From contig JAIQZU010000021.1 of the NCBI GenBank assembly GCA_021776915.1, positions 1 through 64,000 of the forward strand: 64,000 nt of DNA, given 5' to 3'. The stretch comes from Candidatus Scalindua sp. (GTDB lineage Bacteria > Planctomycetota > Brocadiia > Brocadiales > Scalinduaceae). A program made the translations under genes and the position numbers. Below, piece after piece: positions 1-64,000 of the stretch (position 1 is its first letter; each line of letters opens with the position of its first letter). The notes under the pieces were generated by a model. It saw only the letters and a program-made list of their open reading frames with translations. It had not been told where the DNA came from and searched no databases.

Positions 1-168
1 CGCTCCAGGTGGGAAACCGAAAATGGATAAATTTCTGATCTGTTCCGGTTCGTACAGGTTGTTAAATGAAAGCTGTCTACCCGTGCGATGCATGTCTACG
101 TCAGGATATGCGCAGACAAGCCGCAGACATACGGCTTTTAAACTTTCCTCTTTAAATAAAAGAAAATA
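1..168 (-). CDS. possible truncated N-terminal end of an unknown gene running off the left edge
   Basis: An open frame on the minus strand runs from a stop near 169-171 to the window edge, 56 codons without interruption. Its only Met codon is at 93, leaving 31 residues from there. The composition looks protein-like but I recognise no family. A plus-strand frame is also open over the same stretch, so coding is not proven. Confidence 0.2.
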
Positions 169-174
169 CTAAAT

Positions 175-272
175 TAATGCATTGGAATTTCAAAGTTTTG
201 GTAGGAGCTAACTCCCGTTGGTGATCGCCCGCCATGGCGGGCTCCTACCGTGTCAAAAGTTCGCCGAAGACC
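175..272 (+). repeat. dispersed hairpin repeat, family 1 (GGTAGGAGCC type), copy 1
   Basis: A palindromic repeat whose stem pairs GGTAGGAGC with GGCTCCTACC around a central GATCGCC block. One end carries ATGCATTGGAATTTCAAAG and the other TGTCAAAAGTTCGCCGAAG. Other copies lie at 3849-3938 (inverted) and 55351-55452. The rest of 1-419 shows no clear gene beyond the possible edge fragment. Confidence 0.85.
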
Positions 273-419
273 TGATTAAAATCCTTATTATAGTTTTTAT
301 TAATAAAACTATACGAATATAATCCTAAATATCAATAATGCTTTAGTGACCGGCGACATTATTTATATTCATCATAACCCATCTTTTTTTAAGGATCAAT
401 TCAACTGTGGCTGCATTTT

Positions 420-1175
420 TTATTGTGATTCAAAAACTAAACGGTAATTAACAGGTTGTACCGGCCTTGAGTTAAACCCTATAACAGATTCGAATTTCTT
501 TATCTGTGCCTTTGACATCTCGATCGGCGATTTAAAAATGTACCAGCTAACACCTTCACTACAAGGTGGTTTAGTGAGTGATCCATAATAGTAATAGTAA
601 GATCTGATGTCAGGCAATAAATCTTCAGCATTAATTGTTGTTGGGATTAATTTTTTTTCTTCGTCTTTCCCTCCAAAGATATTTTTCCAGATCGTTTCGA
701 TGGTATCGTTGTGCTTTCCTTCTCTAATAAACACACTTACTACAGCAAACCACCTGCTTTCATTCCGGTGAACCAAATGCATCTCCATGTCGTAAGAATT
801 ACCTTTTATCTTGTGTTCACTTGGATGGTGAAAATGAAATTCTTGAAGTGTAAATTCTTCTCTCTCTATCCTTACAGTACTTTCTCTCTTATATTCCACT
901 TTTATCGTATAACCATTATTGATTACTTTCAAGGGCGTCTCCATGTAAGAGAATTCCAGATAGTCCAAATCTCCCTTACGACTTCCACTGATATTGATGG
1001 GTGATTGTGTTCCGCTATTTTCGCAAACAGAGCAATCTGAATCAAGACCTTCCCAATAATCTAACCAGTATTCTTCATCATATTTATTATTATTTACATT
1101 ATCTTCTTGCGCACAAACATGAAAAGCCGACAATATAAATACTGAATAAATAATAACAATAATAATTTTCCTCAT
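420..1175 (-). CDS. alpha-class carbonic anhydrase, periplasmic
   Basis: Reversible hydration of CO2 to bicarbonate in the periplasm. The 251-residue protein starts with a hydrophobic signal peptide ending near AQED. It carries the alpha-CA hallmarks QSPINI, the zinc-ligand strand EFHFHHPSEH and the third-histidine strand MEMHLVH, then the C-terminal GSLTKPPCSEGVSW region. Two cysteines lie close together near residues 48-51, and a further one in PPCSEG could form the disulfide usual in bacterial alpha-CAs. Length is normal. A purine-rich AAGGA sits about 9 bases before the ATG. It stands alone, downstream of and in the same orientation as the narK-tehA pair, 193 bases away. A role in supplying bicarbonate to a CO2-fixing anaerobe or in pH control is inference. 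Confidence 0.93.
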   Translation of the reverse strand: MRKIIIVIIYSVFILSAFHVCAQEDNVNNNKYDEEYWLDYWEGLDSDCSVCENSGTQSPINISGSRKGDLDYLEFSYMETPLKVINNGYTIKVEYKRESTVRIEREEFTLQEFHFHHPSEHKIKGNSYDMEMHLVHRNESRWFAVVSVFIREGKHNDTIETIWKNIFGGKDEEKKLIPTTINAEDLLPDIRSYYYYYGSLTKPPCSEGVSWYIFKSPIEMSKAQIKKFESVIGFNSRPVQPVNYRLVFESQ

Positions 1176-1368
1176 ACTGAATGTTCCTTATTTTTATTGT
1201 TCAAAAATTAAATTTATCAATATAACTAATATTTTGTTAGTTTTACGATGGTACCTGTCTGCATGTACGCACATGCAGGCGAATCTGCAATTAGACTGCC
1301 TTGATCAATTAAGAGGGGATGAAGATACGAGTCTATAAAAGTGGATGGTAAAAGACGAGATGGCCTCG

Positions 1369-2475
1369 TCACATCAGATAAATTGCGCCTCCGTGTAACC
1401 CGCTCCATTTTACTTTCAATGCCTGTAACGACATTGCCTTCCATACAGGTATTGCTATCAAGTGAGCGAGAGTAAAGGCGGATGTAATACAATAGACCGC
1501 AGCGCCGGCAATCGAAAAATATAAAGAAAATGCGATAAGGAAGTATTCGTCAAATAATCCGGCTAATTGTTTTGTACCGGCAGCATATAAACATACGGCA
1601 AGCGCTATTTCCCAATACCCAACCGTAAACGGCATCGCCCAGCCGCCTTTAACCTGTTTTCTTATTGCCAGGATAATCAGAAATGGCAGCCACCATAGCC
1701 CTATAGACCAGAAAAACAGAGAAAATCCTTTCAGGAATGGAAGCAGATCTACAAAAGGGCCTCCAGTCATCTGTACCTGTTGATGTAATGCCGCACATAC
1801 AATTGTCGTAATCGCAGCAGCTCCGGTATTCATCCAATACGATGACAGCTCTGTATCAGGTGTGACCGGATAAAAAAGAAGTCTCCAGATCATCAACGCC
1901 ATGAATATCAGATACAGAAATGTTCCAACAGACCACAACGCAAACGAAAAACATTGGATAAGCAGTGTATGTCCCGTCGCCTGTCCCGCAATATCTATAC
2001 TCAACAGGGCCGTAAACTGAGTGCCTATCGTAACAAAGAACCAGCCTCCGTGCAGAATATCCTCAATCCTTCTCTCTTCAGATTTACGGCACAGAAATAA
2101 AATAGTGAACGACGACAGTGTGATGCCTGCCCAGAGGACAACAGCCGCATACCAGAAAATGTATGTAACGGTATGCCAGCCAAACAACCTGGAAGCACAG
2201 ATGCCCGTAAGGCTTACAATCCCGACAAGCGTGAAAGAGTATTGCAGCTTTTCAGGATCGATCAACTCGCGCAAGAGATCTTCATAGTATAAAACAGCCT
2301 TTATAACCATAAAGACCGCCACTAAAAAGGATACTCCCAGGCCTGTGATAAAAAGACAGGAAGTCGCTGAGTTGTAGCCATAAGACGACGAACTCAGCGC
2401 CATCATGACTGTAGCCATGGCCACAATAAACCAGCGGGTATTAACTGAATGTGACGGAATTTGTAATATATTCAT
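1369..2475 (-). CDS. TDT family (TehA/SLAC1-like) membrane channel or transporter
   Basis: A 368-residue integral membrane protein with about ten hydrophobic segments. The SLAC1/TehA fold is suggested by length, segment spacing and stretches such as FWYAAVVLW and LHGGWFFVTIGTQ, which resemble the C4-dicarboxylate/tellurite-resistance (TDT) family. Such proteins move small anions (nitrate, chloride, malate, sulfite) across the inner membrane. It starts one base after the stop of the NarK-like gene, so the two are probably translationally coupled and work on related substrates. An exit or entry route for nitrite or nitrate is inference from that coupling; the substrate cannot be read from the sequence. 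Confidence 0.75.
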   Translation of the reverse strand: MNILQIPSHSVNTRWFIVAMATVMMALSSSSYGYNSATSCLFITGLGVSFLVAVFMVIKAVLYYEDLLRELIDPEKLQYSFTLVGIVSLTGICASRLFGWHTVTYIFWYAAVVLWAGITLSSFTILFLCRKSEERRIEDILHGGWFFVTIGTQFTALLSIDIAGQATGHTLLIQCFSFALWSVGTFLYLIFMALMIWRLLFYPVTPDTELSSYWMNTGAAAITTIVCAALHQQVQMTGGPFVDLLPFLKGFSLFFWSIGLWWLPFLIILAIRKQVKGGWAMPFTVGYWEIALAVCLYAAGTKQLAGLFDEYFLIAFSLYFSIAGAAVYCITSAFTLAHLIAIPVWKAMSLQALKVKWSGLHGGAIYLM

Positions 2476-2476
2476 A

Positions 2477-3790
2477 CTATTTCTGCATTACCGGTTCCAT
2501 TTTCTCATCAATACCGGCAAAGATATCTTCTTCCACTTCCACTTCCATTTCCATTTCCATTTCCATTTCATTGTCAATCACCGTAGAGATCTTTTCTTCA
2601 TTTTCTGTTTTATTATCGGTCTTTATAAATGTCTTCTTTTCCATAAACGAGAGACACATCAGACACACGAGAGATATGAAGATAAAGCCTAATGAGTTAT
2701 TGTTGGTATAATCTTTGATCGTACCAGTTATTATAGGGAGAAAGAAACCCCCAAGCCCTCCGGCAGCTCCCACCATACCTCCTACAGTACCTGTGTCTTT
2801 TGGAAAATATTCCGCAACAAGTTTAAAAACAACGCCGTTGCCGATACCTAACAAAATTGCCATGCAATAAAAAGCCGTAACGGCAAGTGTCAGAGAGCTG
2901 TTCATATTCAGGTACACGAGCACACCAATGAGTGAAAGAGAAAGAAGTGTCAAAAGGTTTCTTCCTGAAAAAATATCTCCCAGATATCCGCCTAAGATCC
3001 TTGTAAAAGTCGCGATGAATACAAAAATAGAAGTCAGCGTTCCCGCCTTCACAGGTGTAACATCAAACGTATCTCTCAGGTAAGTAGGCAGTAATAACGC
3101 AAAACATACAAAAAAGCCAAAGGTCATAAAATAGAAAAGGGAAAAAACCCATATCAAATGAGAAGACTTATATACCTTTAGCTTATCATTAAATGTTTGA
3201 GGTTTTACATTCTCAGGTTTAGGCGCATCGGCGGAGAAAAACCAGTAAATTGCGGCCATCAAAAGCAACGGAATGGAATAACAGAAAAACGCCTTGTTCC
3301 ATCCTGCAGATTCTGCTATAAACGGAGCGCCAAAAACTGCCAGGGCGGTTCCTACATTTCCCACGCCATAAATTCCCAACGCCAATCCCTGTTTTTCTTT
3401 GGGATACCATTGCGATACCTGTGGAATACCAACCGCAAAAGACGCCCCGACCGCGCCAAAGAAGAACCCGCATACCAGTAAAAGCAGGTAGCTCTGCGCA
3501 AAACCCGCTAAAAACATGGGAAAGAAAGTAAATAACATCAGTACGCTGAAAACCTTTCTTCCGCCATATTTATCTGTCAAAATACCAATTGGAACCCTGA
3601 CAATAGAGCCGAGTAGCACCGGTGTCGCAAGCAATAACCCTACCGCTGTTGAAGACAGATTAAATTCAGCCTTTATATATACCGCTAAAGAGCCAAACAG
3701 AGACCAGCCGGCAAAGCATACGGCAAAAGCTACTGTCGCAAGTATCAAAACCCTTGTGTTTCCATGTAATGCATTTGCAGAGTTATTCAT
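2477..3790 (-). CDS. narK: NarK-type nitrate/nitrite transporter (MFS)
   Basis: Major facilitator of the nitrate/nitrite porter family, 437 residues and 12 predicted membrane segments. Visible features are the MFS loop GILTDKYGGRKVF after helix 2, the glycine-rich GVGNVGTALAVFGAPF helix 5 and the matching GGMVGAAGGLGGFFLP helix 11 typical of nitrate signatures, plus conserved arginines in helices 2 and 8 (RVPIG, TRILGG). It takes up nitrate or exchanges nitrate and nitrite at the inner membrane. First gene of a two-gene unit with the TDT protein. The final 50 or so residues form an unusual acidic cytoplasmic tail containing EMEMEMEMEVEVEE, encoded by a hexanucleotide repeat. NarK proteins normally stop soon after helix 12, so the tail is odd. 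Confidence 0.88.
   Translation of the reverse strand: MNNSANALHGNTRVLILATVAFAVCFAGWSLFGSLAVYIKAEFNLSSTAVGLLLATPVLLGSIVRVPIGILTDKYGGRKVFSVLMLFTFFPMFLAGFAQSYLLLLVCGFFFGAVGASFAVGIPQVSQWYPKEKQGLALGIYGVGNVGTALAVFGAPFIAESAGWNKAFFCYSIPLLLMAAIYWFFSADAPKPENVKPQTFNDKLKVYKSSHLIWVFSLFYFMTFGFFVCFALLLPTYLRDTFDVTPVKAGTLTSIFVFIATFTRILGGYLGDIFSGRNLLTLLSLSLIGVLVYLNMNSSLTLAVTAFYCMAILLGIGNGVVFKLVAEYFPKDTGTVGGMVGAAGGLGGFFLPIITGTIKDYTNNNSLGFIFISLVCLMCLSFMEKKTFIKTDNKTENEEKISTVIDNEMEMEMEMEVEVEEDIFAGIDEKMEPVMQK
2531..2566 (-). repeat. hexanucleotide tandem repeat (TTCCAY)6 inside narK
   Basis: Two TTCCAC units followed by four TTCCAT units on the plus strand, coding (Glu-Val/Met)n in the narK tail. The unit is six bases, so slippage would change tail length without shifting the frame. 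Confidence 0.9.
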
Positions 3791-3848
3791 AAATCAATAT
3801 TCTCCTGTAATCTACAATATAAAAAAAAATTCCAAAACGATTCAAATT

Positions 3849-4026
3849 AGGCCTTCGGCGACTTTTGACACGGTAGGAGCCGTCTCCTGACGGCGATCGC
3901 CAACGGGAGTTGGCTCCCACCAAAACTTTGAAATTCCTCGACTCCAGTCGCCAGTCCACCTGGGCAGAGAAAGACGTCACACTGAGCGGAGTCGAAGTGC
4001 TATCAACATTGAAATTCTCAATATGA
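3849..4026. repeat. dispersed hairpin repeats: family 1 copy 2 (inverted) joined to a family 3 element
   Basis: At 3849-3938 lies an inverted copy of the GGTAGGAGCC hairpin with GCGATCGCC centre, ending CTTTGAAATTCCT. It is followed directly by a family 3 sequence (GACGTCACACTGAGCGGAG, 3980s-4000s) that ends CATTGAAATTCTCAATATG. These fill the gap between narK and the PAS gene; I see no gene in the interval. Confidence 0.8.
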
Positions 4027-4042
4027 TAGCACATTGAAAAAG

Positions 4043-4462
4043 CTATATGGACTGGGAGAATTCGAAGCTGGACTGCACCTTTGAGGGTAAATTGTAATAA
4101 TGATCGTCAACAATGATCTTACTGTCCTGTTTTATATAAAACAGTTTATCGTCCCTTCCTTTCATCAGGGTAAAGAACCCATTTACCTTCCCGTCTCTGA
4201 CCAACATGGACAAGGTCTTTTCATGGTCATTTGGATGTGCATACAATTCATTGATCTTTTTTCCAATTACATCATCGGGAGAGGTGAATCCGAGAAGCCT
4301 TGCACCTTCAGTATCAATATTCAACAGGACGCCATCATAAGATGATTCATACTCAAACCACCCTTTCTTTGTCACTTTTTCTGTAACTTCAAATTTCGCA
4401 TCCTGTTTCTTTACTTCTTCTTTTTTTACTTCTTCCTTTGTTAACAAAATTGTGTTATTCAC
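4043..4462 (-). CDS. single PAS-domain protein
   Basis: 139 residues: a Lys/Glu-rich head (about 30 residues) and one PAS domain covering roughly 35-130 (GWFEYESSYDGVLLNIDTEG through the FYIKQDSKIIVDDHYY strands). The start is GTG with a good AAAGGGG six bases upstream. There is no output domain, so it is either a sensor or ligand-binding partner acting by protein contact or a stray fragment. It is the last gene of the minus-strand set that follows the candidate sigma-54 promoter, 82 bases after the Cache sensor gene, and probably belongs to the same signalling pathway. Confidence 0.7.
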   Translation of the reverse strand: MNNTILLTKEEVKKEEVKKQDAKFEVTEKVTKKGWFEYESSYDGVLLNIDTEGARLLGFTSPDDVIGKKINELYAHPNDHEKTLSMLVRDGKVNGFFTLMKGRDDKLFYIKQDSKIIVDDHYYNLPSKVQSSFEFSQSI

Positions 4463-4544
4463 TGATAACCCCTTTCATAATAAAATAGTGTTCTAAAAAT
4501 AGTAATGACAAACTTAACCATACCTCAAAATATTCTTTAAAATG

Positions 4545-6026
4545 TTAATCCCACACTGCTAATGTTTTTTCTAACGGGAAATCTGCGCCCTTTACAAACT
4601 CTTCCTCCTCTCTATTGTCTGGTTGTAGGATGTTTTCAGATTTCAATTTACGATACTCTTTCTTGAATTTTTGAACATTATCTTCGATAAAGTCTTCTCT
4701 TTTTCGGATAGTAATTGCGCCCACTTCACCAAATACACTAAAAGGGTTGGTTATCTTGTACTGTTGCTCCCTGGCATATCCACGCTCTTTATTCAATTGG
4801 TATGCATCCAGGATAGCTATCAGGAACCCTACCATTATAATAACCGCTGTACCAATTAAGGTCTTTTTGGGAAGAGCCATGTTTTTTATCATGTAACCAA
4901 GGCTCATTTTTCTGTGTATCAACGAGGCGATAACTATTGCCGGAATAATAATTACGAACATGAGGGACTTTATCATTGTATTAATGTTATTTACCGTAAC
5001 GAATGCTTCATCCGTATCTATTTCAACCATGAGCCCCATGTCAAGATCTTTCAGCCAGGACCATGTGCCGACAACTTTAATTCCACCATAATCATGATAA
5101 CCTTTAAGATTGTGACCGGTTCTCTTTTTCGTTATGCATGCCTCTACCCCTTTTGTTAACATATTCGTATCAGGGTCTTCGACGGCGTGACACGTTTTGC
5201 AGGTAACATCCGTATCTTTCATATAATGACGGGAAAACCGTGATTTTGTAATCATGATACCGTCTTTATTTACCAGATAGGTTTGCCCTGTCCTCCCTAA
5301 TACAAAATTTTTCATTACATCATCCAGCACGGACATATCCATCCAGAGTAAGACAGCCCCGGCGGCTCGATTGTCCTGATTCTTGATGGGGTACGATATA
5401 AACAGAGAGGGCAATTCATCCTGTTGTTCTCTGACTGCAATTATATCCGGTGCTTTCTGCATGCTCCAGGGACGGTATATCTGAGAAGGCATTTCAGTAT
5501 GTTTTTTTCTATCAACAGAGAAGTGAGTAATACTGGAAACATGTGATTTGCCATCATACAGAGCCTCTCGAATATCTTTGAATGTTTGATCTATCATGAT
5601 GTCCATACCATTAAGTGGTTCTTCACTTGCTGTAGTCATCCGTATTTTGCCTGTGGCATCACACACAAATATCCCTTTATAACCATAATCTGCCTTTGCG
5701 CATTCCATTTGAGTCTTTAATCTTAAGTACTCCTGCTCGTTTCCTCCGTTTATAATACTCACGAAATCTTTGTGGCCGTAAATCAACTCGGTACTTTGAA
5801 TAGCATCAGAAATAGAACGCGCATGTGATCTTCTCTCCTCCAAAAAGAAGTTAATAAGGTTTTTTTGTTTATAAAGCGCTTCATCCAGATTTGTTTTAAC
5901 ATGCTGTTTCAGTTCACCCTTCGCATTGGGAAATGCCACAACTCTGAATAACATAAGTGGTAATAAAGCGAAAAAGATAAGTGTCACTGTAACAATGACT
6001 ATACTTTCTTTAAATAATCTTTTCAT
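4545..6026 (-). CDS. membrane dCache sensor with a c-type heme motif (CKTCH), no output domain
   Basis: 493 residues: TM1 about 9-31, a large periplasmic Cache-type double sensor domain about 35-345, TM2 about 352-372 and TM3 about 393-412, then a roughly 80-residue tail. The membrane-proximal Cache half (GQTYLVNKDGIMITKSRF, then WLKDLDMGLMVEIDTDEAF) matches the pattern in the kinase at 8226. Inserted between those blocks is C276-K-T-C279-H280, a canonical covalent heme c attachment motif, in the compartment where heme c is attached. There is no kinase, methyl-accepting or cyclase domain, so output must pass through partners: the response regulator just upstream and the PAS protein just downstream. 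A heme-based redox or gas sensor (NO, O2) is inference; the heme motif itself is seen. Confidence 0.75.
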   Translation of the reverse strand: MKRLFKESIVIVTVTLIFFALLPLMLFRVVAFPNAKGELKQHVKTNLDEALYKQKNLINFFLEERRSHARSISDAIQSTELIYGHKDFVSIINGGNEQEYLRLKTQMECAKADYGYKGIFVCDATGKIRMTTASEEPLNGMDIMIDQTFKDIREALYDGKSHVSSITHFSVDRKKHTEMPSQIYRPWSMQKAPDIIAVREQQDELPSLFISYPIKNQDNRAAGAVLLWMDMSVLDDVMKNFVLGRTGQTYLVNKDGIMITKSRFSRHYMKDTDVTCKTCHAVEDPDTNMLTKGVEACITKKRTGHNLKGYHDYGGIKVVGTWSWLKDLDMGLMVEIDTDEAFVTVNNINTMIKSLMFVIIIPAIVIASLIHRKMSLGYMIKNMALPKKTLIGTAVIIMVGFLIAILDAYQLNKERGYAREQQYKITNPFSVFGEVGAITIRKREDFIEDNVQKFKKEYRKLKSENILQPDNREEEEFVKGADFPLEKTLAVWD

Positions 6027-6083
6027 ATTTTCACCTCTTCCAGGATAAAATTTCTATGACACACGTCTTATTCTTGCCATGTT

Positions 6084-6452
6084 TCATGAATCAATTATTT
6101 CGTTAAGACATAACGTAATATCGTCCATGCTGAACGGTTTCCTGATTACCTTCCTTGCGCCCTTACCGATTGCCTTCCTTGCCAGATCTTCACACGTATA
6201 AGCAGTAATAATTACAATATTATTAGACGGGCAATGTACTTTTTGTATTTGCTCTAACAACTCGATCCCATCCATACCTGGCATCTTCATGTCTAATAAT
6301 ACCGCTGTGTAGTTTTTTTCTTTCATTGCGTCAAGCGCTTCAAGGCCGCTTGTTGCCACAGTTGTTTCATAACCTATATCTGACAGGGAATTTGACAATA
6401 CCCTTCTATACCCTTCTTCATCATCTACAATAAGTATTCTTTTTGTTATCAT
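6084..6452 (-). CDS. single-domain response regulator (CheY-like)
   Basis: 122 residues, one complete receiver domain: acidic pair in ILIVDDEE, phospho-acceptor Asp in VLLDMKMPGMDG, Thr in IIITAYT, Lys in IRKPFS. No output domain. The N-terminus VDDEEGYRRVLSNSL is close to the receiver of the sigma-54 activator just upstream (VDDEIGYRRVLNNAL), which suggests duplication or a shared kinase. It is the first gene after the candidate sigma-54 promoter at 6516-6531 and is followed by the heme-motif Cache sensor. It may act as a phosphate sink or relay in that pathway. Confidence 0.85.
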   Translation of the reverse strand: MITKRILIVDDEEGYRRVLSNSLSDIGYETTVATSGLEALDAMKEKNYTAVLLDMKMPGMDGIELLEQIQKVHCPSNNIVIITAYTCEDLARKAIGKGARKVIRKPFSMDDITLCLNEIIDS

Positions 6453-6515
6453 TCTTATAGCCTTAATTCCTTTTGTTCTTTAGGAAACAACCACAATTCT
6501 TAACCAACTAACTTT

Positions 6516-6531
6516 AGCAACCAATATGCCT
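6516..6531 (-). promoter_or_regulatory. candidate sigma-54 promoter
   Basis: On the minus strand the sequence AGGCATATTGGTTGCT has GG and GC separated by exactly ten bases, the -24/-12 layout (consensus TGGCAC-N5-TTGC). It predicts a start near 6505, about 50 bases before the response regulator gene. The gene on the other side encodes a sigma-54 activator, and three dyad sites lie 100-220 bases upstream. Confidence 0.6.
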
Positions 6532-6629
6532 GTAAAAATCAACAAAGCACAAATTACTCATAAGTGTTTTCTGATCATGGAGATATATTTTTGAAATAAT
6601 TTAATGAACACCTTGTATCAAAACGGTGC

Positions 6630-6741
6630 TGTAACCTGTTTGTTTCATGTTTCTGTTATCAAAAAAAGCATAACAGTTGAATATGAAAAGAGATATAACC
6701 ACAGAAACAATATGATTACAGGTGGAAACAATTTGGTTGCA
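6630..6741. promoter_or_regulatory. three dyad sites, probable binding sites of the sigma-54 activator
   Basis: Three 18-base imperfect dyads with the same half-sites: TGTAAC-N6-GTTTCA (6630-6647), AGAAAC-N6-ATTACA (6703-6720) and GGAAAC-N6-GTTGCA (6724-6741). The last two are 21 bases apart, two helical turns, so they face the same side. They sit upstream of the candidate sigma-54 promoter at a distance usual for enhancer sites and directly downstream of the activator gene. Confidence 0.55.
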
Positions 6742-6835
6742 GGTTTTGGGTTAGATTAGTATTGAGGGGTAAACGCTAAGTAGTGTCTCTTGTTTTTGAA
6801 ATGAACAGAATAATGAGAAGTTGAATGGTAAACAA

Positions 6836-8233
6836 TTATGTTGATTGTCTTGATTTGATATTATATTTTTTCAGTATGCGCTGCAAATATTGCCGTTCTA
6901 TTCCAATATCTTTTGCCGCGTTTGTTACATTGCCGTTATTTTTATTCAAGGCATTTATTACGTATTTCATATTAAAGGTATCGAGGGCCTTTTTGCGCGC
7001 TTCTTTATATGGATTAGAAAGTAATTCGTCCCAGAAAACTTCGTTTCCTCCTTCTTTTTTTACAAATGGCAAAATAACATGCAATGGAATTATAGCTTCA
7101 TTTGTAAGGGTAATCGCCCTCTCTATCGCGTTTTCAAGTTCTCGAATGTTTCCAGGCCAGTGGTACTGATAAAACTCCTCTTCCACTTCAGGAGAAATTC
7201 CCTTCATGTGCTTATTTTCTCTTTCATTATACTTTTCAATAAAATATTTTGTAAGTAACGGTATATCCTCTTTTCTGTCTCTCAACGGCGGCATTTTTAT
7301 ATTGATAACATTCAGGCGATAATATAGATCCTCACGAAACTCTTTTTCCTTTACTTTATTGAGCAGGTTCTGGTTTGTTGCCGCAATAATTCGCACATCT
7401 ACATGCTTTACAAGAGTATCTCCCAGAGGAATAAATTCCCCTTCCTGAAGTACACGCAATATTTTTGCTTGAACAGATATTGGAATATCTCCAATCTCGT
7501 CCATAAAGAGAGTGCCTCCATCTGCCTCCTCAAAAAGCCCCTTTTTTGCTTGTATAGCACCCGTAAAGGCTCCTTTCCTATGTCCAAATAACTCACTTTC
7601 CAGCAGATTTTCAGACAATGTGGCACAATTGATTACCACACATTTCTTATTCTTCCTATTTCCGGTGAAATGGATTGCCCTCGCCACGAGCTCCTTTCCC
7701 GTTCCGCTCTCTCCGGTAATGAGTACCGTTGCAGTACTGAGCGCTACCCTGGAAATCATATCTAATACCTTCTGTATTTCTCTGGAATTCCCTATGATAG
7801 TTTTCAGTCCGAAGGCCCTTTCCAGTTCTGAATGAAGGTATTTGTTCTCCTCAATGATATTGTGCTGCGCAATCATACGGTCTACATTGAGAATGATTTC
7901 ATCTAAACTAAATGGCTTTGTTATGTAAGTAAATGCTCCCCGCTTCATCGCCTCAACTGCCGTTTCAATACCGCCATAAGCGGTCATTATTAAAACGGAA
8001 GTATTATATTGTTCTTTCACCTTCTGGAGTAATTCAAGTCCGTCTATACCTCCGGGAAGTTTCATATCAAGAATGATAATAGAAAACTCCTGATTTTTGA
8101 GCTCCTCCAGCGCATCCTCTCCGGAACCGGCTGTTTTGACATAAAATCCGCGTTCCGTTAATGCGTTATTCAGCACTCTTCTATATCCGATCTCATCATC
8201 TACAACCAGTATATTGGTTTCGTTCTTATTCAT
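6836..8233 (-). CDS. NtrC-family sigma-54-dependent response regulator
   Basis: 465 residues in the classic order: receiver domain 1-120 (VDDEIGYRR, phospho-Asp in IIILDMKLPGG, Lys in ITKPFS), AAA+ domain about 145-380 with Walker A GESGTGKELVAR, the sigma-54-contact loop GAFTGA, Walker B GGTLFMDEIG and arginine-finger region RLNVINIKMPPLRDR, then a Fis-type helix-turn-helix at the end (NVTNAAKDIGIERQYLQRIL). It drives open-complex formation by sigma-54 polymerase when phosphorylated. Its start overlaps the end of the kinase gene by 8 bases, so the two are coupled as a kinase-regulator pair. The likely target is the operon just downstream. Confidence 0.95.
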   Translation of the reverse strand: MNKNETNILVVDDEIGYRRVLNNALTERGFYVKTAGSGEDALEELKNQEFSIIILDMKLPGGIDGLELLQKVKEQYNTSVLIMTAYGGIETAVEAMKRGAFTYITKPFSLDEIILNVDRMIAQHNIIEENKYLHSELERAFGLKTIIGNSREIQKVLDMISRVALSTATVLITGESGTGKELVARAIHFTGNRKNKKCVVINCATLSENLLESELFGHRKGAFTGAIQAKKGLFEEADGGTLFMDEIGDIPISVQAKILRVLQEGEFIPLGDTLVKHVDVRIIAATNQNLLNKVKEKEFREDLYYRLNVINIKMPPLRDRKEDIPLLTKYFIEKYNERENKHMKGISPEVEEEFYQYHWPGNIRELENAIERAITLTNEAIIPLHVILPFVKKEGGNEVFWDELLSNPYKEARKKALDTFNMKYVINALNKNNGNVTNAAKDIGIERQYLQRILKKYNIKSRQST

Positions 8234-10694
8234 GACTCTTTCCTGTCCTTACCGGTAATAATATCCTGAACGTTGTGCCCTTACCTACCTCGTTCTCCAC
8301 CTCAATATTACCCTCATGCATTTTTACAATCCCATAACTAATACTAAGACCAAGCCCTGTACCCTTACCATCTTTTCTCGCGGTAAAAAAGGGATCAAAT
8401 ATTTTACCCAAATCATATTTATTAATACCCATGCCCGTATCACTGATAAATATTTCTACTGACTCTTTATCAGCATGGAAATGTGTGCCCATTGTCAGCG
8501 CCCATTTTCTATAAACCCCTCTCTGCTGTAAATCTCCCGCAGCCTCTTTCATGGCAAAAACAGCATTATTGGCAATATTAATAATAACCTGTTCTATCTG
8601 ATGGCTATCCGCCATAATATCAGGAATGCCTGGATCTGGTTTTCGAATAACATCAATTTTTTCTTTACGGTACTGTTTTTCTACAATGTTAAGCACATTA
8701 TCTATCAGATTATTCACATTTGACAATGCCATTTTTGGTTCTTTCTGCCTTGAGAAATCAAGCAAACCGCTGATTAACTCTTTACATCTGATAGACTCCC
8801 TGACAGACCCCTCCAGATATTCTCCCAAAAAAGACCTGTTCTTGCTGATAACAGTATAGGTTTCTCCTAATCCGTTATGGTATTTTTTTAAATCATCCAT
8901 AACGCACATCAACTCTTTTTTCAAAAACCCCTTCTCCTGTTTAACTTCTGCTTCACTATCCAGATTAGCAATAATCTTATCCAAATGTTGTGTATATTCG
9001 GAAATGGAAAGGGAGCTGATATCCTTAAAGGCGCTGGTGATTCTTTCGAAAATTTTCAAGCTTTCAGTGCTATAGAGATAGATTACTCCTATAGGGTTAT
9101 TAATTTCGTGTGCAATTCCTGCGATCAATTGGCCTATAGAGGCAAGTCTGTCAGATTGCATAAGTTTCTGCTCCAGTTTTCTCAACTCGGTGATGTCACT
9201 GGCAATGCCCATTATACTTATCAACTCACCCTCTTTATTTTTTATTGGTGAAGTGCTGAGCAGCACATTTCTGACATTCTTCTGTTTATCCAGGATTTCT
9301 ACCTCAAATCTACGTGGGAAATCGCTATGTATAATTTGATCATCGCCCTTCAGTTTATTGTCAAAAAAGATGGCAATCAATGGAGTGCCCATTAAATCCT
9401 CTTCATCATAGCCCCAGTCTGTAATCTTAGGATTAACAAACGTAAAGTTTCCCCGTGCGTCCAGTGTAAACATCAATTCGTTTGCAAATCGTAAAACACT
9501 CTCTAAATACTCCTTTCTCTCTTCAAGAGCGCCTTTTAATCCGAGGAGTTTTTCACGAGAATCTTTAATATCACAGGTCATTTGATTAAACGAGCCGGTA
9601 AGCTCTCCCAATTCATCTTTCAGACGGGTTTCCACCCGAAAATCAAGATCACCTCCTGCCACCTTCTTCATGCCCTTAACAAGCATGAGAATGGGATTAA
9701 TAATACCTCTTGAGACAAATAATGAGATAAAAATTACACCTACAATGCATATGCCTACCATTGTAATTACCCGGTTTTTAAATGTATAAATTGTAGAATA
9801 TGCCTCCGATTCATCTGTTTCGACCACTAAAACCCAACCCATTCTCTTTAAATACTGCGCTGCACCAATAACGTTTACACCCCTGTAATCATTGTAAACC
9901 CCTACAAACTCTTTCCCATGTGAATGTACAGAAATTACAGGTTTTGATTGAATCATTTGTCTTAATATGGAGTTATGCTCAAATCTGGAGTCAGTAATCA
10001 TGAAGCCGTCTTTATTTACAATATACACCTCACTGGTCAGACCCCTTCTGTGAAAAGCGCCTATATCAACTTTTGTATTTATATTTTTACCTACGGTAAT
10101 TTCATTTAACTTCGCGGCATTAAAACGGATTACGAGCACGCCTAACAATTTTTCTTCGCTTTTCTTCAGGATCGGCGAGGCAAAGGCCATCGAATACTCT
10201 CCTGTATTTTTGTCTCTGTAGACATCCTTGACATAAGTATTCATTTTGCCGTATTCAAAATAATCTACACCAACTTCATTTCTTCCTATACTATTTTCAT
10301 TGCTGGAAGCAACCACTATACCAGAGGGGTTTAAAACAAAGGTTTCATAAAATCCCTGATTCAAGTTTGTTTTATATACCATATAGTCGTTAAATTCTTT
10401 GACAGCTTGTTTGTCGCTTGGATTGTTATTTAATTTCTCTAGATTCATTCGAATAAACTCATCAGATGCAAAAAATTGAGATGAATATTCACCGGAATCC
10501 AGAATGGTTAATATGTGGTTCTTGATTCCTCCGACAATGAAGGACTGCTCTTTCAGTAGCTCGTTCTTGATAGATTCCTGAGCATATTGATAGGTAAGAA
10601 TAGCAACAACAATGATGGGCAAGACAGATAACAATAAAAACCAGCAAAATAATTTTCTGCCTATACCACTAAATAGATTTGCGCCTTTTATCAT
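8226..10694 (-). CDS. membrane sensor histidine kinase (dCache-HAMP-PAS-HisKA-HATPase)
   Basis: About 822 residues from the ATG at 10694; a TTG at 10709 in frame is possible but has no better ribosome site. Order: TM1, a periplasmic double Cache domain about 45-305, TM2 about 310-330, HAMP, PAS about 415-525 with trailing PAC, HisKA with the phospho-His in GIAHEINNPIGVIYLY, a roughly 90-residue insertion, then HATPase with N box IANNAVFAMKE, G boxes DTGMGINKYDLGKIFDPF and GTGLGLSIS. It autophosphorylates and hands phosphate to the overlapping NtrC-type regulator. The Cache C-terminal half resembles the neighbouring heme-motif protein but lacks its CxxCH. The signal is unknown, probably a small periplasmic molecule. 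Confidence 0.93.
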   Translation of the reverse strand: MIKGANLFSGIGRKLFCWFLLLSVLPIIVVAILTYQYAQESIKNELLKEQSFIVGGIKNHILTILDSGEYSSQFFASDEFIRMNLEKLNNNPSDKQAVKEFNDYMVYKTNLNQGFYETFVLNPSGIVVASSNENSIGRNEVGVDYFEYGKMNTYVKDVYRDKNTGEYSMAFASPILKKSEEKLLGVLVIRFNAAKLNEITVGKNINTKVDIGAFHRRGLTSEVYIVNKDGFMITDSRFEHNSILRQMIQSKPVISVHSHGKEFVGVYNDYRGVNVIGAAQYLKRMGWVLVVETDESEAYSTIYTFKNRVITMVGICIVGVIFISLFVSRGIINPILMLVKGMKKVAGGDLDFRVETRLKDELGELTGSFNQMTCDIKDSREKLLGLKGALEERKEYLESVLRFANELMFTLDARGNFTFVNPKITDWGYDEEDLMGTPLIAIFFDNKLKGDDQIIHSDFPRRFEVEILDKQKNVRNVLLSTSPIKNKEGELISIMGIASDITELRKLEQKLMQSDRLASIGQLIAGIAHEINNPIGVIYLYSTESLKIFERITSAFKDISSLSISEYTQHLDKIIANLDSEAEVKQEKGFLKKELMCVMDDLKKYHNGLGETYTVISKNRSFLGEYLEGSVRESIRCKELISGLLDFSRQKEPKMALSNVNNLIDNVLNIVEKQYRKEKIDVIRKPDPGIPDIMADSHQIEQVIINIANNAVFAMKEAAGDLQQRGVYRKWALTMGTHFHADKESVEIFISDTGMGINKYDLGKIFDPFFTARKDGKGTGLGLSISYGIVKMHEGNIEVENEVGKGTTFRILLPVRTGKSHE

Positions 10695-10710
10695 AATTAG
10701 CTCACACAAT

Positions 10711-10953
10711 TTATAAATATTGATAGAAAATAATAGCCAATAGTCTTAAGTCTTTGGTATTATTTGATTTTGGAAGAACAAACATTACTAAAGCATCAAC
10801 TACTGCTGGCTTAGTATCACTTAATACACAATCAAGATTTTTAAGGACGGTGTATGGGAGAATTACTTTCTGGTATTCATACTTTTTGTATATACATCTT
10901 AACATGACTGCTGGATTACAAATAAAGTTATATTCTTTTTTGCAATAATTCAA
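10711..10953 (-). pseudogene. remnant of a type I restriction-modification HsdM N-terminus
   Basis: 80 codons. The stretch KYEYQKVILPYTVLKNLDCVLSDTK closely follows the N-terminal helical domain of HsdM methyltransferases (pattern: xxY.KVILP.TVLRRLDCVL..TK). After about residue 50 the similarity ends and the frame closes, so the catalytic NPPF domain and the HsdS and HsdR partners are missing. It sits just upstream of the histidine kinase in a zone with two further gene remnants. Almost certainly non-functional; the family call rests on this short motif. Confidence 0.65.
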
Positions 10954-11129
10954 TCTATTTATCTAAATAACTCTATTAACTTATTGATAGGCAAGCCACT
11001 GATTTTACCAGTGAGACTATCAAATGTTTTACCTTCAAGTATTTAGTAAAAAATATTTCTCCCCGCCTGAAAGACAAGTCGGGCAGGCAACTGGCCTGGC
11101 GGTTAGAACAGACCAGAGAGGAGTAATAA

Positions 11130-11250
11130 ATGGAAAAGTTTACTAGTTTATCATATTCGAGGTATGATTGTAAATACCATGTAGTGTTTGTGCCCAAATT
11201 CAGGAAGAAGTCACTGATTGGAAAGATAAGGCAATATGAAGGTAAGAATC
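11130..11250 (+). pseudogene. truncated IS200/IS605 TnpA transposase
   Basis: The frame opens with a strong GAGGAG ribosome site and reads MEKFTSLSYSRYDCKYHVVFVPKFRKK, the N-terminus of single-stranded-DNA Y1 transposases of IS200/IS605. Similarity stops after about 40 residues, before the HUH and catalytic Tyr motifs, and the frame runs into a family 2 hairpin repeat. Upstream, an imperfect palindrome (CCCGCCTG...CGGGCAGG) may be a remnant left end. Non-functional. Confidence 0.8.
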
Positions 11251-11303
11251 AGAACTTAGGCTTTCGGCAAAATTTTTATGTCTTCATTCTTTCTGATAAC
11301 AAG

Positions 11304-11419
11304 TGTCGGGTAAGAAACCCGACCTACGCGTAATAATTTAATATTTATGTAGGGCGGGTTTCCCCGCCTGAATAGCGAAGTCGGGCAGGTTACCCGCCGA
11401 CTTTGAATTTCCTATGCAT
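11304..11419 (+). repeat. dispersed hairpin repeat, family 2 (GTCGGGTAAGAAACCCGAC type), copy 1
   Basis: GTCGGGTAAGAAACCCGACC is self-complementary, followed by a second GTAGGGCGGGTTTCCCCGCC arm and the terminal motif CTTTGAATTTCCTATGCAT. A second copy lies at 18777-18859. Confidence 0.85.
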
Positions 11420-11606
11420 GAACTTAAACTGAGAAAAACTTTTGGTGCGATGATATGCGGTGCCAACAGTAGGTTTTGAGATTTAAAAAGTTAAAAAATA
11501 CATAGCTCAGCAGGAAAAGCTAGAAAAAGATCAAGAAGATGATAAAATTTGAACCGGTAGTTAAGCTACAAATTTGCTATAATTTCCTTCTGAGAAAGTA
11601 GGAAAA

Positions 11607-11648
11607 ATGAAGAAGACATATAGTTCGAGTTTTAAATCCACAAAATAA
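11607..11648 (+). pseudogene. 14-codon remnant of an IS3-type OrfA start
   Basis: The frame reads MKKTYSSSFKSTK then stops. This matches the first residues of many IS3-family OrfA proteins (MKKxYSxxFKxKVALEA), and a purine-rich stretch sits before the ATG. Nothing else of the element is visible; the rest of 11420-11827 has no recognisable gene. Confidence 0.4.
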
Positions 11649-11827
11649 TCAACATATCCATTTGCTTTTGTGCACTTTTCATATAATATCGATGAAATCA
11701 AAAAACACATACTTGATCTTTTGGCCAGAGGAAGGTTAAATTACTTGTAATGGTGAGGGCTTGAAAAATCCAACTCCTATTTTCGACTATAGAAAATATT
11801 GTATATTGAATTTTAAGGAAAAGTATC

Positions 11828-13003
11828 GTGAATAATCTGGATTTTATTAAAGAAGAATTAGATAAACTCAAGGAAGCCGGCCTGCTCATTAACGTCCGTA
11901 CAATAGAAGGCCCTCAGGGAGCGTGGATTACTGTAGATGGGAAGAAGGTGCTTAATCTCTGTTCGAACAACTATCTGGGGCTTGCTAACGACCCACAATT
12001 AAAAACAGCTTCTCAAAAGGCTATTGACGCTTATGGCGTAGGCCCTGCGGCAGTCAGGACAATTGCCGGCACAACAACACTGCACAAAGAACTGGAACGA
12101 AAGCTTGCACTTTTTAAGGGAGTGGAAAGTACTATATCATTTCAATCCGGATTCTGTGCAAACCTTGCCGTTATTCCGGCAATCGTAGGTAAAGAAGATG
12201 TTGTCTTTTCAGATGAACTCAACCACGCAAGCATCATTGACGGCTGCCGCCTTTCTAAGACCAGGACAGTACGGTATGAACACTGTAACCCTGAAGACCT
12301 TCAGACAAAAATCCATGCCGAGAAAGATGTCAAGCGTAAGCTTATTATTACGGACGGTGTTTTCAGTATGGAGGGAGACATTGCTCCATTACCGGAAATT
12401 GTAGAAATAGCTGAAAAATATAAAGCAATTACCATGGTGGACGATGCACACGGCGAGGGAGTATTGGGCAGGGGCGGCAGGGGCATTGTTGACCATTTCA
12501 ATCTGCACGGCAAGGTGGACATTGAAGTGGGTACCATGTCAAAGGCGTTTGGTGTTGTGGGAGGTTACATTGCAGGAACTAAAAAGTTGACTGATTACCT
12601 GATGCAGAAAGGGCGTCCCTTCCTCTTTTCAAGCGCCGTAACAGCCGCCGACGTAGCGGCATGTATCGCTGTAGTTGACACCCTGAACGAATCAGATGAC
12701 CTGGTCAAAAAACTCTGGTCGAATACCGGATTCTTCCAGGACAGGATGAAGCAGATTGGATTCAACATCGGCAACACAAAGACGCCTATCACACCCGTTA
12801 TGATAGGCGATGCCAGGGTGGCAAAGAATTTCAGTCAGAAGTTATTCGAAGAAGGTATTTTTGCACAATCAATTGGTTACCCTACTGTACCTGTGGGCAA
12901 GGCGCGTATTCGCGTAATGCTCTCTGCCACACATAGTGAGGAAGACCTTACATGGGCTATAGAACATTTTGAAAGGATTGGGAAGTCTTTGAACATAATA
13001 TAG
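11828..13003 (+). CDS. kbl: glycine C-acetyltransferase / 8-amino-7-oxononanoate synthase family enzyme (alpha-oxoamine synthase)
   Basis: 391-residue fold type I PLP enzyme that condenses an amino acid with an acyl-CoA or acyl-ACP. Seen: CSNNYLGLA near the start, [48 protein letters not shown] and the PLP lysine in [12 protein letters not shown]. The layout [11 protein letters not shown]...[10 protein letters not shown] is typical of 2-amino-3-ketobutyrate CoA ligases (Kbl), but the closely related BioF cannot be excluded by sequence alone. The start is GTG just after AAGGAAAAG. No bio or tdh gene is adjacent, so the pathway (threonine/glycine interconversion or biotin) is not settled. Confidence 0.85.
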
Positions 13004-13073
13004 TCGGTAGGAAGTTTAAGATTTTAAACCCCTGCTAAATTATATAAACCAGAAAGACGAGGAGAAATATAGT

Positions 13074-13907
13074 ATGAAAAGAAAAATTATCATAATTCCG
13101 GTTATTATATTGGCGATATTGGCTGCGCTTTTTTTTGGTAAGAATGTGATCATTAAGTCTTCCGTAACAGCCGGCGTCAGGGCAATGACAGGTCTTAAGT
13201 TAAGTATCGGGAGTATGAATGTTGGTGTATTTAAATCCTTAATCGGCATAAATGAATTACGGTTGCATAATCCAACAGGATTCGAAGATGAGTTAATGAT
13301 AGATTTACCCGAAATTTATGTAGATTATGACCTGGGAGCTTTTATTGCAGGAAAGACACACCTTGAAGAAGTCAGGTTAAATTTAAAAGAATTTATAGTC
13401 GTGAAGAATGAAGCTGGCGAGCTTAACCTTGATTCATTAAAAGTTGTCGGAACCGCAGAAGAGGAAGAGGTACTAGATGAAGGTAAAAAGGGGGAAACTA
13501 AAATGCCAGAGCTTCAAATAGATTTATTAGTGTTAAGGATAGACAAGGTTATATATAAAGATTATTCAAAGGGGACTCCGCCGAAGGTGAAAGAGTATAA
13601 CGTAAATATTAACGAGCGGTATGAGAATATAACAAACCCTGAAACTTTTGTGAGCCTTATTATACTTAAGGCCCTTAAGAATACTGCCATTGCCAGTCTA
13701 ACTAATTTTGATTTAGGAAAGTTACAAAGAGGGATTTCTGGAACAGTCAAGAAAACAGCCGAGATGGCGCTGGAAACTCCAGGCAAGGCGATAGACGTTG
13801 GAAAAGAGGCAGGAGAGAGAGTCAAAGAAACTGCCAAGGAAACAGTGGACAAGGCTGCTGATGCTATTAAAAAGCTTCTGCCTTTTGGAAAAAAAGAGGA
13901 CAAATAA
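13074..13907 (+). CDS. AsmA-like membrane-anchored protein
   Basis: 277 residues: one N-terminal transmembrane anchor (IIIIPVIILAILAALFFG), then a beta-rich region of AsmA/DUF748 type (GLKLSIGSMNVGVFKSLIGINELRLHNPTGF), an acidic linker and a Lys/Glu/Ala-rich amphipathic C-terminus with repeated KETA motifs. Proteins of this kind sit in the inner membrane facing the periplasm and are linked to envelope lipid homeostasis. Preceded by GACGAGGAGAAATATAGT. It is directly followed by the small gene at 13908, probably in one unit. Confidence 0.7.
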   Translation: MKRKIIIIPVIILAILAALFFGKNVIIKSSVTAGVRAMTGLKLSIGSMNVGVFKSLIGINELRLHNPTGFEDELMIDLPEIYVDYDLGAFIAGKTHLEEVRLNLKEFIVVKNEAGELNLDSLKVVGTAEEEEVLDEGKKGETKMPELQIDLLVLRIDKVIYKDYSKGTPPKVKEYNVNINERYENITNPETFVSLIILKALKNTAIASLTNFDLGKLQRGISGTVKKTAEMALETPGKAIDVGKEAGERVKETAKETVDKAADAIKKLLPFGKKEDK

Positions 13908-14177
13908 TTGAATAAAGAAAATACAAATGGATACTCAGAATACCAGAAAAAGGTTATCAAGAACTTTTACGACAATAAAGACCTTCGCCTCGTTCAAAAA
14001 CTGGGAGAATTAGTCTCAAATTTATATCTGGAAACCAGTGAGAAGAAGAAGGAAACCGAGTGGAAGAAGATAAAGAAGATGCTTACCGATTTGAAAGTAC
14101 ACCCAGGAGAAGTAGAATACCTGACAAAAGATAAAAACCTTTCGCTGATTTCAAAGAAATTGGATGAAGTGTTTTAG
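13908..14177 (+). CDS. small charged protein of unknown function
   Basis: 89 residues, TTG start, with AGAGGACA about eight bases upstream inside the end of the AsmA-like gene. Very rich in Lys and Glu and predicted helical; no signal peptide or membrane segment. I do not recognise a family. It immediately follows the stop of the AsmA-like gene and is therefore probably co-transcribed with it. Confidence 0.6.
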   Translation: MNKENTNGYSEYQKKVIKNFYDNKDLRLVQKLGELVSNLYLETSEKKKETEWKKIKKMLTDLKVHPGEVEYLTKDKNLSLISKKLDEVF

Positions 14178-14257
14178 GTATCTAAAGAAAAGTCAACCAC
14201 GGAAGCTCACGAAATGACACTAAAATAATAATTCACAGAGGACAGATAGAAACTGGA

Positions 14258-14342
14258 GAGGCAAGAAACAGGAATCCCTCAATTCTTAAATTCCTAAATT
14301 TCTTAATTCTTAAATCCCTTAATACTTAAATTCCTAAATTAA
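14258..14342 (+). repeat. low-complexity degenerate repeat of TTCTTAAATTCCTAAA type
   Basis: The 80 or so bases before the SDR gene are a degenerate tandem array of (A)TTCTTAAATTCCTAAATT-like units. They are AT-rich and could slip. No other feature is visible in 14178-14345; a CCACGGAAGCTCACGAA motif near 14198 resembles another intergenic motif at 49784. Confidence 0.5.
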
Positions 14343-14345
14343 ATC

Positions 14346-15245
14346 ATGAAGATTGCCATTACCGGTTTATCAGGTTTCCTGGGACACTATGTAGCAAAGA
14401 AACTCTTTGAGAGAAACGTTCAGATGCAGGCACTGGTACGGAGTACCGGCAACATTTCACACCTTAACGATTATCAAGAAAAGATTACGTTTGTGCAGGG
14501 TGATCTGGGTGACAAGGAAGCCTTAAAGAAATTTGTTCAAGGCGCCGACATAGTCATCCACATGGCTTATGAGAGAAACGGAGCAGGCTTTCACGATTCC
14601 GCCAGTAATGATATCAGACGATTACTGGATGTAAATCTATCAGGCAGTCTGGATCTGTTAGATGCTGCTAAACAACATGGAGCTAAACAATTCATCTTTA
14701 CCAGTTCCTGTGCGGTTTACGGACATATCTTTCACGATATCAAACTCGACGAACAACACCCCCTGATACCCGATTCAAACTACGGCGCCTATAAAGCTGC
14801 GGTAGAGGCGTTTTGTCATTCGTATTTCTTGTCAAAGAGTATTAATACCACCATATTCCGGCCCGTAGGCATCTATGGTCTTGATCCACAATTAGCTCAT
14901 TCTGAATGGTACGACTTAATTAAGAACATTAAAAACGGAGTTGATGTAGAAGTTGCAGGAGGTGGTAAGATAGTTCAGGTCACAAACGTTGCTCAGGCAA
15001 TAGATTTAGCAATTGACAATAAAGATGCCTTTGGGAAGGTTTATAACCTGGCAGACTTCTATGTCGATAACATGACCATAGCAACAATGGCTAAAGAGAT
15101 ATGTGATTCCAAATCCAAGATCAGAGGTACACCCAAACAGCCTATCAATACTATTGATAATACCGCATCAAAAAAATTGGGTGTACATTATGCGGGAACG
15201 GAAGGTTTAAGGCAGTATATTCAGGAGTTGGTTAGGCTTATTTAG
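14346..15245 (+). CDS. NAD(P)-dependent epimerase/dehydratase (extended SDR)
   Basis: 299 residues. Rossmann glycine motif ITGLSGFLGHYVAKKL at the N-terminus, acidic residue pattern GDLGD, the active-site Ser-Ser in FTSSCAVYG and Tyr-x-x-x-Lys in YGAYKAAVE. This is an extended short-chain dehydrogenase of the nucleotide-sugar epimerase/dehydratase group. Substrate specificity cannot be read. It is separated from the AsmA unit by about 170 bases of AT-rich repeats and converges on the PGK-GDH fusion gene, with only 5 bases between stops. Confidence 0.85.
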   Translation: MKIAITGLSGFLGHYVAKKLFERNVQMQALVRSTGNISHLNDYQEKITFVQGDLGDKEALKKFVQGADIVIHMAYERNGAGFHDSASNDIRRLLDVNLSGSLDLLDAAKQHGAKQFIFTSSCAVYGHIFHDIKLDEQHPLIPDSNYGAYKAAVEAFCHSYFLSKSINTTIFRPVGIYGLDPQLAHSEWYDLIKNIKNGVDVEVAGGGKIVQVTNVAQAIDLAIDNKDAFGKVYNLADFYVDNMTIATMAKEICDSKSKIRGTPKQPINTIDNTASKKLGVHYAGTEGLRQYIQELVRLI

Positions 15246-15250
15246 CCACT

Positions 15251-18200
15251 TTATAATTGCTTTCTTGCTTCTTCCGGCAAGGCTGACACAGCCATTAATA
15301 GGTCATCGTTATCAGGTTTGGCTTTGACAAATGAGGTGAAAAGGTGGATGGCTTCTGTATATATGTCTTTTGTTATTTCTATAATACTTTCATCTGGGAT
15401 ATTGTTGGTAGTTATTACGGCTTCCAAATTTGATATCAATGTGACAAGCGTCCAGTAGTCGAGCGGTATTCGTTTCATCAAATCATTACCCAGATATGTA
15501 AGATAATTACGTATAACGTGGAGTCTGTCTTCTGACAATAAATCTCTCCTTCCCTTCTTTACTAAAGAGGAGGAGTGGGTTATCATGTTAGCAATTTCCT
15601 TAGATAGTTCGGCAACAGCAACGCGCCCTATTGCCATAATGGAAGCAGCCGTCCTCATTCCAATCTTTCGTTCCTGAGAAATCCTGATGATATCATCAAA
15701 AATCATGCAGATATTGTCTTCAAGCAGGCTATTGATCTTTTCTAAATCCCAGCGCTCGTTCTTCAGATTCTGCACCCATTCCAGATAAGATACGAAAACA
15801 CCTCCCAGGTTTGTACTGATATCTGGTGTTATAAAGGTGCCTTTTCTCGTTACAATTCTATCGCCTTCAGGGGTAACAGGCCCATTTGCGCCTTCCACTA
15901 TAACTTTGGCCTTTACGCTATACGCATTCCTGTCTATAGCATTCTCAAGCGCAGCAAGAACGAGGAAATCAACATCCAGTGCGAAAATGCCATCGTTTGT
16001 TATGTCTCTTCCACCCTCAAATCCCTTTAAGAAGCCTGCGCCAGTAGTTTCCACGTGTTCCATAACGGCATCTATATTCAGGCCATTGGGGTTATATATA
16101 CCGCCACTGGCATCCGTAATAGCTACGACTCTTACGCCTGCATCATACAGGAATTTTGCAGGCGGCCTGCCGACATTGCCAAACCCCTGTATGGCTGCTG
16201 TGGCGCCTTTAAGGTTTATATTTTTATGACTGGCAGCTTTTTTCAGGGCAATAAATACTCCACGCCCTGTTGATTCAGCCCTGCCGAGCGAACCTCCCTT
16301 ATCGTCCGGTTTGCCGGTAACCACAGCAAGCGCCCGGCATTTTGCTTCCGGGTGTTTTTTCAGTACCTCCATACATTTATCAAGATATGGAGTTTCCATA
16401 GGAAAAGAAGGTTGTTTGTGAAGTGGACGGAAATCATTAATGATTTTATTTGTCAATTCCGTATCATCCGTCAACCAGTCAGACAAATCTTCTTTCTCGA
16501 CTGACGTCTTCAGGTATTCATCTACAAACCAGGCCATCTTTGTAGCATTCGTGTTAACATCCGGCGCAGGGATATCAAGATGTGGCCCAATTGCGTTTCT
16601 ATGCTTCAATTCACGGCTGTATTCCCTGATTATGGATGCGTCTTTTCGATCAAGCAGGTTTCTTGGATTTGCTATAATACCACCCTTTGAACCGCCGTAT
16701 GGGATTCCGGCAATGGCGCATTTCCATGTCATCCAGATAGCAAGAGCCCTGACTTCATCAAGTGATACCTCAGGATGTTCTCTGAATCCTCCTTTGGCAG
16801 GGCCACGGGCTGAATTGTGGTGTACTCGATAAGAAATTATTTTACCTTCTGAAAGCCGGATCGCCTCTATCCGCTCAGGGGTAAGTAATTTCTTTTTCAG
16901 AAAAAGAGGAAGCCTTAAGATGTCGGCAACAACAGCAAATTGACTTTCTGCCACCTCGAGCGGACTTGGCATGGCAACGGCGTGCTCCCGTATCTTTGTA
17001 TATTCTTCAAGAGTAACATCGGGTACGGAAAACAATTGACTTACTCTTTCGAATTCTCCGATCTCTTTTTTGTAGTTAATAATATTCTTTGCAATGTCAT
17101 TTTCAATTTTGAGGAATTTCTCCAACTCTCCTATATTTGCGGCATTAAGATTTATTTTCTCCTTTACAGGTTCTTTTGGTTTCAGGTGTGTTTTTGCAGG
17201 CAGGTCATCTAAATGGTTAAGCGCGGTCAACTCCTCACCGGCAAGAAATTTTAAACCGGTTTCTCCCATTGTTGAAAGGTACGTCCTTGCAGGAGGTGGT
17301 TTTGCACCAAGCCTTCTTTGCGCTGCAGTAGCGCTATGAAGACCAAGTATAATCTTGGACCCTGCCTCATGGGCAAATACAAGGTCTAAAATCTGATTCG
17401 TGCCATGGCAAAACGTTTCGTCCTGGTACTTCCCTGCAATTCCATTGAAGATGATGGTTTTTGCGTCCCGCATCTTTTTCTTTATCAGGACGAGTGTGCC
17501 TGGGCCAATGTCGTATGCCTTCAATTTTGCAAATCTCCCCTTAATTTTGTTGACCTTAACGGTTTCAGGATTGAGTCCCGTCAGTTTTGCCATAATGTGG
17601 TCGACGGGAAGTATTATGTCGACACCATATCCTTTAGCCAGTTCCAGCACCATGGTTGCATTGCGAAGCGCCTGTTTTTGCAAATCCGGGTCTTCTTCAA
17701 GAATGCAGTTATCTACGTCATATCCCTGTACCTTGAGGAATGGAAATGCAATACCGCCAATGATAATCAGTTTATCAACCTTTCCATAAACAATAAGGTT
17801 CTTCATTGTCTCAACCTTGGCTGAGACGTTGGCCCCTCCGATAAAGGCAACTACAGGTTTATGAGGATACCTCATAAAACTATCAAGTGCGGTTAACTCC
17901 TGGGTAAGCAGGAATCCGGCTACCTTTGGGCCTGAAATAAGTCTTGTTACTGGTCCGAGTGATGCATGCTGGCCCATATTAGATGTTACCGGATCGGCAT
18001 TTACATAGACGTCACAATTAGTAGTGCTATGAAGTTGCTTTGCAAATTCCATAACTTCATTATCATCCTCTGAGGTTTCACCACTGCGAAACATGACATT
18101 TTCCAATAGGAAAACACCATCCCCGCTAATGATAGATTTTGTTTTTTCACCAATACAGTCATCAGTTATGGTAACCTCTCTATCTTCTGGTAGAATTTTC

Positions 18201-18556
18201 TTGTCTCTCAATACCTCTGTCAGCCTTTTTGCCACGGGTTTTAAACTGAAGCCATGGTGGACTTCTCCATCATTTTGAACTCCTACTGAGGTTTTTCTAT
18301 CCCTGAAGAAATTCTCCCTTACACCGTTGTGGGATACAATGATTATCGTCCTCGCTCCCTGCTTCAGGATGTGACGAATGTCCATGACTGTAGCCCTGAT
18401 ACGCCTGTCATCAACTATCCTGGTATCCCAGACGATATCGTAATTTACCCTGAGGAAAACCCTCTTGCCATCTAAGGCTGACTTATGAAGGTTGCGTATG
18501 GGCGTTTTGTTAGCATAAGGATACCACTCAAAACCCACTTCAGTCTGTTTAGTCAT
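15251..18556 (-). CDS. fusion: degenerate phosphoglycerate kinase + helix-hairpin-helix + glutamate dehydrogenase
   Basis: About 1100 residues. An in-frame GTG lies at 18577, but GGAG is best spaced (9 bases) from the ATG at 18556, which I prefer. Residue numbers count from the GTG. Residues 1-458 are PGK-like (KRVFLRVNYDIVW, SHNG, LLENVMF, GGANVSAKV, IIGGIAFPF, FNGIAGK, final STMGETGLKFLAGEEL). Key PGK positions are changed: DFN of the N-lobe reads NYD, ENVRF reads ENVMF, AHRAH is lost, GGAKVS reads GGANVS, and GGGDT is lost. Residues 475-535 look like a ComEA-type helix-hairpin-helix (INLNAANIGELEKFLKI). Residues 538-1015 are a complete Glu/Leu/Phe/Val dehydrogenase: GPAKGGFREHP, active lysine in PYGGSKGG, catalytic Asp in IPAPDVNT. 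About 95 extra residues follow. Likely an active glutamate dehydrogenase with a regulatory or repurposed PGK module. Confidence 0.88.
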   Translation of the reverse strand: MTKQTEVGFEWYPYANKTPIRNLHKSALDGKRVFLRVNYDIVWDTRIVDDRRIRATVMDIRHILKQGARTIIIVSHNGVRENFFRDRKTSVGVQNDGEVHHGFSLKPVAKRLTEVLRDKKILPEDREVTITDDCIGEKTKSIISGDGVFLLENVMFRSGETSEDDNEVMEFAKQLHSTTNCDVYVNADPVTSNMGQHASLGPVTRLISGPKVAGFLLTQELTALDSFMRYPHKPVVAFIGGANVSAKVETMKNLIVYGKVDKLIIIGGIAFPFLKVQGYDVDNCILEEDPDLQKQALRNATMVLELAKGYGVDIILPVDHIMAKLTGLNPETVKVNKIKGRFAKLKAYDIGPGTLVLIKKKMRDAKTIIFNGIAGKYQDETFCHGTNQILDLVFAHEAGSKIILGLHSATAAQRRLGAKPPPARTYLSTMGETGLKFLAGEELTALNHLDDLPAKTHLKPKEPVKEKINLNAANIGELEKFLKIENDIAKNIINYKKEIGEFERVSQLFSVPDVTLEEYTKIREHAVAMPSPLEVAESQFAVVADILRLPLFLKKKLLTPERIEAIRLSEGKIISYRVHHNSARGPAKGGFREHPEVSLDEVRALAIWMTWKCAIAGIPYGGSKGGIIANPRNLLDRKDASIIREYSRELKHRNAIGPHLDIPAPDVNTNATKMAWFVDEYLKTSVEKEDLSDWLTDDTELTNKIINDFRPLHKQPSFPMETPYLDKCMEVLKKHPEAKCRALAVVTGKPDDKGGSLGRAESTGRGVFIALKKAASHKNINLKGATAAIQGFGNVGRPPAKFLYDAGVRVVAITDASGGIYNPNGLNIDAVMEHVETTGAGFLKGFEGGRDITNDGIFALDVDFLVLAALENAIDRNAYSVKAKVIVEGANGPVTPEGDRIVTRKGTFITPDISTNLGGVFVSYLEWVQNLKNERWDLEKINSLLEDNICMIFDDIIRISQERKIGMRTAASIMAIGRVAVAELSKEIANMITHSSSLVKKGRRDLLSEDRLHVIRNYLTYLGNDLMKRIPLDYWTLVTLISNLEAVITTNNIPDESIIEITKDIYTEAIHLFTSFVKAKPDNDDLLMAVSALPEEARKQL

Positions 18557-18776
18557 TTTCATATTCTCCAAAGGCACATTTTAACAAATTCAGGGTCGTA
18601 ATGAAAAGGATGTTTAATATTATACCCATAAAACCCTTTGCCAAACAAAATAGTACCTTGTCGCATCCGCTTTACTTTGCATATTATACGGCATATTATA
18701 AAACACTGGTTTTATATCGCCTGACTTTATATTATATTGTACTGATTATTTAATAATTTTATATCGGATAATAAAT

Positions 18777-18859
18777 GTCGGGTAAGAAACCCGACCTACG
18801 TATAAAAATATAATATTTTTGTAGGTCTGGTTTCTTACCCGGCAACTTTGAATTTCCTC
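18777..18859 (+). repeat. dispersed hairpin repeat, family 2, copy 2
   Basis: GTCGGGTAAGAAACCCGACC, an AT-rich spacer, GTAGGTCTGGTTTCTTACCC and the terminal CTTTGAATTTCCTCG, ending 13 bases before the ubiD start. It lies in the 18578-18872 gap between the divergent fusion gene and ubiD, where I see no other feature, and may carry part of the ubiD leader. Confidence 0.85.
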
Positions 18860-18872
18860 GTATGTTATAACA

Positions 18873-20636
18873 ATGAAAATATATTCGCTACAGGATTTCA
18901 TCAAATATCTGGACTCAAACGGTGAACTGACACGTATCAAGGCTGAGGTGGACGCCAGGTTAGAGGTTACCGAAATCTCAATCCGTGCCTTAAAGGAAGG
19001 GATGCCCGCCCTGCTTTTTGAAAATGTAAAGGGTGCGAAATTCCCGCTGGCCATGAACGTCCTTGCCAGTGATAAACGGATTGAACTGGCTCTGGGAAAA
19101 CATCCGGACCAGCTAGGCGAAGAGCTGATTACGTTTATGGAAGAGGCCATGCCTCCAAAGCCAAAGGTGTTTTTCAAACATGCCGGAATAACCAAACGGA
19201 TTTTCAGCGCTCTCCCAAAAAAAACATGCAGGCCTACTTCCCAGGAAGTGGTGATTAATCCGGATTTAAATGATATTCCAGTTATAACCTCCTGGCCGGA
19301 GGATGGTGGTCCTTTTATTACCCTGCCGCAGGTTTTTACCTACGATCCGCATGATGGGAAAAGGAACGTGGGAATGTATCGTATGCAGGTCTTCGACGGA
19401 CGGACAACCGGCATGCACTGGCAGATACAAAAAGGAGGCGGTTTCCATTACTATCAGGCAAAGAAGATAGGCAGAGAGTTTGAGATTGCAGTGGCATTGG
19501 GAACTGATCCGGCTTTACTGCTGGCCACAGTTGCCGCATTACCGGAAGGGATTGACGAGGTCATGTTCAGCGGTTTCCTTCGCGGCAGAAGGACAAGGAT
19601 GGTGAAGGGCAAGAGTGTTGGCATCAAAGTGCCTGCGGATGCAGAGTTTATACTTGAAGGAACCGTTCATCTGACGGAGCTACGCATGGAAGGGCCATTT
19701 GGTGACCATTTCGGCCATTACTCTCACGCCTCAAAATTCCCTGTTTTTCACATAAACAAGGTCACACACAGAAAAAATCCTATCTACCCCGCAACCGTAG
19801 TAGGCCGCCCGCCCATGGAGGATAAATATCTGGGCAATGCAACCCAACAGGTTCTGGGCCCGCTTATTCGATTGATACATCCTGAAATCTGTAACCTCTG
19901 GGCCTATTACGAAGCCGGGTTTCATAACCTGCTTGTGGTTTCCGTAGAAGAACGCTATCAAAAAGAGGCAATGAAGACGGCTATTTCAATTATGGGTGAA
20001 GGCCAGCTTTCTTTAACAAAATGTATTGTAACAGTTTCAGAAGACGTCAATCCTCGAGACTTTAACGCAGTCCTGACGGCGATCAGAGAAAACTTTAATC
20101 CCACATACGATTTTATCATGATTCCAAAAGTCCCGTTGGATACCCTTGATTTTACCAGTTATAAGATGAATCTCGGAAGCAAGATGATTATGGATGCGAC
20201 AAGGTCAAGAAATGCAGATAAAGAAAAGGCATCAAAATCTGAAATAGGCACCTTGATAAAGACAATAGATAATCGAGTATCAGACTGGAATCTCCTGGGC
20301 GAAACGCTATTGGTAGTTACGGTTCAAGATGATGGGAGGGATGTGGTTAATAAATTAACAAAATCCAGGGAACTGGTCGGCCCAAAGATTATTGCGGTTG
20401 TGAGTCCTGATGTTGATATTCGTAATCAGGAACAAGCCATCTGGGGCATTTTCACGAGATTCGATGCGGAGCGTGACATTGTGTTTACAGAGGAAAGACT
20501 TGTAGGCATAAGCCCACTATTCAAGGGCAAGATGGGTATTGACGCCACATGGAAGAAGGGCTATCCCGCGCCGCTGGTAATGTCAGATGAAATAGTTAAA
20601 AAAGTAGATGAGAGATGGGATAGCTACTGGAAATAA
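18873..20636 (+). CDS. ubiD: UbiD-family decarboxylase
   Basis: 587 residues, full length for prenylated-FMN-dependent UbiD decarboxylases. Recognisable: N-terminal LQDFIKYLDSNGELTRIKAEV, the prFMN/metal region GMHWQIQKGGGFHY, GRPPMEDKYLGNATQQV and the C-terminal ISPLFKGKMGIDATWKKG. It removes a carboxylate from an aromatic or unsaturated acid, most often in ubiquinone or menaquinone synthesis; in this type of organism menaquinone (futalosine route) or anaerobic aromatic metabolism is plausible. The needed UbiX partner is not in the window. The last 23 codons are copied twice more downstream. Confidence 0.92.
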   Translation: MKIYSLQDFIKYLDSNGELTRIKAEVDARLEVTEISIRALKEGMPALLFENVKGAKFPLAMNVLASDKRIELALGKHPDQLGEELITFMEEAMPPKPKVFFKHAGITKRIFSALPKKTCRPTSQEVVINPDLNDIPVITSWPEDGGPFITLPQVFTYDPHDGKRNVGMYRMQVFDGRTTGMHWQIQKGGGFHYYQAKKIGREFEIAVALGTDPALLLATVAALPEGIDEVMFSGFLRGRRTRMVKGKSVGIKVPADAEFILEGTVHLTELRMEGPFGDHFGHYSHASKFPVFHINKVTHRKNPIYPATVVGRPPMEDKYLGNATQQVLGPLIRLIHPEICNLWAYYEAGFHNLLVVSVEERYQKEAMKTAISIMGEGQLSLTKCIVTVSEDVNPRDFNAVLTAIRENFNPTYDFIMIPKVPLDTLDFTSYKMNLGSKMIMDATRSRNADKEKASKSEIGTLIKTIDNRVSDWNLLGETLLVVTVQDDGRDVVNKLTKSRELVGPKIIAVVSPDVDIRNQEQAIWGIFTRFDAERDIVFTEERLVGISPLFKGKMGIDATWKKGYPAPLVMSDEIVKKVDERWDSYWK

Positions 20637-20729
20637 ATTAGTTAAGATTAAGAAATCATTACCGGGTTGCTTTATAGAAATTTCACTTGAAAATTGCTTT
20701 AAAGTGATATAAATCATGACTATGATATT
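20565..20729 (+). repeat. ubiD 3' end plus downstream flank, copy 1 (native)
   Basis: Reference copy: the last 23 ubiD codons (to 20636) and about 95 bases after them (20635-20729, ending TATGATATT). Copies are at 21251-21325 with flank 21475-21569, and at 22205-22277. Confidence 0.9.
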
Positions 20730-20785
20730 GGGAAGATACGGCGTCTGTATATTTCCAACTAGTATTAACTAAAAATTAATTTAAA

Positions 20786-20983
20786 ATGCCTCGTAAAGTA
20801 AGAGAACTTATTAAAGAATTAAAGAAGGCGAGTTTTGTGAATAGAGGCGGTAAAGGTAGTCACAAAAACTTTGTGCATCCTAAAGTGACGAAACCTATTA
20901 CAATATCTGGTAAGCCAAGTGATGATGCACTGGATTATCAAGAAAAAATAGCCAAATTAGCAATTAAGGAGTCAAAAAAATGA
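20786..20983 (+). CDS. hicA: HicA-family mRNA interferase toxin
   Basis: 65 residues, normal HicA size. The double-stranded-RNA-binding-like fold signature is visible: LKKASFVNRGGKGSHKNFVHP with the catalytic His in GSH, then KPITISGKPSDDA. It cleaves mRNA when free and is neutralised by HicB. The stop overlaps the HicB start by 4 bases, the usual coupled order. The pair sits between the native ubiD 3' end and an extra copy of it. Confidence 0.93.
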   Translation: MPRKVRELIKELKKASFVNRGGKGSHKNFVHPKVTKPITISGKPSDDALDYQEKIAKLAIKESKK

Positions 20984-21219
20984 AAGACAGCGCAAAATAT
21001 GTAAAGATCATTGAATGGTCAGATAAAGATCAGTGTTTTATTGGAAGTTGTCCTAGTTTACTCTATGGCGGTTGTCATGGTGATAACGAACAAGAGGTTT
21101 TCACTGAGTTATGTGAAATAGTTGAAGAAACAATAGAATTATATAAGAAAGACGGTAAGCCGCTACCAACACCTACATCCGGAAAAGAGTACGTAAGTAA
21201 AATGTTAAGTATAGCATAA
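20980..21219 (+). CDS. hicB: HicB-family antitoxin
   Basis: 79 residues with the HicB partial RNase-H-like fold: YVKIIEWSDKDQCFIGSCPSL, the Gly-Gly/His-Gly turn YGGCHGDNEQEVFTELCEIVEETIELYK, then PLPTPTS. No C-terminal DNA-binding helix-turn-helix is evident, so it is a short-form HicB. It binds HicA and probably autoregulates the pair. Immediately after its stop begins the ATAATCTGGTAAGGG junction sequence also found after the second module. Confidence 0.92.
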   Translation: MKDSAKYVKIIEWSDKDQCFIGSCPSLLYGGCHGDNEQEVFTELCEIVEETIELYKKDGKPLPTPTSGKEYVSKMLSIA

Positions 21220-21250
21220 TCTGGTAAGGGTGGTGTTTAGCTTCCCACTC

Positions 21251-21325
21251 CCCGCACCACTGGTAATGTCAAAAGAAATAGTTAAGAAAGTAGATGAGCG
21301 GTGGGATAGTTACTGGAAATAAATC
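21251..21325 (+). repeat. extra ubiD 3' end, copy 2
   Basis: Seventy-odd bases aligned with the last 23 ubiD codons. Six codons differ; five changes are synonymous and one is Asp to Lys, so the copy still reads PLVMSKEIVKKVDERWDSYW before the stop. It has no start codon. The 95-base downstream flank recurs at 21475-21569 (about 89 percent identical), but a family 3 repeat is inserted between (21327-21474). Confidence 0.92.
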
Positions 21326-21326
21326 A

Positions 21327-21474
21327 GGTCGCTATCGCGATAAAAGACTATCCTTCGACTCCGCTCACCCGCCTGCCAATCAGTTCGGGCAGGGGATGAC
21401 GTAACGTCAAGCGGCCAGAACGACGTCACACTGAGCGGAGTCGAAGTGTCATCAACATTGAAAGACTATACATT
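21327..21474 (+). repeat. family 3 hairpin element (CTTCGACTCCGCTC ... GAGCGGAGTCGAAG)
   Basis: About 150 bases with long inverted arms, CTTCGACTCCGCTCA and TGAGCGGAGTCGAAG, and an inner CCTGCC...GGCAGG block. It splits the second ubiD-end copy from its flank, so it inserted after the duplication. Relatives are at 3939-4026, 22281-22325 (one arm) and 58366-58505. The 21220-21623 gap holds this and the ubiD copy only. Confidence 0.85.
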
Positions 21475-21623
21475 AAATTAGTGAAGATTAAGAAATCGCT
21501 GCCGGATTGTTTTATAGAATTTTCACTTGAAAGTTGCTTTAAAGTAATATAAACCATGACTATGATATTTAACTGTTATCTCAATGAAACTATAATAATA
21601 ATATTATTAATAAATGATTACTT

Positions 21624-21947
21624 GTGAGTGATACATTTAAGAAAATTCTTGAACTTATTGAAAAAGGCGAAATAAAAATATCCAATCATGGATATGATGA
21701 ACTTGCCGAAGATGGTATATTGGTGAAAGATGTTATGGCCAACGTGGAGGATGGCAAAGTAGTAGAAGATTATCCCGATTATCCAAAGGGACCGTGTGTT
21801 CTTGTATTACAACAAGATAGAGAAGAAAATCCAATACATGTGGTTTGGGGTATTCCAAAAAATGCTTTTTCCCCAGCTGTATTAGTTACCGCATATAAAC
21901 CCGATCCGTTGATCTGGTCGGAAGATTTTATGGAGAAAAGAAAATGA
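21624..21947 (+). CDS. DUF4258 protein, probable toxin of a toxin-antitoxin pair
   Basis: 107 residues, GTG start. The N-terminal ILELIEKGEIKISNHGYDELAEDGILVKDV and the core ...PCVLVLQQDREENPIHVVWGI match DUF4258, small RelE-like proteins usually found as toxins. Its stop overlaps the start of the next gene by 4 bases, the normal toxin-antitoxin coupling. It lies inside the second unit of the ubiD-end array. Confidence 0.82.
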   Translation: MSDTFKKILELIEKGEIKISNHGYDELAEDGILVKDVMANVEDGKVVEDYPDYPKGPCVLVLQQDREENPIHVVWGIPKNAFSPAVLVTAYKPDPLIWSEDFMEKRK

Positions 21948-22156
21948 AAAAAAGACATCATATTAAACTTGTACATGAGGGAAGCTATGTGGCTGAGGTT
22001 GACATTGAACTAATTGAGACAGGTGAAGGATGGTCTCCTTATCTATCTCTTGAAGATGCAGAAAAATTGGATGATGTGAGAGTAGCGCTTCGTCGTGAAG
22101 ATATTGATACCGCAAGTAAACTATCTAAAGTTTATCGTCTTTCCCCTGTAAATTAA
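21944..22156 (+). CDS. probable antitoxin partner of the DUF4258 protein
   Basis: 70 residues; HEGSYVAEVDIELIETGEGWSPYLSLEDAEKLDDVRVALRREDI is a common pattern in small proteins encoded next to DUF4258 toxins. It is acidic overall and has no membrane segment. Followed by ATAATCTGGCAAAGG and a strong GGGGGAGT-GTTTG-ACTCCCCC hairpin, then the third ubiD-end copy. Confidence 0.78.
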   Translation: MKKRHHIKLVHEGSYVAEVDIELIETGEGWSPYLSLEDAEKLDDVRVALRREDIDTASKLSKVYRLSPVN

Positions 22157-22204
22157 TAAAAGGATGAGATAATCTGGCAAAGGGGGAGTGTTTGACTCCC
22201 CCTC

Positions 22205-22325
22205 CCCGCGCCACTCGTAATGTCAGAAGAAATAGTTAAAAAAGTTGATGAGCGGTGGGATAGCTACTGGAAATAAGTTAAGTCACTTTCGCGACAAAAG
22301 ACTATCCTTCGACTCCGCTCAGTCA
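22205..22325 (+). repeat. extra ubiD 3' end, copy 3, followed by one arm of a family 3 repeat
   Basis: 22205-22277 again aligns with the last 23 ubiD codons: five codon differences, four synonymous and one Asp to Glu. After the stop it runs into CTTCGACTCCGCTCAGT of family 3. It closes the second toxin-antitoxin unit, before copA. Confidence 0.9.
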
Positions 22326-22440
22326 ACGAAACGGGGTCAAGTCTGCTTATGGCTTAACTGATATTATTTTAACCAACAATTGTTTAGTAGATAAGCTATC
22401 GGCAGACCCCTTAGATTAGATTTGTAAATTCCTTGAAAAT

Positions 22441-24606
22441 ATGAGAAAGCAACCAAAAAATATTACCGTAGAAATAACTGGAATGTCCTGTGCCTCATGT
22501 GCAAAAAGAATAGAGGATGCCATTGGCAACACCAATGGTGTCAGTGAATCAATAGTTAATTTTGCTACAAAGAAGGCAACAGTTACGGGCAGCGCTTCTG
22601 CCGAAGAAATCTATAAGGTCATTGAAGGTCTGGGCTATGGTATTGTTAAGGAAGAAACACCTGCTGTATCTGAAAAAGAAATTGCGCAATCAGAGTGGAA
22701 GAGATTTTTAATTTCTGCAATATTAAGCGTGCCCGTCTTTACAATAAGTATGTTTATGATTCATTTCAAGTTCTCTGACCTTGCCCAATTCATTTTAACT
22801 ACTGCCGTAATCTTCTGGCCGGGTATTGGGTTTTTTAAGAATGCGTTTAAACAGCTCAGGCACTGGTCATTAGGGATGGATTCCCTGATTGCTTTAGGTG
22901 CTGGCGCCGCCTACGGTTTCAGTGTGACAACCCTGATAAAAGGAGGAAGCGGCCTTTATTTTGAATCCGCTTCAATAATAATCACGCTGATCCTGCTTGG
23001 CAGATTCTTCGAGACAAAGGCAAAAGGCAAGGCCGGTGAGGCAATCAGGAAACTGATGAATTTACAGCCGAAGATGGCCAGGGTCGTAAGAGACGGCACA
23101 GAAAAAGAGGTCCCCGTGATTGAAGTACAGGTTGGCGAAAGACTCGTAATAAGGCCCGGAGAGAAGATACCGGTCGATGGTGTAATAACAGATGGATGGA
23201 CTTCCATTGATGAATCAATGTTAACAGGAGAAAGTATGCCCCTTAATAAAGAGGAAGGTGATAAGGTTTTCGGCGGCACCGTAAATACAACCGGCCTTAT
23301 CTACATGACGGCTGAAAACATTGGAGCAAATACGGTGTTGGCTCATATAGCAAAACTCGTCGAAGACGCCCAGGGTTCTAAGGCCCCTGTTCAACGGCTG
23401 GCGGATAAGGTTTCCGGGATATTTGTCCAGATAGTTATTGTCATCGCCCTGTTGACCCTGGGGGCGTGGGTACTGGCAGGCCATTCATTTAATGAGGCCC
23501 TTATCCCTGCAGTTGCGGTGTTGGTGATTGCGTGTCCATGTGCATTGGGGCTTGCCACCCCCACTGCCGTAATGGTGGGTACCGGCAGGGCAGCGGAAGC
23601 TGGAATACTGATCAAAGATGCCACAAGCCTGGAACTTGCGCATAAGATTAATACACTTGTATTGGACAAAACAGGCACAATAACTGAAGGCAAGCCCAGG
23701 GTCACGGATTTGTTTAATATTAATAATGAAAAGACTGCAGAAACGGACAACAAAAACGGTTTGGATATTTTACACATAATGGGAAGTTGCGAACAACACT
23801 CTGAACACCCCATAGGCATGGCGATAGTACACTATGTCAAGGGCCAGGGAATCGACCTGAAAGAGGTAAAAGATTTCAAGGCTATTGCCGGCATGGGAAT
23901 CAGGGCGATTTATAATGGATATACTGTTTTAATCGGCAGTGATAGATTAATGACAGAAAACAATATTGACATATCTGAATTAAAACAAAAGGCTATGGAA
24001 ATCAAAGGTGAAGGTAAGACCGTTGCCTTTATGGCTGTTGATAATAAGGCAGAGGCCGTCATTGGCATTGGAGACGTGGTGAGAGAAACATCAAAGGATG
24101 CCATACAAAAAATCAGTGACATGGGTGTTGAGATTGTTATGCTCACCGGTGACAATGAGGTTGTCGCCGAAACGGTTGGCAAAGAAATGGGCATTATGAC
24201 TGTGAAGTCAAATCTCAAACCTGCAGACAAATGTGACGAGATTAAGGAAATTCAGCAAAGCGGTAAGATTGTCGGGATGATTGGAGACGGGATAAATGAT
24301 GCGCCTGCTCTTGCCACTGCAGATGTCAGCTTTGCCATAGGAACTGCTACCGAAATAGCAATGGAGGCTGCAAATATCACGCTCGTTAAGGGTGACATCT
24401 TGCGGGCATGTGAAGCGCTGAAACTGAGCAGGCAGACGATGAACATAATCAGACAAAATCTTTTCTGGGCATTCGGTTACAACGTCCTTGCATTACCTGT
24501 TGCCGCACTTGGCTTACTGAATCCCATGATTGCGGCAGGCGCCATGGCATTCAGCTCAGTGTCCGTGGTGGCCAACTCCCTGAGATTGAGAAGATTCAAG
24601 CTGTAG
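22441..24606 (+). CDS. copA: copper-exporting P1B-type ATPase CopA
   Basis: 721 residues. One N-terminal heavy-metal domain with [10 protein letters not shown], a membrane region with the transmembrane metal motif [13 protein letters not shown], actuator TGES, phosphorylation site [15 protein letters not shown] nucleotide motif and the [15 protein letters not shown] hinge. C-terminal helices carry [10 protein letters not shown] and [16 protein letters not shown], typical of Cu(I) ATPases. It exports Cu(I) from the cytoplasm to protect iron-sulfur enzymes or to supply cuproproteins. It stands alone, with no copper regulator or chaperone nearby. No strong ribosome site is seen just before the ATG. 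Confidence 0.95.
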
Positions 24607-24690
24607 CCGCAACCAGAGGCAGGTAGTTCTTGGATTCCTCCCCGTCCGAACGGCCAGGCCGGGCGGGCCGAAAGGGAGGCAACCTTGCTT

Positions 24691-24717
24691 CCCGGATAAA
24701 AGGCGCCGAGGACTTTT
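24691..24717 (-). repeat. single copy of the AAAGTCCTCGGCGC repeat
   Basis: The reverse complement reads AAAGTCCTCGGCGCC then TTTTATCCGGG, matching the 27-base unit tandemly repeated at 41555-41608. The surrounding 24607-24860 holds GC-rich palindromes (GGCCAGGCCGGGCGGGCC) and no gene. Confidence 0.65.
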
Positions 24718-24865
24718 CGCAAGAATTCCAGAGTTTGTTTTTGTGTAGGGCTTACAAAATCATTTCATGCAAAATAAAACGACTGTTGTATATGAATGCA
24801 TTTCCTGTTGTAAAACAGACAACGATATATTGAATGCAAAAATATGATATTAAGTAAATAACTTG

Positions 24866-24970
24866 TTCCCACGCTCCAGCATGGGAACAAGTTATTTATT
24901 TCGTGCTTCGGGTTTTAATCTCGTTCCCACGTTCTACGTGGGAATGAAGTCTTCGACGCTTTGCGTCATA
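24866..24970 (+). repeat. REP-like hairpins upstream of the transposase
   Basis: Three stems in series: CTTGTTCCCACGC...GCATGGGAACAAG, TTCCCACGT...ACGTGGGAA and GACGC-TTT-GCGTC. Matching hairpins follow the transposase, so the gene is bracketed by its probable substrate. Confidence 0.75.
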
Positions 24971-24984
24971 ATTAAGCTTATTCA

Positions 24985-25519
24985 ATGGGAAGAGGCCGTT
25001 ACAAAGTTATAGAAGATGAATGTCCTCATTTTTTTACTTGTACAGTAGTCAACTGGATCTCAGTCTTTACAAACAGAGATATTGTACAGATTGTTTTAGA
25101 CTCTTTGAATCATTTACAAGTACAAAAACATTTGAAACTTTACGGCTATGTCGTCATGGAAAACCATCTTCATCTTATAGCTTCAGGCAGTAATCTAGCT
25201 AAAGAAACAGGACGTTTTAAATCATTTACGGCAAGAAAGATTATTGATTATTTAAAAGAAAACAAAATAAATGCAACACTCAAACAATTGCAGTTTCACA
25301 AACTTAAACACAAAAAGGACAGAACGTATCAGTTTTGGCAGGAAGGTAGGTCATCCTGAGTTGATTCAAGGCGAGAAAATGATGATACAAAAGCTGGAAT
25401 ATATGCATTACAATCCGGTAAAAAGAGGATATGTGGATGATCCAATGCATTGGCGTTATTCCAGTACGAGAAACTATGCTGAGCAGGAAGGTTTGTTGGA
25501 GGTTTGTATGGAATGGTGA
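24985..25519 (+). pseudogene. REP-associated tyrosine transposase (Y1/RAYT), frameshifted
   Basis: The first frame (24985-25359) gives MGRGRYKVIEDECPHFFTCTVVNW and the HUH motif MENHLHLI, the N-terminal part of RAYT/TnpA-REP proteins. The second frame resumes with HPELIQGEKMMIQKLEYMHYNPVKRGYV, the conserved C-terminal part. The break lies near 25345-25350, where one extra G after CAGGAAGGTAG would explain the shift. Such enzymes nick single-stranded REP hairpins and move them. With the frameshift it is probably inactive unless the base is a sequencing error or is bypassed. Confidence 0.85.
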
Positions 25520-25564
25520 CGCAGAGCGTCTTAGTAGCTGTTTCCACGCAGATCGTGGGAACAA
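25517..25564 (+). repeat. REP-like hairpins downstream of the transposase
   Basis: GACGC-AGA-GCGTC followed by TTCCACG...CGTGGGAACAAG, the mirror of the upstream set. Confidence 0.7.
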
Positions 25565-25582
25565 GTATTTTAGATTTGCTCG

Positions 25583-25680
25583 CCCTGTTAGATGACTATG
25601 ATATAAATATTTGTATGTTAAACTGTGAAAAGAAGATAATCAATTTTATTAGCATTAAGAAGAAAGCATATCTAACAGGG
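25583..25680. repeat. inverted repeat CCCTGTTAGAT ... ATCTAACAGGG
   Basis: Perfect 11-base arms enclose 76 bases of AT-rich DNA upstream of the TolC-like gene. The same arm sequence encloses a shorter segment at 30557-30618. Confidence 0.6.
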
Positions 25681-25742
25681 TAAAGAATTTCGTACTTCAG
25701 TTTTAGAGTTTTTTAGTTTAGTACATTAAAAAGGGGTAAACA

Positions 25743-27068
25743 ATGAATTTAAAGTATATTAAAAACGGATTCTTCTTTTTCTCCAGGTTGTTGACAGTTG
25801 TATTATTTATTGTTGTAATATTTACTGGAATTGCAATAGCAGAGGACAAATCCGATATTTTGAAAATAAGATGGGTTATAGATGAGGCGTTAAGGATGAA
25901 CCCCGAACTCCAGTCGGCAGAATTAAGTTGGGACGCATCAAAGGAAAGGGTGCCACAGGTTCGTGCGCTAGACGATCCTAATTTGGGATTTACTTATTAT
26001 GGCGAACAAACACAAACCCGAGTGGGAGAGGTGCAGGCTGGTTTTACAGCGTCACAGAAGATACCATTCTACGGAAAACTCAGGCTGAAGGGTGAGGTTG
26101 CTGAAAGCGAGGCACAGGTATTTGGAGAAGGATATAGAACACTTGAACGAGTGGTTATAGCAAAGGCCAAATCGGCGTTTTATGAGTTATTCTGGGTCCA
26201 TAAATCAATAAATATAGATGAAGAAAACAAAGGACTTCTGCAAAGGTTTGTAAAGATTGCAGAGGTAAAATATGCAACGGCCAAGGCGACACAACAGGAC
26301 GTCTTAAAGGCGCAGGTGGAACTTTCCAGGATAGTGAATGAATTGATCACCCTTGAGCAGCTTAAAGAAACTGCCATAGCAAGAATAAATACTCTCTTAA
26401 ACCGTCACCCGGATGCCCTGCTTGGCACTCCCGAGGAAATAGATATTACGGAACTTACTGTTTCACTGAAGGAGCTTTACGAGAAGGCGAAGGAAATCAG
26501 CCCGGAGCTTAGTATCCTTAAATACAGGATAGAAAGAGATAAGGCTGCATATGAACTTGCAAAAAAACAATATTTCCCGGATTTTACGTTAGGCTTTAAT
26601 TATAATTTGATTAATGATTTGCCGTCGACAGTGATGTCATCACCGGTTGGAGAAGGCAGGGATTCGTATTCGGGAACTTTGAGTATGAATATTCCGATCT
26701 TTCAGAAAAGGAAGTATGATGCAGGCGTAAGAGAGGCGGATGCCAGACTGAAATCCAGCGAAAAAGCATACAAAAACATGGAAAACATGACACTTTTCAG
26801 CGTGAAAGATTATCATTTTAAGGTACAAACTGCAGAGAGACTGGTTAAACTTTACAGGGATAGTATTATACCTCAGGCAGAACAGTCACTTAAGGCGGCA
26901 GAAATCGGCTACCAGGCAGGCCAGGTTGATTTTCTGAATCTTATCGACAGTCAGAGAGTGCTGCTTGATTTTAACCTCGCTTTTTATAGAGCAGTAGCCG
27001 ACTTTGGCATAAACATAGCCGGACTGGAAAGAGTAGTCGGTGTAGAATTATTAAAGAAATCACAATAG
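25743..27068 (+). CDS. TolC-family outer membrane efflux protein
   Basis: 441 residues with a signal peptide (FIVVIFTGIAIA) and the two-fold repeated helical architecture of outer membrane efflux proteins: RWVIDEALRMNPELQSAELSWDASKERV, the helices around QKIPFYGKLRLKGEVAESEAQV, then a second repeat ending in AEIGYQAGQVDFLNLIDSQRVLLDFNLAFYRAV. The CusC/heavy-metal type is suggested by this second-half pattern. It would form the outer channel of a tripartite pump. No membrane fusion or RND gene is adjacent; it lies 1.1 kb downstream of copA and may serve metal efflux, which is inference. Confidence 0.88.
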   Translation: MNLKYIKNGFFFFSRLLTVVLFIVVIFTGIAIAEDKSDILKIRWVIDEALRMNPELQSAELSWDASKERVPQVRALDDPNLGFTYYGEQTQTRVGEVQAGFTASQKIPFYGKLRLKGEVAESEAQVFGEGYRTLERVVIAKAKSAFYELFWVHKSINIDEENKGLLQRFVKIAEVKYATAKATQQDVLKAQVELSRIVNELITLEQLKETAIARINTLLNRHPDALLGTPEEIDITELTVSLKELYEKAKEISPELSILKYRIERDKAAYELAKKQYFPDFTLGFNYNLINDLPSTVMSSPVGEGRDSYSGTLSMNIPIFQKRKYDAGVREADARLKSSEKAYKNMENMTLFSVKDYHFKVQTAERLVKLYRDSIIPQAEQSLKAAEIGYQAGQVDFLNLIDSQRVLLDFNLAFYRAVADFGINIAGLERVVGVELLKKSQ

Positions 27069-27316
27069 GCGCCTGGCACCAATTTCAAGGATCAATGTCG
27101 AATCCCCGCCTGTAGCTGATGTAATCACTACTTTGACAACTTGTTAATCCGGTATATTTTTTTTCACATTAATATTTCTAGATTTTCAAAAGGCAATTAG
27201 TTATTATGCCTGTATAAAAATCTTATGCAGTTTTGAGGTAGATGGGTGAGGGATTGTAAGATGCAACCTGGCTTCCTTATTCTTTGTAAAAATTGATTGA
27301 TTTCAGAGGAGATAAA

Positions 27317-28270
27317 ATGAATATTCTTGTTTCAGGATCACTTGCTTATGACAGAATTATGGACTTTCCGGGAAAGTTTTCTGATCACATACTACCGGAT
27401 AAGATACACGTCCTCAATGTATGTTTTATGATAGATGGTTTAAAGGAAAACTTCGGGGGTACTGCCGGTAATATTGCATATTCCCTCTCCCTGCTTGGTG
27501 AAAGACCAACCATAATAGCCACTGCAGGGCGTGACTTTGACTCTTATAAAGATTGGTTAGTGAAAAGCAAAATTCCCACGGAAAATATTAAAATCATTGA
27601 TGAAGAACTTACAGCGGGTGCATATATAACCACAGATAAGTCAGACAATCAGATAACGGCATTTAATCCGGGAGCAATGAAGTTCGGCTCCAGTTATGAT
27701 TTTGAATCCGTTGCACACGATGACACTGTTGCCATAATATCACCGGGAAATCTGGATGATATGTATAATTTTTCAAATATATATAAACAAAAAAACATCG
27801 ATTATATTTTTGATCCGGGACAGTCTCTCCCCGCCTGGACTAAAGAAAAACTGATAGAGATGATAGACGGATCAAAGATTTTCATCTGCAATGACTATGA
27901 ATTGCAGTTGGCCCAGGATAAAACCTCCATGACTATTGATGATATTCTGGAGAAGACAGAGATACTGGTACAAACTAAAAGTGAGTACGGTTCGGTAGTA
28001 ATATTAAAAGAGCATGGTCAAACCAAGAATATTGATATCCCTGCTGCCGGAGTTGATTCTGTAAAAGATCCTACAGGGGCGGGCGATGCCTACAGAGCGG
28101 GATTAATAAAAGGATTCTTTTTGTCAGACAGCGACATTGTCCATGCCGCAAAAATAGGCGCTGTCACTGCTGCGTATTCCGTAGAGGTTTACGGTCCCCA
28201 GAATTTCAGCTTTACGCCTGAATCTTTTAACAAGCGGTTTGAAGACGCTTTTGGGGGAGAGGCTTTTTAA
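27317..28270 (+). CDS. PfkB-family carbohydrate/nucleoside kinase (adenosine kinase-like)
   Basis: 317 residues from the ATG at 27317, which has AGAGGAG seven bases upstream; an upstream TTG in frame is less likely. PfkB signatures: ENFGGTAGNIAYSLSLLG near the N-terminus and the C-terminal DPTGAGDAYRAG with catalytic Asp and the anion hole. The fold phosphorylates sugars or nucleosides with ATP. The start MNILVSGSLAYDRIMDFPG and the overall layout resemble the adenosine-kinase-like or ribokinase branch often found in autotrophs. It stands alone and its substrate is not fixed by the sequence. Confidence 0.88.
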   Translation: MNILVSGSLAYDRIMDFPGKFSDHILPDKIHVLNVCFMIDGLKENFGGTAGNIAYSLSLLGERPTIIATAGRDFDSYKDWLVKSKIPTENIKIIDEELTAGAYITTDKSDNQITAFNPGAMKFGSSYDFESVAHDDTVAIISPGNLDDMYNFSNIYKQKNIDYIFDPGQSLPAWTKEKLIEMIDGSKIFICNDYELQLAQDKTSMTIDDILEKTEILVQTKSEYGSVVILKEHGQTKNIDIPAAGVDSVKDPTGAGDAYRAGLIKGFFLSDSDIVHAAKIGAVTAAYSVEVYGPQNFSFTPESFNKRFEDAFGGEAF

Positions 28271-28339
28271 ATATACAGTGCAGCAGAGCTGCAATCGAAA
28301 GTAAAGTGCAAAAAACGCAAATATCAAATATCGCAATCC

Positions 28340-28482
28340 CTGCCTGCGGCAGGCGGGCGAAACAATACCGAAACTCGAATTCTCTAAATTCAAAACAACC
28401 TGAATCACCAAAAAGGTATGTAATAAACGTTTCGGCAAAACTAGAATGATGGATTCACTTCGTTTAACCCATCCTACATGAC
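28340..28482. repeat. small palindromes between the PfkB and TIR-TPR genes
   Basis: CCTGCCTGCGGCAGGCGGG at about 28340 and GGATTCACTTCGTTTAACCC with TCCTAC at 28449-28478, a relative of the TAGGGTGGATT element at 44785. They lie between convergent genes and may help end transcription, though no T-run follows. Confidence 0.5.
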
Positions 28483-28505
28483 TGTATCTGCCAACTGTAC
28501 CCCGA

Positions 28506-30209
28506 TTAACTACCTGGCTTGAGCCTGATGGCTTGTTGATAAGCGGCTACAACTTCATTATGACGACCAAGGCTATACAGAGCATTTCCCTTGTTTTGCC
28601 AAGCCTTGTAATGGCCGGGCTTAATATTAATAGCCTGTTCGTAAGCGGCATTCGCCTTATCACTATATCCTAACCTGAAAAGGGCGTTTCCCTTGTTATT
28701 CCACGCCTCTTGATAATCAGGCTTGCTCTTGATAGCATGATTATAGGCGATAACAGCTTCCTTATCACAGCCCAACCTGAAAAGAGCGTTTCCTTTGTTG
28801 TTCCATGCTTCATGATAGTCAGGTTTGATATTAAGGGCTTGATCATAAGCTTCAATGGCTTCTTCATTACTGCCCAAACTAAAGAGAATATTCCCCTTGT
28901 TGTAAAACGCTTTGTATAGATCTGGTTTAGTTTTAATAATTTGGTCAAGTACATCAATGGCCTCGTCATGACGGCCTGAACTGCTAAGAACAATCCCTTT
29001 GCTATACCATGCCTCATAATAGTCGGGTTTGATATTAATGGCCTGATCATATGCTTCAACAGCCTCGTCATTACGTTCTAATAGATAGAGAATATTTCCT
29101 TTGTTGTACAATGCTTCGTACTGGTCTGGTTTAGTCCTGATGATTTGATCCAAAACCTCAATAGCACCTTCATTATGCCCTGAATTACTAAGAACTACAA
29201 CCTTGCCGTACAATGCCTCACAATATTCAGGTTTAATCTTAATGGCCTGTCCATATGCTTCAACAGCCTCGTCATTGCGTCCCAACCTGTAAAGAATATT
29301 TCCTTTGCTGAACCATGCCTCGTAATAGTCCGGCTTGATCTTAATGGCCTGATCGTATGCTTCAACAGCCTCGTCATCACATCCTAAACAGCTTAGAACA
29401 GTTCCTTTATTGAACCAGGCATTGTGTGCGTCTGATCTTAATCTGATGGCTTGATCGTAAGCTTCAATAGCTTCTTCATTACTGCCCAAACTAAAGAGAA
29501 TATTCCCTTTGTTATTCCATGTCGCATGATAATCAGGTTTGATCTTGAGCGCCTGATCATAAGCTGCAACCGCTTCGTCATTACGACCTAACCTAACGAG
29601 AGCATTTCCCTTATTGTTCCACGCCTCACAAAGATCAGGTTTTAGGGCCAGAACATTATTCCAGACATCTATTGATTTTGCATAATCACCAATATAATAA
29701 ATAGTTTCCGCCTTGCCCATAAGACTACTGATTTTCTTTTCCTCTTCGGTTCTATTATCTATTACATCGTCGTTGAATAACGAACGGCCACCTAGATTAA
29801 CAGCCAGAGTATCCAGTTCCTTCTCAAAATCATTGAACAGGTCATATGTTTGTATACTACTTAAATAGAAATTATCCCAGCCGCAATCATCAATCCGTAT
29901 GGGGACAAACGAAAACTCCTTACTATAAATGTGCTTGGCAATGTTGTGAGCTTTTGTAATCTTCTCATCCTTGATGATATAGCTTTTGTTCTTTTTCTGT
30001 AAAACAGCATTGCTAATGCAAATAACAAAATAACGGCTCAAGTCAATGGCCTCCTTGGTTTTAGACATCCAATCTCCATACAGGATATCTACTTTGTCAA
30101 ACCTGACTTTCAACTCCCTCTTTACCAAACCATCATAAACCTTGCTGACCGTGTCCAGGTCTTCATCAGAGTAACATAGGAAAATACCATTTTTATTAAA
30201 TTTGCCCAT
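28506..30209 (-). CDS. TIR-domain protein with about 12 TPR repeats
   Basis: 567 residues. Residues 1-125 form a TIR-like domain: GIFLCYSDEDLDTVSKVYDGL, then a GDW loop, SRYFVICISNAVL and an acidic residue in IKDEKITKAH that may be the catalytic Glu of NAD-cleaving TIRs. From about 165 on come 12 near-identical 34-residue TPRs (GNALFRLGxxxEAVxAYDQAIKIKPDYxEAW). The DNA repeats at 102 bases, so repeat number can change by recombination. TIR plus repeat scaffolds occur in bacterial defence and in signalling; no partner gene adjoins here. The TPR array probably mediates contact or oligomerisation. Confidence 0.85.
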   Translation of the reverse strand: MGKFNKNGIFLCYSDEDLDTVSKVYDGLVKRELKVRFDKVDILYGDWMSKTKEAIDLSRYFVICISNAVLQKKNKSYIIKDEKITKAHNIAKHIYSKEFSFVPIRIDDCGWDNFYLSSIQTYDLFNDFEKELDTLAVNLGGRSLFNDDVIDNRTEEEKKISSLMGKAETIYYIGDYAKSIDVWNNVLALKPDLCEAWNNKGNALVRLGRNDEAVAAYDQALKIKPDYHATWNNKGNILFSLGSNEEAIEAYDQAIRLRSDAHNAWFNKGTVLSCLGCDDEAVEAYDQAIKIKPDYYEAWFSKGNILYRLGRNDEAVEAYGQAIKIKPEYCEALYGKVVVLSNSGHNEGAIEVLDQIIRTKPDQYEALYNKGNILYLLERNDEAVEAYDQAINIKPDYYEAWYSKGIVLSSSGRHDEAIDVLDQIIKTKPDLYKAFYNKGNILFSLGSNEEAIEAYDQALNIKPDYHEAWNNKGNALFRLGCDKEAVIAYNHAIKSKPDYQEAWNNKGNALFRLGYSDKANAAYEQAINIKPGHYKAWQNKGNALYSLGRHNEVVAAYQQAIRLKPGS

Positions 30210-30874
30210 CTTAATTAGATATTTAAAGTTTGAAAAAATGTAATATTTGTACCCGGCCTTGACTATTTCCTTATACCGGCTGAGACTATTATTTTGTCCA
30301 TTATCTCTTTATCCGGGGTTTTTCGCGAAAATCTTTCACTTTAATTTTGACAATTCTATTGATTTGCAATATTCTTTCGTAATTATTTATTAATCACTGA
30401 AAAACAAATTTCCGCCTATTTCCCCGTTATTCCACAAGATGTTGCAGTACAATAATATAGATATTAGTCCAAACTTTTCCCTACAACTCTTTATTATCGG
30501 TATAACAGTTGCGAACTTTACCAAAAAAGTTTTTTACTTAACTGATTACAATCCATCCTGTTAGATAGACTTAATACCGGAATACCGGTATTTCCTCCTT
30601 TCTTGACTATCTAACAGGGATAATTTTCTGAAAAATTCCCTATTAAGCCAACACTTCACTAATTAGTAGCCTGACCTCTCAAACAATACGAACATAAGAG
30701 TTTCTAGCCATATTATTCCTTCAACAACATCTTGTTATATTCCACCTTATTTTTAAATTGACATTATGATTTAATAGCTTTAACCTTCATTACCGTACCT
30801 TAAAATAGAAGCAAATTATATTTTTACAACCCCCCTGCCCCCCCCCCTTTTTTTAAAGGGGGAATAAAAACAAG
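30210..30874. other. 665-base AT-rich intergenic region with inverted repeat and poly-C/poly-T tract
   Basis: Between the divergent TIR-TPR and mlaE genes I see no coding frame. It holds an inverted repeat CCTGTTAGATAG (30557-30568) and CTATCTAACAGG (30607-30618) around TACCGGAATACCGGTA. Near 30831-30861 lies a homopolymer tract (about ten C, then seven T, then AAAGGGGG) that can form a hairpin just upstream of mlaE. Promoters for both genes must lie here. Confidence 0.6.
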
Positions 30875-32023
30875 ATGACCATTTTGAGTAAAAATCTTAC
30901 AAATCTCTATAGTTTCAGCCAGGAGAGTCCCGGCAAGTTGACAATCCATTTCCATGACCGGCTGGATGTGAGTAACGCCGCACTGTTTATAAAGGAATTT
31001 AAGGTGCTGCTGCGAACTCATAAACCAGATAATTTAGTAATCGACCTGAAAAAATTAAACCACCTTGACGACTATGGAGTGTCCGTACTTGTGGAATTAA
31101 AAAAGATAATGGGTAATCAGAGGGGAAATTTCTCATTAACAAATGTTTCTGAAAAGATTGAAGAAATCCTCACAATGCACCGCTTTAGTGTTTTAGGCCA
31201 ACATTCTATCTCAGAACGTAAAACATCTCCTAACTTTTTTACTCACCTGGGAAATGTTACCATTAATTTAGGCAGTGAGATGGGTTTCATACTTACCTTT
31301 CTTGGTGATACCTGTTTTTCCTTTCTAAGGTTTTTGCGCCATCCCGGATCTCTACGCCTGAACGATACAATAGAAAACATGAAGCGTGTCGGGCTGGACG
31401 CATTGCCGATTGTCGGTTTGATCAGTTTTCTTCTGGGTCTGATAATGGCATTCATGTCATCGGTTCAACTCCAACAGTTTGGGGCCAACATTTATGTGGC
31501 TTCGCTTGTTGGTATTTCAATGACCCGTGAATTGGGCCCGATTATGACGGCCATTATTGTAGCCGGCCGTTCCGGCTCCTCCTTCGCAGCAGAGATAGGC
31601 ACCATGAAAATATCAGAAGAGGTAGATGCATTATCAACTATGGGCATTAACCCGAATCTTTTCCTTGTACTACCGCGAGTTCTTGCCGCTTGCCTGGTGG
31701 TGCCTGTATTAACTCTTTTTTCAGATTTGTTTGCTATAGCCGGAGGTTTGCTGGTAGGAGTAACTATGCTGGATCTCACTATAAGCGGCTATACAAACCA
31801 GACTATCAACACCCTCACTCTTTTTGATGTATTCTGGGGGGTGTTCAAAAGTGGAATCTTTGCCATTCTTATTTCCTGGACTGGATGCCTGAAGGGGTTT
31901 CAGGTAAAAGGTGGCGCTGCAGGAGTGGGCCAGGCCACCACATCGGCAGTAGTGAGCAGCATCTTTCTGATCGTCTTGAGCGATTCGCTCCTCGTGGTCA
32001 TACTCCGGTACTGGAATGGATGA
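30875..32023 (+). CDS. mlaE: MlaE-family ABC permease with N-terminal STAS domain
   Basis: 382 residues. Residues about 8-105 are a STAS/MlaB-like domain (KLTIHFHDRLDVSNAALF ... LVIDLKKLNHLDDYGVSVLVEL). From about 120 on is the MlaE permease: LPIVGLISFLLGLIMAFMSSVQLQQFGA, SMTRELGPIMTAIIVAGRSGSSFAAEIGTM, SEEVDALSTMGINP, each family-typical. In E. coli MlaB is a separate subunit; here it is fused, as in several other phyla. It moves phospholipids or other lipids between inner and outer membrane together with the next two genes. Confidence 0.95.
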   Translation: MTILSKNLTNLYSFSQESPGKLTIHFHDRLDVSNAALFIKEFKVLLRTHKPDNLVIDLKKLNHLDDYGVSVLVELKKIMGNQRGNFSLTNVSEKIEEILTMHRFSVLGQHSISERKTSPNFFTHLGNVTINLGSEMGFILTFLGDTCFSFLRFLRHPGSLRLNDTIENMKRVGLDALPIVGLISFLLGLIMAFMSSVQLQQFGANIYVASLVGISMTRELGPIMTAIIVAGRSGSSFAAEIGTMKISEEVDALSTMGINPNLFLVLPRVLAACLVVPVLTLFSDLFAIAGGLLVGVTMLDLTISGYTNQTINTLTLFDVFWGVFKSGIFAILISWTGCLKGFQVKGGAAGVGQATTSAVVSSIFLIVLSDSLLVVILRYWNG

Positions 32024-32101
32024 CAGACTAAAGTAAGCTAAAGTGTAAATAAGTGACTAAAGTCAGGAAAAAGGCGGAAATTATTAAATTTTTATAAAGC
32101 A

Positions 32102-32869
32102 ATGATTAACAAGCAGGCAATAAAAAAGAGAGTTGCCATTAAAGTCATGGAAATGGTGGCTGGTTATGAGGAAGAGATAATACTAAACTGTATTAATTTC
32201 GAAGTCTACGAGGGTGAAATCTTTGTGATTCTGGGTGGAAGCGGTTGTGGAAAATCTACTTTGCTTAAACATCTTATTGGACTAAACTACCCAATGGCCG
32301 GAAATATCGTAATTGACGGTGTTGATATTACTGATGATAAAGGAGGTAATCTTCAGCAGGTTTTGCGACAGTGCGGTATACTCTTTCAAAGTGGTGCGCT
32401 ATTCAGTTCAATGACAGTAGCTGAAAATGTAGCGCTGCCAATGCAGGAGCATACAGATTTGCCGGCACCTTATATTGATAACATTGTCAAGATGAAGCTT
32501 GCCCAGGTAAGTCTGACCGGATATGAAAATCATCTGCCGTCAGAGATCAGTGGCGGGATGAGAAAGCGGGCGGGACTTGCGCGGGCAATGGCGCTTAACC
32601 CAAAGATTTTGTTTTTTGACGAGCCTTCCGCCGGACTTGACCCAATAACATCGGCAGAGCTTGACCAACTGATTATACGTCTTAACCGTAGTTACGGTAC
32701 AACCATGGTAATTGTTACTCACGAACTTCCCAGTATATTTACGGTCGCCCATCGTGTTATAATGCTTGATAAGAGGTTTAAGAGTATTATAGCGGAAGGG
32801 TCTCCACAATATTTGCGTGATAACAGTCAAAATCCATATGTCAGGCAATTTTTCAATCGCGAAAGCTGA
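32102..32869 (+). CDS. mlaF: MlaF-type ABC transporter ATPase
   Basis: 255 residues with Walker A GGSGCGKSTLLKH, Q-loop ILFQSGALFSSMTV, signature SGGMRKRAGLARA, Walker B ILFFDEPSAGLDP and switch His in VTHE. SGALFSSMTVxENVALP is typical of the Mla/Mce ATPases. It powers lipid transfer by the MlaE homologue, from which it is separated by 78 bases; mlaD follows after 3 bases. Confidence 0.95.
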   Translation: MINKQAIKKRVAIKVMEMVAGYEEEIILNCINFEVYEGEIFVILGGSGCGKSTLLKHLIGLNYPMAGNIVIDGVDITDDKGGNLQQVLRQCGILFQSGALFSSMTVAENVALPMQEHTDLPAPYIDNIVKMKLAQVSLTGYENHLPSEISGGMRKRAGLARAMALNPKILFFDEPSAGLDPITSAELDQLIIRLNRSYGTTMVIVTHELPSIFTVAHRVIMLDKRFKSIIAEGSPQYLRDNSQNPYVRQFFNRES

Positions 32870-32872
32870 ATT

Positions 32873-33766
32873 ATGATTAATCAGAAAGCTAAATTTTTTG
32901 TTGGTTTATTCATTGCCGCAGGTATCAGCCTTGCAGTGGTAGCCGTCGTTTTATTGGGAATGAATCGTTTTCTTGAAAAAGGACAATTCTATGCAGTTTA
33001 TTTTGATGAATCAGTTCAGGGGCTGAAACCCGACTCTCCGGTGAAATACAGGGGAGTAGCTATTGGCCATATTGAACGAATAGGCCTGGCCCCTGATTCC
33101 AGATTGATAGAGGTTATCCTGAAGATAGAATCTGATATTACTCTTGAGGAGAATATGGTAGCCCAACAAAAAGCCGTGGGAATTACAGGTAGCAAATTTA
33201 TTGAACTGGATATTATGAATGACTCAACGGAAGCCAGTTCCCCTGACCTGAAATTTCCTACAGAGTACCGTGTACTGGCATCAAGGCCGTCAAACATCAG
33301 TGAACTGTTTCGCAGTGTAGATGATATCGTACAAAAGCTAAATACTCTTGATATCGTCGGTATCTCGGATCGTTTTAAGGCGACCCTGGATCATTTGGGC
33401 CAAACATTAAATGATATTGACGCCAAGGGAATCTCAAATGATATTAAGAATTCATTAGCTAACATAAACGAGGGTTTTGATCCAGCTCGATTGGGAAGGC
33501 TTACTACCGGTCTTGAAAAGAATGTAAACGCCTTGGGAAAAACTATTCACGGTACTAATAATCTTGTGGAAAAGGTTTCAAGCCTGGTGGATAGGGCCGG
33601 GCCGGATTTTTCAAATCTCAGCCGCCATCTGACTGTAATCGGCCAAAATCTTGAAAAAACAAGCGGCAACCTGGACAATCTGCTGGAACAACTCTCTGAT
33701 CACCCATCACAACTACTTTTTGGCGATCCACCGCCAAGACGGGTATTTGATAATAGTGATGAGTAA
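32873..33766 (+). CDS. mlaD: MlaD/MCE-domain substrate-binding protein
   Basis: 297 residues: N-terminal transmembrane anchor (FFVGLFIAAGISLAVVAVVLLG), MCE domain about 35-125 (YAVYFDESVQGLKPDSPVKYRGVAIGHIERIGL ... GITGSKFIELD), then a long helical C-terminus that would thread through the hexameric ring. It carries lipids across the periplasm. The long helical tail is closer to PqiB/LetB-like or Mce-type MlaD than to the short E. coli form. Confidence 0.94.
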   Translation: MINQKAKFFVGLFIAAGISLAVVAVVLLGMNRFLEKGQFYAVYFDESVQGLKPDSPVKYRGVAIGHIERIGLAPDSRLIEVILKIESDITLEENMVAQQKAVGITGSKFIELDIMNDSTEASSPDLKFPTEYRVLASRPSNISELFRSVDDIVQKLNTLDIVGISDRFKATLDHLGQTLNDIDAKGISNDIKNSLANINEGFDPARLGRLTTGLEKNVNALGKTIHGTNNLVEKVSSLVDRAGPDFSNLSRHLTVIGQNLEKTSGNLDNLLEQLSDHPSQLLFGDPPPRRVFDNSDE

Positions 33767-33864
33767 AATATTATCTGAATTTTGACAGGTTATTGTAAGA
33801 AATTGCTAATGTCGAGTTGTGGACTTTTCAGTCTGCCTTCATGTAACAGTCTGAGCAATCAGAG

Positions 33865-34345
33865 GAAGATTAATTTTAAATTCGAAATCCGAGAACCGAA
33901 GCACGAAACAAATCCAAATGACCAAAATGGAAAATCCAAAACAGTATGATCTGGAAGATCGGACATTCAATTTCGCTAAAAGGGTAAGAACCCTTGTAAA
34001 GAAGTTGACCAAGACAATAGAGAACATTGAAGATGGGAAACAAGTCATAAGGTCTTCGGGATCAGTGTGTGCAAACTATATTGAGGCTAATGAATCATTA
34101 AGCAAGAAAGACGTTGTAATGAGAATAAAAATTTGTCGTAAGGAAGCGAAGGAAAGTAGATATTGGTTAAGATTAATAGATATGAGTGGAGGCAGTGCAT
34201 ATGAGAAGGAAAGGCAAAGTCTAACACAAGAAGCTTATGAACTTATGAATATTTTTGGATCAATTCTACGCAATACAAAATAATATTTGGAAATTTGAAT
34301 TTTGGATTTGTTTCGGATTTCGTACTTCGGATTTCTGATTTTGCA
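33865..34345. mobile_element. four-helix-bundle cassette bounded by inverted AT-rich repeats
   Basis: The gene at 33918 lies between AATTCGAAATCCGAGAACC with GAAACAAATCC (33870s-33915) and an inverted counterpart, GGATTTGTTTCGGATTTCG with CTTCGGATTTC (34299-34335). The unit separates mlaD from the lipoprotein gene of the same operon. A second four-helix gene at 44664 has the same style of flank. Confidence 0.55.
33918..34283 (+). CDS. four-helix-bundle protein (23S rRNA IVP / Avd-like family)
   Basis: 121 residues, all helical. Signature DLEDRTFNFAKRVRTLVKKLTKTIENIEDGKQVIRSSGSVCANYIEANES...KEAKESRYWLRLID is that of the TIGR02436-like four-helix family, also found in 23S rRNA intervening sequences and related to Avd of diversity-generating retroelements. 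No reverse transcriptase is nearby. Function is unknown; it may bind nucleic acid as a pentamer. It interrupts the mla operon in the same orientation. Confidence 0.88.
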   Translation: MTKMENPKQYDLEDRTFNFAKRVRTLVKKLTKTIENIEDGKQVIRSSGSVCANYIEANESLSKKDVVMRIKICRKEAKESRYWLRLIDMSGGSAYEKERQSLTQEAYELMNIFGSILRNTK

Positions 34346-34419
34346 CACTACGGTTTTGATTTGACAATTCATTGGCGTTATTTAAGTGTTAGAATAAGAA
34401 CGTTTATTGGAGGTAAATA

Positions 34420-35046
34420 ATGCGTCTTTCAATAATCACTCTGATTATATTTGCAATAGTTTCCGGTGGTTGTGTAACACTCAAACAGCCAAATATGGAC
34501 ATAGAATATTACACCCTGGAATATGACGCATCTCTTCCAGTAACGAATGCCGGTTTAGATCCTGTACAGGCTGTGATAAAGGTGGAGCATTTCAACATAA
34601 CACCTGCCTGTAATACCAACCGGATTATCTATAGAGATCAGGAATTTAAACGCGCCTCTTATTTTTATCATAAGTGGAAGACAAACCCTGCAGACATGGT
34701 AACCTATTTCCTGGCACGGGATATCAGAAAAAGCGGCCTTTTTAAGGCAGTCGTTATACCAGGGAGTAAAGCCCCATATACCCATATTGTGGAGGGTTTA
34801 GTAGAGGAGTTTCTGGAGTGGGACTCAAAGGATGAATGGGAGGCTGTGTTAGGTATGAACGTGACTTTGCTGGATGCAGGAGAATCGAATATCAGTAAAA
34901 AAGTTATATTTCAACAAAGATTCTCAGCCAGAAAAAAGTGTGAAGAAAAACATCCAAAGGCTCTGGCCCAGGCCATGAGTGAGGCCATGGCTGAAGTATC
35001 AGAGGAAATCTGTATGACTATCCAAAAAGCTTTAACAGAAAGGTAA
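34420..35046 (+). CDS. ABC-type transport auxiliary lipoprotein (PqiC/MlaD-associated)
   Basis: 208 residues with a lipoprotein signal (IIFAIVSGGCVTL) and the ABC_trans_aux fold: IEYYTLEYDASLP, IIYRDQEFKRASYFYHKWKTNPADMVTYFLARDIRKSGLFKAVV and a C-terminal ALAQAMSEAMAEVSEEI. Such lipoproteins sit in the outer membrane and receive lipids from the MCE protein. A strong GGAGGT precedes the ATG by seven bases. It belongs functionally with mlaEFD although a cassette lies between. Confidence 0.85.
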   Translation: MRLSIITLIIFAIVSGGCVTLKQPNMDIEYYTLEYDASLPVTNAGLDPVQAVIKVEHFNITPACNTNRIIYRDQEFKRASYFYHKWKTNPADMVTYFLARDIRKSGLFKAVVIPGSKAPYTHIVEGLVEEFLEWDSKDEWEAVLGMNVTLLDAGESNISKKVIFQQRFSARKKCEEKHPKALAQAMSEAMAEVSEEICMTIQKALTER

Positions 35047-35057
35047 AGGAAAAATTG

Positions 35058-36368
35058 ATGCTGGATATTATCAATAAACCGGACATGCAGAAATATGCCG
35101 TATCCTTTGCCGCCGGAGAAACTCTATTTGTTCAAGGAGATAATTCACAGGATATGTTTCTCCTTGTCAGCGGACAGATTGAGGTATTCAAGGATGATAA
35201 AAAAATTGCCGATATTGCAGAACCAGCTACCACGGTAGGCGAGATGTCTTTCCTGTTAAAAACCAGAAGGACAGCCACTGTCAAGGCGCTGACTGATGTT
35301 AAGACCATCATGATTCCAACCGGCCAGATTACAGAAATTATGCAAAAATATCCGGCACTGGTCTTACATATAGCATTGAAACTTGCCCGGCGGCTCGAAG
35401 AAACCACCCGGATAATGCACGGTCTCAGAGAGTTTAGCGATCAGCTTCCAGATGCGATTATCATGGCCGACAAGGACAGGCGTATCCTTTCCTGGAATCA
35501 AGCTGCTGAGAAACTGCATGGACGTAACTGGCAGCAGATGAAAGGTTATCCTTTGGCAGATTTGTACCAGGATTCGCGAGCTTATGAACAGTTTGTGTTT
35601 GATATACAGTCCGGCAATTCATTGAGGGAAAAAGAGCTGGCCGTCAAGCATCCGGACGGGAATACACGTTTTGTGTCCACCAGCACAACAGTCCTTTTTG
35701 ACGGTCATCACAATGTGGAGGGGTTTATATTTCTCAGCCGTGATGTGACTAAAAGTAAAGATCTTGAAATGAAATACAAACGGATCAAAAGATGGTTAGC
35801 CCCCTCTATTGCATTTCTCTGTCTTTTGGTAATTGCCCTTTTTTTCTCCATTCCATATTTCTCCAGAGGGAACAGGATTCTAGATTACAAAAAAGAAGTC
35901 TTTGAGAACCGCATTATCAGTGACTCGCAAAATATAACCAGGGATTTAGCCGAGCCTTTGAAGACCGGAAATTTAGCAGCCGTCACCGGTATAATGCAGA
36001 CTTTTTTTGATAACGAAACCCCGGATCGCTTTGGGATAAAGGGCATTGTACTGCTTGATCGTAACAAAAAGGTAATAAGCGCTTATTCACCTGAAATGGG
36101 GGATGCGGTGGCGGCCATTATTGGTTCGAGCTACAGCGGCATCAAATTCAGGGGAGATGAAACGGTTGCTCACAGACTCCTTACCCTGTTCCGTGCTGAC
36201 AAGGAACATCCTATGGGTGCAAAGGGAGTAGAAATCGCTTACGAAATACGACAGGAAAATGGTGAAATAACAAACTGGCTGATCTTCCAACTGGAAATGG
36301 AACATCTCGATCGGGAATACGGTATTGATACAAAGATATTGTCCAGGATTAAGTTTCAGAAAGATTAG
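35058..36368 (+). CDS. cyclic-nucleotide-binding + PAS membrane sensor
   Basis: 436 residues from the ATG at 35058, chosen because AAAGGA is 7 bases upstream; TTG at 35055 is also open. Residues 1-115 are a cNMP-binding domain (GETLFVQGDNSQDMFLLVSGQIEVF, GEMSFLLKTRRTATVKA), 120-240 a PAS domain (ADKDRRILSWNQAAEKLHG ... FLSRDVTKSKD), one membrane segment (IAFLCLLVIALFFSIPYF), then about 150 residues of extracytoplasmic domain. There is no DNA-binding or kinase output. It follows the lipoprotein gene by 11 bases, so it is in the mla operon and may tune lipid transport to cell state. That role is inference. Confidence 0.82.
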   Translation: MLDIINKPDMQKYAVSFAAGETLFVQGDNSQDMFLLVSGQIEVFKDDKKIADIAEPATTVGEMSFLLKTRRTATVKALTDVKTIMIPTGQITEIMQKYPALVLHIALKLARRLEETTRIMHGLREFSDQLPDAIIMADKDRRILSWNQAAEKLHGRNWQQMKGYPLADLYQDSRAYEQFVFDIQSGNSLREKELAVKHPDGNTRFVSTSTTVLFDGHHNVEGFIFLSRDVTKSKDLEMKYKRIKRWLAPSIAFLCLLVIALFFSIPYFSRGNRILDYKKEVFENRIISDSQNITRDLAEPLKTGNLAAVTGIMQTFFDNETPDRFGIKGIVLLDRNKKVISAYSPEMGDAVAAIIGSSYSGIKFRGDETVAHRLLTLFRADKEHPMGAKGVEIAYEIRQENGEITNWLIFQLEMEHLDREYGIDTKILSRIKFQKD

Positions 36369-36587
36369 ATATTGATCTACCCCCTCCTGAATTTATCGAC
36401 TTAAGTACTCTGCAGATCTATGATAATGTATAAATAATAGTACATTGTATTAACTGTTCTGACAGAAAAGATGTTAGATTATGACAAGAGTACAGTAAAC
36501 CGAAAAAGCATATAAATTTAACTGACTTCGTATTCATTAAGTTTATTAGCAGAATATAAAATTAAGGTTGTACCGAAAGAACTGCCA

Positions 36588-37136
36588 ATGACTAATATTC
36601 TAAAACTTCGAATTAAAATCCCGGATATTGAACCTGAAATCTGGCGTGAAATCTTAATTGAGAATGATATTAACTTCAAAAGACTTCATGAAATTATTCA
36701 ACTTTCGTTTGGTTGGACAAATTCCCACCTTTACAATTTTGATGTAAACGGAATTCTGTTCTCTATACCTGACAAGGAATTTGAAAATAACGATTTAGAT
36801 GTCAAAAACAAGCTTACTGAGTTTTTGATTGAGAAAGGACAGAAGGCTCTTTACACTTACGATTTTGGAGATTATTGGGAGCATGAAATTGAAATTGTCG
36901 ATATACTTAAAAAAGAAAAAGGGATTCGATATCCAAAATGTTTAGACGGAAGGAGAAACGGGCCGCCGGAAGATTGTGGTGGAATTCCCGGCTACGAAGA
37001 AGTAATTGATGCATTAACCGGTAAGGACAAAAGTGAATATGAAGACCTTTTAGAGTGGCTCGGTGATTATGATCCGGAGAAGTTTGACATCAATAGAATT
37101 AATAAGACCATCCTGAATCCAGGTAAATATTTATGA
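36588..37136 (+). CDS. plasmid pRiA4b ORF-3-like protein
   Basis: 182 residues. The pattern LRIKIPDIEPEIWREILIENDINFKRLHEIIQLSFGWTNSHLYNF, then YTYDFGDYWEHEIEIVDI and PKCLDGRRNGPPEDCGGIPGYEE is diagnostic of this family, found on plasmids and next to insertion elements and of unknown function. The CxxGxxxxPPEDCGG cluster may bind metal. AT-rich, solitary, at the start of an accessory zone. Confidence 0.9.
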   Translation: MTNILKLRIKIPDIEPEIWREILIENDINFKRLHEIIQLSFGWTNSHLYNFDVNGILFSIPDKEFENNDLDVKNKLTEFLIEKGQKALYTYDFGDYWEHEIEIVDILKKEKGIRYPKCLDGRRNGPPEDCGGIPGYEEVIDALTGKDKSEYEDLLEWLGDYDPEKFDINRINKTILNPGKYL

Positions 37137-37179
37137 TCTTTTGCAAAATAAGCTAAAGGATTACGTACAAAATAAAACC

Positions 37180-37214
37180 ATTCGGAATCAATCTGCAAGA
37201 TTGATCCAGCTAAA
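37180..37214 (+). repeat. short dispersed repeat (TCAATCTRCAAGATTGAT), copy 1
   Basis: ATCAATCTGCAAGATTGAT is itself a small hairpin (ATCAATCT/AGATTGAT). A near-identical copy with the following CAGC lies at 38747-38772, so the pair brackets the antitoxin and Mrr genes. Confidence 0.6.
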
Positions 37215-37245
37215 GTAATAAAATAAATCTTAAGGAGCAATCAAC

Positions 37246-37425
37246 GTGGAAACATTGAAGGAAGAAGCAATTAACGCAATTTCTAAATTACCGGAATCGG
37301 CCGATATTGATGACATTATGTATAGGGTTCATGTGATCGACAAGATTAAGAAGGGACAGGAAGCGGTAAAGGAAGGAAAAGTTATAACAGTAGAATCATT
37401 AAAGAAAGAAATGAAATCATGGTAA
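37246..37425 (+). CDS. small antitoxin-like protein (RelB/ParD-like partner of a ParE toxin)
   Basis: 59 residues, GTG start with AAGGAG seven bases upstream. METLKEEAINAISKLPESADIDDIMYRVHVIDKIKKGQEAVKEGKVITVESLKKEMKSW matches the common short antitoxin pattern in which an IDDIMYRLHVxxKI.xG block is followed by a GKVxxxExLKKxM.xW tail. Its last codons overlap the start of a toxin reading frame that is broken after 14 codons. It may survive as an orphan antitoxin. Confidence 0.72.
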   Translation: METLKEEAINAISKLPESADIDDIMYRVHVIDKIKKGQEAVKEGKVITVESLKKEMKSW

Positions 37426-37463
37426 TATGGTCTATACTTGCAAAGCATGATTTGAAGACATAG
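37419..37463 (+). pseudogene. truncated ParE/RelE toxin start
   Basis: ATG overlaps the antitoxin end by 7 bases, the usual coupling. The frame reads MVIWSILAKHDLKT then stop. MVIWSxxAKxDLKxIxxYI is the normal beginning of ParE toxins, so this is a toxin remnant cut at residue 14. Confidence 0.65.
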
Positions 37464-37485
37464 AATTAAGAAGAAAAGAAATTGC

Positions 37486-37653
37486 ATGAAGAATGAAATA
37501 TTGGAAGAACTTTGGAAAGTAAAAGATCAGCTTGCTAAAGAAAATGACTATGACATTGAAAAATTAGTTAAAGGACTACGTGCAAAAGAAAAAGCTGAGG
37601 ACAATGTTGTGGATCTAACACTGCGAGCCAAAACCACCACAAGGGAACCATAA
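37486..37653 (+). CDS. small antitoxin-like protein
   Basis: 55 residues: MKNEILEELWKVKDQLAKENDYDIEKLVKGLRAKEKAEDNVVDL. The pattern EELWKxKDxxAKExxYDIEKLxxxLR followed by VVDL is common among short proteins encoded beside PIN or RelE toxins. No toxin follows here, so it is either an orphan or a remnant. No strong ribosome site is visible. Confidence 0.6.
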   Translation: MKNEILEELWKVKDQLAKENDYDIEKLVKGLRAKEKAEDNVVDLTLRAKTTTREP

Positions 37654-37774
37654 TGAATCTGTCAAGAAAGTCTCGCTGGTTTAGGTTTGCCAGCTAGAAA
37701 CAGAGATAATACTTTTTTCAGGATATTTATTATGTCTCATTGGAATTTGAACGAACGAATAAAAAAGGATAAAA

Positions 37775-38692
37775 ATGGCAATCCCTGATTATCAAACTGT
37801 AATGCTCCCTTTATTAGAACACCTTGGAGATAAAGAGGAGAAAGCTACAAGAGAAACGCTTGACGCATTAGCTGGCAGATTCAGTTTAACAGAAGAAGAG
37901 AAAAAGGAGTTATTACCTAGCGGCCAGCAACCAATTTTTTCAAATAGAGTGGGTTGGGCAAAAGTATACTTGAAAAAAGCGGGGTTAATTGAATCAGCGA
38001 GAAGAGGTTATTACAAAATTACCCAAAAAGGCTTAAATACTCTTAGTAAAAAACCTTCGAAAATTGACAATGAATATTTAAAACAATTTTCAGAGTTTTT
38101 GGATTTCACCAAAGGCAGGAGTGAAAAAGGGGAAGAGGAAAAAGATATCGAATTATGTAATATCACAAACGAAAAGACACCTGAAGAATACCTGGAATAT
38201 GGATTTCAAAAGATTCATAAGGATTTGTCTCAGGACATTCTTGACAGAATAAAAGGTTGTTCTCCAGCTTTTTTTGAACGATTGGTAATAGAATTATTAC
38301 TAAAAATGGGTTACGGTGGATCACGAAAAGAGGCGGGACAAACGATCGGACGAAGTGGAGATGAAGGCATAGATGGAATAATTAAGGAGGATCGATTAGG
38401 CCTCGATGTGATCTATATCCAGGCTAAAAAATGGGAAAATACTGTGGGAAGACCAGAGATTCAAAAATTTGCCGGAGCGTTGCAGGGACAAAGAGCAAAG
38501 AAAGGAATATTTATAACAACATCTAATTTCACAAAGGAAGCACAGGAATATGCTTCCTTAATTGAAAACAAGATAGTATTAATCGATGGTGAACAACTAT
38601 CAAGCTATATGATAGATTTAAATATTGGAGTAAGCAAAGTCGCATCGTATGAAATAAAAAGAATAGATTCTGATTATTTTACAGAAGAATAA
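37775..38692 (+). CDS. mrr: Mrr-family type IV restriction endonuclease
   Basis: 305 residues. N-terminal winged-helix domain (IPDYQTVMLPLLEHLGD ... GQQPIFSNRVGWAKVYLKKAGLIESARRGYYKIT) and C-terminal Mrr catalytic domain from about 165: FERLVIELLLKMGYGG, the catalytic Asp in DEGIDGII and QAKKW forming the D...QxK site of the PD-(D/E)XK fold. It cuts modified DNA. Full length and apparently intact. It sits alone without a methyltransferase, as expected for type IV enzymes. Confidence 0.93.
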   Translation: MAIPDYQTVMLPLLEHLGDKEEKATRETLDALAGRFSLTEEEKKELLPSGQQPIFSNRVGWAKVYLKKAGLIESARRGYYKITQKGLNTLSKKPSKIDNEYLKQFSEFLDFTKGRSEKGEEEKDIELCNITNEKTPEEYLEYGFQKIHKDLSQDILDRIKGCSPAFFERLVIELLLKMGYGGSRKEAGQTIGRSGDEGIDGIIKEDRLGLDVIYIQAKKWENTVGRPEIQKFAGALQGQRAKKGIFITTSNFTKEAQEYASLIENKIVLIDGEQLSSYMIDLNIGVSKVASYEIKRIDSDYFTEE

Positions 38693-38746
38693 GTAAAGTT
38701 GATTTCACACTGGTTCAGGTTTACAGCCTGAATCAAAACATTTAGT

Positions 38747-38772
38747 ATCAATCTACAAGATTGATACAGCAA
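38747..38772 (+). repeat. short dispersed repeat, copy 2
   Basis: TATCAATCTACAAGATTGAT followed by ACAGC; second member of the pair described at 37180. Confidence 0.6.
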
Positions 38773-38830
38773 AATAATTATTAGTGAATCAGTGCTAATC
38801 CGTGAACATTTCGTGGTAAAATATTAAAAC

Positions 38831-41065
38831 ATGAATATTCTAGACAATGTAACAGAATCACAAAAAGAGGCAATCACACATATAGACGGTCCTTTACTCG
38901 TAATTGCGGGAGCCGGTAGCGGTAAGACAAGGGTGATCACACGCAGGGTAGGATATCTTGTTGAACAAGGGACTGCCCCGGCAAATATCCTGTCCATAAC
39001 CTTTACCAATAAAGCCGCTAATGAGATGAAGGAGAGGCTGGGTGAATTTCTGGATCTGAGGGGAATGTGGGTCTCAACGTTTCACGCCATGTGTTCAAGA
39101 ATCCTGCGAAGCGAGATCGAGCAGATGGGTTTTACCAGGAATTTCAGCATATATGATACCGCAGACCAGAAGAAGTGTATTACGGCTGTGATGAATGAAC
39201 TGAATCTGGACACTACAAACTGGCGGCCTGGTTCCGTAGCGGCGTCAATAAGTAACGCAAAGAATGAGGTGCTGTCCGCTGAGGAATTTGCTGAGTATAA
39301 ATCAGGCTATTATAACGACGTTGTTTCAAAGGTATATACAAAGTATCAGAAATATCTTGAGGCAAATAATGCGCTGGATTTTGATGACCTGCTTTGCAAG
39401 GTTGTGCATCTGTTTAAAAATTTCCCGGAGGTACTTGAAAAATATCAGGACAAATTCAGATATATACTCATAGATGAGTATCAGGACACAAATCACGCAC
39501 AGTACTCAATCACTCAACTGCTGGCGCAGAGGTTCGGAAATATCTGTGCTACCGGAGACCCGGATCAGTCTATCTATGGATGGCGCGGCGCCAATATACG
39601 GAACATACTCAATTTCGAAAAAGATTATCCTGAGACAAAGACTGTCCGGCTTGAACAAAACTATCGTTCGACGAAGAACATTCTTCACGTAGCCTCTGAG
39701 GTAATCAAAAACAATCAATCAAGGAAACCGAAATCCCTCTGGACGGAGAATGACGAAGGAAACAGAGTCAGGGTGATTCACTGCGAGGACGAGTATATTG
39801 AATCAAGGGAGATTGCTGCAAACATTTCTGAATTTATTAAAAATGGAAACACGTACTCTGATATGGCCGTATTTTACCGTACAAACGCACAGTCACGTGT
39901 ACTGGAAGGCTGCCTGCTTAAGGAAGGAATACCTTACTCAATAGTGGGTAGCGTCGAATTCTTCAAGAGAAAAGAGATAAAGGACATCCTTTCCTATCTC
40001 AAACTCTGTGCCAATCCCGATGATGATTTATCTTTTGAAAGAATTGTAAACGTTCCTCCGAGAGGCGTCGGGCCGACGACTATAAGACGATTAAGAGAGT
40101 GGGCGGCGCTGCACAATACGAATCTTTTAGAGGCAATCTCCCGTGTTCAGGAGATTTCTGAAATCAAGGCAAAGGGTGCCGGCTCTGTGAAAGGATTCTG
40201 GAATATTATTTCCGGATTATATAAGCTCCCAACTTATCCGGTGATGGAATTTATAAAACAGGTTATCGGGAAGACCGGATACCTGGATTACCTGGAACAA
40301 TCTTATGAGGGTGATAGTGAAGATAGACTGGAAAATGTTGAGGAGCTGGTAAATGCAGCCAGTGAGTATGACAATTCAAATCCGGACGGTTCTCTCCAGG
40401 GCTTCCTGGAAGAGGTTGCATTAATCTCAGACCTTGACAAATGGGACGACCAGACAGACACAGTTACCCTTATGACCCTGCATGCCGCAAAAGGGCTGGA
40501 GTTTCCGGTTGTCTTCATAGCCGGACTTGAGGAGGGGTTATTGCCGCATTCACAATCAAAGGATTCAGACGATGATATTGAAGAAGAGCGCCGTCTATGT
40601 TATGTAGGCATTACCAGAGCGCAGAAAGAACTGTTCCTGATTCATACCAGATACAGGACAAAGTTCGGCCAGAAGGCTCCATGTATTCCTTCCAGATTTC
40701 TGAATGAAATTCCGGAAGACTTTACAGAGGAAATTGATAAAACAAACTATAGTTCTTACTCATCTGAACTGCAAACCGCTAATGCAGATAGAAACGCAGA
40801 GAATCTGGAATCTGGCGATTACCAACATTATCATGATGAAGAAAATGGCCTCAATATGATTGACGAATTTCGGCATGAAGAATCTCAGGACAGCAGTAAT
40901 CTGGTTCCGGGAGATATTGTAAGTCATGAATTCTTTGGCCGCGGGAGAATTACAAAAATTATCCCATCAACAAATACGGCATTTGTTGATTTCAGTAAAG
41001 TCGGAATGAAAAAACTGGTACTGGAATATGCAAATTTAGAAAAGATAGAAGATTATTGCAGATGA
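38831..41065 (+). CDS. pcrA: UvrD/PcrA-type DNA helicase
   Basis: 744 residues, superfamily 1A. Motif I GAGSGKTRVITRR, Ia SITFTNKAANEMKERL, motif II LIDEYQDTNHAQ, III ATGDPDQSIYGWRGA, IV VRLEQNYRSTKNIL, V TLHAAKGLEFPVVFIAG and VI EERRLCYVGITRAQK. The C-terminal tail ends in a Tudor-like domain, GDIVSHEFFGRGRITKI, as in PcrA, where it contacts RNA polymerase. It unwinds DNA in repair and at stalled forks. It stands alone. Confidence 0.95.
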   Translation: MNILDNVTESQKEAITHIDGPLLVIAGAGSGKTRVITRRVGYLVEQGTAPANILSITFTNKAANEMKERLGEFLDLRGMWVSTFHAMCSRILRSEIEQMGFTRNFSIYDTADQKKCITAVMNELNLDTTNWRPGSVAASISNAKNEVLSAEEFAEYKSGYYNDVVSKVYTKYQKYLEANNALDFDDLLCKVVHLFKNFPEVLEKYQDKFRYILIDEYQDTNHAQYSITQLLAQRFGNICATGDPDQSIYGWRGANIRNILNFEKDYPETKTVRLEQNYRSTKNILHVASEVIKNNQSRKPKSLWTENDEGNRVRVIHCEDEYIESREIAANISEFIKNGNTYSDMAVFYRTNAQSRVLEGCLLKEGIPYSIVGSVEFFKRKEIKDILSYLKLCANPDDDLSFERIVNVPPRGVGPTTIRRLREWAALHNTNLLEAISRVQEISEIKAKGAGSVKGFWNIISGLYKLPTYPVMEFIKQVIGKTGYLDYLEQSYEGDSEDRLENVEELVNAASEYDNSNPDGSLQGFLEEVALISDLDKWDDQTDTVTLMTLHAAKGLEFPVVFIAGLEEGLLPHSQSKDSDDDIEEERRLCYVGITRAQKELFLIHTRYRTKFGQKAPCIPSRFLNEIPEDFTEEIDKTNYSSYSSELQTANADRNAENLESGDYQHYHDEENGLNMIDEFRHEESQDSSNLVPGDIVSHEFFGRGRITKIIPSTNTAFVDFSKVGMKKLVLEYANLEKIEDYCR

Positions 41066-41255
41066 GCCCCCCTTGTTCCCAAGCTCCAGCTTGGGAACAT
41101 TGATGTGCTAAAAGCTCTGCTTTGATTAAAGAATGAGATCACGGTATCAAATAATAGATGATAACAGTGTTTATTTCATAACATCAACTATTGTAGAGTG
41201 AATACCGGTTTTTACAAAGAAGGAATATTTTGATATTATTGTTCAGTCTTTAAGG

Positions 41256-41394
41256 GGAGCATTCCCAAATTGCTGTAGAGTTGTTTTTTTTGGAGTACAG
41301 TGACCGTGTCACTGCTTTAATACGCATCATCACGGATGATGCACTCCATATTTCCGGCCAATAAAGTCTTATTATAGCAATTTGGGAATACTCC
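41256..41394. repeat. nested inverted repeat around a TGGAG hairpin mini-element
   Basis: Outer arms of 22 bases, beginning GGAGCATTCCCAAATTGCT and ending AGCAATTTGGGAATACTCC, differ at two positions. Inside, 41291-41348 is a 58-base element TGGAGTAC...GCACTCCA with two inner stems, CAGTGACCGTGTCACTG and GCATCATCACGGATGATGC. Other copies: 50109-50166 and partial 48798-48827. Confidence 0.75.
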
Positions 41395-41554
41395 CGTTTT
41401 TAAGTTATTGCATGCAGAACACTGGATTTATTCAAGCGCAAGGAATTATCTTTGTGACGATGGTTATATAGAGATTGATTTATACTCATCTCAAAATTGT
41501 TTTCGGAAGAAATCCAAAATCAATTTTGCCCTCGCCTAAGGCGAGCAGGCGAGT

Positions 41555-41608
41555 AAAGTCCTCGGCGCTTTTTGTCCGGGGAAAGTCCTCGGCGCTTTTT
41601 GTCCGGGG
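41555..41608 (+). repeat. tandem duplication of a 27-base unit
   Basis: Two perfect head-to-tail copies of AAAGTCCTCGGCGC plus TTTTTGTCCGGGG. An inverted single copy is found after copA (24691-24717). Confidence 0.85.
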
Positions 41609-41801
41609 ATAACTGCAACCAGGATTTGGTTTCTTTAAAAGCCAAAAACCAAACCGGTTTTAGTATAATAGAGAATTAACAAAAGCAGAGCTTTTGAGAA
41701 AAGTGCGTTCCCAAGCTTGAGCTTGGGAACGACGGATCTAGGCGGAAGCTTAGGAACGAGACAACCAGGCTGGAGCCTGGAAACGAAGAAAGGAGTAAAA
41801 A

Positions 41802-42971
41802 TTGGATAAGATATATCTTGATCATGTGTCATGTACGCCAACATATCCGTCTGTTATAGAGGCTATGGTTGATTCTATGAAGAACTGTTACGGCAATCCG
41901 TCAAACCTGCATCATTTCGGACAAACTGCGAAGAAAGCAGTTGATACTGCCAGGGGTGAAGTGGCGTCACTCATAGGAGCAAAGGCCGAAGAAATAATAT
42001 TTACATCAAGTGGAAGCGAGGCGAACAATTTTGCCATTAAGGGCCTTACAATGGCAAACCAGAAAAAAGGTAAACACATTATTACGTCTGAGATAGAACA
42101 TTTTTCTGTGCTTAACCCATTAAAAAGACTTGAAAAGACGGGTTTTGAGGTTACGCGTGTACCGGTTGATAAATACGGCATGATAGACCCTGGCGAGATT
42201 GCCAAGGCAATTAAACCCGAGACAATTCTCGTTTCCATTATGCATGCAAACAGTGAGATAGGTACTATTGAACCGATAGAAGAGATCGGAAAGATAGTTA
42301 AAGAACAGGGCATTATCTTTCATGTTGATGCCGTGGCGTCAGCAGGTTGTATCCCGGTAGACGTAAACAAAATGATGGCGGATGCCTTAAGCCTGGCCAG
42401 TAACCAGTTTTACGGTCCGCCCGGCGCTGGAGCGCTGTACTTGAGAGAGAAAACAAGAATAGTGCCGTTTATTGAGGGAGGCATACAGGAAGGTGGGCGT
42501 CGGGCAGGTACGGAAAACATACCCGGTATCGTGGGTATGGGAAAGGCCGCTGAATTGGCAAAGAATGAGCTGGAAACACGCAGAAAGAAAATTGAACCGC
42601 TACGCGACAGGCTGTTAAACGGTATAATGAATACAGTCGATCATATTTATCTGAACGGCCATCCGGAAAAAAGATTGCCTGGCAATATCAACATAAGCAT
42701 AGAATATGTTGAGGGTGAGTCAATACTTTTGTTTTTAGACATGAAGGGGATAGCAGTATCTTCCGGTTCGGCATGCACATCAAGATCCTTGAAGTCGTCA
42801 CACGTCTTGAGTGCAATCGGGGTAGATGATGCAGTGGCTCAGGGGTCGATACTCTTCAGTCTGGGAATAGATAATTCTGAAGAGCACATTGAATATGTCT
42901 TAGAGACACTCCCGCCTATAATAAAAAGGCTGAGAGAAATGTCTCCGTTATATGAGGACAGTCAGGCTTGA
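41802..42971 (+). CDS. NifS/IscS-like protein lacking the PLP lysine
   Basis: 389 residues, TTG start with AAAGGAG six bases upstream. The cysteine desulfurase framework is clear: IYLDHVSCTPTYPSVIEAM, FTSSGSEANNFAIKG, TSEIEHFSVLNPLKRLE, MHANSEIGTIEPI, FHVDAVASAG, GGGxxEGGRRAGTENIPGIVG type block, and the persulfide loop SSGSACTSRSLKSSHVL with Cys325. But the PLP site SGHKxxGPKG reads ASNQFYGPPG: His-Lys is replaced by Asn201-Gln202. DATQS also reads DAVAS and DNNATT reads DHVSCT. Classical desulfurase activity therefore seems unlikely; a persulfide carrier or different chemistry is possible. No iscU or rrf2 gene adjoins. The last 154 bases are duplicated at 44432. Confidence 0.85.
   Translation: MDKIYLDHVSCTPTYPSVIEAMVDSMKNCYGNPSNLHHFGQTAKKAVDTARGEVASLIGAKAEEIIFTSSGSEANNFAIKGLTMANQKKGKHIITSEIEHFSVLNPLKRLEKTGFEVTRVPVDKYGMIDPGEIAKAIKPETILVSIMHANSEIGTIEPIEEIGKIVKEQGIIFHVDAVASAGCIPVDVNKMMADALSLASNQFYGPPGAGALYLREKTRIVPFIEGGIQEGGRRAGTENIPGIVGMGKAAELAKNELETRRKKIEPLRDRLLNGIMNTVDHIYLNGHPEKRLPGNINISIEYVEGESILLFLDMKGIAVSSGSACTSRSLKSSHVLSAIGVDDAVAQGSILFSLGIDNSEEHIEYVLETLPPIIKRLREMSPLYEDSQA
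42814..42967 (+). repeat. nifS-like 3' end, native copy of a direct repeat
   Basis: 154 bases also present at 44432-44585, about 97 percent identical; the pair flanks the DUF4143 ATPase gene. Confidence 0.95.
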
Positions 42972-43093
42972 GTTGGGCCGTTTACTTACTTTTTCCTGGA
43001 TTTCAGGGGATGGATTTTGTTGGTACTTAATAAATCCAGGTAATAACTTACGTTACATAAAAGTTCCTATAACAGGTGAAATAACTTAACATG

Positions 43094-44293
43094 CTATACC
43101 AATTGCGATAATAATGTCTTTACCGGAACAATCTTTGGAGTGGCACCACAAAAACAATCAGCGTCAATATAGCCCAGAGAAAAAACAGCCTGAAATGCAT
43201 GAGGCGCTTTTATCTTTTTTTGAAAGTAAATCAAGCTTTTACTTACAGACCTTTGTTGGTCAAGCTTAACTTCAACTAAAAACCATGGTTTCTGGTTTTT
43301 AACAACTAAGAAGTCAACCTCTCGTTTATCCTTGTCACGAAGAAAATACAGATTGTAATCACCAAACCCGTTATCAATCCACCAATGGACGGCCTTCAAC
43401 AAATGCGATGCAACAAAGTTTTCCATTTTTGCCCCATTATCATCTATATTAGACCAATCCCAAAGATATATTTTAGGCTGCTTAAGTAATGATCTTGATA
43501 TATTGCTTGACCATGGCTGGATTGTAAAACAGTAATATAAAGATTCCAGGATTTTTATCCATCGGCGTATGGTATCTACTGATACCCTTACTCTTAGAGC
43601 AAGGTTAGAATAATTTGTTAATTGCCCTGTTTGATTTCTCATGATTTCAGCTAAAAGCTCAATCTGATATATTTCCTGTACACGCGTAGTATCTCGTATG
43701 TCTTCATAAAACAACTGTTGTTTTCGCAAATTCTTCCATCGATTTGAAAATCTCACGTTTGTCTTCAAGAACGGTTCAGGAAAACCTCCAAATTTATATA
43801 ACGAATCGAATCTTTTATTGTCTATTGATAATGGAGTATGTATTTCTTCATCAGAAAACTCTGGTTCTACAATTTCTCTGATTGAAAGAGGATGCAGACG
43901 ATGAAGAAAATAGCGGCCCATCAAACTATCTCCACCCCGTTTAAAAACGTCCAACCTTGAACTTCCCGTTACGATGATCTTTGTGTTATCACCATAAACA
44001 TCAAAGAAGCCTTTTAGAAATTCTTTCCATTTTGAATATTTATGAATCTCGTCGAAAATAACGATCTTATATTTTTCCTGTAATTTATTAAGGCCTATTT
44101 CTTCTCCAATCTTACCGGGTCCACCAATGATTAATGTACGGTGATCCTGGTTGTCCCAGTTAAAATATTCATATTCAGACACTAATTCTTTACATAAAGT
44201 TGTTTTACCAACTTGCCTTGGACCTACTACAAAAATCATCTGTCTGAATTGTTCTATATGTTTATGCAGAATTGAAGAATATGATCTTTTCAT
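43094..44293 (-). CDS. AAA ATPase with DUF4143 domain
   Basis: 399 residues: AAA_14 ATPase with Walker A VGPRQVGKTTL, Walker B IVIFDEIHKYSKWK and sensor ITGSSRLDVF, then an interdomain helical part and a C-terminal DUF4143 region with a nuclease-like REVDFLVVKNQKPWFLVEVK (D...ExK) motif. Such proteins are widespread, mobile and of uncertain role; links to toxin-antitoxin-like systems and to defence have been suggested. It is encoded opposite to the nifS-like gene and lies between that gene's 3' end and a copy of it. Confidence 0.9.
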   Translation of the reverse strand: MKRSYSSILHKHIEQFRQMIFVVGPRQVGKTTLCKELVSEYEYFNWDNQDHRTLIIGGPGKIGEEIGLNKLQEKYKIVIFDEIHKYSKWKEFLKGFFDVYGDNTKIIVTGSSRLDVFKRGGDSLMGRYFLHRLHPLSIREIVEPEFSDEEIHTPLSIDNKRFDSLYKFGGFPEPFLKTNVRFSNRWKNLRKQQLFYEDIRDTTRVQEIYQIELLAEIMRNQTGQLTNYSNLALRVRVSVDTIRRWIKILESLYYCFTIQPWSSNISRSLLKQPKIYLWDWSNIDDNGAKMENFVASHLLKAVHWWIDNGFGDYNLYFLRDKDKREVDFLVVKNQKPWFLVEVKLDQQRSVSKSLIYFQKKIKAPHAFQAVFSLGYIDADCFCGATPKIVPVKTLLSQLV

Positions 44294-44431
44294 TGTGAGT
44301 CCAATATTACAGAAAACATGAAGAAAGGCAAGACCATTTTACGATTACCACTATATTGGTTGCGACTAATGTACGATTTTACTAAATTAGGTCGGATTAG
44401 TATTTATAACACACAGATTCTCATTGAAGTA

Positions 44432-44589
44432 CAATCGGGGTAGATGATGCGGTGGCTCAGGGGTCGATACTCTTCAGTCTGGGAATAGATAATTCTGAAG
44501 AGCACATTGAATATGTCTTAGAGACACTCCATCCTATAATAAAAAGGCTGAGAGAAATGTCTCCGTTATATGAGGACAGTCAGGCCTGA
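44432..44589 (+). repeat. extra copy of the nifS-like 3' end
   Basis: CAATCGGGGTAGATGATGC through GAGGACAGTCAGGC with four base differences in 154. Frame and stop codon are kept; changes are two synonymous and one Pro to His codon. No start codon. The remainder of 44294-44431 and 44590-44640 shows no gene. Confidence 0.95.
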
Positions 44590-44663
44590 ATTCCAATATG
44601 TTAACATAAATCTGATGGGGAACATTTATTGGATTTTAGATTTCAGAATTCGGATTTCAGATT

Positions 44664-45021
44664 TTATTTAGTTTTCTTAGCTGTTTTGATAGATGCAACA
44701 GTAATGGCCAAAAGTTCATTAGCCTCTTTCATCAATGGTTCCAGTTTCTTAGATTCCATAATTTTTGCCTCAATCAAGAGTTGTGTAGGGTGGATTCGCT
44801 TCGCTTAATCCACCTTTCTTCTATGCCAAGTTCTTTACCATCACGCATTTGTCAATTATTGGTGGATTCGGCCTGTCGGCCTTAATCCACCCTACTATGC
44901 CTGAACGCAACAATTGTTTATCAAGCACATCTTCTGTTCTCCCTTTAGGCAATGATTCAACCAAGCAAATAACACGAAGCGCAAACTGCCTTGTCCTATG
45001 CTTCATATCATCCTTATTCAT
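44664..45021 (-). pseudogene. four-helix-bundle gene broken by a mini-element
   Basis: The 5' part reads MNKDDMKHRTRQFALRVICLVESLPKGRTEDVLDKQLLRSG, the normal start of the family. The 3' part reads LLIEAKIMESKKLEPLMKEANELLAITVASIKTAKKTK. The middle helices are missing and replaced by the inverted-repeat element at 44785-44895. Flanks carry the same GAAATCTGAAATTCG-type AT-rich inverted sequences as the intact four-helix cassette at 33918. Confidence 0.82.
44785..44895. mobile_element. 111-base MITE-like element with 12-base terminal inverted repeats
   Basis: Begins GTAGGGTGGATT and ends AATCCACCCTAC, perfect inverted ends. Each end continues into its own hairpin (GGTGGATTCGCTTCGCTTAA and GGTGGATTCGGCCTGTCGGC types). 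It has no coding capacity and sits inside a four-helix gene. A clear target duplication is not seen. A single-arm relative occurs at 28449-28478 and at 45065. Confidence 0.8.
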
Positions 45022-45084
45022 CTCTTATTCCATTCCGCAATCCGAAATCTGAAATTCGCAATTGTGTAGGGTGGGTCAGGTTTT

Positions 45085-45453
45085 CTATTTTTTTCTCATT
45101 GTAATGTCAACAAGTACACTTGTCTCCAGATAGTTGAGATCAACAGGTTTGGTTATGTACTCATCAGCACCCTTCTTAAGGGCATCTTTAGCTACGCCTT
45201 CGTCCTTTACGGCAGTAACCATTATGATGCCTATTTTATCGTCAAATTGCCTTATACGCCTCAATACCTCCATGCCATCCATTCCAGGCATTCTTATGTC
45301 GAGGAGCATTATGTCAGGTTTTAAGTTCTTCACCTTTTCCAATGCATCCTCTCCACTATAAGACGTAATAACTTCATATCCCTTTTTTTCCATAAATCTC
45401 GCAATCGGATCACATGCCCATACCTCGTCATCTACAACTAATATCTTGCTCAT
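45085..45453 (-). CDS. single-domain response regulator (CheY-like)
   Basis: 122 residues from the ATG at 45453, which has a perfect AAAGGAGGT seven bases upstream; the longer frame to 45477 is not needed. Receiver domain only: ILVVDDEVW, phospho-Asp in IMLLDIRMPGMDG, Thr in MVTAVKD, Lys in ITKPVD. It follows the large histidine kinase gene in the same orientation by about 225 bases and is probably its phosphorylation partner. It has no output domain. Confidence 0.9.
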   Translation of the reverse strand: MSKILVVDDEVWACDPIARFMEKKGYEVITSYSGEDALEKVKNLKPDIMLLDIRMPGMDGMEVLRRIRQFDDKIGIIMVTAVKDEGVAKDALKKGADEYITKPVDLNYLETSVLVDITMRKK

Positions 45454-45678
45454 ATGATGTACCTCCTTCTTTATCAAAGGTTCTTTTCATTCCCACGCAA
45501 AGCTAATCATCAATTATATATCGACGTTTATTGAATATTATTCTTCCTCCTTACTGTCACTACGTTGACAAAGCTATCTATCATAATGTTACTTCGCTTC
45601 CGTCATGTATAGTGATTTGTTGTCATCCTGCTGCTATCAATGACTATTTATGACATCATAGCTAAATGACTTAATTCT

Positions 45679-48600
45679 TCAATCTTTAATGGGTAAATCT
45701 ATTATAAACGTTGCCCCTTTCCCTTCTTTGCTGTTTACACTCATTTTTCCTCCATGGTTTTTTATTATCCCGTATGATATACTGAGGCCAAGACCGGTTC
45801 CCTCGCCTTCCACCTTTGTAGTGAAAAATGGATCAAATAAATTACCAATGTTTTTCTCCGAAATACCTTTGCCTGTGTCATTAAATTTTATACTTACAAA
45901 GGGTTTTCCTCGTTTTTCTATACTTTGTGTACTAATTGTTAAATTTCCACCCTCTGGCATGGCATCCTTCGCATTGGTTATCAGATTTAGAAATACCTGT
46001 CTTAATTCATTACCACTTGCCATAAGCTTTGGTAAACCCTCTTCAAATCTCGCTAATACCTTTATATTTTTTAACTTTATCTCAGGCTCAGTAATGGTTA
46101 ATATATTTTTTAATAAATTATTTATTTCAACCTCTTCAACTTGTAATTTTCCTCTTCGTGAAAACCCCAACAAACTGTCAGTAATCTTAACAATACGATC
46201 AACCTCCTCCAGGATTTTTTTCAAGTCCTTTTCTGTCTTTGAACCCTTTTTTGTATCCGTCAACAATAATTGAGCATAAGATGAAATGATATTTAAAGGA
46301 TTTAATATCTCGTGGGATACGCCTGCTGTCAGCTTCCCAAGAGATGCCATTTTATATGACTCCTTTAAATTCTTTTCCATCTCTTTGCGCTTTGTGCTGT
46401 CGCGTAGAATACCAACGAACATGCGCTGCTCACCTATACGCATCTCACCGACCCCTAATTCCATTGGGAAGGTCTTACCATCAGAGCGTAAACCCAGTAC
46501 CTCGCGCGGACCAATGCCGATGATGCATCCTTTTCCAGTACTGATATAGTGCTGGAGATAGTCGTCATGTTCACTGTGATATGGTTCCGGCATCAGCATC
46601 TTGATGTTTCGGCAGATGGTTTCAGCAGCGGTGTAGCCAAATAGTTTCTCTGCTGCCGGATTAAATGATTTGATAATTCCTTTTTCATTGATGGTAATGA
46701 TGCCGTCTGCTGAATTATCAACAATAGAACGGAATTGAATCTCCATCTCCTTGCGTTCAATTGCCTCAGCAAGCACATTTGCGATAGCCTGGAGGAAGTA
46801 GGCGTCGTTTTTATCGAATGCTCGTTGTCTGCTTGTATGCACTCCCAGTACACCAAAAGGGCGATTTTTACTCTGAATGACAACGCTCATTCCGCTAATC
46901 ACACCGTGGTCATTAAGCAGTTGTGGTCCTCTGAATCGTGTCTCCGTGCGGAGATCTTCAACTATTACCGGTTCATTGGAAAGCAGAGTATAGCCGGCCT
47001 GCGAATCAGTATTCGTTCCCACTGTTGCATGTCCCACGTACCCTTCCTTCCAGCCTACACCCGCTCGTAACAGCAAAGACTGACCATCTGGCAGGAGTTC
47101 CAATACCTTACAAAACTCCATATCTAAGGTATTGGCAACTATGGCAACGATTTCCTTCATCAGTGTGAAAAGATCGGTGCCTACTAATGCATGTCGGCCA
47201 ATATTAGTGATTTCTTCCTGCTGGTATGAATGCAACTGGAGCCTCTCTTCGGCCTGCTTTCTCTCAGTAGTATCCCTCATAACCTGAACAGTGCCAACAA
47301 ATTCACCTTTATTATCAAAACGGGGGAAGCTTGAGATACTAAAGATACCACCCAAACAGCGTACTTCTATCTCATATGTAACAGGTTTCAAGTCTTTAGG
47401 CATCCCAATTACTGCGCATTTGCTTAAATCCTCTTTCTTAATTTGCTGGAAAATCTCATAACATTTCTTCCCGAGAATTTCTTCAGGTTTTACCTTAAGC
47501 CCTTCTAATAAAGCCTTGTTGCACCTTATTAATCGGCAGTCTTTGTCCCACAGGATGATTATGTCTCTCACTGAATCAAACGTTGATTCCCAGTCTTTTC
47601 TACCCTCTTCAATATTCTTCATTGATTTACCAAGCTGTATACGCATTGTTTCAAACGAACTGGCCAGAGCGCCTATTTCGTCTTTTCTGGATATCTTAAT
47701 CTTATGTCCCAAATCTCCGCCCGCAATCCTATCGGCTCCATGCGCCAGTTTCCAGATAGGCCTCGATATTGAAATGGCAAAGACAATACTTACACCGATT
47801 ATTATAGCAGCACTAACGAGCACTATTATTATTGCAATGATAGTCAAGATCCTAAAAGGAGCAAAGATCTCTTTTTTATCTTTCTTTGCCACCAGTCCCC
47901 AATCCATCATTGGAAAATGCTGATAAGCAGACACGACATCTACACCCCTGTAATCATGGGCTATAACCGTTCCGCTACCTCCTTTTAACGCCAATCGCAT
48001 TGGTTCTGCCTCATGTGAATTCATACGAACAGACAAATTGAGGGGAGCGTCGGGTACATACCGCAGTGATGTCAAGAATACGATATTATCTCCACTTTTC
48101 ATCCCTAACAACACCTCTCCAGATTCTCCCATCTCGATATGTGTAGTTGTAATCTCATTCAGGACAGCTAAGTTGTAATGGTTAATTAAAATGCCTGATG
48201 GCCTGACGTCCTCCAAGGAGGTAATTGGACAATAAATATCTAAAATAATTTCTTTCAGATAAGGATTGTAATGGGGTGCACTTATATATGGTTCGTCATA
48301 GATTTTATCTATGTTTCTCGTAAATACTTCCTTGGTATATACCTCCTTTTCAATAAGCTTTTCGTTAGTGGACGCTACAACCTTGCCATTCAGGTCAAGA
48401 ATATCTATTTCCATAATATGATGATCCAGAGGCTTTTTGCTCGCCGAGAGGTGTTCATTCAGGGCAATAGTAGCTTCTTTTCTGCTATGTAAGTCACCAT
48501 GATTTATAGTATAGAGACTGTCTCTTATAAACCCGTCGGAGCTGAAATCTACGGTCCGATCTCTTTTTGCATGCAGGATGGACAGGACATGATACTTCTT

Positions 48601-48777
48601 GGACACGGCAATTGCTGTTAGGTCATTCAGCTCATTTCTTGTTAGGATGCTTCTGGTATTGACGTAATATAACGTTGTGATTATGGCGATGGGTATGAGG
48701 GATATACAGAGTATAAACAGGAGTAATTTACTCTTTATACTTAAGCTCATGGATTTCTTTCCGGAAGAGATATTCAT
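45679..48777 (-). CDS. large membrane sensor histidine kinase (dCache-HAMP-PAS-GAF-PAS-HisKA-HATPase)
   Basis: 1032 residues from the ATG at 48777, chosen because AAAAGGAG lies 11 bases upstream; the further open frame to 48819 is repeat sequence. Order: TM about 15-35, periplasmic dCache, TM about 315-340, HAMP (SRPIWKLAHGADRIAGGDLG), PAS, GAF (about 530-690), PAS (DGIITINEKGIIKSFNPAAEKLFGY), HisKA with phospho-His in GVSHEILNPLNIISSYAQLL, HATPase with FLNLITNAKDAMPEGG, FNDTGKGIS and GTGLGLSIS. No receiver is fused; the CheY-like gene follows. The 5' end and ribosome site of this gene are duplicated at 50053-50138. Confidence 0.93.
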   Translation of the reverse strand: MNISSGKKSMSLSIKSKLLLFILCISLIPIAIITTLYYVNTRSILTRNELNDLTAIAVSKKYHVLSILHAKRDRTVDFSSDGFIRDSLYTINHGDLHSRKEATIALNEHLSASKKPLDHHIMEIDILDLNGKVVASTNEKLIEKEVYTKEVFTRNIDKIYDEPYISAPHYNPYLKEIILDIYCPITSLEDVRPSGILINHYNLAVLNEITTTHIEMGESGEVLLGMKSGDNIVFLTSLRYVPDAPLNLSVRMNSHEAEPMRLALKGGSGTVIAHDYRGVDVVSAYQHFPMMDWGLVAKKDKKEIFAPFRILTIIAIIIVLVSAAIIIGVSIVFAISISRPIWKLAHGADRIAGGDLGHKIKISRKDEIGALASSFETMRIQLGKSMKNIEEGRKDWESTFDSVRDIIILWDKDCRLIRCNKALLEGLKVKPEEILGKKCYEIFQQIKKEDLSKCAVIGMPKDLKPVTYEIEVRCLGGIFSISSFPRFDNKGEFVGTVQVMRDTTERKQAEERLQLHSYQQEEITNIGRHALVGTDLFTLMKEIVAIVANTLDMEFCKVLELLPDGQSLLLRAGVGWKEGYVGHATVGTNTDSQAGYTLLSNEPVIVEDLRTETRFRGPQLLNDHGVISGMSVVIQSKNRPFGVLGVHTSRQRAFDKNDAYFLQAIANVLAEAIERKEMEIQFRSIVDNSADGIITINEKGIIKSFNPAAEKLFGYTAAETICRNIKMLMPEPYHSEHDDYLQHYISTGKGCIIGIGPREVLGLRSDGKTFPMELGVGEMRIGEQRMFVGILRDSTKRKEMEKNLKESYKMASLGKLTAGVSHEILNPLNIISSYAQLLLTDTKKGSKTEKDLKKILEEVDRIVKITDSLLGFSRRGKLQVEEVEINNLLKNILTITEPEIKLKNIKVLARFEEGLPKLMASGNELRQVFLNLITNAKDAMPEGGNLTISTQSIEKRGKPFVSIKFNDTGKGISEKNIGNLFDPFFTTKVEGEGTGLGLSISYGIIKNHGGKMSVNSKEGKGATFIIDLPIKD

Positions 48778-48827
48778 TTTATTACAAACTCCTTTTTTGG
48801 AGTGCAGTGACCGTGTCACTGCTTTGA
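48741..48827. repeat. kinase 5' end plus half of a TGGAG mini-element (native copy)
   Basis: About 86 bases nearly identical to 50053-50138. It includes the kinase start, its ribosome site and the first arm of the TGGAG element, which begins directly at the ribosome site. Confidence 0.9.
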
Positions 48828-48885
48828 ATTATAGGGACACAATACTTAATAATTCCTACCAAATAAATTGTTGCCTGCCTGTGTT

Positions 48886-48962
48886 TGTAAATGTATGTGA
48901 AAATCTTACTCGTATAAACGAATAAGACTATCTTTTTGATGATATTTAAAATGTGGTAAAAG
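48886..48962. repeat. 77-base direct repeat upstream of the kinase (copy 1)
   Basis: About 89 percent identical to 49559-49635. Contains the dyad TCGTATAAACGA; the other copy has TTGTATAAACAA, a compensated change that keeps the dyad. Confidence 0.85.
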
Positions 48963-48989
48963 TAATTTTTTCAAAACAAAGCCATTTTG

Positions 48990-49502
48990 TCAAAATCCTA
49001 TCTTGCCTTTAGGTTTCTCCGGTGGTTCCAGCAGTTTTTTTATAGCATCAAAGACAATCTTGAACTGGTGATCGTATTTTCCTTCCATAGACTCAATCTT
49101 CCTTTGTAGATCCTTATGTGTAAGAATCATTTCTCGCAGTTTTGTAAATGTTCTCATGATCTGGATATTGGCATGGATGGCTCTTGGACTATTAAGGACG
49201 CCTGATAGCATGGCTACACCCTGTTCAGTAAAAGCATATGGGGGATAGCGTAATCCCATTTTATCAGTAGAATTGGAGGTGACAAATTGGCATCTCCAAT
49301 TTCCTAACTCTTCTTTTGATAGCTGAAACATGAAATCCTCTGGAAAACGTTCTATATTGCGTTTCACCTGGCGTTTTAAATAGCTTGTCTCCACACCATA
49401 CAATGCGGCCAAATCCCTATCAAGCATCACCTTCTTGCCTCTGATAAACAGAATCTTACCTTCTATGGATTCTTGTGGTATAAAAGATGTTGATTTCTTC
49501 AT
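48990..49502 (-). CDS. ORF6N-domain protein (phage antirepressor-like)
   Basis: 170 residues: ORF6N DNA-binding domain at the N-terminus (ILFIRGKKVMLDRDLAALYGVETSYLKRQVKRNIERFPEDFMFQLSKEE), AFTEQGVAMLSGVLNSPRAI in the middle and a coiled C-terminal tail. Such proteins come from phages but are common in bacterial chromosomes as mobile single genes. It lies between two direct repeats of 77 bases and inside a larger duplication of the kinase 5' end. Confidence 0.92.
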   Translation of the reverse strand: MKKSTSFIPQESIEGKILFIRGKKVMLDRDLAALYGVETSYLKRQVKRNIERFPEDFMFQLSKEELGNWRCQFVTSNSTDKMGLRYPPYAFTEQGVAMLSGVLNSPRAIHANIQIMRTFTKLREMILTHKDLQRKIESMEGKYDHQFKIVFDAIKKLLEPPEKPKGKIGF

Positions 49503-49558
49503 TTGTCGATATTCTGGGGACAGCGCCCGTATTTATTAGTGGTTGTTACGCCCAAGAT

Positions 49559-49635
49559 TATAAATGTATATGAAAAATCCTACTTGTATAAACAAGTAAA
49601 ACTATCTTTTTGAAGATATTTAAAATGTGGTAAAA
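49559..49635. repeat. 77-base direct repeat upstream of the ORF6N gene (copy 2)
   Basis: Sits about 57 bases before the ORF6N start, in the place where the other copy stands before the kinase. Carries a perfect dyad ACTTGTATAAACAAGT, which could be an operator or an RNA hairpin. Confidence 0.85.
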
Positions 49636-50052
49636 GAGATTTGTAGCAAATAGATGATTGAGGGATTAAAGAATTTAAGCATTAAGGAATTATCCCTGAA
49701 TCACTTCTTCTTTCGTTAACCATGCGGCATATTGGTGGTTATTATAAAAGAGTGGGGGTGTTTTGCAATATAAAAGATATTTAACCACGGAAAGACACGG
49801 AAAATCACTGAAGTTAAAAAAAAAAGAAATTTGGACGCGGATATACGCACCTTCCACACAAACCGGCGGGCAGGGGATAAATGCTGAGGTTAAAGGCAAA
49901 AGAAAAGAAATAAGATTCACGGCAGACCTGCTCGAAATAACTGGTTAGATGCATGCACGTAGTTCACCCTATAATTCTTAATGCTCAATATGAAAATCGC
50001 TCAATTTGTGATTAATATTTTAGGCGGTAATTAATTTACCCTTACATTGATA
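49636..50052. other. gene-poor region with short conserved intergenic motifs
   Basis: No gene can be supported. It contains TTAACCACGGAAAGACACGG (49779-49798), a motif often seen before accessory genes, a remnant-like minus frame ending TKEEVIQG near 49690, and degenerate GGATTAAAGAATTTAAGC repeats at 49662. Confidence 0.5.
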
Positions 50053-50166
50053 AGCTCATGGATTTCTTTCCGGAAGATATATTCATTTTATTACAAACTC
50101 CTTTTTTGGAGTGCAGTGACCGTGTCACTGCTTTAAAACGCATCATCACGGATGATGCGCTCCATA
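50053..50166. repeat. extra copy of the kinase 5' end with a complete TGGAG mini-element
   Basis: 50053-50138 repeats the kinase start region with about two differences; 50109-50166 is a full 58-base element TGGAGTGC...GCGCTCCA with its two inner stems. It precedes the 3' end of the next minus-strand gene. Confidence 0.9.
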
Positions 50167-50228
50167 AAAGCGCCTATTTTTCATTAACAAAATAATCGAT
50201 TACTAATAAAATTTTGGTATGTCAATTA

Positions 50229-51386
50229 TTACAGAAGATTGCTTATTGCTTTAACCTCAATCTGTTTATCGAGGTTAAAGTCTTGACTGCCGAAATAAAC
50301 CACTGTTCCCTTTTTCAAACCTAACTGGTCAAGGCTTCTTTTAAATCCTTTTAAATCCTCAATGTCTATCATGGTTGTAGTCTTTATTTCATATGCATGC
50401 AATCCCTTTTTGTCGTGAACGAGGAAATCTATTTCATCTCCCTGCGATGTCCTGTAAAAATAAAATCTTGCGCCGGATGACTCCCTTATATACTTGCGCT
50501 TCAACTGTTCAATCACAAACCCTTCAAAGCTGAAACCACGGTATGGCGATGTCCTTAATGCCTCAATGGATGAAACGTTTAGCAGATAATGAAGCAGTCC
50601 TGTATCACGAAAATACATCTTACTACTCTTTACAAGGCGCTTGCCGACATTTTTATAATAAGGAACAAGCTTATCAATTAGAAAGTACGTTTCCATCAAT
50701 TCAATATACCGGTTGACGGTGTGATAGCTTACCCCAAATGCTGATGCCGTCTGAGAAGCATTCCAGAGCTTTGCGTGGTTGTGCGCTACCATAATTAATA
50801 ATTGTATCTGCTGTTGTGAAGATATAGACGTTTTTAAAAGCGAAAGAACATCCCTCTCAACAAATGTTTTCACATACTGTTCCATCCAGACAAGGCGGTC
50901 ATTCTCATTCCGTAAAAGAGGTTCAGGATAACCGCCGTTCAGCCAGAATTTCTCCAATTTCATTTTGCGAAGTTTATTCGCCTCTGAATAGTCAAAGGGA
51001 TGGATTTCAATAAACCCCACCCTGCCGGCAAGGGTTTCGGATATATTCTTTACCAGTAGCGGATTGACGGAACCCAGCAGGACAATACGGCCTTTTTTGG
51101 CCCTCTTGAGGTCAACATAGCTTCTCAATGCCGGAAACAATTCGGATAAGATTTGCGCCTCATCTATTATGCAATGCTCTCCATACTGGCCAAGAAAAAA
51201 CTCTATGTCAGCCGAGGCTCTGCCGAAATCGGAAGGTCTCTCCATATCAAAATATCTCCATTCAGGCAATTCCATTTTTGCAAAGGTAGTCTTCCCTGAT
51301 TGCCGTGGCCCCACAACAACTACGATGGGAAACAGCTTGAGATATTTATTCAATTTCTCTGAGATTGTACGTTTTACCAAAGACAT
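50229..51386 (-). CDS. AAA ATPase with DUF4143 domain (second)
   Basis: 385 residues: Walker A VGPRQSGKTTF, Walker B CIIDEAQILSELF, sensor VLLGSVNPLLVKN, then a winged-helix-like segment (NASQTASAFGVSYHTVNRYIELMETYFLI) and C-terminal DUF4143 with GDEIDFLVHDKKGLHAYEIKTT (D...ExK). Related to, but clearly diverged from, the protein at 43094. No gene-end duplication flanks it on the right side. Confidence 0.9.
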   Translation of the reverse strand: MSLVKRTISEKLNKYLKLFPIVVVVGPRQSGKTTFAKMELPEWRYFDMERPSDFGRASADIEFFLGQYGEHCIIDEAQILSELFPALRSYVDLKRAKKGRIVLLGSVNPLLVKNISETLAGRVGFIEIHPFDYSEANKLRKMKLEKFWLNGGYPEPLLRNENDRLVWMEQYVKTFVERDVLSLLKTSISSQQQIQLLIMVAHNHAKLWNASQTASAFGVSYHTVNRYIELMETYFLIDKLVPYYKNVGKRLVKSSKMYFRDTGLLHYLLNVSSIEALRTSPYRGFSFEGFVIEQLKRKYIRESSGARFYFYRTSQGDEIDFLVHDKKGLHAYEIKTTTMIDIEDLKGFKRSLDQLGLKKGTVVYFGSQDFNLDKQIEVKAISNLL

Positions 51387-51429
51387 GTATGTATATTAGA
51401 GATATAATTTCTAATTTGCAAGATATTTT

Positions 51430-52650
51430 TCAGCTTTTAGTTTTTTCTGGTTTCAGTTTATTTCCTTTACAATACAGTCCCCATAAATAATACTTTTGCG
51501 ATGCGAATCCTAATGCTGATTTTTTTATCTCCATTTCTGAGTACTTGACATTGTATTTCCATGTGTGATAGTTAAAGCTGAGACTTCTTGCAAAATAGAG
51601 AGGCTTCAGGGCATTGATAATCTTCCCTCTTTCTTCATCACTCTTTGACACATCGTATCTGTATAGGAGATTATAAAACACCTGAGTCCACAGCAGGATA
51701 GTCAGGTCAAAAACCTCCATTTCAAACATCTCATGTATCCTTGAGAAGGCATACGGTTCCAGAAATTCTTTAATGTCAGCCTGGTATTTATTGTATGATG
51801 TCCGGCCTTTTTCTTTCAGGTCGAGGATGTCGATATCCAGCTCCTGTGGTTCCGCTAAAACGTCTAAACCAAATGTATCAGGTATAAAAACGTCACCATT
51901 ATTCCTGGTCATCCAGGTGTTCTTATTCTGTAAAAGTATAGTCAGCAATGTCTCGATTACCTGCTCAAACATGATACCCAGTTTTGGAGCGCTTGCCTTA
52001 TGAACCTTTGTCCCCAGGCCTGCCTGGCAGATTTTGAAACCTCCAAGCACAGCATTCAATGACATAAAGATGTCTATCCCGTATTGCCTGGTGCTCTCAG
52101 TCCATGGTTGTTTCAGCCAATATTTCATAAGCTTTGGAGAAAATGCAAACTCTCCGCCAATAGGCTGTCGAACATCTGTAGACAGCAAACCAAACATAAC
52201 CGGATAACATATATGATTTGTAATAGTGCCGTCAAACTGGTGTCTTGAATATAGTGGTATTACGTAGTCATAACCATCCGCAACAGGCTGTCCAAGATAT
52301 TTTACCCATTCTTTTGTTATTGATTTCAGATCAGCATCTACAACAATGATGACTTCAGCGCCGACAGTCTTTGCAAGTTTGAACAGGTTTAAAAGATTAT
52401 TGCCCTTACCCCGAATACCATGAGCTGTGCTGATATATTCCTTCTCAATACGGGTTTTTGTGCCCAGGAAAGCGTCTTTTGTGTTATCCGGACTGTTGTT
52501 ATCTACATTAACAATGATACTCTTTTTGTCCGGAAAATACTCTTCAAGCCCCTCTCCCACTGTTTTGGTTACATGAGAAATGGTGTCGGATTCATTATAT
52601 GAGGGTATTCCCACAACAATATTATATTTCTTGCTCTGTTTTTTTTTCAT
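51430..52650 (-). CDS. GT-A family glycosyltransferase (GpgS/mannosylglycerate-synthase-like)
   Basis: 406 residues. GT2-like N-terminus NIVVGIPSYNESDTISHV, NVDNNSPDNTKD, then the metal-binding VVDADLKS (DxD-type) and acceptor region RQPIGGEFAFSPKLMKYWLKQPW, YGIDIFMSLNAVLGGF, TKVHKA. The last blocks resemble GT78/GT81 enzymes that glycosylate glycerate or 3-phosphoglycerate. It may make a compatible solute or a glycan precursor. It is last in the minus-strand glycan cluster, 176 bases after the WbqC-like gene. Confidence 0.78.
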   Translation of the reverse strand: MKKKQSKKYNIVVGIPSYNESDTISHVTKTVGEGLEEYFPDKKSIIVNVDNNSPDNTKDAFLGTKTRIEKEYISTAHGIRGKGNNLLNLFKLAKTVGAEVIIVVDADLKSITKEWVKYLGQPVADGYDYVIPLYSRHQFDGTITNHICYPVMFGLLSTDVRQPIGGEFAFSPKLMKYWLKQPWTESTRQYGIDIFMSLNAVLGGFKICQAGLGTKVHKASAPKLGIMFEQVIETLLTILLQNKNTWMTRNNGDVFIPDTFGLDVLAEPQELDIDILDLKEKGRTSYNKYQADIKEFLEPYAFSRIHEMFEMEVFDLTILLWTQVFYNLLYRYDVSKSDEERGKIINALKPLYFARSLSFNYHTWKYNVKYSEMEIKKSALGFASQKYYLWGLYCKGNKLKPEKTKS

Positions 52651-52711
52651 GATCTTCTGATGTTACACCTTTCTTATAAATAACTATTATCTAAATTGAG
52701 CGATTTCGTAG

Positions 52712-52751
52712 CCGCAACCTCAAAGCTGAGCTTAGCTCTGTTAGGTTGCGG
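52712..52751. repeat. hairpin CCGCAACCT ... AGGTTGCGG
   Basis: Nine-base arms around an AGCTGAGCTTAGCT core, between the WbqC-like and glycosyltransferase genes; may weaken read-through. No T-run follows. Confidence 0.5.
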
Positions 52752-52826
52752 AACTTACGAGGGATTCACATACACCCATCGGATGATGATAAACGCAGGC
52801 TAAAGCCTACGGCTACTGTCCACTGC

Positions 52827-53510
52827 CTACTGGTTTACGCCCCTTAATATTTCGAGACTCTTATCACCGCAGTTGAACAATAAGTCAACGGCTGACATAC
52901 CAGGTTCAAAATCTCCATATAGTTGGTTATATACCGGATGTTTGAAATCTTGAAATATAATATCAATACCTTCTTCATCAAATTTCTCTAAATTCATGTA
53001 TTTACTACCATCCCGCCCTGCCAGGTATTTACTGCCATTCAGAGTTTTGCAGATATCAATTAAACGTTCTGTTGGTTCTTCTCTCAGCTTTAAGTCAGAT
53101 GCCATTACAAGTCTGGTTTTGAGTTCTAAAGCGCTGATCAAGAATTTAATGATCTCTATGTTCATGTCAACAAGACGATCCCAACTGCGGCTGAAGATAT
53201 CTTCAAAAAAAGTTTTATAGTCGGCAAAATACGGCGATTTTGAATAATTAGTGATAAGCGCCTGCAGGTGTTTTCTGTTCCAATTTGTATTATTGTTAAT
53301 CCTTACTTCGTTAATCTTTTCCGGAAACTTATATAAGACGGGAACGGTAATCCACTGCCAGCCTTGAGTAGTCTTTATCCTGTTACGATTTTGCCACTCA
53401 TTCTTTTTGAATTGAACGTTATCCAATATTACAAATACTTCTGCTTTATCAATCTTGTCAAGATAACCTAACCAGGGAAGGTATTGTGGTTGATGTATTG
53501 CTATAAGCAT
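52827..53510 (-). CDS. WbqC-like family protein
   Basis: 227 residues with the family start AIHQPQYLPWLGYLDKIDKAEVFVILDNVQFKKNEWQNRNRIKT and the C-terminal YLAGRDGSKYMNLEKFDEEGIDIIFQDFKHPVY. WbqC-type proteins are encoded in O-antigen and other glycan clusters, where they are thought to help amino-sugar modification. Exact reaction unknown. Member of the cluster running from 61231 down to 51430. Confidence 0.9.
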   Translation of the reverse strand: MLIAIHQPQYLPWLGYLDKIDKAEVFVILDNVQFKKNEWQNRNRIKTTQGWQWITVPVLYKFPEKINEVRINNNTNWNRKHLQALITNYSKSPYFADYKTFFEDIFSRSWDRLVDMNIEIIKFLISALELKTRLVMASDLKLREEPTERLIDICKTLNGSKYLAGRDGSKYMNLEKFDEEGIDIIFQDFKHPVYNQLYGDFEPGMSAVDLLFNCGDKSLEILRGVNQ

Positions 53511-53651
53511 ATGTTTGGTTTACAAACTGACAATTTCCCGATTCAAACGCTTTAATATATCGATCAGTAACATTGGAAGTCCGCCAGGTTCCAGACGTGT
53601 GATGATGTTTAAAATCTTATTATTCTGAGATTCACATTAAGGTTGAAACTT

Positions 53652-55172
53652 CTATCGTTTTTCTTTGAACTGTACAAAAATTGGGTTGGTTACAATGCCT
53701 CTGAACAGGTAGCTTGTATCTATCGCCAGACGATAATAGATTTTTTCATTTGGATTATAGTAATCATCATCGTAAGCAATGTCTACAGAACCATCTGCTT
53801 CAAATGTTTTAATCACAGTACCGTTTCTTATCAAATCTATATTGAAGTTCCTATCTTTATATTCAGATGATTCATCGGAAAAATCTGCAGTGACAACAAT
53901 TCTTATACGAGGTCTGCCTGTAATAGTTATTTCGTCTCCCATAAAGGCCAGGTTTCCACTATCAACATTTTCAACGACGAAACTGTTTAAACTAAGTTCA
54001 TTAGCAGAACCCATAGCAGCGTACATCTTACCGGTTCCAAGCGCATTCAGTATTTCTTCCCTGGTTTTTTTCTCTAAAAGAAAAACCGTCTGCGTCTCGT
54101 CAATCCGAAATCCATGTCCTCTATAGTCAACCTCTCCAATTGCCCAAACAGGCTTCCGTCTCTTCCCTGAACAATATTCAATCAATATCTGATCCCAGAT
54201 TCCACCCGGCGGCCCGACACGTCTCATCCCTTCACTAAAAATTGCTATTCCTGTATAGTCAAATGTGTTAAGAAGATCTTTCTCGTATGGTAATGATACG
54301 ATTTTAGTGTTACTTATCTCCATAGCTTTTTCTACTTCCGGATGTGCCCAGAATGTCAGTGCATTATTCTCATTTGCATAATCAATAAGATACTGGTATG
54401 GCTCCACGCCTTGCTCCCCATGATATTGATCGTATAAGGGTGTTTCAAATGGAAAATTATTCACTAAAAAAACAGCCCCCGCAAAGAAACATATTATGCC
54501 GGGCAACTTACTCTGCCTTCTTTCACGTGAACTGTTATCCCTTCTTGATGACGTTCTCTTCCTGAATGAAATGAACCACCATCCAAGCAAAAAGAAACTA
54601 ACAGGCCATAATTTAAGAATACTTTCAATGTCAAATATACCCGGGAACCCATTTCCAACTGACGGCAGATTTTCATAATCCGAAGGAGTTTCCAGGCCGA
54701 ATACCATGATATGTTTATTGCCATCTACCAGAGTAAGATTGTTTTTAAAATAACTTCCCTGCCAATAATAAAAAGGAATAGCTTCAGCACCATGCATTAT
54801 AAGCATATCAGGATACTTTTCATTTAATTCTTCAATAGTGTTAATATAATTTGCTGCTCCATATTTAAGTATGGAATTCTGATCAACAACCTTCTGGATA
54901 ATATTCGTTAAGGGCGGCACTCCGTATGTCCATTTCATGGTGTCGTGGTCAGTAAAAATTACACACTTCATACCGTTCTCTTTTGCAATCTTAACAATTT
55001 CTTCCGGCTCCTGCTCACCATTGCCCATAGTCGTGTGTATATGGATAACACCGGGGATGAGCGTATATTTCCCGGCAAAACCGGTGTTCACAAATGGATT
55101 TGAGTTGAACAGGAACAGGCAGATAAAAACGATCAGGATAAGTCTTGGGTACAGATAATTTTTTCTATACAT
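53652..55172 (-). CDS. membrane-anchored PHP-domain metal-dependent hydrolase
   Basis: 506 residues. N-terminal signal or anchor (LILIVFICLFLFNSN), then a PHP domain with metal ligands in GVIHIHTTMGNG and VIFTDHD, a mid-protein pair of hydrophobic segments (LWPVSFFLLGWWFISF and LPGIICFFAGAVFLV), and more PHP ligands in ALTFWAHPEVE and GEVDYRGHG. The C-terminus is a beta-rich extracytoplasmic domain. PHP enzymes are usually phosphoesterases; this secreted or membrane form may act on envelope phosphodiesters. Substrate unknown. Confidence 0.82.
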   Translation of the reverse strand: MYRKNYLYPRLILIVFICLFLFNSNPFVNTGFAGKYTLIPGVIHIHTTMGNGEQEPEEIVKIAKENGMKCVIFTDHDTMKWTYGVPPLTNIIQKVVDQNSILKYGAANYINTIEELNEKYPDMLIMHGAEAIPFYYWQGSYFKNNLTLVDGNKHIMVFGLETPSDYENLPSVGNGFPGIFDIESILKLWPVSFFLLGWWFISFRKRTSSRRDNSSRERRQSKLPGIICFFAGAVFLVNNFPFETPLYDQYHGEQGVEPYQYLIDYANENNALTFWAHPEVEKAMEISNTKIVSLPYEKDLLNTFDYTGIAIFSEGMRRVGPPGGIWDQILIEYCSGKRRKPVWAIGEVDYRGHGFRIDETQTVFLLEKKTREEILNALGTGKMYAAMGSANELSLNSFVVENVDSGNLAFMGDEITITGRPRIRIVVTADFSDESSEYKDRNFNIDLIRNGTVIKTFEADGSVDIAYDDDYYNPNEKIYYRLAIDTSYLFRGIVTNPIFVQFKEKR

Positions 55173-55350
55173 TATTCTTGAAGTAATTGTACGTTAAAGA
55201 CAATTTTGTCCTTCTTCTTAAAGAAGATTTAAATAGAGTTGCCTTGCACAAAAAGCTCAATAACTAACATAGGTCAGGCATCTTGTCTGACCGCAGGCAA
55301 CACCGAGGCGGGACGCCTCGGCTATTTCAGGTTGAGTCAGCTCCGGGTAA

Positions 55351-55452
55351 TTTAATGCATAGGAAATTCAATGTTTTGGTAGGAGCCAACTCCCGTTGGC
55401 GATCGCCGTCAGAAGACGGCTCCTACCGTGTCAACAATCGCCGAAGGCCTAA
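55351..55452 (+). repeat. dispersed hairpin repeat, family 1, copy 3
   Basis: TTTAATGCATAGGAAATTCAA, then GGTAGGAGCCAACTCCCGTTG, GCGATCGCC and GGCTCCTACC, ending CGCCGAAGGCC. The preceding 55262-55345 holds further palindromes (GAGGCGGGACGCCTC). Together they fill the 319-base gap between the PHP and radical SAM genes. Confidence 0.85.
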
Positions 55453-55491
55453 CTTGTCTTCCAGAAAGCTGAATAATATATTATAGACTTT

Positions 55492-56655
55492 TTAAAATCT
55501 ATATAATTCCGTACACCTTGTACATACAGGGTACTTCTTTTCCTTTTTTGTAATCCTTCTAAATCGCATATATTCTTCATTATTCCATATTTTACTAAAA
55601 GAGTTTTTCCTTACATTGCCGGAAGAAAAATTTAATGATTGACAGGGTCTGACTGTACCATCAGGAAAGATGTATGAGACCATCCAGGGACTTAGACACC
55701 TTTTGCCATAACCTGAAGAGACAAAATCAAACTCAGTATAGTATCTCCTGATTTCTTCATTTGTAAAATTTGGGTAAAAGGCAATCTTTACATTTGAGTC
55801 CATTTTGCAGATATCTTCTATTTTCCGGATAAGAAGGTCCACGTCAATATCAGGTAAGCTATCCCTTACAAAGCCTCTCCAATCATTACAGGTCATACCA
55901 TAGTAGCCGTCAAATATCTTATTATGTTGATCATACATCTCTTTACTTAAGAATATTAAGTGATGAAATGTAATTGTGCCTGCCTTCAATTCCTCTGCGA
56001 TACTAATTAACTCGTCAAGGCGTCTGTAATTTATCTCAAATATTGTGCTTGAGATATTTACTACCGGTTTATCTGTTCCGGATTTCGCTTTAATATCTCT
56101 GATTAATTTAAGGCCTCTGCACGCCTTTTCAAATGTACCTTTTGCACTTCTCACCTCGTCATGTACCTCACGGGGACCATCCAGTGAAAAGATAATCTCA
56201 TCAACACCCAGATCAATTATAGAATCCGCATACTTTTCCAATAATATTCCATTTGTAATTATATTGCAGCGCATACCCTCTTTTTTTATGCGGGAAACTA
56301 CCTTTTCCCAATTTGAATACAATAATGGCTCACCGCCAAAAAGTGTCACATTCGGTTTGAATGTCTTTATGTCATCGATGATTTCATATATTTCATCAAG
56401 CGACAGCTCAGCCTTTAATTCTTCAGATGACATGTCTTTGGATGTGCCGGCCATACCCCACTGGCCGCACATCTTACATCGAAGATTGCACCTGTATGTC
56501 AGAAACAGATCAACTGTCTCCGGGTAATAGCTGTATCCGTCGTAAACCTTATATGTTAAATAAGAAAGCAGGCGCTGTTTAAATGCCTTCCATGCGTAAC
56601 CGGGCTGGGTAATTGAGTGAGTAAGGTTCCTTCTTAAATTACGTAGTTGAATCAT
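55492..56655 (-). CDS. radical SAM/SPASM protein
   Basis: 387 residues. [4Fe-4S] site CNLRCKMC (CxxxCxxC), GGEPLLYSNWE, then a C-terminal SPASM part with cysteines in GKRCLSPWMVSYIFPDGTVRPCQS and YPVCTRCTELY, which would hold auxiliary clusters. It generates a 5'-deoxyadenosyl radical; SPASM members modify peptides, alcohols or amino-sugars. Start overlaps the end of the carbamoyltransferase gene by 17 bases, so they are coupled. In this context modification of a glycan or of a small metabolite is likely; target unknown. Confidence 0.9.
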   Translation of the reverse strand: MIQLRNLRRNLTHSITQPGYAWKAFKQRLLSYLTYKVYDGYSYYPETVDLFLTYRCNLRCKMCGQWGMAGTSKDMSSEELKAELSLDEIYEIIDDIKTFKPNVTLFGGEPLLYSNWEKVVSRIKKEGMRCNIITNGILLEKYADSIIDLGVDEIIFSLDGPREVHDEVRSAKGTFEKACRGLKLIRDIKAKSGTDKPVVNISSTIFEINYRRLDELISIAEELKAGTITFHHLIFLSKEMYDQHNKIFDGYYGMTCNDWRGFVRDSLPDIDVDLLIRKIEDICKMDSNVKIAFYPNFTNEEIRRYYTEFDFVSSGYGKRCLSPWMVSYIFPDGTVRPCQSLNFSSGNVRKNSFSKIWNNEEYMRFRRITKKEKKYPVCTRCTELYRF

Positions 56656-58342
56656 ATTTTTCCAGTAAGTAGTTTCCCATTATTAAACAATCTATACCGG
56701 TTGAGAAAAAACAGCGAATTGCCTCTTTAGGCGTAGTAACTACCGGTTCCCCGGCCACATTAAATGAAGTATTCAGCACAACAGGGATACCGCTAATCTC
56801 TCCAAAATCCTTAATAACGTCATAGAAGAGTTTGTTATATTTATAATCTACCGTTTGAACCCTTGCTGTTCCGTCTGTATGGGTAACGGCAGGAATCAGT
56901 TTTCTCTTTTCCGGTTTGACATCGCAAATAAAGAGCATAAAAGGCGACTCCTGGTCAAAGTCAAAAAAATCTCTGGCTGATTCTTTCAATACCGCAGGTG
57001 CAAAGGGACGGAAATCTTCCCTGTGTTTTACATACTTGTTAACGATATCCTGCATATCGTCTCTCGTTGCGTTTGCCAGAATACTTCTGTTGCCCAATGC
57101 GCGAGGACCCCATTCCGCCCTTCCTTGAAACCATCCGATAATCCTTCCATCATTGATTAATTCAGCACACTTTTTTGCAATATCCTGATGATGGGTATAC
57201 TTCAACTTATCAAGGTCAAGTTCGGCCTTTATCTCTTCATTTGAAAATTCAGGTCCCCAGTAGGCATGTTTAATAACGAAATTCCTGGCTTTCCCCAATA
57301 TGGTGTTATAAATATAATAAGCGCTGCCGAGTGATGTGCCTGCATCGTGTGCTGAAGGCTGTACAAAGACCGATTCAAAAGGTGAATCTCGCAATAGTCT
57401 GTAGTTCATTGAACAGTTTAAACCAACACCACCGGCAATACACAAATTCTTTACGCCTGTTTTCTTATGAAGATAATTGGTGATGTGCAAGGTTGTATCT
57501 TCCAGGGTTTTCTGTAGACTTGCCGCAATGTTCATATGTCTCTCTTCAATTTCCTGGTCCTTATTTCTAATTGGCCCGCATGCATCAATGAATTTCTTTG
57601 ACATAAAACCCTCTCTCGAACCTGCACTTGCCCAGTATGTAAAATAATCCGAATTCATTCTATACCCCCCATCAGGCAATAATTTAACCATATCTTTAAA
57701 GATATTAATGTATGTTGGTTTGCCGTATGATGCAAGTCCCATCACCTTGTATTCGTCATTTCCATGCTGAAATCCAAGATATTTTGTTACTGCGGCATAA
57801 AGGATTCCCAGAGAGTGTGGAAACTTAATCTCTTTTATCTTCTCTATCTGACCGCCTGTACCTTTGCCCATTAACGTGCTTGTCCATTCGCCCATATAGT
57901 CCATAGAAAGAATTGCAGATTCTTCAAAGGGTGATGTGAGAAAGACACTTGCGGCATGCGCCAGATGGTGTTCGATAAAATGTATCTTTGTGCTCTCTTT
58001 TTGTTTGAGCTGTCTTAATTCAGAAAGATAATTACCCGTACTATAAATTTCATCGACTATATAACCAATAGAATAAAATGGTGATCTTGGAATTTTTAAT
58101 ATTCTATACGGTATCCTTTTAAATATCCTTAGCCAGGGTTTGTAGCTGAAGCCTATATGGTCAATATCTTTTAATGTTATGTTCGCCTCTTTCAGACAGT
58201 AGTCAATCGCCTTATGGGGCATGCCGCCTTCATGCTTCCTTCGTGTAAACCGCTCTTCTTCTACGGCTGCGATTAGCTCTCCATCTTTTATTAAAGAAGC
58301 GGCGGCATCCAATGTGTAGCCGCCGATGCCAAGGATGTACAA
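56639..58342 (-). CDS. carbamoyltransferase (NodU/CmcH/TobZ family)
   Basis: 567 residues. N-terminal Kae1-like part with AAVEEERFTRRKHEGGMPHKAI and the His-rich IEHHLAHAASVFL and LSMDYMGEW, central LCIAGGVGLNCSMNYRLL, C-terminal YrdC-like-associated part with GRAEWGPRALGNRSILA and DFRPFAPAVL. Transfers a carbamoyl group from carbamoyl phosphate through carbamoyl-AMP to a sugar hydroxyl. It marks the cluster as making a carbamoylated glycan or natural-product-like compound. Confidence 0.93.
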   Translation of the reverse strand: MYILGIGGYTLDAAASLIKDGELIAAVEEERFTRRKHEGGMPHKAIDYCLKEANITLKDIDHIGFSYKPWLRIFKRIPYRILKIPRSPFYSIGYIVDEIYSTGNYLSELRQLKQKESTKIHFIEHHLAHAASVFLTSPFEESAILSMDYMGEWTSTLMGKGTGGQIEKIKEIKFPHSLGILYAAVTKYLGFQHGNDEYKVMGLASYGKPTYINIFKDMVKLLPDGGYRMNSDYFTYWASAGSREGFMSKKFIDACGPIRNKDQEIEERHMNIAASLQKTLEDTTLHITNYLHKKTGVKNLCIAGGVGLNCSMNYRLLRDSPFESVFVQPSAHDAGTSLGSAYYIYNTILGKARNFVIKHAYWGPEFSNEEIKAELDLDKLKYTHHQDIAKKCAELINDGRIIGWFQGRAEWGPRALGNRSILANATRDDMQDIVNKYVKHREDFRPFAPAVLKESARDFFDFDQESPFMLFICDVKPEKRKLIPAVTHTDGTARVQTVDYKYNKLFYDVIKDFGEISGIPVVLNTSFNVAGEPVVTTPKEAIRCFFSTGIDCLIMGNYLLEKYDSTT

Positions 58343-58365
58343 AGTTTATCTCCTCTCCAGTCAGG

Positions 58366-58505
58366 TCGCTATCACGACAAAAACCATATCCTTCGACTCC
58401 GCTCACCCGCCTGCCGGACGGGCAGGGGATGATGTCACACTGAGCACATTCGCACGCTCAGTATAAACTTCGTCGAAGTGTTATCAATATTGAAATTCCT
58501 ATGCA
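58366..58505 (+). repeat. family 3 hairpin element, copy 4
   Basis: CTTCGACTCCGCTCACCCGC, GATGTCACACTGAGC and the end TATTGAAATTCCTATGCATT. Inserted between the deacetylase and carbamoyltransferase genes. Confidence 0.8.
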
Positions 58506-58510
58506 TTTAA

Positions 58511-59356
58511 TTATAGTGGGAAAAAGATTCTTTTAAATCGCTGAAAAAATCTTGTGTCCTTGTACGACATAATATTCAAAGCGCCTTCCAATTTCCCCTT
58601 AAATATAAAAAAATTATCAGTCGTCTCTATACCAATCCTCTTGAGTGCAAAAATGTCAGTATTCTTATCGTTCATACCGTACATGTTTGAACAGGCGCAC
58701 GTATACTTACACGCTTTAACAATATCCACTATTTCGTCATTAAAATCTGCCCTTGTGCCAACAGGATAGGCAAAAGAATTAATCTTCTGGTCAAGTTGTG
58801 ATTCTAACATATCTTTAGAGCCTCTGATTTCTCTAACCACTTCTTCATTTGTCAATCTTGTCAGTATTCGATGGGAAATGGTATGAGAACCAAATGAAAT
58901 ATTGTTATTCTTCATCTCATGTATTTGGGATGGAGAAAGATATTTGCCCCCATTATTCTCGATAAAACCGGTTATCAGAAATATCGTTGCCGGGAAATTA
59001 TGCTTTTTGAGCAAAGGATAAGCGTTGTAATAATTATCACTGTATCCGTCATCAAACGTAATTACTATTGAACCTGAAATTTTTTCGATATCAGTTTGCA
59101 AACATTCTATGGCCTCTTCCAGAGGAATTACTTTATAATTTTTTTTTATATACTGCAGTTGTCTCTCAAACTCTTCAGGAGTAACTGTTTCATCCGGTTC
59201 GATTTCGTTACTGATGCTATGATACGTCAGGATTGCCAAGCATTTTTTGTTGGCCCTATCCCGGCTGATATATTGATATCCCGTATAGGTAGTAATGATG
59301 CATACTACTATCTTAATAATTTTTTTCAGTAAATATCTTGGCGAAGTAGCAGTCAT
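58511..59356 (-). CDS. polysaccharide deacetylase (NodB/CE4 type), membrane anchored
   Basis: 281 residues. N-terminal hydrophobic anchor (IIKIVVCIITTYTGYQYI), then ILTYHSISNE, catalytic and metal motif VITFDDGYSDNYYNAYPLL, the HxxxH metal motif SHTISH, and FAYPVGTRADF. Metal-dependent removal of N-acetyl groups from polysaccharide. It follows the DegT gene by 3 bases and is part of the glycan cluster. Confidence 0.92.
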   Translation of the reverse strand: MTATSPRYLLKKIIKIVVCIITTYTGYQYISRDRANKKCLAILTYHSISNEIEPDETVTPEEFERQLQYIKKNYKVIPLEEAIECLQTDIEKISGSIVITFDDGYSDNYYNAYPLLKKHNFPATIFLITGFIENNGGKYLSPSQIHEMKNNNISFGSHTISHRILTRLTNEEVVREIRGSKDMLESQLDQKINSFAYPVGTRADFNDEIVDIVKACKYTCACSNMYGMNDKNTDIFALKRIGIETTDNFFIFKGKLEGALNIMSYKDTRFFQRFKRIFFPL

Positions 59357-59359
59357 AAA

Positions 59360-60547
59360 TCAGATTGTTTTAAATACATTTATAATTGTCTCAACAGAGT
59401 TGTCATCAAGATAAGGATGTGAGGGGACTGTTATTAACCTCTCGGCAATATAAAGCGCTTTAGGAAACAATTCTTTCTGCCTGTCATACCCAAGGTCATA
59501 TAAATGATGCACGGGTTTCAAATACATCCTGCCCGTGTCAATTCCTCTGCTCCAGAGTTCAGCCTGCACCTTTTCCATAGTCTTTATTTCTTTAAACACT
59601 ACAGGGAAGTGGTTGAAAACAGGGGTACTGCTTTTTGTTATCCCCGGCAATATTATATGTTCATTATCTTTTAATGCCTTATAGAGCGTCATGCCTTTCT
59701 TTAGTCTTATCGCATTAAATTCATCAAGTTTATCAAGGAGGCCTAACCCGATTATTGCCTGAAAATTAGAATATAGTTTTGACTCGAAACTATCGTGTAC
59801 TGTTGTATGCTTAAATTGAGAAATTAATTTATAGAAGGAACCATATATCACGGGTCTTGTTACTAATGAATATGCTGCCAGGATAAGTGGAACTGTTATC
59901 TCGAATAAAAATTTCTGCCCGGGAAGCAAATCCCTCTCTTCCCTTATGAGATTTGCCAGCTCATCGGAATTTGTAACAAGCATGCCTCCGCTAAAAGTAG
60001 AAAAGTTTTTACCTCTACATAAACTGAAGCAACCGGCATCTCCCAATGTACCAACTTTTTTACCGTTTAGTGTCGCCCCGGGAGCCTGTGCAGTATCTTC
60101 TAAAACGAAAAATCCATTCTCTCTGGCAAGCTTCAGTGGTAAATCTATCTCATAAGGAAAACCGAAATGATATATCGGCAAAACACACAAAGTGTTATTA
60201 TTGATGACGTCAGGTAAACGTTCAAAATCCATTGTGAAAGTATCTAAAGAACTTTCACAAAGTACCGGTTTCAGGCCGGCTTTTCGTATTGGCAGTACCA
60301 GAGTAGGAACGGTATAAGCGGGTATTACTACCTCCTTCTTATTTGAGAGTTTTTTAATTGCCTTTAGAAATATATATATCGAGGCGGTACAACAATTAAA
60401 TGAAAAAGCATAGTCTGACCCCATGTACCTTGCAAAGCTGGATTCGAACTCATCGATATAAGACTTCTTACCAAAGAATGACTTAAACCCTTTAAGCACT
60501 TCAAAAATTGATAATGGAACCGCTGTTGTGGGAATCTTCCTCAACAA
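59360..60547 (-). CDS. DegT/DnrJ/EryC1-type sugar aminotransferase
   Basis: 395 residues, fold type I PLP enzyme. DYAFSFNCCTASIYIFLKAI near the N-terminus, PVLCESSLDTFTMD, the cofactor Asp and neighbourhood VLEDTAQAPGATLNGKKVG, and the PLP lysine in FSLCRGKNFSTFSGGMLVTN. The Lys-bearing loop deviates from the usual SFxxxKxLxxGEGG but keeps the lysine. It installs an amino group on a keto sugar, consistent with the carbamoyltransferase, WbqC and deacetylase genes of the cluster. Confidence 0.88.
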   Translation of the reverse strand: MLRKIPTTAVPLSIFEVLKGFKSFFGKKSYIDEFESSFARYMGSDYAFSFNCCTASIYIFLKAIKKLSNKKEVVIPAYTVPTLVLPIRKAGLKPVLCESSLDTFTMDFERLPDVINNNTLCVLPIYHFGFPYEIDLPLKLARENGFFVLEDTAQAPGATLNGKKVGTLGDAGCFSLCRGKNFSTFSGGMLVTNSDELANLIREERDLLPGQKFLFEITVPLILAAYSLVTRPVIYGSFYKLISQFKHTTVHDSFESKLYSNFQAIIGLGLLDKLDEFNAIRLKKGMTLYKALKDNEHIILPGITKSSTPVFNHFPVVFKEIKTMEKVQAELWSRGIDTGRMYLKPVHHLYDLGYDRQKELFPKALYIAERLITVPSHPYLDDNSVETIINVFKTI

Positions 60548-60565
60548 TGTGATAACCTTTCCTTA

Positions 60566-61231
60566 TTATTGATATCCTGCTTTTACCAGAATTATGGGAG
60601 CAAGCATTGTTATCGGAAACCCTATAGGTATTGTTTCCTTTATAACCATGCCACTGGAGGTCAGGGCTGTAGTTAATTCCTTCAACGAATATGCATTAAG
60701 AGTTACCTGAGTATCATACAGCCACACAAATTTAAAACTAAGATAAACAAGTGGGTTTATCTTATTACGAACATCGAATACTATAAAACCGTCTCGTTTG
60801 CATACTCTTTCCATTTCTTCAAGCGCTGCAATAACATCGCCTTTGGTATGGAAATTGTAAAATGTATTTATGCAAATTGCAATATCTATAGATTTATTCA
60901 GGAAGGGTAAATTCTGTGCATGAGCCTTCAACAAATTCAGGCTATGCGGTTGCATTTTCCGGAATTGATCACTGGCTGTCTCCAACATCTCATGTTCCGT
61001 ATCGATTCCTACACACCTGAGCATATTTCCTTTTGCCGGGAGGGTTTCAAATAAGAGCCCCTCTCCGCAACCAATATCAAGCAAAAGGCCTCTATTGTTT
61101 TTAATAATTTGTCTTACTTTATCCCTTATCTTCAGACGAAACAAATCGGATGTCGGATCGCCTCTTTCATCAGGCTTTGACAGAATATGGCGAACCAGAT
61201 CAGTTAAAGGCCGCAAGATTTTACTGAACAT
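60566..61231 (-). CDS. SAM-dependent class I methyltransferase
   Basis: 221 residues. SAM-binding motif I LLDIGCGEGLLFETL, acidic loop GIDTEHEML, motif post-II DIAICINTFYNF. Methyltransferase_11-like core with a hydrophobic C-terminal stretch. First gene of the cluster as transcribed, 18 bases before the aminotransferase gene. Substrate unknown, probably a sugar or lipid-linked intermediate. Confidence 0.85.
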   Translation of the reverse strand: MFSKILRPLTDLVRHILSKPDERGDPTSDLFRLKIRDKVRQIIKNNRGLLLDIGCGEGLLFETLPAKGNMLRCVGIDTEHEMLETASDQFRKMQPHSLNLLKAHAQNLPFLNKSIDIAICINTFYNFHTKGDVIAALEEMERVCKRDGFIVFDVRNKINPLVYLSFKFVWLYDTQVTLNAYSLKELTTALTSSGMVIKETIPIGFPITMLAPIILVKAGYQ

Positions 61232-61358
61232 ATGTGTTTATTGTATGAGAGATTTCTATTTTAACTACTTACCCGTCCGAACGGGAGCAGGGCAGGCAGG
61301 CGGGCATTATGACGTAAAGCCTGACTTCTAAAGACTTCAAATGAAGATTCTTATCAAC

Positions 61359-62450
61359 CTAGACCAGGGAGTTTAGTATTTCAACCCCTCTCTCCAGGGT
61401 CTCGAACGATGCGGCATAAGATACCCTGAAATGAGTTTTCTTTTCAGAAAACACGCTGCCGGGTATGATTAGCAAATCGTGTTTTATTGCCTCAGTGACG
61501 AATTCCTCATCAGTACCCCATGGTACTTGAGGAAAGATATAAAAGGCACCATCAGGTTTGGTTAACTTGTAGCGTTCCTCAAGGCCGTTATAAACAAAAT
61601 CACGTTTCTTTTTGTAATCTTCAATATACGCATCCATATTAACATCCATGGCCTTCACTCCGGCTACCTGTGCAAATGAGGGAGCACAGATATACGTATA
61701 CTGCTGAAGTTTCATCATTTCATCAATAATCTTTGCAGGACCGATTGCACTGCCTAATCTCCATCCGGTCATCGCGTGTGATTTTGAAAACCCACCGCAG
61801 GTCACTGTATTTTCGTAATATTTTCCGATACTTTGATATTCTATTTCATAAATGAACTCTTTATATATTTCATCTGAGATAATTATCAGGTTGTGTTTTT
61901 CTGCAATGTCACAAATTTCTTTAAGGTATTGTGGTTTGCAGACTACACCTGTAGGATTTGATGGACTATTAATAATGAGGATTTTACTGCGTGGACCTAT
62001 GAGGGACGAGATGCGCTCAGGGGTGATTTCAAAATCGGGATATGTGTCAATAAATTTTATCTTGCCGCCGCACAAATTCACAAGATGCTTAAATGACACA
62101 AAATATGGATCAGGCACAAGGACTTCATCTCCGGGGTTTATGAGAACCAGAAATGCAAGTGTTAAGGCTCCGGCAACTCCGGAAGTTACCATTACGCTTT
62201 CGCCCTTGATGCCGCACTCTTTTCTTGCTTTTTCCAGGATCTTTTCGCTAAGCTCAGGTATACCCTGAGTTCTTGTATACCTGTTAAAACCCTGTTCTAT
62301 TGCTTGGATAGCTTCTTTTTTTACCTCTTCAGGAACATCAAAATCCGGTTGCCCAATGCTCAGGTTGACCGGATTTTTAATCTTTTGTGCCAGATCGAAC
62401 ACCTTTCTTATTCCGGATGCTTCAAACCCCTGCATTCGATCGGCGATCAT
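61359..62450 (-). CDS. class I/II PLP aminotransferase (aspartate-type)
   Basis: 363 residues. GxIRKVFDLAQKIKNPVNLSIGQPDF, SGVAGALTLAFLVLINPGDEVLVPDPYFVSF, NSPSNPTGVV, SDEIYKEFIY, PLP lysine in CGGFSKSHAMTGWRLG, and the carboxylate-binding Arg in HFRVSYAAS. Moves an amino group between an amino acid and a keto acid; aspartate or aromatic type. Its start overlaps the stop of the small basic protein gene by one base (TGATG), so the two are translated together. Confidence 0.92.
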   Translation of the reverse strand: MIADRMQGFEASGIRKVFDLAQKIKNPVNLSIGQPDFDVPEEVKKEAIQAIEQGFNRYTRTQGIPELSEKILEKARKECGIKGESVMVTSGVAGALTLAFLVLINPGDEVLVPDPYFVSFKHLVNLCGGKIKFIDTYPDFEITPERISSLIGPRSKILIINSPSNPTGVVCKPQYLKEICDIAEKHNLIIISDEIYKEFIYEIEYQSIGKYYENTVTCGGFSKSHAMTGWRLGSAIGPAKIIDEMMKLQQYTYICAPSFAQVAGVKAMDVNMDAYIEDYKKKRDFVYNGLEERYKLTKPDGAFYIFPQVPWGTDEEFVTEAIKHDLLIIPGSVFSEKKTHFRVSYAASFETLERGVEILNSLV

Positions 62451-62698
62451 CAGGAAGCCTTTCCTTTTTCCTTTTCACCTGTTGCCGCTTTAGCATCGGT
62501 AGTTTCTTCTTCAGTTTTCTTTGCAACCTTCGCCTTCTTTTTCACCTTTGTAGTTTTTACCTTGGGTAAGCCGTACACAGATTTTTTTTCATCCCACAAA
62601 CTCTCATCAGTCAAATGTTTGATACGTTCCGGTCTTGTGAGAACACTTCTATGTCTGACCAGTTTACCCTTTGATACAAGACTTTTGTCAATACTCAT
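62450..62698 (-). CDS. small basic protein of the planctomycete/verrucomicrobia/chlamydia type
   Basis: 82 residues. MSIDKSLVSKGKLVRHRSVLTRPERIKHL, then SVYGLPKVKTTKVKKKAK and a low-complexity Lys/Ala/Glu tail. This is the layout of the small basic protein family (TIGR04137-like) conserved in Planctomycetota and relatives; its role is unknown, with a nucleic-acid or ribosome link suspected from charge. Good phylum marker for this window. Lies 13 bases after the SPOR-like gene and overlaps the aminotransferase start. Confidence 0.85.
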   Translation of the reverse strand: MSIDKSLVSKGKLVRHRSVLTRPERIKHLTDESLWDEKKSVYGLPKVKTTKVKKKAKVAKKTEEETTDAKAATGEKEKGKAS

Positions 62699-62711
62699 TA
62701 CCCTTTCTCCC

Positions 62712-63503
62712 TTATCTTATTTGAATTGGATAGCTGCTCGCAAATTGTCTCTTTCCTTCGTATTCTAATTTGCTAATCCCCTTTAGAGCCTCTTTTAGTT
62801 CACTGCTATCCTTAAAACTAAATTTACCCGCACATACAACGATCTCTTTTCCTCTTTTTGCCACGAATGTATCATAACCTGTCATATCTTTGATAGCTTT
62901 TGCTAAATTAGTAGCCTGTTTCAAATGTTGTTTAGTATTGCTGTAGGATATAATTTGAAGCGTCCACTTCACAACATATTCCTGCTTAGCTGTTTCCTGC
63001 TTAACTGTATCAATTGGAACCTGCTTCAATGATAAATCTACAGCTTTTATCTCCCTGCCCTGCGGTACATTTTTAATTATTCCATCCAACTTGGGATGCA
63101 CAACAGATTTCTGTGGTACCTCAGGTTCTAATACGTTTTTGTGGCCAATCTTATAGCCCACAAAAAAGCAGGCTAATGATAAAAAAACAGCTCCTAATGC
63201 GCCAAGAATCACTGTTTCCTGTTTAAGAACAACTTCATTGAGAAATAATTTTCTAACCTTTTTGTCATCCGTTTGCAACCTGTCCCTACTTTGTGTATCC
63301 ATTATCCAACCCAGCTTTTCTGTTTTCCTATCGTCATCTGTATTTGTCAGATTTCTCTCTGGAACCGGTCTGGGAAGAACGGTTGGATTCTCCTGCTTTC
63401 TTTGAAATACTTTACTAGTGTGTCTGGTTTCTTCTTGTTTTCCTGACTTTTTAAATACTTCAAAAAATTCTTTTGGCTCTTTATCTTTCCCAAACATTAC
63501 CAC
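62712..63503 (-). CDS. single-pass membrane protein with SPOR-like C-terminal domain
   Basis: 263 residues: charged cytoplasmic N-terminus of about 105 residues, one membrane segment (VILGALGAVFLSLACFFVGYKIG), linker, and a C-terminal domain of about 80 residues (YVVKWTLQIISYSNTKQHLKQATNLAKAIKDMTGYDTFVAKRGKEIVVCAGKF) with the SPOR pattern. SPOR domains bind denuded peptidoglycan glycan strands, so a cell-envelope role is likely. First gene of the unit with the small basic protein and aminotransferase. Confidence 0.72.
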   Translation of the reverse strand: MVMFGKDKEPKEFFEVFKKSGKQEETRHTSKVFQRKQENPTVLPRPVPERNLTNTDDDRKTEKLGWIMDTQSRDRLQTDDKKVRKLFLNEVVLKQETVILGALGAVFLSLACFFVGYKIGHKNVLEPEVPQKSVVHPKLDGIIKNVPQGREIKAVDLSLKQVPIDTVKQETAKQEYVVKWTLQIISYSNTKQHLKQATNLAKAIKDMTGYDTFVAKRGKEIVVCAGKFSFKDSSELKEALKGISKLEYEGKRQFASSYPIQIR

Positions 63504-63779
63504 CCCTTAATGTAAAGTTTATGATTTGTAATTTTTTTGGTTTCAAAAGATTTTAAAGGTTTCATCAATTTAAAAAGAAATTGGTTAATACATTCCTGAA
63601 TCTATACCCCCCCATTACCTGAAAAATGCTTGCCCGCTCCGGCGGGAAATAATGTGAGGCAGGTGAAGGAAATTTCCCTTCATCGGGATTTATAAATCAT
63701 TCTAGACACTTGCAAAACTTTAAGTTATGAAGTTTATAAAAAACAGATTTTATTGTCAAGGTTTTTCACTTATGAGGGT

Positions 63780-63930
63780 TACAAAATACCACATAGTGCG
63801 ACATAGCCGCAACTAAGTTTGAAGTGTCTAAAGTGAACTAAAGTGCCTAAAGTTAAAGAATAAAGGATTTGTTTTCTTAGCCAACTTTAGCTCACTTCAA
63901 ACTTTAGGCACTTTTAACTCTTTATGACAC
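63780..63930. repeat. inverted CTAAAGTG-type repeats
   Basis: AAGTTTGAAGTGTCTAAAGTG and AACTAAAGTGCCTAAAGTT face TTAGCTCACTTCAAACTTTAG and GGCACTTTTAAC in inverted order, forming a long imperfect hairpin. A related CTAAAGTAAGCTAAAGTG lies at 32029. The rest of 63504-63930 has no gene; it includes GCCCGCTCCGGCGGG near 63632. Confidence 0.6.
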
Positions 63931-63931
63931 G

Positions 63932-63957
63932 AAAAAAACCTTCTAGAAATGAAGGTT
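63932..63957 (-). terminator. intrinsic terminator on the minus strand
   Basis: Read on the minus strand: AACCTTC-ATTTCTA-GAAGGTT followed by six T. It would end a leftward transcript entering from beyond the right edge of the window. Confidence 0.7.
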
Positions 63958-64000
63958 CTTCAGTGTAATAGCAATAAGTTACAGCGGAAAAAAATATCTT

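Follow-up and report, generated by a model that had tools for sequence, protein, structure and literature searches.

Loss of the catalytic lysine and retention of the persulfide cysteine in an IscS/NifS-like protein of Candidatus Scalindua and other bacteria, with genomic links to iscU and tusA

We characterized a gene for an IscS/NifS-like protein in a 64,000-nucleotide stretch of DNA from Candidatus Scalindua sp. (contig JAIQZU010000021.1, positions 1 to 64,000; hereafter, the window). As an initial annotation made from the sequence alone had described, the gene is intact and preceded by a good ribosome-binding site. The features of the locus are as follows.

38831–41065, + strand: gene for a UvrD/PcrA-type helicase, a conserved upstream neighbour in Scalindua and several Brocadiaceae
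41789–41795, + strand: ribosome-binding site AAAGGAG, 6 nt ahead of the TTG (read directly)
41802–42971, + strand: gene for the Lys-less IscS/NifS-like protein, 389 amino acids, TTG start, open reading frame open and intact
42336–42338, + strand: codon for Ala179 (GCG), at the position of a conserved Gln (by alignment)
42402–42407, + strand: codons for Asn201-Gln202, at the positions of the conserved His and pyridoxal phosphate (PLP) Lys (by alignment)
42774–42776, + strand: codon for Cys325 (TGC), the persulfide/ligand Cys, retained in SGSACTS (by alignment)
42852–42854, + strand: codon for Leu351 (CTC), at the position of the conserved substrate-carboxylate Arg (by alignment; role of the Arg from PMC3343029)

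The surroundings show several further features. An Mrr-type restriction endonuclease gene (37775–38692, +) lies directly 5′ of the helicase gene and was not seen at that site at loci L011 and L016. Palindromic repeats (GTTCCCAAGCTnnAGCTTGGGAAC; 41075–41098 and 41707–41730) lie close to each end of the 736-bp gap that precedes the Lys-less gene. Past a downstream gene for a DUF4143 AAA ATPase (43094–44293, −) lies a 165-bp stretch that repeats the 3′ end of the Lys-less gene (44428–44592, +; 96% identical). In another Scalindua this gene tail is duplicated as well, with greater divergence (L027:3536–3826). Elsewhere in the window (15251–18577, −), a single 1,108-aa open reading frame appears, as judged by eye, to fuse phosphoglycerate kinase to glutamate dehydrogenase through a helix-hairpin segment.

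The protein belongs to aminotransferase class V (Pfam PF00266, 275.7 bits), and its best NCBIfam model was NifS (TIGR03402), with a score of 515.1 bits that falls slightly short of the equivalog cut-off (530.75 bits). It carries the SSGSACTS loop with Cys325, a motif type that identifies class I cysteine desulfurases (PMC8300815), and its AlphaFold model (pLDDT 85.6) matched IscS structures, including that of Archaeoglobus fulgidus IscS. The nearest solved sequence was a cysteine desulfurase (PDB 9WEP, 437 bits), which retains the His-Lys pair and the Gln, unlike the window protein.

The extent of the active-site changes emerged when 28 Lys-less proteins from bacteria were compared with 13 canonical ones. 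The His-Lys pair, present in all 13 canonical rows, is Asn-Gln in the window protein (Asn201, AAC, 42402–42404; Gln202, CAG, 42405–42407), which bears out the replacement proposed in the initial annotation; the motif on which that proposal was based, ASNQFYGPPG, was read correctly, although it spans 42396–42425 and the range given, 42400–42430, was off by a few bases. Its assignments of the Lys position to residue 202 and of the retained persulfide Cys to residue 325 were exact, and Ala for the Gln of DATQS (Ala179) and an N-terminal DHVSCT instead of DNNATT were likewise found. Our analysis adds a further loss, that of the Arg of IRFSLGR (13/13 canonical rows, 0/28 Lys-less bacterial rows; Leu351 in the window protein), together with A. 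fulgidus IscS as a known relative and IscU and TusA as partners. Among the cysteine desulfurases examined in PMC3343029, the surroundings of PLP include strictly conserved Thr, His, Asp, Ser, His and Lys residues, and the carboxylate is presumed to be contacted by Asn, Gln and Arg. Changed in the window protein are the Ser (to Ala199), the second His, the Lys, the Gln and the Arg, the last two both substrate-carboxylate residues (Ala179 and Leu351); His100, Asp176, Asn150 and Ser72 (in place of Thr) are retained. Across the clade, Cys325 and the SGSAC loop are kept, as are Asp176, His100 and Asn150.

Homologues share 80–92% identity with the window protein in Candidatus Scalindua and related records, in keeping with a Scalindua-like anammox bacterium as the source of the window, and approximately 62–66% in Brocadiaceae. 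Nearly all Scalindua carry Asn-Gln (Ser-Gln in four), as do all sampled Brocadiaceae, and the pair also occurs in Aminicenantes; Dehalococcoidales have Asn-Met, one acidobacterium has Asn-Pro, and Candidatus Geothermocultor has His-Gln and retains the other Gln. Between clades, the Lys position is occupied variously by Gln, Met, Pro, Thr, Ser or Ala. The Lys-less state occurs in at least four phyla, and in the tree all 28 Lys-less rows from bacteria group in a single clade (support 99/96), near which Lys-bearing relatives are thinly sampled; the nearest row outside it is the Lys-bearing PDB 9WEP. Pairwise dN/dS among the Scalindua copies is 0.06–0.10, indicating strongly purifying selection. 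The view that these substitutions mark a subfamily and not random damage is thus upheld by phylum spread, clade support and selection. In the best tree, A. fulgidus IscS stands apart from the bacterial clade, with long branches; holding the two together gave a p-AU of 0.174, and A. fulgidus IscS joined the clade at 48/92 once long-branched rows were removed.

The collected homologues share the loss of the Lys, and their neighbours outside Scalinduaceae are mostly a stand-alone iscU and usually tusA. A co-directional iscU of this type lies downstream of the Lys-less gene in Brocadiaceae, another Brocadiales family, Dehalococcoidales, Aminicenantes, Acidobacteria and Geothermocultor, often after a gap of 24–70 bp and usually followed by tusA. 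Among distinct sequences with sufficient downstream DNA (a count that includes close species and non-independent events), IscU follows the Lys-less gene at 27/57 loci overall and at 27/31 outside Scalinduaceae, and TusA is present in 24. The 30 loci that have no downstream IscU belong to Scalinduaceae (26) and Brocadiaceae (four, whose iscU lies at a greater distance or in another part of the genome). For 17 canonical copies, IscU lies downstream in one (E. coli IscS), TusA in none and NifU upstream in eight. The IscU copies retain the three Cys and the Asp of the cluster site. In two Brocadiaceae, a Uma2-family gene sits between the Lys-less gene and iscU (L053:7242–7790, by Pfam; L058:5379–5927, by sequence similarity).

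A search for iscU in the window found none. The window genome (G000) keeps all three genes unlinked, with a stand-alone iscU (G000:C72:8577–8960) and an operon-type tusA (G000:C46; 61% identical to the TusA of G034) on separate contigs. Several Brocadiaceae that carry the operon have the UvrD helicase gene in this upstream position too, so the Scalindua locus seems to correspond to theirs, with iscU and tusA since lost or relocated. SUF was absent from the window genome and from 25/26 tested relatives, in a search whose control was positive in 14/14 control genomes; the one exception (G019) has no Lys-less match, and no tested relative with the Lys-less gene has SUF.

The window genome also encodes four more complete NifS-like copies (43–57% identity) and a more distant, SufS-like one (L006), which retains His-Lys. 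His-Lys is also retained in L003, L004 and L005, of which L004 adjoins NifU. The remaining copy (L002; G000:C83:59389–60549) is a second Lys-less NifS paralogue, with His-Thr; its type has Thr, Ser, Pro or Ala at the Lys position in relatives, and its neighbours are thioredoxin and CcdA-like genes in Scalindua and iscU in G018. In L005 (G000:C7:27501–28625), a canonical NifS domain follows a molybdopterin oxidoreductase-like domain in a single frame of approximately 1,150 aa, and similar long frames occur in G007, G028, G034, G036, G042 and G047.

The lost desulfurase residues, together with the retained Cys and an IscU scaffold partner, suggest that an IscS/IscU set of anammox bacteria and several other phyla does not obtain its sulfur from cysteine by way of the Lys-less protein. 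We consider it probable, from comparative analysis, that the protein is an IscS devoid of desulfurase activity, which docks IscU and makes Cys325 available as a ligand of the cluster or a relay of sulfur, the sulfur itself arriving as sulfide or through TusA. The protein would form the usual IscS dimer, perhaps still holding PLP in a weak, non-covalent structural role, and is predicted neither to bind nor to desulfurate L-cysteine. It would dock the stand-alone IscU encoded on C72, where Cys325, on its mobile loop, may serve as the fourth ligand of the IscU [2Fe-2S] cluster under construction, as in A. fulgidus IscS–IscU; alternatively, Cys325 could relay sulfur supplied from elsewhere. The three genes are non-adjacent in Scalindua, and the partnership proposed there therefore rests on the relatives; similarly, as the placement of A. 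fulgidus IscS in the clade is not firm, its mechanism is carried over by analogy. Sulfide or a TusA persulfide, the latter from the product of the tusA on C46, would be the sulfur source, and the TusA gene in the operon of the relatives suggests a carrier-fed supply. In E. coli, sulfur flows from IscS to TusA (PMC2854127), so the direction of TusA transfer here cannot be assumed. We propose only tentatively the wider scheme in which anammox and several other bacteria possess a dedicated IscS–IscU–TusA set with a non-desulfurase IscS, receiving sulfur as sulfide or TusA persulfide in a cysteine-independent route to Fe–S clusters; if true, its TusA-persulfide version would run TusA opposite to the E. 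coli direction.

Other explanations can be weighed against this docking role. One is a regulatory or scaffolding role, in which the protein pairs with a canonical NifS of the same cell in mixed dimers and tunes that NifS instead of serving IscU directly; the retained fold and the canonical paralogues in the genome are compatible with such a role, but the gene of the relatives adjoins iscU and not canonical nifS, and identity to the canonical copies is just 43–48%, which makes mixed dimers unlikely. Another is an enzyme that uses PLP on a different substrate with no Schiff-base Lys. PLP enzymes that lack the Lys exist, and His100, Asp176, Ser/Thr72 and Thr237 around PLP are retained; nevertheless, the carboxylate-binding Gln and Arg are gone as well, the Lys position is variable and the gene context is that of Fe–S assembly, and we regard this enzyme as quite improbable. 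A desulfurase still active through another PLP Lys, which the initial annotation had named as a finding that would overturn its reading, would fit the retained fold and Cys325. However, the clade alignment contains no conserved pocket Lys, and the only clade-wide conserved Lys, K112, aligns with an Arg in E. coli IscS, making a moved Schiff base unlikely; with the conserved His, Gln and Arg also lost, such activity is very hard to credit. Sequencing error, likewise raised at the outset, or a decaying paralogue, for which the 165-bp tail copy might be taken as a sign, is ruled out by the identical residues in many independent assemblies, the intact open reading frames and the low dN/dS.

The preferred reading, a desulfurase-dead IscS serving IscU, bears on how Fe–S assembly of the IscS–IscU type is understood, as this is described, a few archaeal cases aside, as beginning with a cysteine desulfurase. 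Lys-less IscS proteins are already known from archaea; the bacterial variant appears to be new with respect to the open-licence papers searched, in which we found nothing relevant on anammox cysteine desulfurases and no account of the bacterial clade, its occurrence in several phyla, the accompanying loss of the Arg or the iscS–iscU–tusA operon. Annotations of the Lys-less gene as "cysteine desulfurase" would misstate both its role and its sulfur source. The occurrence of such an IscS with an iscU and tusA operon across bacterial phyla, and in SUF-less anammox cells, suggests that A. fulgidus IscS is more than an isolated archaeal exception.

The closest known parallel is A. fulgidus IscS2 (PDB 4EB5, 4EB7 and 4HVK), which shares with the window protein the IscS fold, Asn for His, Ala for Gln, Leu for Arg, the loss of the PLP Lys, the retained Cys loop and an IscU partner. 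The A. fulgidus query, which matched PDB 4EB5 over all 382 residues, reads DATAS and SSNDIYGPKG, with Leu at the Arg position; it differs in being archaeal and in having Asp at the Lys position, where the window protein has Gln. TusA-like genes presumably lie near the iscS genes of A. fulgidus too. The title of PDB 4R5F refers to a D199K mutant of this IscS. A. fulgidus IscS is reported to have no desulfurase activity because the Lys is Asp, and to contribute one of its Cys residues as a ligand of the cluster on IscU; IscS1 of Methanosarcina acetivorans, like the window protein, has no catalytic Lys (PMC7585200). The minimal ISC system (MIS, MisS–MisU) and canonical IscS–IscU likewise pair an IscS-type with an IscU-type gene, but published descriptions of MIS and ISC include an active cysteine desulfurase (PMC12192291, PMC10653786), whereas desulfurase activity is predicted to be lost in the window protein and the operon of its relatives includes TusA.
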